Below, piece by piece: positions 1 to 32,361 of a DNA stretch of 32,361 nucleotides (positions are counted from its first letter, which is position 1; every line of letters starts with the position of its first letter). The position numbers and the translations under genes were made by a program. Origin of the DNA: a virus; the IMG/VR virus record IMGVR_UViG_3300043773_000634, positions 1 through 32,361 of that record; one strand, written 5' to 3'. The notes beneath the pieces were generated by a model. That model ran no database searches, was not told the origin of the DNA, and worked only from the letters and a program-made list of their open reading frames with translations.

Positions 1-1
1 A

Positions 2-82
2 TTCGCACTATGCTTTTGGTTTTTAGGCGGCATAATACTAACGATTAACTACTCATGGAAGAGGTGGGAAAACAATAACTAA
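2..82 (+). CDS. C-terminal end of a small membrane protein (5' partial)
   Basis: The window opens inside a reading frame of 26 codons that ends in TAA. It encodes one hydrophobic segment (roughly residues 1-16, rich in F, W, L, I and G) followed by a short basic and aromatic tail ending in WENNN. This looks like the last transmembrane helix and cytoplasmic tail of a small membrane protein whose start lies outside the window. The stop is 15 bases before the next gene on the same strand, which fits an operon. The frame is short, so chance cannot be excluded, and no function can be assigned. Confidence 0.4.
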   Translation, partial: FALCFWFLGGIILTINYSWKRWENNN

Positions 83-97
83 CTAAAACTAAACAAC

Positions 98-772
98 ATG
101 AAACTAAAAGAAGTAATTGAGAAGGACTACGGGATAGTGGTCAACAACAGGGAAGAGTATGATAGACTTGCGAAGATACTTGATGAAGCGGGGTTGAGGT
201 GGAAAGATAATCAAAGGTACACGCATTGGCATCCTTGTAATACCGACCTGTATAAAGATGAGGCATTTATATTAAGACCAAAAAAGGGGATATGGTTTAA
301 TTACATAGATGGTTTACGCCCCTTTCACGTACCCCTCTCCGACCTCGAAGAATCTCAGGGAGAAACCGAACTCGAACGTTTACGCAACCGAGTAAAGGAA
401 CTTGAAGCCCAACTATCGCAGCAGCAACCGAAGGATGAATGGCCGAAGGTGGGGGATGAGTATTGGTGTTGTCATATTCATGGGAGTACTGGAGTATTTA
501 AGTGTGGCAATGATGGTTTTGACCTTAACCTACTCTCCATCGGCAACGTCCACCGCACAAAGGAAGCAGCCGAAGCATGGTTCGAGCGTAAGCAGCTAGA
601 GCATAAGATGAATGAGGGCGGTAAGGTGCAGGTGTTTAAACTAACTAATGGAGATTGGGATTGGGTTGATGATAACCTTCCATCTTACGGCAACTTTTCA
701 TCCGTCGAATCAGCCCAATCCTTCCTATCCGACCCGAAGAACATCGAACTACTTAATAAGCATTTGAGATGA
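98..772 (+). CDS. Hypothetical phage protein with coiled coil and WPKxGDxY segment
   Basis: This is a 224-residue protein that I do not recognise as an enzyme. Three parts are visible. Residues 1-85 form a small alpha/beta segment around a KILDEAGLRWKDN stretch, similar in style to small phage domains that contain 'L...G..W..G'. Residues 88-112 are a charged, heptad-like coiled coil (ELERLRNRVKELEAQL). The C-terminal half begins with WPKVGDEYW, a start often seen in phage hypothetical proteins, and is rich in aromatic and acidic residues. The start follows an A-rich leader. The stop overlaps the next gene (ATGA), so the two are probably co-translated. Role unknown. Confidence 0.8.
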   Translation: MKLKEVIEKDYGIVVNNREEYDRLAKILDEAGLRWKDNQRYTHWHPCNTDLYKDEAFILRPKKGIWFNYIDGLRPFHVPLSDLEESQGETELERLRNRVKELEAQLSQQQPKDEWPKVGDEYWCCHIHGSTGVFKCGNDGFDLNLLSIGNVHRTKEAAEAWFERKQLEHKMNEGGKVQVFKLTNGDWDWVDDNLPSYGNFSSVESAQSFLSDPKNIELLNKHLR

Positions 773-1209
773 AACGCATCCGCCCCGATAAACACGTATT
801 AATCCAAGCATACAAGGATAAGAAAACAGTCCTTCAACTATGCCTTGAATACAACGTAACCGACCCAACAATAAGGAACTGGTACAACTACCATAGAATA
901 CCATACTACCAAGGTTTGATGGGTCGGCCAAAGAAAGCCGTTAAGATGCCGATGGAGCGTGTACGCGCGATTGCGTTGGACTTCCAACAGGGAATGTGTA
1001 TGAGCGCGATCGCAAAGAAGTGGCACATAACGCCTGACCGCGTATATTCATGCGTGTCAGCCATGCAGGTTACAGCACCGTTCAGCACGCCACACCGTGA
1101 GTTCAGCCCTAACGAGATGGACTACGGCACGATAGACTTCAACGCGAGGTATAAGTATGCGGAGGTTAAAGGAGAGATGCCCACCCCATCGGGTATAACT
1201 AGTCATTAA
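769..1209 (+). CDS. Double helix-turn-helix DNA-binding protein
   Basis: This 146-residue basic protein contains two HTH-like segments. The first, about residues 8-40, reads like a homeodomain/transposase-type HTH (LIQAYKDKKTVLQLCLEYN then TDPTIRNWY). The second, about residues 62-95, has the pattern AIALDFQQGMCMSAIAKKW followed by ITPDRVYSCV. A GRPKK string near residue 52 resembles an AT-hook core and lies between them. The gene overlaps the previous one by four bases and is the last gene before the cassette-like array. It is most likely a regulator or a small DNA-binding accessory protein. A resolvase- or transposase-derived HTH is possible, but no catalytic domain is present. Confidence 0.7.
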   Translation: MKRIRPDKHVLIQAYKDKKTVLQLCLEYNVTDPTIRNWYNYHRIPYYQGLMGRPKKAVKMPMERVRAIALDFQQGMCMSAIAKKWHITPDRVYSCVSAMQVTAPFSTPHREFSPNEMDYGTIDFNARYKYAEVKGEMPTPSGITSH

Positions 1210-1260
1210 ACGCACAAAACTATACCCTTTTGGGTGTTGTAAAGGGATAAGTGGTATATT

Positions 1261-1390
1261 GCCGCTAACGTTTTCGGGCTTGGCGAAGAAGCCGAAACGA
1301 AAAGTTAAATCGAAGTACAAAACTTAAAAATTAGAACAATATGTCAAACGAAGAACAAAACGGCTTTTTTGCCAAACCCGTGTTAGGTGC
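1261..1390 (+). repeat. attC-like recombination site A (imperfect inverted repeat)
   Basis: The left arm (1261-1294) and right arm (1361-1390) are imperfect reverse complements. The outer boxes are CTAAC and GTTAG. Next comes an unequal unpaired spacer (GTTTTC against two bases), then a long inner stem based on GGGCTTGGCGAAGAAGCC and GGCTTTTTTGCCAAACCC. The right outer box GTTAGGT (1382-1388) fits the integron R'' consensus GTTRRRY exactly. The 66-base centre would be the variable terminal structure. Integron attC sites have this architecture: R boxes, unpaired central spacer, L boxes, variable loop. The right arm lies inside the longest reading of the following methyltransferase gene. The alternative is the terminus of a MITE-like element. 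Confidence 0.65.
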
Positions 1391-2060
1391 AGTGCCTTTT
1401 TTGAACGAGATTGTTAATATGGATTGGAAAGAAGCCATTAAGCAAGTTTCAGACAAAAGCATTGATTTAGTTGTAACAGACCCACCTTACGGAATGAAAT
1501 TTCAAAGCAATTACCGTAAAGTTCAACACAAAAGTATCCAAAACGATGATAACCTTGATTGGCTTGAAAGTTGGGTGGTTGAATTAAAACGTGTTTGCAA
1601 AGATGAAGCCCACCTTTATATTTTTTGCTCTTGGCATAATATCGACTTATTTAAAGAAAAAGTAGGTGCATATTTTAACGTAAAAAATATATTGATATGG
1701 GAAAAGAATAATACAGGAATGGGTGATTTAGAAGGCGATTATGCACCGAAATACGAAATGATATTGTTTTGTAGCAACGGAAGCAAAAAATTAAATGGTG
1801 GGCGTGATGCTAATATACTGAGGGCAAAGCGAACAGGAAACGAAAACCACCCAACTGAAAAACCCGTGAACCTAATAAGCTATTTGATAGAGAAAAGTAG
1901 TAATGAAAACGACATTGTTTTGGATACTTTTGCAGGTAGCTTTTCAACCGCACAGGCTTGTAAACAAAAGAAGCGGAACTTTATTTGCTTTGAAATTGAA
2001 GAAGAATATTGCAGAACCGCAAAAAACTTGCTTAATGGTGTATCGGTCAGCTTATTTTAG
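1341..2060 (+). CDS. Orphan beta-class DNA methyltransferase (N6-adenine or N4-cytosine)
   Basis: This SAM-dependent DNA methyltransferase of the N6_N4_Mtase family modifies an amino group on adenine or cytosine. The catalytic DPPY motif is at residues 47-50 and is preceded by DKSIDLVVT. A HPTEKP motif and the SAM-binding motif (DTFAGSF) come near the C-terminus, giving the beta order of motifs. The usual FxGxG is here FAGSF, so the last glycine is replaced. DPPY favours m6A. No restriction enzyme is adjacent, so it probably protects phage DNA or alters regulation. Residues 8-16 (NGFFAKPVL) are encoded by the right arm of the upstream attC-like site. The family's usual N-terminus corresponds to FLNEIVNMD, so a GTG start at 1392 or the ATG at 1419 is as likely as the ATG at 1341. 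The gene is AT-rich compared with the phage structural genes. Confidence 0.88.
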   Translation: MSNEEQNGFFAKPVLGAVPFLNEIVNMDWKEAIKQVSDKSIDLVVTDPPYGMKFQSNYRKVQHKSIQNDDNLDWLESWVVELKRVCKDEAHLYIFCSWHNIDLFKEKVGAYFNVKNILIWEKNNTGMGDLEGDYAPKYEMILFCSNGSKKLNGGRDANILRAKRTGNENHPTEKPVNLISYLIEKSSNENDIVLDTFAGSFSTAQACKQKKRNFICFEIEEEYCRTAKNLLNGVSVSLF

Positions 2061-2070
2061 CACGTCTGCT

Positions 2071-2176
2071 GGCATTGCACCTAACGTATCGGGGCTTTGC
2101 GTAGTAGCCCTTAGTAGAAACTTAAAATTAACCACGACACTTGATGGGGCTATTACGCAAAACCCTTGTTATGTGC
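2071..2176 (+). repeat. attC-like recombination site B
   Basis: The left arm runs from 2077 to 2110, and the right arm from 2146 to 2176. R' is ACCTAAC (exact RYYYAAC) and R'' is GTTATGT (one mismatch to GTTRRRY). The inner arms pair as GGGGCTTTGCGTAGTAGCCC against GGGGCTATTACGCAAAACCC. The R' side with its flank (2071-2084) is complementary at 13 of 14 positions to the bases just after the cut point of site A (1383-1396, TTAGGTGCAGTGCC). Complementarity to its own R'' flank is much weaker (8 of 14). This is the pattern expected when 1383-2168 was once a circular cassette with one attC. Confidence 0.65.
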
Positions 2177-2192
2177 CGTTAAATTTAGAAAG

Positions 2193-2393
2193 ATGATTGA
2201 CTTTACAAAAGAACTGGATAGATTTTCAAACAAAAGTATTTCGTTTGAAATCAATTCCAAAACAAATGAACTTGAAATTGATAGTGAGGAATACACAAAA
2301 AATGGACTAAGTGTAGATAGACATACTTTTAATTTGTCAAAAGACGAAGCAAAAAAGATAGTCGAATACTTGTCTGAGTGGGTGTCTGCTTAA
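2193..2393 (+). CDS. Small hypothetical protein carried between attC-like sites
   Basis: This is a 66-residue protein starting at the ATG at 2193, which follows TTTAGAAAG. A longer reading from a TTG at 2166 would translate the right arm of site B and is unlikely. The sequence is acidic and lysine-rich, with a predicted beta segment followed by a C-terminal helix (DEAKKIVEYLSEWV). I do not recognise the family. It is the only gene between attC-like sites B and C, 16 bases after the R'' box of B and ending two bases before the arm of C. That is the tight packing typical of integron cassettes, which commonly carry small unknown ORFs. Confidence 0.6.
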   Translation: MIDFTKELDRFSNKSISFEINSKTNELEIDSEEYTKNGLSVDRHTFNLSKDEAKKIVEYLSEWVSA

Positions 2394-2394
2394 T

Positions 2395-2525
2395 GGCGCA
2401 TAACGTTTTGGGCTTGGCGAAGTGGCTGAACCCGAAGCTAAATAGAATTACTAAACTTTAAAATTAAAAACGAATGATTGATAGAATTACTGAACAGCCA
2501 TTTTGCCAAACCCGTGTTATGCGTA
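2395..2525 (+). repeat. attC-like recombination site C
   Basis: The left arm is 2395-2431 and the right arm 2492-2523. The outer boxes CGCATAAC and GTTATGCG are perfectly complementary. Inside them GGGCTTGGCGAAGTGGCTG pairs with CAGCCATTTTGCCAAACCC, after an unequal spacer (GTTTT against GT). About 60 AT-rich bases form the loop. The inner stem is nearly identical to that of site A. The first ten bases of the preceding cassette (2169-2178, TTATGTGCCG) are complementary at 8 of 10 positions to the R' flank here (TGGCGCATAA), slightly better than this site's own R'' flank (7 of 10). Confidence 0.65.
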
Positions 2526-2592
2526 TGTGGCGGTTAATTTAGGATAAACTTTATTTGGAAACGGAATAGAAACAAAAAGAAAAAAGGAAGGG

Positions 2593-3408
2593 ATGGAATT
2601 AAATAAAATATACAATGAGAGCAATCTCGATACAATGGCAAGGATGCCTGATAACTTCATTGATTTGACTGTTACTTCGCCACCTTATGATGGGCTAAGA
2701 ACATACAATGGTTATAGTTTTGATTTTGAAAATATAGCAAAAGAATTGTATAGAGTTACAAAAGATGGTGGAGTTGTGGTGTGGGTTGTAGGTGATGCAA
2801 CTGTAAATGGCAGTGAATCCGGTACGAGTTTTAAACAAGCATTATTTTTTAAAGAATGTGGTTTTAATCTTCACGACACAATGATTTATAAAAGAAACAC
2901 GCCTTTTCCATCAACAACAAGATATTATCAGGAATTTGAATATATGTTTGTTTTTAGTAAAGGAAAGCCGAAGTGTTTTAATTATTTAACACAAAGAAAA
3001 ACAGAAGAAACTATTAAAGATGCTCAAAGAAGAAATATAAAGAAAACTGAAGCAAGGGGAGTGGATGGTAAAATAAAATCAAATCGATTTAGTGATAAAT
3101 CTAAAAATGATGTTAATAGAATTAAAAGTAATATTTGGTCTTATGATGTCGGTGGGGGTAAAAGTACTATTGATATGATAGCATATCAACATCCGGCAAT
3201 ATTTCCAGATAAATTAGTTAGTGACCATATTTACACTTGGAGTAATGAAAATGATATTGTTTACGATTGCTTTATGGGAAGTGGAACAACTGCTAAAATG
3301 GCTCACTTGCAGAATAGAAATTGGATTGGAAGTGAAATAAGCAAAGAGTATGTTGAGCTTGCCGAGAAAAGGATTGCTCCATACTTAGCACAAACTTCAT
3401 TGTTTTAA
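2593..3408 (+). CDS. Orphan beta-class DNA methyltransferase with TSPPY motif
   Basis: This is a second SAM-dependent DNA amino-methyltransferase of the N6_N4_Mtase family, 271 residues. The catalytic TSPPY is at residues 28-32, a VVVWVVGD strand follows at about residue 60, HPAIFPDKL comes near residue 198, and the SAM-binding FMGSGTTA is near residue 226, again giving the beta order. In this family SPPY is often linked to N4-cytosine methylation and DPPY to N6-adenine, so it may modify a different base from its neighbour. The central part (about 130-180) is lysine- and asparagine-rich and is the likely target-recognition region. The start has a good ribosome site (AAGGAAGGG) eight bases upstream. 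There is no restriction endonuclease nearby. Codons are strongly AT-biased compared with the late genes. Confidence 0.9.
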   Translation: MELNKIYNESNLDTMARMPDNFIDLTVTSPPYDGLRTYNGYSFDFENIAKELYRVTKDGGVVVWVVGDATVNGSESGTSFKQALFFKECGFNLHDTMIYKRNTPFPSTTRYYQEFEYMFVFSKGKPKCFNYLTQRKTEETIKDAQRRNIKKTEARGVDGKIKSNRFSDKSKNDVNRIKSNIWSYDVGGGKSTIDMIAYQHPAIFPDKLVSDHIYTWSNENDIVYDCFMGSGTTAKMAHLQNRNWIGSEISKEYVELAEKRIAPYLAQTSLF

Positions 3409-3470
3409 TGTGCGGTGGGCTTTTTTCTTTTTGTTTCTTAACGATAACTGTCTTATGGAAACGAATGGTA

Positions 3471-3541
3471 GCCATTACGCATAACTCCCCGCTAAGTCTC
3501 ACTTAGTCATCCATAACATTCCAATACGGTTATTATGGATG
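3471..3541 (+). repeat. Possible half or degenerate attC-like site D with nested hairpins
   Basis: Downstream of the second methyltransferase, TACGCATAA at 3476-3484 is the exact reverse complement of the bases right after the cut point of site C (2517-2525). It sits where the R' box of that cassette's own site should be. The R' box is followed by a small perfect hairpin (CTAAGT, CTC, ACTTAG, 3493-3507). A second inverted repeat follows (CATCCATAA at 3508-3516 against TTATGGATG further on). A convincing R'' with complementary L box was not found, so the site is either diverged or broken. The region 3409-3585 holds no other gene. Confidence 0.4.
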
Positions 3542-3585
3542 ATAAATGGCTACTTAAAATAAAAGAATTATTAAACTAAAATGAT

Positions 3586-3828
3586 ATGATACACGAATTA
3601 AAAAAATATTTGAAAGAACAAAAGCTAATAGCTGAAATAAATAATGAGAAAGTTAGCTGCTATACAGTTATACTTAGAAAGATTGAAGAACTTGAAAATA
3701 GCGCAAATACTCCTGTTATAAAATCGGTTGTTAGCGCAAAGATTCAAAAGGCTATTGATTACTTGAAGGATGATTTTAGTAAGGAAGATTTAAAAATATT
3801 ATCAGAACAGCTAACAACTGTTTTATAA
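3586..3828 (+). CDS. Small lysine-rich hypothetical protein
   Basis: This 80-residue protein is predicted to be mostly helical, with an amphipathic N-terminal helix (HELKKYLKEQKLIAEI), a middle helix (VILRKIEELENS) and a C-terminal helical pair. No family is recognised. It is AT-rich like the methyltransferase cassettes just upstream and could belong to the same acquired segment. It is followed after 31 bases by another small gene on the same strand. Confidence 0.6.
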   Translation: MIHELKKYLKEQKLIAEINNEKVSCYTVILRKIEELENSANTPVIKSVVSAKIQKAIDYLKDDFSKEDLKILSEQLTTVL

Positions 3829-3859
3829 CCCCCATATAATCTACCTAAACCAAAGCAAT

Positions 3860-4093
3860 ATGACATTAAAAGAACAAGCAGTAAAAGAAAAAGCGGATAG
3901 CCTAACGGAAAGTTTTGGCAGCTACGCGATTAAGCACGTTGAGTATGTTATTAAATTACTCAGGTCAATACCTTCAATAAACGATAGGGAGTATTACGAT
4001 TTAGTTGACTTCTATACTGATATAGCTAATGAGTTGGTTCGTAGGGTTTACCTAAACCAAAGCACTACAAGCACCAGTATTAAGAACACATAA
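3860..4093 (+). CDS. Small helical hypothetical protein
   Basis: This 77-residue, mostly helical protein (VEYVIKLLRSI and VDFYTDIANELVRRVY are the clearest helices) has no recognised family. Its last 46 bases overlap the 3' end of the convergent spanin gene on the minus strand, so the two transcription units meet tail to tail here. It is the last plus-strand gene before the long minus-strand lysis and structural block. Confidence 0.6.
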   Translation: MTLKEQAVKEKADSLTESFGSYAIKHVEYVIKLLRSIPSINDREYYDLVDFYTDIANELVRRVYLNQSTTSTSIKNT

Positions 4094-4428
4094 ACCCACC
4101 AAGGCACGGATGTTGATTCCTTAACCTCGATGATGCGCACGGGTATCTTGCGTTCTAGCACAACTGTATCACCTGCACACTTGCCGTACACGTAGATGCT
4201 ATCCTGATGGCGTATGACTTGCACGGTTAGTCTATCGCGGTTGACAATGAACGTGTCATAAGTGTTCATGACTTGCATGGTGTCGATACTAACGCTTTGC
4301 GTTATTATCGTATCAATGATTTTAACGCTATCTACGCGCACCAATTCGGGGTGCTTGCGGATTAGTCGCTCTAGTCGCTTTTGAGGCGTACATGAGGATA
4401 GGAATAGCAATAGGATTAAGTATCTCAT
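4048..4428 (-). CDS. Unimolecular spanin (u-spanin)
   Basis: This 126-residue protein has both membrane anchors expected of a u-spanin. The N-terminus is a lipoprotein signal with lipobox LSSC (Cys13), for the outer membrane. The C-terminus has one transmembrane helix (about 108-125, WWVYVFLILVLVVLWF), for the inner membrane. The roughly 95-residue middle is periplasmic and beta-rich with repeated V/I-D-T-I patterns rather than a coiled coil, as in u-spanins of the phage T1 type. Such proteins fuse the outer and inner membranes in the last lysis step. It overlaps the holin gene by four bases and follows endolysin and holin in transcription order, which strongly supports the call. Confidence 0.8.
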   Translation of the reverse strand: MRYLILLLFLSSCTPQKRLERLIRKHPELVRVDSVKIIDTIITQSVSIDTMQVMNTYDTFIVNRDRLTVQVIRHQDSIYVYGKCAGDTVVLERKIPVRIIEVKESTSVPWWVYVFLILVLVVLWFR

Positions 4429-4652
4429 TTCCTTCTCAAGTCAATAATATTCTGCACAGTGATGATGCCCAATAGTAGCAACACAAAACACAGGTCGATT
4501 AGGACAATGTCCACCACTACGGTTGTATCAACAAACCGATAGTGCAGGTACACTACACAGGTCATTAATACGAACGCGGATAGCTTACGCGCGGAGAACC
4601 CCTGTGGCGAGTTCTCGAATGACTTTATCAATGAGTTCAATAGTTCCTTCAT
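4425..4652 (-). CDS. Holin-like membrane protein
   Basis: This 75-residue protein has two predicted transmembrane helices (about 25-42 and 48-67) and a charged tail ending DLRRK. Holins of this size form holes in the inner membrane and time endolysin release. The call rests on size, topology and position between the endolysin and the spanin, with ATGA overlaps to both. The N-terminal part (KELLNSLIKSFENSPQGFSARKL, here split for length) is amphipathic and polar. Sequence similarity to a named holin family was not established. Confidence 0.65.
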   Translation of the reverse strand: MKELLNSLIKSFENSPQGFSARKLSAFVLMTCVVYLHYRFVDTTVVVDIVLIDLCFVLLLLGIITVQNIIDLRRK

Positions 4653-5101
4653 CCTAGTATGTTTACAAATGTGGCAAACCCAACTCCGCGTGTGCGCTTA
4701 TACACTCCGCCACCATTGGACTGACTGCCGTTATTATTAGGCGATGTGTTGCCTTCAATGCATTCAAATGTAGTCTTAGTCACCCAACGCACGAATATTC
4801 CCGTATGGTCGTGCTTACCGTCGTGATTCCAATCGAATAGAACTATGTCACCTTCCTTCGGTGTTGTAGTTATCCATCCATTCTGCTTGGCGCGGTGGTA
4901 CATGGTCGGAACGTAGTGAAACCCTTCGTCGGTGTCAATCTTAGGTAGTGAGTGTCCCGCAAAATGATAGCAATAGGACACGAACTGAGCGCACCATGCC
5001 ACATTGTTCATGCCGTACCATTCACCGAATTGGTTCTTATTGTTCACTCCTTCGGTATAACCGATGTGCGATGATGCAACGTTTATTATATCACTTCTCA
5101 T
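4649..5101 (-). CDS. CHAP-domain endolysin
   Basis: This 150-residue peptidoglycan hydrolase consists of a single CHAP/NlpC-like cysteine-peptidase domain. The catalytic cysteine is Cys37 in AWCAQFVSY and the histidine is His99 in DHTGIF, with a third polar residue in EGNTS (Glu116/Asn118). No cell-wall-binding domain and no signal peptide are present, so release through the holin is expected. It would cut amide bonds in the peptide part of peptidoglycan. The gene begins inside the end of the DUF3310-like gene and overlaps the holin gene by four bases. Confidence 0.85.
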   Translation of the reverse strand: MRSDIINVASSHIGYTEGVNNKNQFGEWYGMNNVAWCAQFVSYCYHFAGHSLPKIDTDEGFHYVPTMYHRAKQNGWITTTPKEGDIVLFDWNHDGKHDHTGIFVRWVTKTTFECIEGNTSPNNNGSQSNGGGVYKRTRGVGFATFVNILG

Positions 5102-5303
5102 GCTTAGGATGTTGAAGGTATAATGTTAGGTGATGGATAGCCTTTTGAATGTCTTCAACTGGCGTTTGATGCTTGCGGTTAGCGCGGAGAATGTATTCAA
5201 CTGCTGAGGCGAGGTTATGGTTTTGGTCAAGTTCAAAGTCTATCAGAACGTCCTGCGCTGTGACCCCCTTGTACTTCCCGATATAGTATTCAGGTGTTTT
5301 CAT
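5091..5303 (-). CDS. DUF3310-like small protein
   Basis: This 70-residue protein matches the pattern of DUF3310 (SaV-like) proteins, which are common in phages and of unknown function. The pattern is a YY near the N-terminus, an acidic stretch (DFELDQNHNL), then AVEYILRANRKHQ, and a C-terminal helix with EDIQKAIHHLTLYL. It overlaps both neighbours slightly and is co-transcribed with the lysis genes. Confidence 0.65.
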   Translation of the reverse strand: MKTPEYYIGKYKGVTAQDVLIDFELDQNHNLASAVEYILRANRKHQTPVEDIQKAIHHLTLYLQHPKHEK

Positions 5304-5575
5304 CGTCTAGTCGTTTTACGTTTAGATCGCGTCAGCACCTTGTTGTTAAGTACAATTAACGCTTGAAGCATTTTCTGTTCTACTTCGGCACAGGCGTTTT
5401 CAATGTCATATATCGGCATAGGTGATTCAAAACAATCACCATGAATATCCCACACGTATGTGCCACCCTCGGGGTCTTTAACATTAACCTGTGCGAGTTT
5501 GGCAATGGCGAAGATGCTCCACCGTTGCAGCACGATGCCACCTTTATCGTCTAGCAGTTTTAGTCCTATTCTCAT
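5300..5575 (-). CDS. Hypothetical protein in lysis operon
   Basis: This 91-residue protein starts with a beta segment (MRIGLKLLDDKGGIVLQRW), has a helical middle (CAEVEQKMLQALIVLNNKVL) and ends in a very basic tail (RSKRKTTRR). No family is recognised. It overlaps the exonuclease gene upstream by 32 bases and the DUF3310-like gene downstream by four, so it is translated as part of the same operon. Confidence 0.6.
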   Translation of the reverse strand: MRIGLKLLDDKGGIVLQRWSIFAIAKLAQVNVKDPEGGTYVWDIHGDCFESPMPIYDIENACAEVEQKMLQALIVLNNKVLTRSKRKTTRR

Positions 5576-6308
5576 TTTTCATTTTGTTATACGTTGATTC
5601 GGGAACACTCCATGATGTACCGCATGACTGGCAGCGAAGCACTACCTTAACACCTGCGGATATGGTCATGCGCCTATCTTGCAGATGCACGTGGTCGCTT
5701 CCACATTCAGGGCAATCTGTTCGGTCTTGCGATACGCGGGTAACGGGCTTGAGATACGGCTGCATTACTTTATGTACGCGTTCGAGTTCTAGTACGTCTT
5801 TTTTACAATACGTCACCATGTCACGCATTGCGCGTTTGTTACCTTTGAGGGTGATGTCAAGCCACCATTGAAATTCTGTTTTCAGTTTCCCATGTCCGCC
5901 TGTGAATTTGCTGATGTAGTCTAAGCGGTTTGAGTTGAATTTAAACTGACCGCGTGACACCTTAAGAGTATCGACGATAGGTAAGGAGTGCGGGAATTTA
6001 ACGCGATGGAATAACGCCCGGGTACGTATCCACGGCAGGTCGAAACGCGCACCGTTATGCGCGATGATTTCAGTTGCGCTGCCGCAAATCTTAGCTAGAG
6101 TTTTGACTAGTTCTTTGTCGGACTTATTGTTGTCCCATGTTGCGGAATAGACTTTGCTTTGTCCTTCCCATTTCCAACACGCGCAGATGATGGCACGTTC
6201 TTGTACTATGTTCTCGTAACCGATGGAAACTTTATGGCCTGTCTGCCAAAACACGCCTATATTCGGTGATACTTCAATGTCGATGTATAAGCGTTTTCTT
6301 TCGTTCAT
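5544..6308 (-). CDS. DnaQ/RNase H-fold 3'-5' exonuclease with C-terminal zinc ribbon
   Basis: This 254-residue protein starts at MNERKRLYIDIEVSP. The first acidic pair is Asp10 and Glu12, followed by IIAHNGARFDLPW (Exo II) and a late YCKKDVLELERV (Exo III region). This is the three-acid pattern of DEDD exonucleases of the RNase_H_2/DnaQ type, which remove nucleotides with two metal ions. The C-terminus adds CPECGSDHVHL and a second CQSCG, a four-cysteine zinc ribbon. A longer reading from 6356 would overlap the upstream gene by 28 bases and adds 16 residues without domain similarity, so 6308 is preferred. It may act in phage DNA metabolism, but it lies between tail and lysis genes rather than with the replication genes. 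Confidence 0.75.
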   Translation of the reverse strand: MNERKRLYIDIEVSPNIGVFWQTGHKVSIGYENIVQERAIICACWKWEGQSKVYSATWDNNKSDKELVKTLAKICGSATEIIAHNGARFDLPWIRTRALFHRVKFPHSLPIVDTLKVSRGQFKFNSNRLDYISKFTGGHGKLKTEFQWWLDITLKGNKRAMRDMVTYCKKDVLELERVHKVMQPYLKPVTRVSQDRTDCPECGSDHVHLQDRRMTISAGVKVVLRCQSCGTSWSVPESTYNKMKNENRTKTARR

Positions 6309-6328
6309 TGTCTTGGCATTAGCGTTCC

Positions 6329-6598
6329 TTAACCTACAAATAGATGTTTTATCCAAGCGAACAGTCCACCTCCCGAAGCCCCTGCGGCTGCGGCAAAGCC
6401 GATAACTTTAGCCCGTTCAACCTTCTGCGCTTGGATGTATTCTTGGTGTTCGTTAACCGTGTCAATCATTCCCTTATCGCCGTATTCCTTGTCCCCGATT
6501 AACTTCCGTTCGACCCGTTGCAGCCTGACCGCGTTATGTTGCTGACCGCGTTTTATTTCAGCCAGTTCAGCTATAATGATGTCGATTTTTTCGCTCAT
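6329..6598 (-). CDS. XhlA-like coiled-coil membrane protein
   Basis: This 89-residue protein begins with a coiled coil (about residues 2-32, with EIKRGQQHNAVRLQRVERKL), continues with a charged helix, and ends in one hydrophobic segment (VIGFAAAAGASGGGLFAWI). This coiled-coil-plus-tail-anchor layout is that of haemolysin XhlA-type proteins, which are often encoded near phage lysis genes and may assist the holin. The assignment is by layout and context only. It overlaps the next upstream gene by four bases. Confidence 0.55.
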   Translation of the reverse strand: MSEKIDIIIAELAEIKRGQQHNAVRLQRVERKLIGDKEYGDKGMIDTVNEHQEYIQAQKVERAKVIGFAAAAGASGGGLFAWIKHLFVG

Positions 6599-6822
6599 GC
6601 CACGTACTTTTTCAGTTCGTTATTTACCCATGCGTTAATGTCGGAATCTTCCCAAGTATCTGAGTAAGTAAACCCGTCGAGGGTAACACTAAACGAGGCG
6701 GAATCAACGGATAGTAACACATCAACTGAGCAGGTCTTTTCCGCGATGTTATCCACTACTTTAGTGATGCGAACAGTCGGGTCAGTTATTTGCGTTTTGA
6801 ATTGGCCAAAAGAATATATCAT
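6595..6822 (-). CDS. Small beta-rich hypothetical protein
   Basis: This 75-residue protein has alternating hydrophobic strands (TVRITKVVDN, CSVDVLLSVDSASFSVTLDGF) and a short C-terminal helix. It is linked by four-base overlaps to the large neck/tail protein upstream and to the XhlA-like gene downstream. It may be a minor structural protein, but no family is recognised. Confidence 0.6.
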   Translation of the reverse strand: MIYSFGQFKTQITDPTVRITKVVDNIAEKTCSVDVLLSVDSASFSVTLDGFTYSDTWEDSDINAWVNNELKKYVA

Positions 6823-8300
6823 AATCCTAAATCTGAGAGTGAGAAGATGCGGCAGTACATATAGTTGTTCGTTGTTGTCTTACCAACTTGCGCTATACCT
6901 CCTGCTGTTGTTGCTCCTGTGGTTAGCACCCTGTATGCGCTTGTACTTGTATCAGGCGATGTGGTGCTTGTCCACATAGCTGTGAACGATAGGTTGAAAG
7001 GCGTGTAGTTCAGCATACCACCTGAGTTTCCGTAGTTCATTAAACTTTGCGCCTGTTGCACGTTAGGGATATGCCAATCGGTAAAACCTCCAATACTAGC
7101 GGCCTCAGCAGCGTCAATAGAAGTGTTCCAGTTGGCAGTTGTAGCGGGGTTGTACCACATCAATCGACGCGACCAGTCAACTATTATTCCATTGGAATAT
7201 GTCTGACCGCCTAATGTATCTGTGAATCGGTTTGAGTTGCCGTAAGGGTTTTGCGCAGACAATACAACGAATGACAATAATGAACCTTGCTCGATGTCTC
7301 CATCGTCGCCAGTACGGTAGGATATTGTCTGACCTGTTTTAATGTCCAATAACGCGGTTAAGTTATCCTTTTGGGTAAAGGTTAGCCCATCGTCAACATC
7401 GTTCAACTGAGAAGCTGATAACGCGGGAATAAGTGTTGCGCTAAAGTTTATACCTGCCGCCTTGCTCGAAGTGGTGTTATCCGTGTCGGTGAATGTGATG
7501 TCGTTAACCGTAACGTTGCCACCAATGATAGGTGACACAAGCCCTGAGCCTATTGTGGTGTTAGCTGAGTTCTTGACCGTTGCTGTTACATCATTAAGAG
7601 TGATGATGGTACTAACATCGGGGTCAATGAAATATGAAACTTCCTGCCCGTCTTCGTCTCTTACATACACTTCGATTTCACCACAACCTCCGCCTTCACA
7701 AAACGCCGCTTCCAAGTCCAGTTCCTGTTGTTCGGTTAGGTTGTCGAGTACGGATGTGTCAGAGAAATCATACGTTGGTAAGATACATTCATTTAGTTGA
7801 TCGGTTGTTAACTGATTAAGTAATACCTCACACGCATCCTGTGGTGTTTGCGTTTCAAGAGGTATCTCACAAAGCCCATACGATGCGACTTCAACTTGCA
7901 AATCCATAACACACCCTGCACATTTATCGAGGAATGCGTTATTTATCGGTGTTATTGTCGGGTCACTCAACACATCAACGTCAACATCACTACCGTCTTT
8001 GAAATATCGGTAGATATCGTTGAGTATTAAGTCCGCATCCGACACGATTGTGTTCACGTTGTTGCGCGATTGCATTATTTGGTCAGCGCAATAGATGCGA
8101 ATGGTGAATGTGTTGATGTTTTCACCTACTACTTTACTAACTGGCACTACATAGATGAAAGGAAATAGGTTATCTGTTGCCTCGAAGTCACCTATCTGTT
8201 CTTCAAAGTCAAAGCCATAACGCTTAATCTGATAGTGAAGGTCACAGAAATCCTTGATTTTTTTCAGTAGCTTGATATATGATACGCTGATAGCTGCCAT
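6819..8300 (-). CDS. Neck/tail structural protein with C-terminal Lcl/DUF1566-like domain
   Basis: This is a 493-residue composite protein. Residues 1-160 form a compact alpha/beta unit (KKIKDFCDLHYQIKRYGF, then FIYVVPVSKVV, TIRIYCADQI) that resembles small tail-terminator or neck proteins. It is followed by a cysteine-containing linker (DKCAGCVMDLQV, EGGGCGEI) and repetitive Thr/Asn-rich strands (about 205-340). The last 130 residues carry IVDWSRRLMWYNP, GGFTDWHIPNVQQAQSLM and AMWTSTTSPDTSTSAYRVL. This follows the Lcl/DUF1566 pattern (W..A, GG..WR.P....L, WSST), a C-type-lectin-like fold often found in adhesins. The protein probably attaches to the virion at the neck or tail and displays a receptor- or glycan-binding head. 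It overlaps the connector gene by one base. Confidence 0.6.
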   Translation of the reverse strand: MAAISVSYIKLLKKIKDFCDLHYQIKRYGFDFEEQIGDFEATDNLFPFIYVVPVSKVVGENINTFTIRIYCADQIMQSRNNVNTIVSDADLILNDIYRYFKDGSDVDVDVLSDPTITPINNAFLDKCAGCVMDLQVEVASYGLCEIPLETQTPQDACEVLLNQLTTDQLNECILPTYDFSDTSVLDNLTEQQELDLEAAFCEGGGCGEIEVYVRDEDGQEVSYFIDPDVSTIITLNDVTATVKNSANTTIGSGLVSPIIGGNVTVNDITFTDTDNTTSSKAAGINFSATLIPALSASQLNDVDDGLTFTQKDNLTALLDIKTGQTISYRTGDDGDIEQGSLLSFVVLSAQNPYGNSNRFTDTLGGQTYSNGIIVDWSRRLMWYNPATTANWNTSIDAAEAASIGGFTDWHIPNVQQAQSLMNYGNSGGMLNYTPFNLSFTAMWTSTTSPDTSTSAYRVLTTGATTAGGIAQVGKTTTNNYMYCRIFSLSDLGL

Positions 8301-8809
8301 TAGATGAACATGAAGTCAGATTCATAATTTCCGTGAGTTGTGTCGGTAGCTTTTATGTCGCTATCGCGGTTATTTTCGGAGGTAAAATTTGCGAATAGCG
8401 ATTTATTTTCCTGCAGATATTTTATCACACGGTTCGTGTAGAACTCAGCCTTTTGATTGTACTGACGCATGGCGAATGATAACTCAGAGGCTTCCACGCC
8501 TTCGGAATTTTCCCCGCTTTCGCGCTGAATACCTTTGTTTGTTATCTTACGTGATAGCGCATAAGACGCATCAGCGGCAGCCCTCCACGCGATGACCATT
8601 TGAATCTTACCAACTAGCACTTGCTCGTTAGCTGATAGAGTTTGCGCATTGTATTTGGTAAGTAAGTCCGTATAGAAATACGTTCCAAGTAACGATTGCG
8701 CCCACATATCGGAGGCTGTACGGATGAACGGTTGAAAATCGCGCGTATCAGCGTTAGCACCTACGTTCGTGGTGTTCTTTAGCAGCGTATCTGTAACAAA
8801 ATAAATCAT
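8300..8809 (-). CDS. Head-tail connector-like protein (DUF6712-like)
   Basis: This 169-residue, largely helical protein has FQPFIRTASDMWAQSLLG and KIQMVIAWRAAADASYAL helices. That pattern is typical of a family of Bacteroidota phage proteins (DUF6712) encoded just after the portal and thought to be head-tail adaptors. The gene starts inside the last codons of the portal gene and ends where the neck/tail protein starts. The position directly downstream of the portal supports a connector role. The name is from memory of the pattern, not a search. Confidence 0.6.
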   Translation of the reverse strand: MIYFVTDTLLKNTTNVGANADTRDFQPFIRTASDMWAQSLLGTYFYTDLLTKYNAQTLSANEQVLVGKIQMVIAWRAAADASYALSRKITNKGIQRESGENSEGVEASELSFAMRQYNQKAEFYTNRVIKYLQENKSLFANFTSENNRDSDIKATDTTHGNYESDFMFI

Positions 8810-9978
8810 TGTGCCGCTCCTTTCTCAACAATAACATCACCGATGATTTGGTAATTCACAATAGATATTTTTGCTTTCACGCCTGACAAATTAATGAGGT
8901 CATCGAAGATATTTTGCACCACTTCACGGGTCGGCATTACGAAATTCTTTTCCCAAATAACGTAAGCCTGTTTAATATCAGTTCCTGAGCCTAACTTACC
9001 GCTAACACGGATACCCATGAGGATTGGGTCGATGGTGTGCGCTTGACAAATCTTCTCATCAATACGTCCATCAGTCTGAATGAACAGTTGGTCGTTGTTG
9101 TTTGTCGGTATTGGTTCTAATACTGGCATTTGGTCAGCAGAATTAGCGAATACCGCGAACACACGACCTGCACTTGGCGCACCTTTAGCCTTTTCAATGC
9201 TTTCTTTGATGGCGTTTTGCTCCTCTTTACTTGCAGGTTTCTTCGGGAATTTAATCATCACCGAAGCAAACACGGAATTCTGAATATTACTCTTATGCAA
9301 GTACGACATTTCACCGTCAAGGAATACCCAATTTAAACACGATGTATATTGAGGAATAGGGTATGGAAAATCACCGATAGAATCTAATTCGTAACAGTAG
9401 ATTTGTTTTGATTCTGTATTCTCAGGATGGTAAGGCTTATACCATTTCTTCGCCAGTTCAGTTGACCAATCATCCGCAATAAAATACAAGGACTTGTCGC
9501 GGTTAGTACGTACTTTCTCAGGCGATATGCGCTCGTATTTAACGGCCTTTTTATCCTTAACAGTTAACAGGAAATAACATCTACCGTGCATCACAATATC
9601 ACGGGTCACAAGGTCTTTAATTCGCTTGATGTTGTTGCGTGAGTTGAACATTTTCCATTCAACTATTTCACGCTGATTCATGTTTGTCTCATCAACTTCG
9701 ATTCCTCCACCGATAACGCTGCGCACTTTGAACTCAATGATAGACGAATGCAACGGGCTGATGTAGTACATCTGATTCATCAGTTGTGGGTATAGGTTAT
9801 CCCCACCGAAATAAATCATTCCCTTATCACCTGTGATGCGGTTGTTGATATACGGTAACGATAAGTTACCTTCGCCAACTTCCATAAATGGCGTAGAGAA
9901 TTTACTAAGCGTTGAATAGTTTTCTACCGTTGCAGCAGGTTGCTGAGGCGGTGAGAAGAATTTCATTAATCTACTCAT
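8806..9978 (-). CDS. Phage portal protein
   Basis: This protein of about 390 residues should form the dodecameric portal ring at one capsid vertex, through which DNA is packaged and ejected. Visible are an N-terminal clip-like arm (MSRLMKFFSPPQQP), the conserved SPLHSSIIEFKVRSVIGGG segment, a wing with TRDIVMHGRCYFLL and YERISPEKVR, and a C-terminal stem (IDEKICQAHTIDPILMG). The start at 9978 (MSRLM) overlaps the preceding stop by eight bases. A reading from 10005 adds nine residues inside the upstream gene. The portal is downstream of capsid and tail tube here rather than next to the terminase. Confidence 0.8.
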   Translation of the reverse strand: MSRLMKFFSPPQQPAATVENYSTLSKFSTPFMEVGEGNLSLPYINNRITGDKGMIYFGGDNLYPQLMNQMYYISPLHSSIIEFKVRSVIGGGIEVDETNMNQREIVEWKMFNSRNNIKRIKDLVTRDIVMHGRCYFLLTVKDKKAVKYERISPEKVRTNRDKSLYFIADDWSTELAKKWYKPYHPENTESKQIYCYELDSIGDFPYPIPQYTSCLNWVFLDGEMSYLHKSNIQNSVFASVMIKFPKKPASKEEQNAIKESIEKAKGAPSAGRVFAVFANSADQMPVLEPIPTNNNDQLFIQTDGRIDEKICQAHTIDPILMGIRVSGKLGSGTDIKQAYVIWEKNFVMPTREVVQNIFDDLINLSGVKAKISIVNYQIIGDVIVEKGAAQ

Positions 9979-10312
9979 AAACAGTTCCAGTTGTGTTAGC
10001 GTCAATCACATTCAATATACCTTCTTCGAGCGCATCACCAACGATGGCGGCTGGGTTAGTGGTGACGGTTGCGGTTTGATAAACTCTGTACGTATATTGA
10101 CCTGCTGCGAGTGTCACTGTTACACCTTCTTTGATTTCAAAATGATTGAAACGTTCAGGGTATGCCGACACGTCAGGCGTGGTGAAATATACAGGTGATG
10201 GGTTTGTCAGATCGCGGATAACTTCAAATAAGTATGACGGACTTGTCAGCGTTGCCGATTCACTCAGCGTTAGCACAACATCGTTTTCATCACCTTTGTA
10301 AAGCACTATCAT
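9971..10312 (-). CDS. Small beta-rich structural protein
   Basis: This 113-residue protein looks like a single beta sandwich: GDENDVVLTLSESATL, YLFEVIRDL, HFEIKEGVTVTL, GQYTYRVYQTATV. The 'ndvvltLsE' start is a common pattern in small phage virion proteins. It is the first gene after the tail-tube terminator and is coupled to the portal gene. Its role may be head decoration or a minor neck part. No firm family is assigned. Confidence 0.55.
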   Translation of the reverse strand: MIVLYKGDENDVVLTLSESATLTSPSYLFEVIRDLTNPSPVYFTTPDVSAYPERFNHFEIKEGVTVTLAAGQYTYRVYQTATVTTNPAAIVGDALEEGILNVIDANTTGTVYE

Positions 10313-10351
10313 ACCTATTAATGTATTTCAGTAAAAAATTGTAGCAAAAGA

Positions 10352-10376
10352 AAAGGGCTACCATAAGCAGCCCTTT
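10352..10376 (-). terminator. Intrinsic terminator after tail-tube gene
   Basis: On the minus strand AAAGGGCT, a 9-base loop, and AGCCCTTT form a perfect 8-bp stem, followed by TCTTTTGC and later a T-run. It lies 20 bases after the stop of the tail-tube gene. It probably trims the highly expressed capsid/tail-tube transcript, with partial read-through to the portal operon. Confidence 0.75.
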
Positions 10377-10395
10377 CCAATTCAAAGTGTTTCGT

Positions 10396-10914
10396 TTAAG
10401 AGTTCACAGAAGTGAGTGTAGCAGCAGCAGCCGAATCCAACTCATACGCCCATGATTCGTATTCACCTAAGAAGGTTACATCGAAGTTCGAGCCGTCAGC
10501 CTTAGCAGTTCCTGAACCGCCTGTGCCTCCGTTGAGTTGCATATATTCAAACCACCAGTACTTACCATTTGCATCAAGCACCACGATAGTAAGGTAACGC
10601 TGACCTTCACCTGCAATGTTCAACTGTCTTGCCTTAGCTGCATCCTTGCGGTGGAACTTAAGAGAAAGTAAGTTGCTGATGAAAGATGACCCGTTAGTCA
10701 TGTCCTTGGTTACAGTCTCCACGTAGTTCGACACGTTGCGTTTCACTTCGTATTCAACGAATGCAACGGTGTTGGTGAAGTCTGTAATTTCCCAGTTGGC
10801 AGTATCAACGGTTTTACCTGTGATGTTGTCTTGGTCATTTACCCACACTTGAACGATGCCACCGAGGTTGTTCTCGCATGACTTCGTGATAGCTACTAAA
10901 GAATTACAAGCCAT
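10396..10914 (-). CDS. Major tail tube protein
   Basis: This 172-residue, beta-rich protein with a Gly/Ala-rich C-terminus most likely forms the tail tube. Evidence is its length, the alternating strands (GIVQVWVND, TVAFVEYEVKRNV, RYLTIVVLDANGKYWWFEYM), its position directly after the major capsid gene, and the flanking hairpins that mark a highly expressed unit. The phrase NGGTGGSGTAKADGSNFDVTF is typical of tail-tube proteins of Bacteroidota phages with a 'GsG...dgs.y.ltl.g' pattern (shown here split in concept, not as a database match). A decoration protein is the main alternative. Confidence 0.65.
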   Translation of the reverse strand: MACNSLVAITKSCENNLGGIVQVWVNDQDNITGKTVDTANWEITDFTNTVAFVEYEVKRNVSNYVETVTKDMTNGSSFISNLLSLKFHRKDAAKARQLNIAGEGQRYLTIVVLDANGKYWWFEYMQLNGGTGGSGTAKADGSNFDVTFLGEYESWAYELDSAAAATLTSVNS

Positions 10915-10931
10915 AGTTTTTAAGTGTATTA

Positions 10932-10953
10932 AAGGGAGGTGTTACCCTCCCTT
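10932..10953 (-). terminator. Hairpin between capsid and tail-tube genes
   Basis: AAGGGAGG and CCTCCCTT form an 8-bp stem with a 6-base loop in the 51-base gap between the capsid stop and the tail-tube start. On the minus strand it is followed only by TTAATAC, so it lacks a good T-run. It may be a weak terminator or a stabilising or processing hairpin that sets the capsid to tail-tube mRNA ratio. Confidence 0.5.
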
Positions 10954-10965
10954 ATTGGTTAATGA

Positions 10966-11928
10966 TTAGGATTGTTTTGCGATACCGTAGGTTACGATTT
11001 CAGACGGGTTAACATAGTTAACACCGAATTTGAACGCACCGATTGCGCGGATTTTACGGTCACCAGTTGTCTTGCTCATGTCGATAGTTTGCAGAGATTC
11101 TGCATCGCTAACGAGGTCAGTCAAGAAGATGAAGTTATCGGACAATGAAGCCATCATCACGTAGTCAGAGATTCCTTCGCACACGGTCAAGGTGTACCCC
11201 AAGAATTTCAAGTCAGCATCTTTGGTGGTGTATGCCTCAGTAGATGCAGTTGCAACCGCTAAACGGTAAGCATCAGCAACAACAGGCGATACCATCCAAA
11301 GGATTTGTGCTTTCTTTTTCTTAAGTGCTTTCGGGATTGCGTTGTAAACTTTCGTCAACTCAGCAACTACGTTAGAAGAGGTAACGGTAGTACCTGTGAT
11401 ACGGTTAACACCTGTTACGATACCATCTTCAAATGCGAATTGTTTTTCCAAACCATCGCACAATTCAAGGTAGTCGTTAGTGTTCCCATCGGTGTCACCT
11501 TGGAAGGTCAACACTTCAAGTTCTTCGTTTACTTTCTTACGAAGTTCTTCGTAGAAGTGAGTGGCAAACTGTGCCATGCTTCCACCTGACATGAAATCAC
11601 CGGGAGCAGAGCCGGGTTTCATCCAGTCAGCAAGGAATGAAGTTTCGATGTCATCTTGACAAATCTCAACTCCGATTTGGAATTTGCATGGTTCCATTTC
11701 CTTAGCGGAAAGTGTTTGGTTGGTAGCCGCGAAGTCGCAACCTGCTTCTTGCAGTACGTCAGCGAACAACACGTTAGCGATTTTCGTTTTCTCCTTAATG
11801 TTCAGGAGTTGGCGGAATCGTGCTGTAGAGCGATCGGAAAGGAGTGTCTTAGCGTAGAACTCCTTTGGATTCACTTGCAAAAGAGCGGATGAAGCTACGC
11901 TCAAATCAAATAGATACTTCTTTGCCAT
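10966..11928 (-). CDS. Major capsid protein (HK97-like fold)
   Basis: This 320-residue protein probably builds the icosahedral head. Support comes from its size, its position directly after the protease/scaffold gene, and features of HK97-fold capsids. It has an N-terminal arm with FYAKTLLSDRSTARFRQL, an E-loop-like region (KFQIGVEICQDDIET), a long spine helix (YEELRKKVNEELEVLTFQGD), an A-domain (VYNAIPKALKKKKAQILWMVSP) and a closing strand with RAIGAFKFGVNYVNPSEIV. Only seven bases separate it from the protease gene. A short N-terminal arm suggests the scaffold function is supplied by the neighbouring protease-scaffold protein. Confidence 0.85.
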   Translation of the reverse strand: MAKKYLFDLSVASSALLQVNPKEFYAKTLLSDRSTARFRQLLNIKEKTKIANVLFADVLQEAGCDFAATNQTLSAKEMEPCKFQIGVEICQDDIETSFLADWMKPGSAPGDFMSGGSMAQFATHFYEELRKKVNEELEVLTFQGDTDGNTNDYLELCDGLEKQFAFEDGIVTGVNRITGTTVTSSNVVAELTKVYNAIPKALKKKKAQILWMVSPVVADAYRLAVATASTEAYTTKDADLKFLGYTLTVCEGISDYVMMASLSDNFIFLTDLVSDAESLQTIDMSKTTGDRKIRAIGAFKFGVNYVNPSEIVTYGIAKQS

Positions 11929-11935
11929 GTGGTTT

Positions 11936-12916
11936 TTATTTTTCGGTTTCTGATTTTACAATTGTGTTTTCATAGAACGCCATAAACTTTTCGTGTGCGC
12001 TCATTTCTGTTTTCGCAGGTTCTTTGATTTCCTCCTCAACGGCAGGTTCACCTTCTGCGAGTTGTTTGGTTTCTGCGATGATGGAGGTCAACTCATCAAT
12101 CATAGGTTTAATCAACGCCATGATTTCGGCTTTCTGTGCATCGGTCAATGCGCCTGATGTTTCACCTTCAGGTGCGGGTGTTTCGGCAGCAGCAACTTCT
12201 TCGGCAGGTGCATCTTCGGTCGGTTTTTCTTCCTCGGTAGGTGCGGCAGTTTCGGCCATTTCTTCTTCCTTAACTTCGGTAAACTCACCATTAACAACGG
12301 TGTAAATCATCTTACCGATTTTATGTTCACCGTCAGGGAGTGTGATTTTTTTTTCCATTTTTATTTCGGGTTTTTGTTCACTCATTTTTAGCCCAAGGAA
12401 TCCCTCTACGGAATAACCCACCTGACCATTTGCCACTAGCGATTCGTAGTACGCAGGGTCAGTAACCTGAGACACTACGAATAAAGTGCCTTTAGGACAC
12501 TCGATACCGAATGTTGAATAAGACTTATCCTGTTTTGGGTTCTCCACTAACCATGCTTCTAAGATGTACGCAGGTACTTTCTTTTCCGCGTTATGTTCTA
12601 AGTTGAACAAGTCGCGGTTAGTTAGGTTCTCCATGAAGCGTGAGTAGATTTTCTCAATCTCATCTTCGGTAAACTTCACGTAGTGTTCACCCATGTCCTC
12701 ATCAGCCTTGCGGTAGATTTCCATCGGAATCATTGCAGGTGCTGCGATGCGATACTTTACGTTATCTGAAAAGAACTGTTTTGTTTCCGCTTCAAACGCT
12801 ACACCTTTAACCTTGATAGCAGGTATAGCTGTATAGGCGAACATATCAATTCCGAGCGGTTGCCCTTCATCGTTCGTGCCTTCGATGTCAACTTCGTAAA
12901 CGGGAACTTTTTCCAT
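11936..12916 (-). CDS. XkdF-like prohead protease fused to scaffold domain
   Basis: This 326-residue protein has two parts. Residues 1-185 resemble the XkdF/U35-type prohead serine protease: VKFTEDEIEKIYSRFMENL, then LEHN with the likely catalytic histidine, the conserved YSTFGIECPKGTLFVVSQV strand block, and GYSVEGFLGL with the likely nucleophilic serine. Residues 190-326 are highly acidic and rich in Ala, Pro and Glu, with a helical stretch (ALTDAQKAEIMALIKPMIDE), as expected of an internal scaffold. After assembly the protease should digest the scaffold. The gene is the first of the capsid operon and is transcribed away from the tail-chaperone genes. Confidence 0.75.
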   Translation of the reverse strand: MEKVPVYEVDIEGTNDEGQPLGIDMFAYTAIPAIKVKGVAFEAETKQFFSDNVKYRIAAPAMIPMEIYRKADEDMGEHYVKFTEDEIEKIYSRFMENLTNRDLFNLEHNAEKKVPAYILEAWLVENPKQDKSYSTFGIECPKGTLFVVSQVTDPAYYESLVANGQVGYSVEGFLGLKMSEQKPEIKMEKKITLPDGEHKIGKMIYTVVNGEFTEVKEEEMAETAAPTEEEKPTEDAPAEEVAAAETPAPEGETSGALTDAQKAEIMALIKPMIDELTSIIAETKQLAEGEPAVEEEIKEPAKTEMSAHEKFMAFYENTIVKSETEK

Positions 12917-12972
12917 TTACTTACAAATGGAATATTTATAATTTTTGTGTTACTTTGTGCCAAACGTAAACT
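12917..12972. promoter_or_regulatory. Divergent intergenic region, candidate bidirectional promoter
   Basis: These 56 AT-rich bases separate the capsid operon (minus) from the chaperone-like genes (plus). TTACTTTG at 12950-12957 on the plus strand, and TCCATTTG on the minus strand (12924-12931), each match the Bacteroidota -7 element TAnnTTTG at all but one position. Neither has a clear -33 element. The minus element would place the start almost at the ATG. A promoter for the plus strand is needed somewhere here, so the region is likely regulatory even if the exact boxes are uncertain. Confidence 0.35.
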
Positions 12973-13554
12973 ATGATACAGGTAAGAAATGAAACCATGC
13001 GCAACGCTCCGCATGAAATGACAATTGGTGATTTCGAGAAAGTCACCACCGCACTAAACGATAAGACTGACGGCATCATTGACCGATACGCCAAGGTGTT
13101 CCACATCCTAGGGTTGAGCAAAGACTTAATCGAAGACTTAGAATCCGATGAGTTCAACGCGCTTATTCGCGAGTTCACCGACCAATCGAAAGCAGTACCG
13201 AGTGAGTGTGTCCCCTCGATTGAAATAGACGGGGTTAAGTATGTTGCCTTTACAGATAGCCTAAAAATTAAGGTCAAGGACATGAAGCTGATTGAAAAGT
13301 TCGTCGGCATCGGCACGTCATGGGTTGCTGAGATGATGGGTGTACTGTTTAAGAAGGAAGGACTTAGCAACATTGAACACTATGACGTTAACCACATCAA
13401 GCATAAGGCTAAGATGTTCCGCGAGAAGGTGACGGCAGACGTTGCGTTCCCTTACATGATGGAGTTGAGTGGTCGAATGGTGCAATCATTACAGAAAGAA
13501 ACAAATGCAGATAAAACAACTACTACCGAAGGAGTGGTCAGAACTATCGACTGA
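12973..13554 (+). CDS. Probable tail assembly chaperone-like protein (first of pair)
   Basis: This 193-residue, mostly helical acidic protein contains HEMTIGDFEKVTTALNDKTD followed by a helical bundle (IIDRYAKVFHILGLSKDLIE) and an SLKIKVKDMKLIEKFVGIG segment. The next gene carries the same MTIG(D/E)F pattern and a similar order of helices, so the two appear to be paralogues. A pair of overlapping acidic helical genes near the capsid, tail-tube and tape-measure genes is what tail assembly chaperones (G/GT-type) look like. The role is inferred. Unusually, it faces against all other structural genes. It overlaps the next gene by 50 bases in another frame. Confidence 0.55.
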   Translation: MIQVRNETMRNAPHEMTIGDFEKVTTALNDKTDGIIDRYAKVFHILGLSKDLIEDLESDEFNALIREFTDQSKAVPSECVPSIEIDGVKYVAFTDSLKIKVKDMKLIEKFVGIGTSWVAEMMGVLFKKEGLSNIEHYDVNHIKHKAKMFREKVTADVAFPYMMELSGRMVQSLQKETNADKTTTTEGVVRTID

Positions 13555-14290
13555 TAGGTTTATCGAGTTTAAGCAGTTAAATCCCGAAGAATTTACATCG
13601 GTTATCGAGTACCGCATCGCTCAATTGTGTGTGTTGCTCGATACCGATACTACGGAATTTGATTTCGATGAACTTTACGACACCGAACTGGAGGAAATCA
13701 TGGATGGTATACGTTTTATTAAGCGTGAACCGCGTGGTAATCTTAGAAAATCTATCAACGGATTAATGTTTAAGCCCGTCGAGACCATGACCATCGGTGA
13801 ATTTATCGACGTGTCCACACTCATGCAGGACTTTTATCAGAACTTCACGCAGATTCTTTGCTATGCCTACCGAGGTACGGACGAAAACGCATGGGGAAAG
13901 GTAATCTATCAGCCTATTGATACGATACCATTCGATGATAGACGAAGGATGTTCGATAAACTTTCCATAGACCAAACATACCCAGCTGTTAACGCATGGG
14001 TTGACCGCGTTCAATGGTTCATAACAGAATACACAGGGCTATTTGATACCGACCCTGAGCAGATCGCGGAGGAGGATTTGAAAGAGATGGACGCGGAAGA
14101 AAAGAAAGTCGCGCAGCAGCAGAACAAGTTCCAAAAATGGGCGTGGGAGAAAACAATCCACGACCTATGCGATGGCGATTTGACGAAGTTCGACGAGGTT
14201 ACGGATATGCCCGCAACATTCGTATTCAACATGATGTCTATGCGTTCTGATTTGGGTATCTCAGGTGGTAAATCTCATCCGCAATTTTAA
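13505..14290 (+). CDS. Probable tail assembly chaperone-like protein (second of pair)
   Basis: This is a 261-residue protein if it starts at the ATG at 13505 (MQIKQLLPKEWSELS). The open frame extends to an ATG at 13469. It has two copies of an 'f..f..L......... ...i..L' helical pattern: DRFIEFKQLNPEEFTSVIEY and TMTIGEFIDVSTLMQDFYQN. The second resembles the segment in the preceding protein. The C-terminus has a Gln/Lys-rich helix (KKVAQQQNKFQKWAWEKTIH) and ends near MSMRSDLGI. The frame is +1 to the upstream gene and no clear slippery sequence is present, so separate initiation is more likely than frameshifting. The 3' end overlaps the convergent glycosyltransferase gene by 53 bases. Confidence 0.55.
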   Translation: MQIKQLLPKEWSELSTDRFIEFKQLNPEEFTSVIEYRIAQLCVLLDTDTTEFDFDELYDTELEEIMDGIRFIKREPRGNLRKSINGLMFKPVETMTIGEFIDVSTLMQDFYQNFTQILCYAYRGTDENAWGKVIYQPIDTIPFDDRRRMFDKLSIDQTYPAVNAWVDRVQWFITEYTGLFDTDPEQIAEEDLKEMDAEEKKVAQQQNKFQKWAWEKTIHDLCDGDLTKFDEVTDMPATFVFNMMSMRSDLGISGGKSHPQF

Positions 14291-14945
14291 TTTGTTCGGT
14301 TTCCTTTTTATGAAACTTTTCAAAGATGCTATCACCGCGTTCCGAATCCTGTGGCATAAGCCAACGGTGCGCGTGTGGTAGTAGCGTGATGGGCTGATTA
14401 TACATCGCACATTCTAAAGAGAATAGTAAATCGGTCATACATTGGCGTTCGTCGTATGCAATCCATTCAGGTTTCACAACCGATGTATCAAATGCGCTCA
14501 CGCCCGTGCCTAATACGTCCACTTGCCACTTGCCACGTATCTCCTCAGCAAAGTGAAAACGTTTATGTTGCGAATAGTACGAACGGTTACGACCTAGTAA
14601 TAACCTACCGTGATGCGTTACTATTGGATTAACGCGCATTGCTTCGGTCATGGTGCGCACGTAGTCCGATGGGTATAGTATATCATCATCAAGCGTGAAG
14701 TATTGTTCGCGCTGCATGGTGTCAAGGAACACATACTTACCGTTGTCTTTTAGATCGTCATCTTGAACGCGCAGGTACATAGAACTTTTCGCTACCTGTC
14801 GGAAATATTTTAACTCATCAGGTATTCGCTCATACTCATTCAGGCAAATGCGAATAACATCGAACTGACCGTCGATAGTCTTAAGCATATTAAGCAATAG
14901 CGGCAACCGCTTCGGATACGTTGCGATGTTAGCGGTTACAAGCAT
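14238..14945 (-). CDS. GT-A fold glycosyltransferase (GT2-like)
   Basis: This 235-residue protein starts with the nucleotide-binding strand VTANIATYPKRLPLLLNML and has a DDD metal-binding motif in YFTLDDDILYP (about residue 85), both typical of GT-A enzymes. These transfer a sugar from a nucleotide-sugar donor. A DVLGTGVSAFD segment follows, which is common in the acceptor region. It is the last of three glycosyltransferase genes in one operon inside the structural cluster. Targets may be phage virion proteins or host surface glycans, which the sequence cannot decide. It starts ten bases inside the preceding small gene. Confidence 0.75.
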   Translation of the reverse strand: MLVTANIATYPKRLPLLLNMLKTIDGQFDVIRICLNEYERIPDELKYFRQVAKSSMYLRVQDDDLKDNGKYVFLDTMQREQYFTLDDDILYPSDYVRTMTEAMRVNPIVTHHGRLLLGRNRSYYSQHKRFHFAEEIRGKWQVDVLGTGVSAFDTSVVKPEWIAYDERQCMTDLLFSLECAMYNQPITLLPHAHRWLMPQDSERGDSIFEKFHKKETEQIKIADEIYHLRYPNQNA

Positions 14946-15136
14946 GGGCGTAGTGTTGCTATTTCCTTGTCGATGTCGTATGAGAACTTCACGCGGTTGT
15001 TCTTATTGTGCTTGTTCCATTGTGTTGACACGAGCTGTCTAGCGGATTGCACCTCGTGTGGTTGCAGGTAAATAGTTGCGCTGCCATTTGCTAACGCAGC
15101 GATACACGCGTCTAAATATTTTTCCTTTTTCTTCAT
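14936..15136 (-). CDS. Small hypothetical protein between glycosyltransferases
   Basis: This is a 66-residue protein with a basic N-terminus (MKKKEKYLDACIAALANGSA) and a C-terminal half rich in Asn and Lys. It overlaps the downstream glycosyltransferase gene by ten bases and starts four bases after the preceding one, so it is part of that operon. No family is recognised. Confidence 0.55.
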   Translation of the reverse strand: MKKKEKYLDACIAALANGSATIYLQPHEVQSARQLVSTQWNKHNKNNRVKFSYDIDKEIATLRPCL

Positions 15137-15140
15137 GCAG

Positions 15141-15740
15141 CTAAGATAAATATTTTAGTTTATCCCCTTGTAGATTCACTCCAGTAATATCCGACAACGA
15201 GTTCAACTGCCATGCGTAACACTTGCGCGTGATAAGGCATTTATGCGATTGCTGAAACTCCGTGAATAGTACATCAACTTTCCACATACGCGAGTTCAAC
15301 ACGTTCAATAGCGCGGGTATTGAAGACTTACGAATAGCATACGCATGAGTGCAATATACTTCGAGTGCCTTGTCGAACTTTTCGTTAAACGGTTCAATAG
15401 GTTTCTTCGATAGTATTTTATTCCCACCAAAATAAACTAACTCAACATCACTAGGCACGTCATTAAGCATAGCGGTTGTCCATTCTCTATCGAGTACGCA
15501 ATCATCTTCCATCACTATACACCAATCGTATTCCAACGTAGCGAACATATTCAGTACTTTCTTATGCGATTCAAGGCAACCGAAATGGCCTTGTAGGTTG
15601 GCGCGTTTAACATCAGGGAATTTCTTCTTTCCATTCACACCCTCGACAAAGAAATAGTCATCTATTCCCATGTTCATGAACTGCCTTACGATGTGTTGCC
15701 GCCTGTCATTGCGGTGTGATAGATTAATAACGAGTATCAT
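15141..15740 (-). CDS. Glycosyltransferase family 25-like protein
   Basis: This 199-residue protein shows the family 25 (LPS-type galactosyltransferase) pattern. VINLSHRNDRRQHIVRQF is at the N-terminus, GHFGCLESHKKVLNMF is in the middle, and YDWCIVMEDDCVLD carries the acidic metal-binding motif. A later YCTHAYAIRKSSIPALL strand-helix unit is also usual in this family. Family members transfer galactose or related sugars in LPS or to hydroxylysine. It overlaps the preceding glycosyltransferase by four bases and belongs to the three-enzyme operon. Confidence 0.8.
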   Translation of the reverse strand: MILVINLSHRNDRRQHIVRQFMNMGIDDYFFVEGVNGKKKFPDVKRANLQGHFGCLESHKKVLNMFATLEYDWCIVMEDDCVLDREWTTAMLNDVPSDVELVYFGGNKILSKKPIEPFNEKFDKALEVYCTHAYAIRKSSIPALLNVLNSRMWKVDVLFTEFQQSHKCLITRKCYAWQLNSLSDITGVNLQGDKLKYLS

Positions 15741-16378
15741 TTAATAGAGTTTAACGGAAACTTTTTGCGTTCATCATGGTGCATCATTGAACAATCATTT
15801 CCCATATGGTCGCATATTGATTTGTACGGTTGTATGATAGGCACATGATGACGTTGCAAGTGTTCGGTAATGTACTTGCCAACACCCGATGAAGCGTTCA
15901 GGTTTAGCCACCTGTCAGGCACGTTAGGCATACGGTAGTTGAATACCTTGCGTAGTGTCTTGTTGGATATAGCGAAGTGAGCATCGACCCAACCTATCTG
16001 CCTGTATAGATTGTTCAATCGTTTAGGTGGATAGTTCACCCATACCGATTCTCTATCATCGCGGTGGTAGTGTAGCACACCGTCTTCGGTGAAACGCATA
16101 GCGTCAATCAACGCCTTGGTGTCCCAATCTCCGAAATCATCCTGCGCGAATACAAACCAATCAGCATCTGATTTTGATGCGTGGTTAAATGCAACTTGCC
16201 AATGTTTGTGAAATCCTTTTTTACCAAGGTGTTGCGGTGAACGTAAAGTGTGAAGCGTGGTGATGAAATCAGAATGGTCATCCACTACCGTAACACTCCC
16301 AACCGTACTGAGTTGGCGAGCGCAATCAAGTAGTAATTTTTCCCTATTGTAAGAGAAAATATATGAATGAATTTTCAT
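15737..16378 (-). CDS. GT-A glycosyltransferase-like protein
   Basis: This 213-residue protein opens with IHSYIFSYNREKLLLDCAR and VTVVDDHSD, the donor-binding part of family 2-like GT-A enzymes. It has ADWFVFAQDDFGDWD with the acidic metal motif near residue 95, then IGWVDAHFAISNKTLRKVF in the acceptor region. It is the first gene of the glycosyltransferase group, coupled by four-base overlaps both to the tail-completion-like gene upstream and the family-25 enzyme downstream. It is thus expressed with late structural genes. Confidence 0.7.
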   Translation of the reverse strand: MKIHSYIFSYNREKLLLDCARQLSTVGSVTVVDDHSDFITTLHTLRSPQHLGKKGFHKHWQVAFNHASKSDADWFVFAQDDFGDWDTKALIDAMRFTEDGVLHYHRDDRESVWVNYPPKRLNNLYRQIGWVDAHFAISNKTLRKVFNYRMPNVPDRWLNLNASSGVGKYITEHLQRHHVPIIQPYKSICDHMGNDCSMMHHDERKKFPLNSIK

Positions 16379-16785
16379 TTCAAATAACTAGGAGTGTCGC
16401 TTCCGATGTAGTTAAAGTCAACTGTTACAACTGGTCTATTGCGTAGCTTGTCGAGTTTCTTCGGTACTTTCAATACATCGTATTTCTGCACGTACCAATC
16501 AAGGAAATCCGAATACACTTGCAGGAATATCGCTTGAACTTTTGGTCGCTTAAACCACTTATCGGTGATGCGTTGCGGCGCGATGTACTTCGTTCCTTCG
16601 TCGAGAAAGAAATAATAGAATCGCGTATTGATGATGCAATTCATATTCCCATCCTCTTCCACAGTTAGCGAGATACGCACGCTGTCATACATCGCCCATG
16701 TGTCAACTAATCCGAGATCGCGAATGACTCGCTTTAGTTCCCATGCCAAAGCGTTACGCTCTTTGTATTTTACCTTGTATGCCAT
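16375..16785 (-). CDS. Probable tail completion or minor virion protein
   Basis: This 136-residue protein has a helical N-terminus (ERNALAWELKRVIRDLGLVD), a beta core (DSVRISLTVEEDGNMNCII, RFYYFFLDEGTKYIAP) and a C-terminal helical segment. The combination of 'small alpha/beta protein with ..F.dEGT..i.pq.f' is seen in HK97 gp10-like or neck/tail completion proteins. It lies three bases after the tape measure gene. The role is inferred from context. Confidence 0.5.
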   Translation of the reverse strand: MAYKVKYKERNALAWELKRVIRDLGLVDTWAMYDSVRISLTVEEDGNMNCIINTRFYYFFLDEGTKYIAPQRITDKWFKRPKVQAIFLQVYSDFLDWYVQKYDVLKVPKKLDKLRNRPVVTVDFNYIGSDTPSYLK

Positions 16786-16787
16786 AA

Positions 16788-18554
16788 TTAAAGTTCGGAC
16801 AAGTTACGTATTTTATTTAATCGCGATTGCGTTCCTGAAATTTCTGTCTCACTAACGTAAGCCCTGACGGTCATTTCTTCGGAACGCGCAGCACTAGCGT
16901 TGTTGAATTGGTTAGCGTTACCGAATAGATTAAACGCGGGTTGAACATTCGGTATAGTTGGTGCGCTGAATGACCCACCACCACTAGCACCTTTGACCTG
17001 TGGCGCACCTTGCACCGCTTTAATGGCTGATGCTATACCGCTTATTACTGCTGTTACACCTGTGGCAATGGCCGCAAGGTTAGCGGGGAACGGCACGGAT
17101 TGAGCCTGAGCGATTGCACCTGAGATTGCCTTACCAGTGTCGTATGCGATTTGCGCTAGTGCGATGGTCTTTTGTAGCCCGACATTCTCAACTCCTGCTG
17201 CTGTGAGTAGGTCCGAGATAGAACGCATGAGGTTTGCTGTTGTCGCAAACGCGTTACGTTTAGCTTCTTCGATTTGTTCTGTTCTGATGCGGTCGGCTTC
17301 GGCTGCTTCGGCTGCGATGCGGTCTTGTTCTTCCTGAGCCTTACGCGCTTCCTCAGCAACTATAGCATAGTAACGCTGCAATAGTTCTTCATCCTCTTTC
17401 TGCTGCGCCCATTCGCGTTCTAACTGTGCTTGTCGTTGCTCCTCATCCAGTCGCGCAAGTTCAGCGTCTAGGTCTTGTTGGTCTTTGATTTGTTTATCCC
17501 TACGTTCCTTAGCTTTGTCGGCTGCTGCCTTGTCGCGCTTTGCCTCGAAGATTTCGATGGACTGTTCCTGCTTCTTGAGTGCATCTTCGGTTGTCTTGAC
17601 CTGTTGCTCGAACACATCGTTAAAGCCTTCGGTGAAATCACCCTTTAGAATGATAGCTGCTTGTTTGGCCGCCTCTCTACGTAAGCGTAATTCTTCCTGC
17701 AATGACGCGCGGACGAACTCTAATTTTTCTTCTTCAATACGTGCGGTATCTTTACCTGATGCCTGAGCCAATGCGAGTTCATGGTCGTAACGGTCGGTTA
17801 CTTCTTTGCGAACTTTTATCAGCGCGTCGATTTGTTTCTCTGCTGAGATTAACGCTTCCTGTGCCACTTTGATTTCCGCTTCACGTGCCTTGCGCCTTGC
17901 CTCCTCAGCACGACTAGCCTCGATGGATTCTTTCGCCCATGCTGATGCGATAAGGTTTATCAATCCAACAAATGGGAATAGAATGGCTAGTGCAATCTTA
18001 GCACCTTCGGAAAGGTTGGCAAACCATAATACTATCTCCTGAATGTAGTAAATCAACCCATCGAACGCCTTGCCTATTAAGTCCATCACCTTTTGTACGA
18101 TGCCAAACTTTTGCGCCAACTGTACAAGCGCATAAATAATACCCGCTATGACGGCCGCGATAAGGAATATCGGGTTAGTGAGTAATGCTTTGCCCATTGT
18201 CGCGAATGCAACACCGAGGTTCTTAATGCCCGACACCGCATCACCAAAGGTTATGCCCTTAGCTGCTGCCGCGAATAGCTTTGCTTTCTCTGCTGCACCC
18301 TCGAAATCCATATTTTCAAGGTCACCCTTGATAGCCCCGAACGCATTTGTCACCTGCTCATACTTCGATCCTGTCGCGAATATCTCAGCTTGTTCGTTTG
18401 CGTCCTTAATCTTATCCTTAAGTTCACCCGCTTTCTGTGCAAGTTGCTGCATCTGCTTAGGGTCTGTTGCCTTAAGCATTGCATCCTTGGTTTCCTTAAG
18501 TTCCTGTTTAAGTTCCCTAAGACCTTTTACTTCTATTTCCGCTTCGATTTTCAT
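16788..18554 (-). CDS. Tape measure protein
   Basis: This 588-residue protein should set tail length and assist DNA entry. The N-terminus is a coiled coil (KGLRELKQELKETKDAML and a following KAGELKDKIKDANEQAE). Two hydrophobic segments follow at about 125-155 (TNPIFLIAAVIAGIIYALV) and 180-210 (IALAILFPFVGLINLIA). Then comes a long, charged Ala/Glu/Arg/Lys coiled coil (about 215-460) and a third hydrophobic segment near 510 (ANLAAIATGVTAVISGIASA). At about 0.15 nm per residue the tail would be near 88 nm. The ATG shares one base with the upstream stop (TAATG). A reading from 18626 adds 24 residues inside the previous gene. Confidence 0.85.
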   Translation of the reverse strand: MKIEAEIEVKGLRELKQELKETKDAMLKATDPKQMQQLAQKAGELKDKIKDANEQAEIFATGSKYEQVTNAFGAIKGDLENMDFEGAAEKAKLFAAAAKGITFGDAVSGIKNLGVAFATMGKALLTNPIFLIAAVIAGIIYALVQLAQKFGIVQKVMDLIGKAFDGLIYYIQEIVLWFANLSEGAKIALAILFPFVGLINLIASAWAKESIEASRAEEARRKAREAEIKVAQEALISAEKQIDALIKVRKEVTDRYDHELALAQASGKDTARIEEEKLEFVRASLQEELRLRREAAKQAAIILKGDFTEGFNDVFEQQVKTTEDALKKQEQSIEIFEAKRDKAAADKAKERRDKQIKDQQDLDAELARLDEEQRQAQLEREWAQQKEDEELLQRYYAIVAEEARKAQEEQDRIAAEAAEADRIRTEQIEEAKRNAFATTANLMRSISDLLTAAGVENVGLQKTIALAQIAYDTGKAISGAIAQAQSVPFPANLAAIATGVTAVISGIASAIKAVQGAPQVKGASGGGSFSAPTIPNVQPAFNLFGNANQFNNASAARSEEMTVRAYVSETEISGTQSRLNKIRNLSEL

Positions 18555-19771
18555 TACCTCTCGATTAACATTGTTGTACCTGCCATTGTTGTTGCTGTGG
18601 TTGCGGATGAACGATACACCCACCATAAGGCAGTACCGTTGTAAATCCTTACGCCCGTGCCATTGGTTACATACGTATCACCGATTCCACCAACGTTCGC
18701 CACAGGGTTAGCGATGGAGTATAGGTTACGATACAACACCAAGCTAATCGCACCACCCCCATAAGATGTTCCGAGCGTGATAGACTGAATACTTCTTATA
18801 CCTCTGTCACCTGCTGCCAACTGAATAGGCACGAACGTACCCGCAACGGCTGTGGCAGGGAATGAACTGATAGTACCTGTCTTACCTGCTGTGCCTGATT
18901 CGTTCGTGTAGCTTATAGTTGTATTGGTAATCGCTCCCGCGTTTGTTGTTGCTGTTGTCACATAGATAGCCGCGTTCCATCCTTCACCGTTGGTCGAGCC
19001 GTTCAGGTCACGCGATGGGATAGATGATGCAGGCATGGTAATATTCTGCGCGGTGGTAGTAGTTACGACAATACCCGTGTTGTACCATAGCAAGTCAACT
19101 AACTGCATGAGATGCCCTGTTGATACTGTCACCTTAGGAGGTAGCAAGTACCACGAACCGCTTGATGGGTTATTCAACACAAAACAACCTGCCTGTGTTG
19201 CTCCCGCAGGGTTGGCCGCGTTGGATGCCTGTGAGGCGTCCGTCCACCAACCGTTTATACCGGGAGTTCCGGGAACCCATGCTCCGGGAAAACCTGAATC
19301 TTTCGCGAAGCCATACCAGTTACCAATAGCCTCGGAGGATGTACCTATCTTGTAAAACTCAAACGGAATACCTGTATATCCCATCACATCGGTTGAGGCT
19401 TTCTTCTCCCTTCCCTGCGCGTCATATACCGTGAAGCTACCCTCAGCATTTACCTTTAAACTTTCACCACGTGCCAAAGTGTACGTACCGCCGATGATGT
19501 AATTCGTTCCGCTTACATCTTTCTGAATAGTGACGTTACACGATGACGTTGCGTGTCGGTTAGTGATAGTGATTAACTTAACCTGATACTGTTCACCACC
19601 TGATGGTGAACTAAGGATCGTCGTGGTTGTCGCGGATGCGATTGTCCCCTGCGTTGAATCAATGGTGATTGAACTAGAGGTTATTTGCGCGAATGAAATG
19701 TAGTAGTCAATATTTGCCGTTGACGAAGTGACAAGTTCAAGCGCGTCATTTACTGTGGATAAAACTATCAT
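18554..19771 (-). CDS. Minor tail/virion structural protein
   Basis: This 405-residue, Ser/Thr/Gly-rich, beta-predicted protein has no transmembrane segment. The N-terminus (ELVTSSTANIDYYISFAQI, then QVKLITITNRHATSSCNVTI) looks like a beta sandwich. The middle includes GTPGINGWWTDASQAS. The C-terminus has DRGIRSIQSITLGTSYGGG, a pattern seen in phage virion proteins carried near tail genes. It lies between the tail-tip protein and the tape measure, overlapping both by a few bases. Head fibre, tail decoration or fibre are all possible. Confidence 0.6.
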   Translation of the reverse strand: MIVLSTVNDALELVTSSTANIDYYISFAQITSSSITIDSTQGTIASATTTTILSSPSGGEQYQVKLITITNRHATSSCNVTIQKDVSGTNYIIGGTYTLARGESLKVNAEGSFTVYDAQGREKKASTDVMGYTGIPFEFYKIGTSSEAIGNWYGFAKDSGFPGAWVPGTPGINGWWTDASQASNAANPAGATQAGCFVLNNPSSGSWYLLPPKVTVSTGHLMQLVDLLWYNTGIVVTTTTAQNITMPASSIPSRDLNGSTNGEGWNAAIYVTTATTNAGAITNTTISYTNESGTAGKTGTISSFPATAVAGTFVPIQLAAGDRGIRSIQSITLGTSYGGGAISLVLYRNLYSIANPVANVGGIGDTYVTNGTGVRIYNGTALWWVYRSSATTATTMAGTTMLIER

Positions 19772-22710
19772 ATACCTATTGATGTAATTCGTAAAACTTC
19801 TGCAAACGTGAGGCCTCCTCCCCCACCACCACCTGATGGGTTGTAATCAGCGAGTATAGCCCATGAGTTTCTATTTGAAAATAATATAACCCCTTGCTCA
19901 CTATCTAATGTAATTGTGTTATCACCGTCGATGGTACTACCTCCTATTGTATTCGCGTCGATTGTCACCGTATTACCTGATGAATCTGCGCGTTTAAAGA
20001 ATATCGGCATTGACTGTATATCGTATGGGTTAGGTAGTTTAATAGTAATGTTACCACCTGCCGCATTGATACCGTTGAAGATAGCTAACTCACTCGCGAC
20101 AATATCCTTATTCGATGTGATTAAACTAACACTATCTGCGCCTGAAACAATCATGCCCCTGTCTATTAGGCAGTCATTCAAGTTCTCATACTCAACACCC
20201 GAAGTATTAGTAACGGTTACGTTAACGCAATTCTTCAACACGTTGTTATCCGAGTTGATTAACGCGATACGCTCACCACTCACCACGTTGTCGGATGAGT
20301 TTGTTATCATGATGTTGTCACCGCTTACCGCGTTTTTCCTTCCTCCGAAAATTACCGAGCCATTACCCTTAATAGAATTATACTCGGAGTTTATCACCTG
20401 ACTTGCGCCTTCGATGTTATTGGTTGATCCTGTGGTTGTCTGCCAATCCGAGTTGATAGGTTGCCCGACCTGCGCCTCACCTAATGATGGCTTAGTGTAT
20501 GGTCTTACAGGGAATCGAGGTAGTTGTATTTCAGTATCCGCGCTGATTAATTCTACCTTAGTCAATCCCTCAACCATAGGGTTGTAATCAATCACCTTGT
20601 TGATGTGCCAGTACTTACTGTCAAGGAATACTTTATCGTTCAACCTGAGTGATACGATATCGTATTGGTCAAGCCTGAACATACCTGTCAGCATGATGCC
20701 TGAGTTCATCTGCCCTGTTTGTCTGCGATAGTAATTATTGAACAGGTTGTTATTGGTCAGTTGCGGCACTTGGTAAAAGTAATAATCACACACACCGTAA
20801 TTGATGTCGTAGGTCGGTGCTAGTGGATTGTCGAACGTTGTAATCGCAGGGTATTGCGTTATACCTAATTCACCTGTTGTACCGTAGTTGTAAATGTCAA
20901 ACGATGAGCAGTTCTGTTCGCCACCATCGTACAACACTCGGATATTTGTTTTCGGTGCGATACCATCATAGATAGGGTTAACACCACCGTAGCCACTCAA
21001 CGCACATGGTGTAGGTGAGAATATTATTTCATTTTTAGTTGTACCCTTTACGTGTTCGGAATCAAATGTAAATTCCAATTGACCGTAAATTTCTTTTACA
21101 TTGTCAACATATCCTACATTTGCAGCGTCCTTATCTTCCTTGTAAGTGAATAGCATTTTCTTACCACCCAACTCAGGAAGGAATTGTATAGTGTTCGTTT
21201 GGTTGCGCGCTAACTTTTTATTCCAATCCTTTACATCACCTGCATCGTAATACTCATCCCTCGATGTGATGTTGATTAAGTTCTCATCGAACTCATCCGC
21301 TTCCATGTAAAGGTTGAACATATTGCAAATGGACTTAATAAAATCCGATTGCTTCACATCGCGCGGCACTACGTCATTCACCTGCATGATTGAGCCGAAC
21401 ACTACATTGGTCACACGCGGTTTGATTTCAATTCTGATGTTTGTCAGCTTCATCTTAGTGTCAACCCTCACCGTGCTACCACTATCACTATTCGATGCCC
21501 TCCACCTTCCAAAGAATGAGTTAACATCTATACCAATAATCGGTTCAAGTGTATCACCAACATTAGGTGAATACGGAGCATTGATACTTATCGTGCGCGA
21601 TAAACTACCCGATTGAATAGTGGTATCACCTGACGGAATCGAATCACCTACATCGTATTGAACGTATGACGGGAATTGCGATTGTTGTGTAAGACCATTA
21701 CACTCAATACCGATGTAACCACGATAACGGTTGTATGCTGCTGCCGATGTACCAACACCACGAAGGTAAGCTGTTGCGCCTGTGGTGTTATTCAGAATCA
21801 ACTCATAGTCAAAAGTGAACGTTACATCATAACCACCTGCATTGCCTGTGTAGATACTCGAAGTGTACTGACCTGTTAACGGGTTGTAGCTTGATGAATC
21901 ATCCTGCACCTCAGTACCTGCAACGATGGTCGTGTCTGCCGATACGTTTATGCCGTTGCTCGTTTGGTTGAAGTTATCAATTTGAGAACTTTCCTCTGCA
22001 ATAGCTGTGAGGTAGTCTAGGTCATCGGCCGACATTTGAAGCGCATCACCGTTGTAAGGAATCAGCAGCTTTCTCATGTGCGCTAACGTGTTGCCCGTCC
22101 AGTTGTATCGGAATCCACCACGCGCAAAAATCCTATCCCAATACTGAATAGCATACACCGCAGGTTTGCATTGTTCAAGCGCGTAGAAGTTGTTAGGCGT
22201 ATATGGTAGAATGTATTTATACCCATCGGTATAGTCATTACCAAACGAGCCGACAACATTAGCTGCAGAATAGGTGTGGTCTAAATCGGTGAATGGAATG
22301 TCTTCTAACTTCGCATCCGCAATCTCAGTGAACAGGTTAGCGGTTGCATCACGGATCAATACCTCATATTCCACCAACTGTTCGCCTGTGAATAGTTCGG
22401 TTTCTGCTACACGCGTTACACTCAATAGTTGAATATATGCGTTGCGCAGGATGGGGAAATCGTTTTGCAGTATGATGCACTTTTGCAGTGCATTCACATC
22501 GAATGTACCCGCGACAACATTCACATTGAAATAATTATTCAGCAGCTTGTTGTTGTTCGCAGTACCCGAAAGAGTTACGGTTTTAGTGAACTTACCAACG
22601 CGTTTACTGATGTCGCGAATATCCGCAACACCAAAGTTCAAAGGGAATACCGTTCCCTCCTTTACATCTAAATACCCTTCTTGCGGGTCAGTAAGTTGAA
22701 TCTTAACCAT
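19768..22710 (-). CDS. Large tail-tip/baseplate protein with repetitive C-terminus
   Basis: At about 980 residues this is the largest protein of the window. The N-terminal 500 residues look like a tail-tip hub: DIRDISKRVGKFTKTVTLSG, RNAYIQLLSV and DAKLEDIPFTDLDHTYS are segments common to Bacteroidota phage tail-tip proteins. Residues about 800-900 contain short strand repeats (NSDNNVLKN, NSSDNVVSGE, GGRKNAVSGDN) that suggest a beta helix or stacked solenoid. The C-terminus has seven glycines before LTFAEVLRITSIGI, like a hinge to a short anchor. The start MVKIQLTD at 22710 is preferred over 22722. Likely roles are baseplate and host contact. Confidence 0.65.
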   Translation of the reverse strand: MVKIQLTDPQEGYLDVKEGTVFPLNFGVADIRDISKRVGKFTKTVTLSGTANNNKLLNNYFNVNVVAGTFDVNALQKCIILQNDFPILRNAYIQLLSVTRVAETELFTGEQLVEYEVLIRDATANLFTEIADAKLEDIPFTDLDHTYSAANVVGSFGNDYTDGYKYILPYTPNNFYALEQCKPAVYAIQYWDRIFARGGFRYNWTGNTLAHMRKLLIPYNGDALQMSADDLDYLTAIAEESSQIDNFNQTSNGINVSADTTIVAGTEVQDDSSSYNPLTGQYTSSIYTGNAGGYDVTFTFDYELILNNTTGATAYLRGVGTSAAAYNRYRGYIGIECNGLTQQSQFPSYVQYDVGDSIPSGDTTIQSGSLSRTISINAPYSPNVGDTLEPIIGIDVNSFFGRWRASNSDSGSTVRVDTKMKLTNIRIEIKPRVTNVVFGSIMQVNDVVPRDVKQSDFIKSICNMFNLYMEADEFDENLINITSRDEYYDAGDVKDWNKKLARNQTNTIQFLPELGGKKMLFTYKEDKDAANVGYVDNVKEIYGQLEFTFDSEHVKGTTKNEIIFSPTPCALSGYGGVNPIYDGIAPKTNIRVLYDGGEQNCSSFDIYNYGTTGELGITQYPAITTFDNPLAPTYDINYGVCDYYFYQVPQLTNNNLFNNYYRRQTGQMNSGIMLTGMFRLDQYDIVSLRLNDKVFLDSKYWHINKVIDYNPMVEGLTKVELISADTEIQLPRFPVRPYTKPSLGEAQVGQPINSDWQTTTGSTNNIEGASQVINSEYNSIKGNGSVIFGGRKNAVSGDNIMITNSSDNVVSGERIALINSDNNVLKNCVNVTVTNTSGVEYENLNDCLIDRGMIVSGADSVSLITSNKDIVASELAIFNGINAAGGNITIKLPNPYDIQSMPIFFKRADSSGNTVTIDANTIGGSTIDGDNTITLDSEQGVILFSNRNSWAILADYNPSGGGGGGGLTFAEVLRITSIGI

Positions 22711-24127
22711 TGATAGGGTCATTTATACTCATGGTTACCGATACTGTATAGCGTATCATTTTTTTGTTGCGTTCACGCTTCACCTCATGCGATGTCTCGT
22801 TCACCGTTACAGCTAAATAATTACCATCAACAAGCAGGTAACATTCGGGCGATGTCATCAGTTCTTTGAAGTAAACAGATGCCTCATCATTCATCCAGTT
22901 GGTGTTAAGCGTTAGCGATGTGGTTTCATCGACATTGAATATCGCATTACCTCGCGCGGTAGTGTCGTAAGTGAACGCGCTCACCCCATCGTAATCACCG
23001 TATGATTTTTTATAAGCCGACCGATTTATTTGTTTGTTTTCAGTTGACAATAACCCAAAGCTAAACGGTAACCATGACCCCATTCTATCCTTGAATAAAA
23101 TATTGTAGTCATTAGCCGTGCAGCGTCTGTCGATATAGAATGTAAAAATATCACTCGTTCTAGTTCCTGACCCGTTGGTCATCCATACTTGATACCATTC
23201 TGTATCATCCTTAATGATAGGCAGCGTTCCGACCGTTGCGGTTGTCGGGTTAAGGTTAGCTGTTCCAACTGGTACGCTCATCACATACCATCCTGCGTTA
23301 GCTGTTGAGCGATACGCAACATCACCGTTGGAGTTCTTGTAGTACACACGCGCGCAATAGGTCGATGTGTTTGATGAATACATCATGAAGTGCGCTTCGA
23401 CTGATTCGGCAACATAGAAGTTGTCAGGTGCTGAGGTTAAGAACTTGCCACGCGGGTCTGATGTACTATCCATATTCCAATCGTTCGCATCCCATTCGGT
23501 ATATGGCACGGGTGCAATAGCAGCATCATAAGCAACCTGACCGCTTAGTGTGTTAAGATCGCGCGTGATAGTCTTGCGGTTATCGGCATAAGTGATTGAA
23601 CCAGTTGTAAGCGATGCCATGCCCGCATCGTAAACCAAGTCAATGGTGAACGTGTCGGTATCTGTCACGTCGATGATAGTGTGCAGCCCGTTGACACTTG
23701 CCACGTCCGCGCCAGTTATTACCACTTGGTCGCCAACTGCGAACGTATTAACTGCAGTTGTGTCTAGCTTAAGATATCCGCTATCATCAACAGGTGTGTC
23801 GATAGTGTAACTAATGACATATTCTTCACCTATCTTAACGTCATACCGAACGAAATTGGTTGTTGCCTGTCTGAATGTTGCGTTACCGATAGGCAGGTCA
23901 AGCGATAGTTGTGAGGTTAATGTCTTGGTTAGGTTGAAATATCCATAACCGTCATTAGGTCGCGGGGCTATTCGACCCTCATAAATCTTTGTCGATGTAC
24001 CTGCCTCGTAAATATCTACCACGTAAGAAAAACCAGTCTGATTTTTATTCGTGGAATCGTAATAGTAAGCGTTTATATTATACGCGGGGTTGAATGTTGC
24101 AGGTGCAGCTAGTCTAGTGATTGCCAT
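22703..24127 (-). CDS. Distal/minor tail protein
   Basis: This 474-residue, beta-rich protein starts with ITRLAAPATFNPAYNINAYY and YVVDIYEAGTSTKIYEGRI, ends with RERNKKMIRYTVSVTMSIND, and has Ig-like or carbohydrate-binding-like strands in between (residues 120-190 and 230-330). The last part (KDRMGSWLPFSFGLLSTEN, later LTLNTNWMNDEASVYFKELM) is a pattern I associate with tail-tip proteins of Bacteroidota phages. It sits between TerL and the large tail-tip gene, overlapping the latter by eight bases. Receptor binding is possible but not shown. Confidence 0.6.
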   Translation of the reverse strand: MAITRLAAPATFNPAYNINAYYYDSTNKNQTGFSYVVDIYEAGTSTKIYEGRIAPRPNDGYGYFNLTKTLTSQLSLDLPIGNATFRQATTNFVRYDVKIGEEYVISYTIDTPVDDSGYLKLDTTAVNTFAVGDQVVITGADVASVNGLHTIIDVTDTDTFTIDLVYDAGMASLTTGSITYADNRKTITRDLNTLSGQVAYDAAIAPVPYTEWDANDWNMDSTSDPRGKFLTSAPDNFYVAESVEAHFMMYSSNTSTYCARVYYKNSNGDVAYRSTANAGWYVMSVPVGTANLNPTTATVGTLPIIKDDTEWYQVWMTNGSGTRTSDIFTFYIDRRCTANDYNILFKDRMGSWLPFSFGLLSTENKQINRSAYKKSYGDYDGVSAFTYDTTARGNAIFNVDETTSLTLNTNWMNDEASVYFKELMTSPECYLLVDGNYLAVTVNETSHEVKRERNKKMIRYTVSVTMSINDPING

Positions 24128-24143
24128 ACCTAATAATGTAAAA

Positions 24144-25325
24144 TCACATTACCATGTACCCCGACCCTCTTGTATAGTTATCCTTGATATAAGTACCTGC
24201 ATAACGTATGGCATCCATTGCGTCATCATCCTTCTTACTCACTTGGTCTGTGATAACACCGTTGATAACCTTGCGTTTGTATTTTCTATTTTCCGTTTGC
24301 ACGTTAACCGCCTCATGATGGACAAATACCTTTTGCTCATTGATAAAGTTGATGCCTTTCTCTACTGACTTATCTGCATTCAATACATAGAACCCCGCAT
24401 CTTGAAGGTCGGCAATCATTTCAGGTCTGGCGTAGTCGGCAATTATTTCGACGGTCTTATCTACTCCGCGTTTATTCATCTGCTCAATCAACTGACCTGA
24501 TGTTAATCCTGTCATGTATAGCACTTCCTCGATAAATAATTCGTCCTCATGGAACCATACCTTAACGAGCGCGGTCGGATGTTGATACCCGAAGTCAAGG
24601 CCATAAACGAATTGTGTAAACTTCGAAGGTTTACGTTTGAGGATTTCCCACCGTGAATAAACTGCTTCTTGTAACGACCCGATTTCTCCTAGTCCGTACA
24701 CCTGCCACCAGTTCCACCAATATCCTCGATTGCCTGACTTATCCTCTGCCTCAGCTTTCTCCTTTCTCACCATTAAATTCTGATACACCGCGTCAGGTAT
24801 GCACTCGTTATCCCTATAAGTTAATTTTAAGAATGACGCATCGGGCTGCGTGAGTATTTCAGTATGCGCCCAAAATTCCATGTCCGCGTTGAAGTCTAGC
24901 CATATCTCATTACTACGAATGATTAACGCATCTGCAATTCCATAAGGCACATGGTTAGCCTCGTTGATGAATAGTAAATCGCGTTTACCTGCTGCCTTTG
25001 CTTTACCAACTGAATCGAATGATTTAAACTGCAATCGTGAGCCGTTGCGGAACGTATAGATTAAATCGGTTGCGTTCCATTGGTGGTCGTTCCAACGTTT
25101 CTCATCCGACATAAAGTTTTTGAAAATGTCAATCGCACCATCCTTCAAAGCGGGTAAGGTCTCAGCCGTTACCGTTGCTTTAAATCTAGTCTCCGCGATA
25201 CACTTGTCAATGACGATTGGAATGATACCGTATGTCTTTCCCGAACTTGTTGAGCCTTGAACTACTTTTTTATTGCCCTTCATTTGCAGCATCTTCCGCA
25301 CTGCCGTTGTCATTTGGAACGCCAT
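24144..25325 (-). CDS. terL: Terminase large subunit (TerL)
   Basis: This 393-residue packaging motor has an N-terminal ATPase with Walker A GSTSSGKT (residues 24-31), Walker B with the catalytic acid in DLLFINEANH (about 118-127) and a motor segment HTEILTQPD. The C-terminal RNase H-fold nuclease has its first aspartate in YGLDFGYQHPTAL, IIADYARPE in the middle, and DDDAMDAIRYA as the last acid motif. All parts appear intact. The gene starts 56 bases before the end of the TerS gene, so the two are coupled. It is followed by tail genes, not by a portal. Confidence 0.9.
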   Translation of the reverse strand: MAFQMTTAVRKMLQMKGNKKVVQGSTSSGKTYGIIPIVIDKCIAETRFKATVTAETLPALKDGAIDIFKNFMSDEKRWNDHQWNATDLIYTFRNGSRLQFKSFDSVGKAKAAGKRDLLFINEANHVPYGIADALIIRSNEIWLDFNADMEFWAHTEILTQPDASFLKLTYRDNECIPDAVYQNLMVRKEKAEAEDKSGNRGYWWNWWQVYGLGEIGSLQEAVYSRWEILKRKPSKFTQFVYGLDFGYQHPTALVKVWFHEDELFIEEVLYMTGLTSGQLIEQMNKRGVDKTVEIIADYARPEMIADLQDAGFYVLNADKSVEKGINFINEQKVFVHHEAVNVQTENRKYKRKVINGVITDQVSKKDDDAMDAIRYAGTYIKDNYTRGSGYMVM

Positions 25326-25692
25326 AGTTCACATTGAATATTCTAGGTTCTTCTTTATGTGTTACCTCGATGCGGTCGCCCCATACTTGCGTCCTGAGTT
25401 TTGATAACACGAATTTTAACGTATCAACTTTCAGTCTGTCACGGTTCACATGGTTTGCGCCGACGAATGGTTTCTCGTCATCCTCATCCTCAAACGAAAC
25501 TTTTAACAATAACCCTTCGAGGTAGTTCAGTTGTTTCTCCCGCGCGCGCACGTATTTGCCATACCTAGTTTTATCATTCAGAGCGTACTCAAATTGATGA
25601 ACTGGTAAGTTCAAATCGCTACAGACGTGATGATATCCCTTATGCGTTTGGCTTAGGGCATCTAATACACGGTCAAAATCTTCCTCGGTCAT
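25270..25692 (-). CDS. terS: Terminase small subunit (TerS)
   Basis: This 140-residue protein has an N-terminal HTH-type region (LDALSQTHKGYHHVCSDLNL then VHQFEYAL) for recognising the packaging site, and a central coiled region (ARAREKQLNYLEG-like, here RAREKQLNYLEGLLL). The characteristic DRLKVDTLKFVLSKLRTQVW-GD block follows, seen in many small terminase subunits. The C-terminal tail is acidic and would interact with TerL. Its ATG shares one base with the stop of the small lipoprotein gene upstream (TAATG). Confidence 0.8.
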   Translation of the reverse strand: MTEEDFDRVLDALSQTHKGYHHVCSDLNLPVHQFEYALNDKTRYGKYVRAREKQLNYLEGLLLKVSFEDEDDEKPFVGANHVNRDRLKVDTLKFVLSKLRTQVWGDRIEVTHKEEPRIFNVNYGVPNDNGSAEDAANEGQ

Positions 25693-25838
25693 TATCTTGT
25701 AGCTTTAAGGCTGTCAAGTTTCTGCTGAATAATAGCTAAACTGTCACACGCCTGTTTTTGTTCAGACGATAATTCTACGTTTGGTTGTTCGCATGATGCT
25801 AATACGACAACCGCGATGATTAAGGTTACTGCTTTCAT
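25692..25838 (-). CDS. Small lipoprotein (48 aa)
   Basis: A 48-residue frame fills the gap between two longer genes exactly. Its ATG overlaps the upstream stop (ATGA) and its TAA overlaps the TerS start (TAATG). Residues 1-15 are a signal peptide (KAVTLIIAVVVLASC) with lipobox LASC, Cys16 being the lipidated residue. The mature part is 33 residues, Gln- and Ser-rich and helical (EQKQACDSLAIIQQKLDSL). The perfect junctions and lipobox make it a real gene. Possible roles are an outer-membrane lysis or superinfection-exclusion lipoprotein, but nothing in the sequence decides. A full u-spanin is encoded elsewhere, so a second spanin part is less needed. Confidence 0.7.
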   Translation of the reverse strand: MKAVTLIIAVVVLASCEQPNVELSSEQKQACDSLAIIQQKLDSLKATR

Positions 25839-26050
25839 TTTTTCTTTTTGGTTTTAGGTTTTGATTCTTTTGGGAACAATAGTTGTGCTGCTTCCTGCTC
25901 CACTTCAAACAGGTCAGGGAATAAATCAACAAAATTGATATATTTCTCCTCGGGTACACGGGTTGAATCAAAGGTGATAGTTCCTACCCCTGCCTTAACG
26001 CGCGAGACGATTAGTCCTTCGTATTCCTTTTTAAGTCTAACTCTTTGCAT
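25835..26050 (-). CDS. Small hypothetical protein with basic tail
   Basis: This 71-residue protein has a beta-rich N-terminus (QRVRLKKEYEGLIVSRV, TITFDSTRVPEEKYINF), an acidic middle (DLFPDLFEVEQEA) and a lysine tail (KPKTKKKK). It overlaps the end of the sigma-like gene by 40 bases and the small lipoprotein by four. A role in head-to-tail joining is possible, as small proteins with this FxDLFPxLFE pattern occur near phage structural genes, but this is not established. Confidence 0.6.
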   Translation of the reverse strand: MQRVRLKKEYEGLIVSRVKAGVGTITFDSTRVPEEKYINFVDLFPDLFEVEQEAAQLLFPKESKPKTKKKK

Positions 26051-26529
26051 ATTCCTAGTTTTAGATTGTCGATATACTCCCGTGCTGCCTTGGTGCTTAT
26101 TTTGAAGTGTGACGCAAAGTCTCGAACGGTTCTGATACCCTTATCAACATACACTTCGGCCACGATCCTGTTAATTAGGTTCTGTTCATTGGTCATGTAG
26201 TCGTCAATGGCGTTGTATAGTTCCCTGTCATCATCATCCTGTGGCACATCGTGGTAGGTATCGGTAAACACTAACTCAACGGCCTTGCGGTGTTGGTAGT
26301 TCATTTGACTGCCATTGCGTTCAATGGTAGTTTTGATGAAGTGTATAGCCATTTTCTGCATATCTAAATGGCTTTCAAGGTGTGTATAGCTTTCGCGCAT
26401 GAACACGTATGCGTTAGACACAACTGTTTCAGGTTCATATTTACGACCACAACGGTATATGATACCCCTTGCGATACTTACAAGCAGGTTATAGTTGTTT
26501 GTGAAATATTCATCGAGGTTGCTGGTCAT
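26011..26529 (-). CDS. Sigma-70-like / HTH transcription regulator
   Basis: This 172-residue protein starts at MTSNLDEYF. The N-terminal half (YNLLVSIARGIIYRCGRKYE, then PETVVSNAYVFMRES) recalls sigma-70 region 2. The acidic middle is unusual (DVPQDDDDRELYNAIDDYM). The C-terminus carries an HTH (RTVRDFASHFKISTKAAREY) like region 4. A phage late-gene activator or alternative sigma factor would fit its place at the head of the packaging/tail operon, but a TerS-like or other helical DNA-binding protein is possible. A reading from 26679 would run through the upstream small gene in another frame. Confidence 0.55.
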   Translation of the reverse strand: MTSNLDEYFTNNYNLLVSIARGIIYRCGRKYEPETVVSNAYVFMRESYTHLESHLDMQKMAIHFIKTTIERNGSQMNYQHRKAVELVFTDTYHDVPQDDDDRELYNAIDDYMTNEQNLINRIVAEVYVDKGIRTVRDFASHFKISTKAAREYIDNLKLGICKELDLKRNTKD

Positions 26530-26701
26530 ACCATTCGTACCAATTGGTGACGTAAATTTTCCGCGACGACCGCTTACAATGGCACAGTAAGCCCTCAGAT
26601 ACTCCAGTTGCACGTTCGCGGATGCGTTGAAGCATCTTGCACGTTGACTTATCATGTGCGCCTCTGTTCTCATCCGCAAATTTCCTTTCAGCGTTGGTCA
26701 T
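26510..26701 (-). CDS. Small cysteine-containing protein
   Basis: This is a 63-residue protein: N-terminal helix MTNAERKFADENRGAHDKS, then GLLCHCKRSSRKIYVTNWYE and WYDQQPR. The C-x-C followed by S..RK.Y..N.YEWY is a pattern of small phage proteins found upstream of terminase genes. It overlaps the membrane protein gene before it by 14 bases and the sigma-like gene after it by 20. The compact overlap and recognisable end support that this frame, not the extended sigma-like frame, is translated here. Confidence 0.55.
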   Translation of the reverse strand: MTNAERKFADENRGAHDKSTCKMLQRIRERATGVSEGLLCHCKRSSRKIYVTNWYEWYDQQPR

Positions 26702-27005
26702 CAGGTATAAGTGATACGGTTAGTGAAGCAAGGCATGACATCATGAAGTCACCTGTTACGGCAAATGTGAGCCATAAGGTCAGGCACATCCAACATCCGA
26801 GGATGATATATAGTGCATCACCGATGAATGCGAGTACTTGGTGATACCATTCGGGGTCAATGGAGGCGTACCACGTCTTAAGCACGATGGCGGTGTTGTC
26901 CAAAGCGTTCTGCAAAGGCTCTGCATGGGTAATAAACCATGCGAGTGCTGCCAAGTTAAGTGCCAAGAGGTATTCCATGTGCGTAAAGGTAAGGTGATTT
27001 TTCAT
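26688..27005 (-). CDS. Three-helix membrane protein
   Basis: This 105-residue protein has three predicted transmembrane segments, at about 11-27 (MEYLLALNLAALAWFI), 57-78 (VLAFIGDALYIILGCWMCLTL) and 78-98. An internal ATG at 26975 (MEYLL) is an equally good start. It is the first gene of the minus-strand block leading to the terminase and lies directly beside the TGCAACC array. Function unknown. A holin-like or host-membrane role is possible. Confidence 0.55.
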   Translation of the reverse strand: MKNHLTFTHMEYLLALNLAALAWFITHAEPLQNALDNTAIVLKTWYASIDPEWYHQVLAFIGDALYIILGCWMCLTLWLTFAVTGDFMMSCLASLTVSLIPDDQR

Positions 27006-27037
27006 TCAAATGCAAGAACTGGTGAAATTTTTATTTC

Positions 27038-27309
27038 TGCAACCGCTTTGCAACCAAATGCAACCATTTTGCAACCATTTTGCAACCAAAAATAATTCTA
27101 TTATACGTATGTAAATAAGTATGTATCAATATATTACTACGTATAGATGCAACCAGTTGCATGGTTTGGTTGCAGAGTTGCATAACTTTTCGTTTTCTTT
27201 TTTTCTCATTTGGTTTTTTGTGTTTGCAACCTGCAACCTGCAACCAAATACGAGAAAAGCCACGACTGGCGCGGCTTTCAGGTGGTTGCAACCGTTGCAA
27301 CTGGTTGCA
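27038..27309. repeat. TGCAACC word array, candidate replication origin or operator
   Basis: The 404-base gap 27006-27409 has no convincing gene. It holds about 14 copies of TGCAAC(C) on either strand. Five direct copies at 27038, 27049, 27059, 27070 and 27081 are 10-11 bases apart, one helical turn. Then comes an AT-rich stretch (27088-27147) with two TACGTA palindromes. Inverted copies follow at 27148-27161 (TGCAACCAGTTGCA), 27168 and 27176. Three tandem head-to-tail copies start at 27225, 27232 and 27239. A final cluster holds the palindrome GGTTGCAACC (27284-27293), GTTGCAAC (27294-27301) and GGTTGCAA (27303). Iterons next to an AT-rich stretch and a primase-helicase gene fit an origin. 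Phased sites also fit a regulator array. Confidence 0.7.
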
Positions 27310-27361
27310 AAGTTGTATATACAAGAATTATGAAAAGGAAGAAAAAATAATATATAAAAAC

Positions 27362-27392
27362 TTGCGTATTAAATATCATTAACGTATTTTTG
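27362..27392 (+). promoter_or_regulatory. Bacteroidota-type promoter for the AT-hook/NUMOD1-like gene
   Basis: TTG at 27362-27364 and TATTTTTG at 27385-27392 match the -33 and TAnnTTTG -7 elements of the Bacteroidota primary sigma factor, with a 20-base spacer. Transcription would start near 27399, about ten bases before the ATG at 27410. The last TGCAAC words of the array end some 50 bases upstream. Confidence 0.6.
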
Positions 27393-27409
27393 GTATAAAT
27401 ACATATATC

Positions 27410-27601
27410 ATGAAAACAAACAGACCAAAAGGAAGACCTTCGAAAAAGATTCTATGCTTCACGTTGAAGATGGAATTTATCAGAGAATTTGACAGCATGA
27501 AAGAAGCTGCTGAGTTCTGCAATGGGTATTACAACCTAATTTCAAATGTAGTTGACCGAGAGCATAGGTCGGCCTATGGGTACAGATGGAAATGGAAGTA
27601 A
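27410..27601 (+). CDS. AT-hook plus NUMOD1-like small DNA-binding protein
   Basis: This is a 63-residue basic protein. Residues 4-12 (RPKGRPSKK) are a good AT-hook, which binds the minor groove of AT-rich DNA. Residues 15-63 follow the NUMOD1 pattern found beside homing endonuclease domains: a short beta unit (FTLKMEFIREFDSM), KEAAEFCNG helix, a second helix, then GYRWKWK. No nuclease domain is attached. It stands alone on the plus strand between its promoter and a terminator, next to the TGCAACC array, so it may bind there. A fragment of a homing endonuclease is an alternative. Confidence 0.65.
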   Translation: MKTNRPKGRPSKKILCFTLKMEFIREFDSMKEAAEFCNGYYNLISNVVDREHRSAYGYRWKWK

Positions 27602-27606
27602 ATGAA

Positions 27607-27636
27607 AAAGCCCCTTAATTGGGGCTTTGTTTTTTT
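27607..27636. terminator. Bidirectional intrinsic terminator
   Basis: AAAGCCCC, a six-base TTAATT loop and GGGGCTTT form a perfect 8-bp stem followed by GTTTTTTT on the plus strand. On the minus strand the stem is followed by TTCATT after a T-run of five. It closes both the small AT-hook gene and the convergent primase-helicase gene, whose last codons lie in the hairpin. Confidence 0.9.
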
Positions 27637-29792
27637 ATAACCTTCCCAACAGCTTGATGGCTGATTCCGAAATACTTACCTATTTCGACCTGTTTAAAGC
27701 CTGCTGAGTAGAGTTGCTTGATTTTCTCATCTCGGGTCTTTCCTTTGAGGGATTGTTCGACCGATTGGATGTCTCGTCGAAGGTCGGTTGATGAGAAGAC
27801 GGTGGTGGCAGTTTTGACAAAATAGTCTGCGATGCGTTTTGCGCCCTTCATTTGTCTCTTACCTACCTCAGGTATTACACCTGCATAGATAGTGTCTATA
27901 ATCGCAAGTAAAAGGGCAAATCGGGGTATATACGTTTTCATCTTACTCAGGTAGTTTTTTAACTCCTGATTATACTCCTGTGAGTTTTGGATGTTAACAT
28001 ACTCTAAATCATACTGTTGATATAATTCGAACGCTTCGGGCGTCATTTGAACGATGGTGCTACCTTGCTCAGGGTCGTATTGGAAGACCTCATCCATGTT
28101 TTCTAGTTTCATTCTCCAAAATTCTTCATACACGGGGTCGAGTTCTTCGGCGTTGAGTGGGTACACCTTGTCTTCGGCGGCGGTGAATAGGAATCGGTCA
28201 ATAAGTCCGTTACCCGCGTACTCGGTTACGACCTTGTATAGCACGTCATGTTGGATAGTACCTATGATGTTGACATTGATGTTCTCAATCATGATAGGGT
28301 CTTTGGTGACGCGGTTAACGATATAGCTCCCGTTATTGAATGATTCAAGCCAAAATTCCTCATCCGAGCCTTTGCGGTACTTGTTCATGTCGTTAAGGAA
28401 TCCCTTTAATTCGTCTTTGTAAAGACCAAGGCCGCGCGTGTTGATAGAGTGAATAGAGTGTAAGGCCTCGACGGTGTAGTCGGATATAATGGTTTGTTTA
28501 AAGAGGGGTTTTTTAGGTTTGGGTTTGGTGTCTGCTTCTATTTCAGCTTGGTATTCTGCTAGTTGTTTGTCGTACTTTCGTTTGCTCTTAGCGTCGATTT
28601 CTGTTAATGGCCTGAGCATTGTTTTGACGGGGTGCGTTTTGATCGTTCCAGGGAATCCGACAACTGCAAACCAAAATATTGTGGATGCTTCCCAACCGTT
28701 TTTCACTCTTAGCTTAAAGCAGTTACCGTTGATGGTAGCAATGGCAAACATAGCTGCTACGGCGGTGAAGTCGGGGTGGAAGTTAAGTGTTCTTTTGAGT
28801 TCTGATATGTGTTCTTGCATATCGGAGGGGAACACGTCGATAGGGAAGAATGGCGTTTCGATTACGGGTTGTTCCTCTTCTTCCACGATGGGCATGAGTG
28901 ATGCTTTTGCTGCTCTCCAGTCCCCTGCGAACTTAAGGATGGTTAGTATGTCGAACGGGTTGTATGCGCAGTTAGCTTGGAAGGGTGCTGCATCGGTAGA
29001 GAACACGTAGAACATATTGAACTTTGCGCCCCATGTTGCGGAGGTAGAGCCTTCGTCTTTGTTCGGTCGTTCCCACAGTTCCACACCGTCAGAACGTTTT
29101 GATACATACTTCCATCCCGCGTTGATGAGTAGTTCTTTGGCAACCATCTCGCCTTCGTTCTTGAACTTGTTTACGGGGTTATCATCAGGCCAACGTTCAG
29201 GCCATTTGCGGGTTGAGGTTGACTGCTTGGTTGTGGGGGAGTATTCGTTAACGTGTTGGTTGAACGATGTGGCACGTTCGATAAGGTAATTGAACACCTC
29301 AACGGGTATGTGTTGCAGCTTGAGTATCTCGTTTTGCAGTAGTTTGTACCCTGTTGACGGTGGGACAACCACGTAACCACCTGTGCCGCGTGATTCAATC
29401 ATGGTCATTCCGTCAGACCAACGGGCGAACACGGAGTTGTGATGTTCGGTGTGGCACTTGAGGTAGATGTGATACCCTTCGGATGGGGTCTGCGCGATTA
29501 CAATGGCCTGTTCACGGATGAGTTGGCGGATGATGTCATCATCAATGAATGTTCGGAACACCTGTTCGATGGGTTGTTTAGCCTTAGCATCGAAGTCAAT
29601 GCAGATGAACCCGTCGGAGACCTTGCCACAGGCGATACCTATCTTTTTTGCCCGTGCGAATCGAATCGGTATGTTGTCGATGGGTACGTATAGGAATGGG
29701 TTTTCCTTAAGCGCTGGTTTTTTATCGTCGCGTAGTGGTAGCGGGTTAAAGCCCTCCATTGCGAACTCTTCTGCGATGTCTGTTAGGGTCAT
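27615..29792 (-). CDS. Primase-polymerase / DUF3987-like helicase replication protein
   Basis: This is a 725-residue replication protein. The N-terminal archaeo-eukaryotic primase domain (about 1-190) has the acidic pair D66 and D68 in FICIDFDAK, SEGYHIYLK with the conserved histidine, and ESRGTGGYVVVPPS. A PriCT-like linker follows. The middle and C-terminal part (about 320-660) resembles DUF3987-type ATPases, with VGFPGTIKTHP as a Walker A-like loop (GxPGTxKT), FKQTIISDYTVEALHSI, and LGLYKDELKGFLNDM. The end (about 690-722) is an HTH: QVEIGKYFGISHQAVGKVIKK. It likely primes and unwinds phage DNA. It is coupled to the 49-residue gene upstream (ATGA) and ends at the terminator beside the TGCAACC array. 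Confidence 0.8.
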   Translation of the reverse strand: MTLTDIAEEFAMEGFNPLPLRDDKKPALKENPFLYVPIDNIPIRFARAKKIGIACGKVSDGFICIDFDAKAKQPIEQVFRTFIDDDIIRQLIREQAIVIAQTPSEGYHIYLKCHTEHHNSVFARWSDGMTMIESRGTGGYVVVPPSTGYKLLQNEILKLQHIPVEVFNYLIERATSFNQHVNEYSPTTKQSTSTRKWPERWPDDNPVNKFKNEGEMVAKELLINAGWKYVSKRSDGVELWERPNKDEGSTSATWGAKFNMFYVFSTDAAPFQANCAYNPFDILTILKFAGDWRAAKASLMPIVEEEEQPVIETPFFPIDVFPSDMQEHISELKRTLNFHPDFTAVAAMFAIATINGNCFKLRVKNGWEASTIFWFAVVGFPGTIKTHPVKTMLRPLTEIDAKSKRKYDKQLAEYQAEIEADTKPKPKKPLFKQTIISDYTVEALHSIHSINTRGLGLYKDELKGFLNDMNKYRKGSDEEFWLESFNNGSYIVNRVTKDPIMIENINVNIIGTIQHDVLYKVVTEYAGNGLIDRFLFTAAEDKVYPLNAEELDPVYEEFWRMKLENMDEVFQYDPEQGSTIVQMTPEAFELYQQYDLEYVNIQNSQEYNQELKNYLSKMKTYIPRFALLLAIIDTIYAGVIPEVGKRQMKGAKRIADYFVKTATTVFSSTDLRRDIQSVEQSLKGKTRDEKIKQLYSAGFKQVEIGKYFGISHQAVGKVIKKQSPN

Positions 29793-29938
29793 TTTTCTAG
29801 CAGGTTATAGATGTGATAGTAAGCGGTAACGTTGTCCCAGCCCTTAATGATTGTCAATGTAAGGAATGATTGATACACCTGTTCTCCATGTTCATCATAG
29901 AGTTTGGATAGTTCGCTTAGTAATTCTAGGTCGCTCAT
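29789..29938 (-). CDS. Small hypothetical protein (49 aa) upstream of replication gene
   Basis: This is a 49-residue helical protein (SDLELLSELSKLYDEHGEQ at the start, AYYHIYNLLEK at the end). Its TGA overlaps the ATG of the primase-helicase gene by the ATGA junction typical of this genome, and the frame is intact with an ATG. No family is recognised. It is probably co-translated with the replication protein. Confidence 0.6.
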   Translation of the reverse strand: MSDLELLSELSKLYDEHGEQVYQSFLTLTIIKGWDNVTAYYHIYNLLEK

Positions 29939-30057
29939 AGTATAAAAAGTTAAGCCCCAACATTTGAACGTGCAATTGCCCTACACGCTCGCCTGTTGAG
30001 GCTTTAGTATAATTGTTCAGCACGGGCAATGTGCGAATGATTTCAAGTAACCCCAGT

Positions 30058-30096
30058 CCTAGCGGGAAGAAAAGAACAGAGAAGAAACCCGCTAGG
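30058..30096. repeat. Inverted repeat with purine-rich loop
   Basis: CCTAGCGGG and CCCGCTAGG are perfect 9-base inverted repeats around a 21-base loop of only A and G except for one C on the plus strand. They lie in the 215-base gap 29939-30153, which has no clear gene. No T-run follows, so a simple terminator is unlikely. It may be a protein-binding site or an RNA structure. Confidence 0.5.
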
Positions 30097-30116
30097 TGGG
30101 GAGGCTGCTAAATTAG

Positions 30117-30143
30117 CAAAACTTGTTGGATTTGCAAGTTTTG
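30117..30143 (-). terminator. Hairpin after the two-helix membrane protein gene
   Basis: CAAAACTTG, a nine-base loop and CAAGTTTTG form a perfect 9-bp stem, ten bases beyond the stop of the gene at 30154. The plus strand continues with eight T. On the minus strand the stem is preceded by a run of A and followed by CTAATTT, so it would be a moderate terminator in the direction of the gene. Confidence 0.55.
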
Positions 30144-30153
30144 ATAGTTTTTT

Positions 30154-30366
30154 TTATTCTTCTGCTACCCATGCGGATAAAAGCATTGATTCAATCAGAC
30201 CTATTATACATCCAAAACCAATAAACCCTATCCTTTGATCTTCTGTCCAATCTGCTGGTGAAAATGTTAGTGTAACAAATGAAACCATCAGGTAAGCAAT
30301 GGTATTCCAAATAAAAAATACCGCAACAAATGTTGCTACAATTTGAATTAGTTTTTTCTTTCTCAT
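30154..30366 (-). CDS. Two-helix membrane protein
   Basis: This 70-residue protein starts with a basic cluster (MRKKK) and has two transmembrane segments, at about 6-30 (VATFVAVFFIWNTIAYLMV) and 46-66 (IGFIGFGCIIGLIESMLL). The stretch between is acidic and would be periplasmic. It is the last gene of the early minus-strand operon before a hairpin, coupled to the gene before it by ATGA. No family is assigned. Confidence 0.6.
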   Translation of the reverse strand: MRKKKLIQIVATFVAVFFIWNTIAYLMVSFVTLTFSPADWTEDQRIGFIGFGCIIGLIESMLLSAWVAEE

Positions 30367-30506
30367 AGCTTTAGTTTATTAATCCACTCCCGTTGCTGCG
30401 GTTTGAGTGCTTTCGAGTTGCGAATCAGTTTAAGGTAGTCAAGTGGTATCATCGAAAGATGAACGCCTGTGTACTTACCGAAGTGTAGGTAGAGTGGGTT
30501 GGTCAT
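30363..30506 (-). CDS. DUF3820-like small protein (47 aa)
   Basis: This 47-residue protein starts at the ATG at 30506 (MTNPLYLHFGKYTGVHLSM). An in-frame ATG at 30518 would add four residues. The HFGKYTGVHLSMIPLDYLKL segment matches the DUF3820 / exonuclease X C-terminal-like pattern (FGKYKG..i.diP.dYL.wl). The family is found alone in many phages and attached to exonucleases, with no known function. Its TGA overlaps the next ATG, and its own ATG overlaps the stop of the short CxxC frame before it. Confidence 0.65.
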   Translation of the reverse strand: MTNPLYLHFGKYTGVHLSMIPLDYLKLIRNSKALKPQQREWINKLKL

Positions 30507-30613
30507 GGGAACTTCCATTTTAAATAATTTACCACCGAAGACCAGTTATCGCCTAACGTCATTTTCACTGGTTCGGGAATGCTCTCCTTGCGGCATATTA
30601 GGCATCCTCTGTG
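30503..30613 (-). CDS. Possible CxxC micro-protein without ATG start
   Basis: Between the nuclease gene and the DUF3820-like gene, an open frame reads through CLICRKESIPEPVKMTLGDN and on to YLKWKFP, ending in a TGA that overlaps the next ATG. The CxxC, the sensible composition and the perfect ATGA junction suggest a translated small zinc-binding protein. However, no ATG exists before the cysteines. The first in-frame ATG gives only about 19 residues (MTLGDNWSS...). The open frame begins after a TAA, inside the 3' end of the nuclease gene. A non-standard start or a broken gene are both possible. Confidence 0.35.
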   Translation of the reverse strand, partial: HRGCLICRKESIPEPVKMTLGDNWSSVVNYLKWKFP

Positions 30614-31101
30614 GTAAACTTATTCTTAATAATATCCACCACCTCAACAATATCACTGAACTTCTTCACGATGAAGTATAGCCCATCGGCTTGTTGAATG
30701 GCTTGTTGGTATTGTTTCTGATGGTTGCTTTGTTTGTCCTTGCCGTACTTGATTTCAATCTTAAGCGCGATACCAACACGCACACCGTTGATGGTCACGG
30801 GGAATGTGCAAGATATATCAGCAGAGCCTTTCTTACCTGATGACGGTATGCGTTTCTGCTCACGTATCATTCGGTTGCCGAAGATGTCTGTTGTCTTGCG
30901 TTTGATTTCAATTACGCGACCTTCAACTGATATACGCTCGGCCTGTGCGTTGTGGTATTGCAGGTACGCTATTACAGCTTTGGTTAGTTCGTTGGTAGAT
31001 GTTTCCTTAAACTTCGCAGGTGGCACAGCATGAGCAGGAACGGAAGGATGTTCTAGTCGCTTCCATTCTGTCATGATCTTGTTAAACTCAGGCAGGGTCA
31101 T
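30598..31101 (-). CDS. PD-(D/E)XK (VRR-NUC-like) endonuclease
   Basis: This is a 167-residue protein. The C-terminal half has GSADISCTF, then a strand VGIALKIEIKYGKDKQSNHQ with the E-x-K pair, and QKQYQQAIQQADGLYFIVKK with the late glutamine helix. These are the parts of a PD-(D/E)XK nuclease as in VRR-NUC and Holliday-junction-resolvase-like phage enzymes. The N-terminal half has a helical LTKAVIAYLQYHNAQAERIS segment that starts the same fold. It would cut phage replication or recombination intermediates. It overlaps the HTH gene before it by 14 bases. Confidence 0.75.
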   Translation of the reverse strand: MTLPEFNKIMTEWKRLEHPSVPAHAVPPAKFKETSTNELTKAVIAYLQYHNAQAERISVEGRVIEIKRKTTDIFGNRMIREQKRIPSSGKKGSADISCTFPVTINGVRVGIALKIEIKYGKDKQSNHQKQYQQAIQQADGLYFIVKKFSDIVEVVDIIKNKFTTEDA

Positions 31102-31288
31102 TGATATACCGATTAATCATCATAATCAAATCCAAGTCCTTCGAGCCTTTCTTGAACTTATTGACCTGATGGTAAGGAATGTTAAGGTCACGGCACATTT
31201 GGGATAGGCTAACGCCTTTCTTCTTGCAGCCTTGCACGATGTCCTTGAACACCTGTGCCGTTCCTTCGGTTTGCGGTTGTAGTGGCAT
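31088..31288 (-). CDS. HTH (Cro/C1-like) DNA-binding protein
   Basis: This 66-residue protein starts with MPLQPQTEG at an ATG that shares a base with the preceding TAA (TAATG). The HTH is VSLSQMCRDLNIPYHQVNKF followed by KKGSKDLDLIMMI, a Cro/C1-type pattern. It is probably a regulator of the early region or a replication helper. An operator-like dyad lies in the divergent region upstream (31697-31711). Confidence 0.65.
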   Translation of the reverse strand: MPLQPQTEGTAQVFKDIVQGCKKKGVSLSQMCRDLNIPYHQVNKFKKGSKDLDLIMMINRYINDPA

Positions 31289-31614
31289 TACCAAGGCAGG
31301 TCTTCTTTGTTGTCGTTCATTACCTCAGCATCCTGCACCTCAACATCATGGTTAATCTTCCAGCCATTGAGCGATGTCATGACGCCTTCTTTGTCGTTCT
31401 TGCTCCAATAGCGTCCACGGAGGTTGATGTCTATGGTTACGATGTCACCCTCTTTGAACGGGTTAAGCAGTTCGCATTTGTCTTGCGTGAACTCCACCTC
31501 GAAGGTGTTAGGGTATTGCCCTTCTGTTTCTTGCAGCCATACTTTACGGTTACGGAACTTGTCCGTCACTTGCTGCGCTGCGAATAGTCGCGTGATTTTT
31601 CCTTTGATTTGCAT
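31288..31614 (-). CDS. DUF3127-type OB-fold protein (SSB-like)
   Basis: This 108-residue protein matches the DUF3127 pattern, known mostly from Bacteroidota: MQIKGKITRLFAAQQVTDKF, then FEVEFTQDKCELLNPFKEGD, IVTIDINLRGRYWSKND and SLNGWKI. The fold is an OB barrel and the family is thought to bind single-stranded DNA. The acidic end (EVQDAEVMNDNKEDLPW) is like an SSB tail. The start at 31614 is chosen because MQIKGKI is the family's usual N-terminus. A reading from 31674 adds 20 residues of no similarity. It is the first gene of the early minus-strand operon. Confidence 0.8.
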   Translation of the reverse strand: MQIKGKITRLFAAQQVTDKFRNRKVWLQETEGQYPNTFEVEFTQDKCELLNPFKEGDIVTIDINLRGRYWSKNDKEGVMTSLNGWKINHDVEVQDAEVMNDNKEDLPW

Positions 31615-31696
31615 ATTTAGATTATTAAGTAACTGAATTAAACGGCCAAGGCGGTTAGCCCTGACCGTTCCCATGCTGGTGTTGAAAAGAACGGGT

Positions 31697-31711
31697 GTTG
31701 ATTAAATCAAC
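31697..31711. promoter_or_regulatory. Operator-like dyad in divergent early promoter region
   Basis: GTTGATTAAATCAAC is a perfect 7+1+7 dyad in the 185-base divergent gap between the DUF3127 gene (minus) and the early plus operon. It lies about 40 bases upstream of the plus-strand promoter. Nothing else in the gap looks coding. The HTH protein encoded nearby is a candidate binder. Confidence 0.45.
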
Positions 31712-31749
31712 GATGCAATACTACGGCAAAAAAAATTAATATCCAAATA

Positions 31750-31778
31750 TTTGTTTAAATAATTTTTTGCTATATTTG
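31750..31778 (+). promoter_or_regulatory. Bacteroidota-type promoter of the plus-strand early operon
   Basis: TTTG at 31750-31753 and TATATTTG at 31771-31778 match the -33 and -7 (TAnnTTTG) elements with a 17-base spacer. Transcription would start near 31785, about 15 bases before the ATG at 31800. The surrounding sequence is strongly AT-rich. Confidence 0.65.
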
Positions 31779-31799
31779 CTGAAATTAAAACAGAGAACT

Positions 31800-32006
31800 A
31801 TGAAAAACTACTTAGCGTTTTACGGATACAATTATTACCCAGCTGGCGGTATGGATGATTTTATTGGTGACTATGACACCAAAGAAGAAGCAATACAGGC
31901 TATTGAAGAAGCGCACAAAAAAGACCTTCCTGATGACGAAACATGGAACTGGGTTTGGGCTAATGTTTGGAGCATTAAAGACAGAGAAAAAGTATTTAGT
32001 AAATAA
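31800..32006 (+). CDS. Small acidic hypothetical protein
   Basis: This 68-residue protein starts at ATG 31800, just after the promoter. The sequence is KNYLAFYGYNYYPAGGMDDF, then GDYDTKEEAIQAIEEAHKK and a Trp-rich NWVWANVW. The 'YGY.YYP.GGMDDF.GdfdT.eEA' pattern recurs in small phage and plasmid proteins of unknown function. The ORF could extend upstream to a TTG at 31767, but that lies inside the promoter. It is the first gene of the rightward early operon. Confidence 0.7.
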   Translation: MKNYLAFYGYNYYPAGGMDDFIGDYDTKEEAIQAIEEAHKKDLPDDETWNWVWANVWSIKDREKVFSK

Positions 32007-32021
32007 CAAATAAAAAAAGAT

Positions 32022-32361
32022 ATGGAACACCTACCCACAACAATCGACACTGGCTTAATGCAAAGCCTAGAGCAGTTTAACAAGACATTACAAACACCGC
32101 CCGACCCAAAGACCTTGCAGAAAACACCTGATGGCAAGGCTGAGTACTTACCTATTGACTTCGTGGAGAATCAATTAAGGGAAGACTTCGGAGGATTAGT
32201 TCAATTCATTATCGTATCCGAACGCAGGGAATTGAACGAATACATCGTGGTAGCACGAATTAAAATCTTCCATCCTATTGCGCGTACTTGGATGGAGTAT
32301 GACGGTATTGGGGCTGCGCAGATCACACAAAACAGAGTGCCAGTATTGGACGAACAAGGTA
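32022..32361 (+). CDS. Rad52-like single-strand annealing protein (3' partial)
   Basis: The frame is open from ATG 32022 to the window end (113 codons, no stop). After a polar N-terminus it has AEYLPIDFVENQLREDFGG, then LNEYIVVARIKIFHPIARTW and MEYDGIGAAQITQ. This order (helix with N..L...FG, a strand, then a V.V...I hairpin and a G.G.A motif) is that of Rad52-like phage annealing proteins used in recombination. The helix-hairpin and GxGAA loop are the strongest points. The C-terminus is missing, so Erf or RecT-type alternatives cannot be ruled out. Confidence 0.6.
   Translation, partial: MEHLPTTIDTGLMQSLEQFNKTLQTPPDPKTLQKTPDGKAEYLPIDFVENQLREDFGGLVQFIIVSERRELNEYIVVARIKIFHPIARTWMEYDGIGAAQITQNRVPVLDEQG

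Follow-up and report, generated by a model that had tools for sequence, protein, structure and literature searches.

The window, by which we mean the whole stretch of DNA analyzed, is a 32,361-base virus record that encodes both a large and a small terminase (genes at 24144-25692). Some 1-3 kb from these genes, positions 27038 to 27309 hold a dense array of the word TGCAACC in both orientations, next to a gene encoding a 725-residue primase-helicase. The array comprises two sets of sites, referred to here as iterons, separated by an AT-rich gap, with the set of five phased words on the far side of the gap relative to the primase gene (Table 1). A first-pass annotation, made from the letters alone, had proposed this region as a candidate replication origin.

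Table 1 Features of the array and of the neighboring primase-helicase gene (window positions).
Feature	Position	Strand	Basis
Five TGCAACC words in helical phase, steps of 11, 10, 11 and 11 bp (27038, 27049, 27059, 27070, 27081)	27038-27087	+	sequence count
AT-rich gap between the two iteron sets, 18% G+C (genome 43%); likely unwinding element (inferred)	27088-27147		composition
Inverted sites: TGCAACC 27148, GTTGCA 27156, GGTTGCA 27168, GTTGCA 27177	27148-27182		word count
Three tandem TGCAACC words, 7-bp step (27225, 27232, 27239)	27225-27245	+	word count
Terminator-like hairpin inside the array, oriented with primase transcription	27255-27279	-	consensus match only
Palindrome GGTTGCAACC (27284-27293) and further inverted sites, primase side	27284-27309		word count
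Primase-helicase, 725 aa, Prim-Pol (PF09250), DUF3987 (PF13148) and C-terminal HTH; proposed initiator	27615-29792	-	domain matches, predicted fold
C-terminal three-helix HTH of the primase, residues 687-720	27633-27734	-	predicted model, co-variation
Recognition helix 712-720 of the HTH, containing H712, Q713 and K717	27633-27659	-	predicted helix, co-variation

Counting both strands, TGCAACC occurs 13 times within the array and only three times in the remainder of the 32.4-kb contig, so the word is uncommon outside the array. The total of 16 compares with 4.8 expected and was not attained in any of 100 shuffles. With the 17 copies of the shorter TGCAAC in the array, these counts bear out the roughly 14 TGCAAC(C) words described earlier, and the spacings, the 7-bp tandem words and the perfect palindrome were all exactly as annotated. 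In a scan of the whole contig for any repeated 6-mer in 350-bp windows, the array scored 34 and the runner-up 11. The AT-rich stretch of about 60 bases was also confirmed, although it is not the most AT-rich place of the contig, as the 60-bp windows at 3551 and 31728 both reach 13% G+C. The array shows strong predicted folding relative to random sequence (z -7.3), a consequence of its inverted sites. In cumulative GC skew, the window has its minimum next to the array (at 26168 raw and at 26691 after detrending), in agreement with an origin there; nevertheless, this indicator was not consistent over the family, where the mean circular distance of the minimum was 0.217 vs 0.25 by chance.

The primase-helicase carries its Prim-Pol domain at the N-terminus and DUF3987 in the middle of the protein. 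According to structure comparison, the nearest solved structure to the Prim-Pol part is pRN1 ORF904 (1RNI), and the DUF3987 helicase part has an MCM-like predicted fold. The C-terminal helices (687-696, 701-708, and 712-720) come from a predicted model with a mean pLDDT of 87.8. Many relatives of the primase match Pfam HTH families (the matches do not give the position in the protein), and the C-terminal HTH can be aligned throughout the family. A 63-residue HNH-endonuclease-like protein is encoded between the array and the primase gene (27410-27601, + strand), and it had been offered as another possible binder of the array. We ruled it out, given that its gene is missing from a 98%-identical sister (L024) that possesses a complete array; the protein is thus not needed. 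The segment 27321-27614 is an insertion that brings in this single HNH-like ORF together with a terminator located exactly at the stop codon of the primase, and it alters the final primase residues compared with the sister L002. When the inserted + strand gene is set aside, the array lies between co-oriented genes, the 3' end of the primase gene and then a 105-aa gene, and not between two divergent transcription starts as had been proposed.

In order to compare related phages, we collected by wider scans at least 235 loci with a complete 3' end, which were reduced to 88 representatives sharing less than 90% identity with one another. Among the matches listed, a repeated-word array above threshold adjoins the primase-helicase gene in 82 of these 88 non-redundant relatives. 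The arrays scored about 11-40, vs about 6-12 for the second-best window at nearly every locus, and of 39 contigs that could be read completely or almost so, 33 had the array as their top window (in one of the contigs scanned, G407, the primase gene is at the contig end). Of the six representatives lacking an above-threshold array, two (L235 and L279) have weak or degenerate upstream arrays visible by eye, three (L052, L090, and L220) run into the end of their contig, and in the last (L051), which is cut downstream, none was seen near the primase gene. The arrangement is therefore conserved beside the same replication gene, but the word is not: GTTAAC, GTTTAA, GTTACA, GTAAAC, TTCACA, and others were found. 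Two of the conditions under which the first-pass annotation would have been refuted, a word equally frequent elsewhere and an array missing from relatives with these replication genes, were thus not fulfilled. Relatives at 43-53% identity carry another word at the corresponding location (GTAAAA in L004, GTTATA in L005, GTTAAC in L047), which led us to reject a single TGCAACC word conserved across relatives; two others at 34-48% identity (L006 and L049) also use GTTAAC. Searches for named phages as relatives gave no DNA match and only partial protein matches below 30% identity. A class-wide search yielded bacterial DUF3987 proteins (L054-L063) without a GT-word array of this kind, a weak contrast because their frames are shorter (433-494 aa, without Prim-Pol) and only distantly related. 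Dense repeats of unrelated words (AATTAG, GTTGGA, ACCTTA, CCTCAG) were also met in relatives, at about 7200 in L199, 1800 in L220, and 7000 in L128, and at the start of L051.

We analyzed the architecture of 47 arrays sharing less than 75% identity. They contain a median of 11 sites, and the distances between same-strand sites peak at 10-12, 20-24, and 32 bp, with a minor group at 7-9 bp. The largest inter-site gap has a median of 66 bp and 16% G+C, vs a genome median of 34%, and is more AT-rich than its own genome in 46 of the 47 arrays (67 bp and 19% G+C for the window in this comparison). At least two sites flank this gap on each side in 38 of the 47, as they do in the window. Given this recurrence, helical phasing and the AT-rich gap are features of the family.

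A near-consensus sigma-70-like promoter (11/12 match) lies within the AT gap of the window and faces the 105-aa gene, so the conservation could be partly transcriptional. Together with the upstream position of the array in about half of the 82 loci, this promoter might suggest an operator bound by the primase HTH or another regulator and controlling the neighboring operon, with replication starting elsewhere. We consider this explanation unlikely: in the other half of the family the array lies downstream of the primase gene, and hence need not sit at its promoter, yet such downstream arrays keep the two-set plan and a near-constant gap length. Moreover, an operator needs far fewer sites than the eleven or so that are phased here around a gap of 66 bp. 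Dual use is not excluded, and the promoter leaves room for a second, transcriptional role of an array whose main role would be that of an origin.

The variation of the word between phages allowed us to ask which part of the protein varies with it. Word similarity was compared with protein similarity between the 82 loci in a partial Mantel analysis controlling for the rest of the protein. The C-terminal HTH gave a partial r of 0.33, a value not reached in 1000 permutations (largest null 0.119). In a scan of 20-column segments along the protein the HTH was the highest (median 0.009, 95th percentile 0.124), the three best-scoring segments all falling at 696-723; the gene flank without the array, used as a negative control, gave 0.03. 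The next-highest co-variation after the HTH was at residues 491-520, in a strand-rich region of the helicase (partial r 0.19).

When aligned, the words take roughly the family form (G/C)(G/T)TTACAC, and the equivalents of the window residues K717, H712, and Q713, all within the predicted helix 712-720, relate to the left, right, and middle parts of the word, respectively. Arg at the 713 equivalent goes with C in place of T, and at the 717 equivalent Lys goes with G at motif column 4 and Arg with G at column 5. For example, the helices SLQMIYKY and SVQMIYKY pair with GTTTAA, whereas SLRMIYKY pairs with GTTCAA in proteins that are 86-89% identical elsewhere to the SVQM ones. For pairs of proteins 75-90% identical elsewhere, a shared contact triple goes with a word similarity of 0.82 and a different triple with 0.32. 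When the tree was built from the protein minus the HTH, about 6-9 independent pairs agreed with each rule and none or hardly any opposed it. Since we selected the contact residues once the data had been inspected, the matched pairs and the tree are only supportive; the segment scan, the flank control, and a small later set are free of this difficulty. That set consisted of 10 further loci, scored by eye with the residue rules fixed in advance. An adjacent array was present in nine of them, none being seen in the remaining one (L428, truncated upstream), and the rules held in 7 of 8 cases for residue 717 and in 5 of 7 for residue 713, with L407 breaking both rules and L431 one. We found nothing relevant in the literature on co-evolution of a recognition helix and iterons in such phages.

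This co-variation strongly supports a specificity for the word located in the C-terminus of the primase-helicase, and thus one of the two binders proposed by the first-pass annotation, the HTH end of the enzyme; no binding data are available. Because the repeated word changes with a few amino acids in the DNA-reading tail, each phage appears to possess a matched lock and key.

From the conservation of the array beside the primase-helicase gene and the co-variation of HTH and word, we propose that the array is a phage replication origin, at which the primase-helicase binds the words through its HTH and opens the AT gap to initiate replication; we give this reading a probability of about 0.83. 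A primase, helicase, and sequence-specific HTH protein encoded beside an array of its own word around an AT gap fits an origin with a self-loading initiator. In such a scheme, the HTH would bind every GGTTGCA/TGCAACC word, and the spacing of one helical turn would place several copies of the protein on one face of the DNA, on both sides of the AT-rich gap of about 65 bp. The DUF3987 AAA+ helicase part would then assemble at the array and open the gap, and the Prim-Pol part would synthesize the first primers. The word and the recognition helix would evolve together, making origin specificity private to each phage lineage. Binding, melting, and initiation are all inferred. The region is thus very probably an origin, well supported by comparison but not demonstrated experimentally, in the absence of binding, replication, or coverage data.

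Other roles could be considered for an array bound by the initiator. Plasmid iterons often double as copy-control elements, and phage P4, whose alpha protein combines primase, helicase, and origin recognition, has a replication region, crr, separate from its ori; the array, bound by the initiator, could similarly serve in incompatibility, partition, or copy control while the true origin lies close by. This possibility seems slightly more remote than that of an operator, as the array dominates nearly every contig scanned end to end and contains its own AT-rich gap. A packaging (pac) site might be suspected from the nearby terminase genes, but the side of the primase gene on which the array stands differs between family members, and its word co-varies with the HTH of the primase (the terminase was not compared as a partner), leaving this the least credible explanation of all.

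As a replication origin, the array finds its closest parallel in the pri-rep-ori region of SaPIs and E. coli PICIs, where an AT-rich region between two iteron sets lies beside the rep gene (PMC6092414). The window and the family arrays share this two-set plan, and the position immediately 3' of the initiator gene is found in the window and in about half of the family, the others being upstream. In contrast, the present arrays belong to tailed phages, have sites about 11 bp apart, can stand on either side of the gene, and are associated with an initiator that combines Prim-Pol, DUF3987, and a small HTH in a single protein. The window is not itself a PICI or helper-dependent satellite, given that it encodes its own large and small terminase. 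Reading of iterons by a C-terminal domain is known for SaPI Rep and SCCmec Cch2, the latter a helicase that binds short direct repeats (AAGTG) downstream of its own gene (PMC7581432); however, Cch2 has only three iterons and is a D5-type helicase without a fused primase.

As a single polypeptide uniting primase, helicase, and origin recognition, the proposed initiator recalls P4 alpha, which differs in its Toprim-type (DnaG-type) primase from the archaeo-eukaryotic Prim-Pol and DUF3987 found here (PMC4234260). The initiator of pRN1, ORF904, shares the Prim-Pol domain and has a C-terminal DNA-binding domain, with an essential origin 3' of its gene, but this origin lacks iterons, consisting of a 100-nt stem-loop, and the helicase belongs to SF3 (PMC4234260), whereas here there is an iteron array and the helicase part resembles MCM proteins. 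A stem-loop origin of the pRN1 kind was rejected, since iterons are present here and the folding seen in the window was not conserved in the one relative tested (z -1.65). PrimPol-PV1 fusions likewise join DUF3987 and a C-terminal WH/HTH to a primase, as a predicted helicase and origin reader (PMC5862659); in the part of that source available, the role is only a prediction and neither an origin nor a recognition rule is given. Classical plasmid iterons, i.e. direct repeats of 17-22 bp bound by a RepA/RepE winged-helix initiator, are not met here: words of 7-8 bp, 11-bp steps, mixed orientation, and an adjacent primase-helicase set this array apart, in line with the dissimilarity to iterons of about 20 bases pointed out earlier.

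These results supply a predicted origin and initiator for a large group of uncultured phages and extend the PICI-type plan to phages whose helicase belongs to another family. What stands out most is the extent of the natural series in which helices and words match, about 80 protein-DNA pairs that can be used to derive an HTH recognition rule and put it to the test. It is fairly likely, though less so than the origin itself, that this large family has a self-contained, re-programmable origin governed by a residue-to-base rule that is close to being readable, in which T or C accompanies Gln or Arg, respectively, at one position, while a second position has Lys with G at column 4, Arg with G at column 5, or Asn with neither; about a dozen sites would be rewritten at each change of helix, and the origins would be mutually private. 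These findings raise the questions of how some dozen sites come to be rewritten once their reader changes, and of whether private origins spare a phage interference from relatives in the same cell.

TGCAACC tandems with an 11-bp step are also present in numerous unrelated viral contigs, sometimes within coding frames, as could be expected of a selfish or slippage-born microsatellite prone to landing near replication genes. For the present array such a nature is very improbable, its spacers differing within the array, its words being of mixed orientation, and the words of its relatives varying and following the HTH residues. Several of these other repeats were noted. In six contigs (L012, L014, L026, L035, L036, and L040), AACTTGCAACC is repeated at 11 bp in apparently protein-coding stretches. 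In two unrelated viral contigs, a TGCAACC array with 11-bp steps (L010, 3242-3540; L028, 4376-4674) stands straight after the gene for a 1019-aa CHC2/Toprim primase, i.e. the identical word beside a different primase family. Inverted-pair TGCAACC arrays flank an AT-rich stretch in L033 (6169-6414) and L042 (1708-1953), the latter with a DNA-primase-like gene close by. Finally, a TGCAACC array in L015 (1383-1544) is contained in the coding frame of a gene for replication initiation (PHROG 9474), just 5' of a DnaB gene, which recalls the lambda O arrangement.
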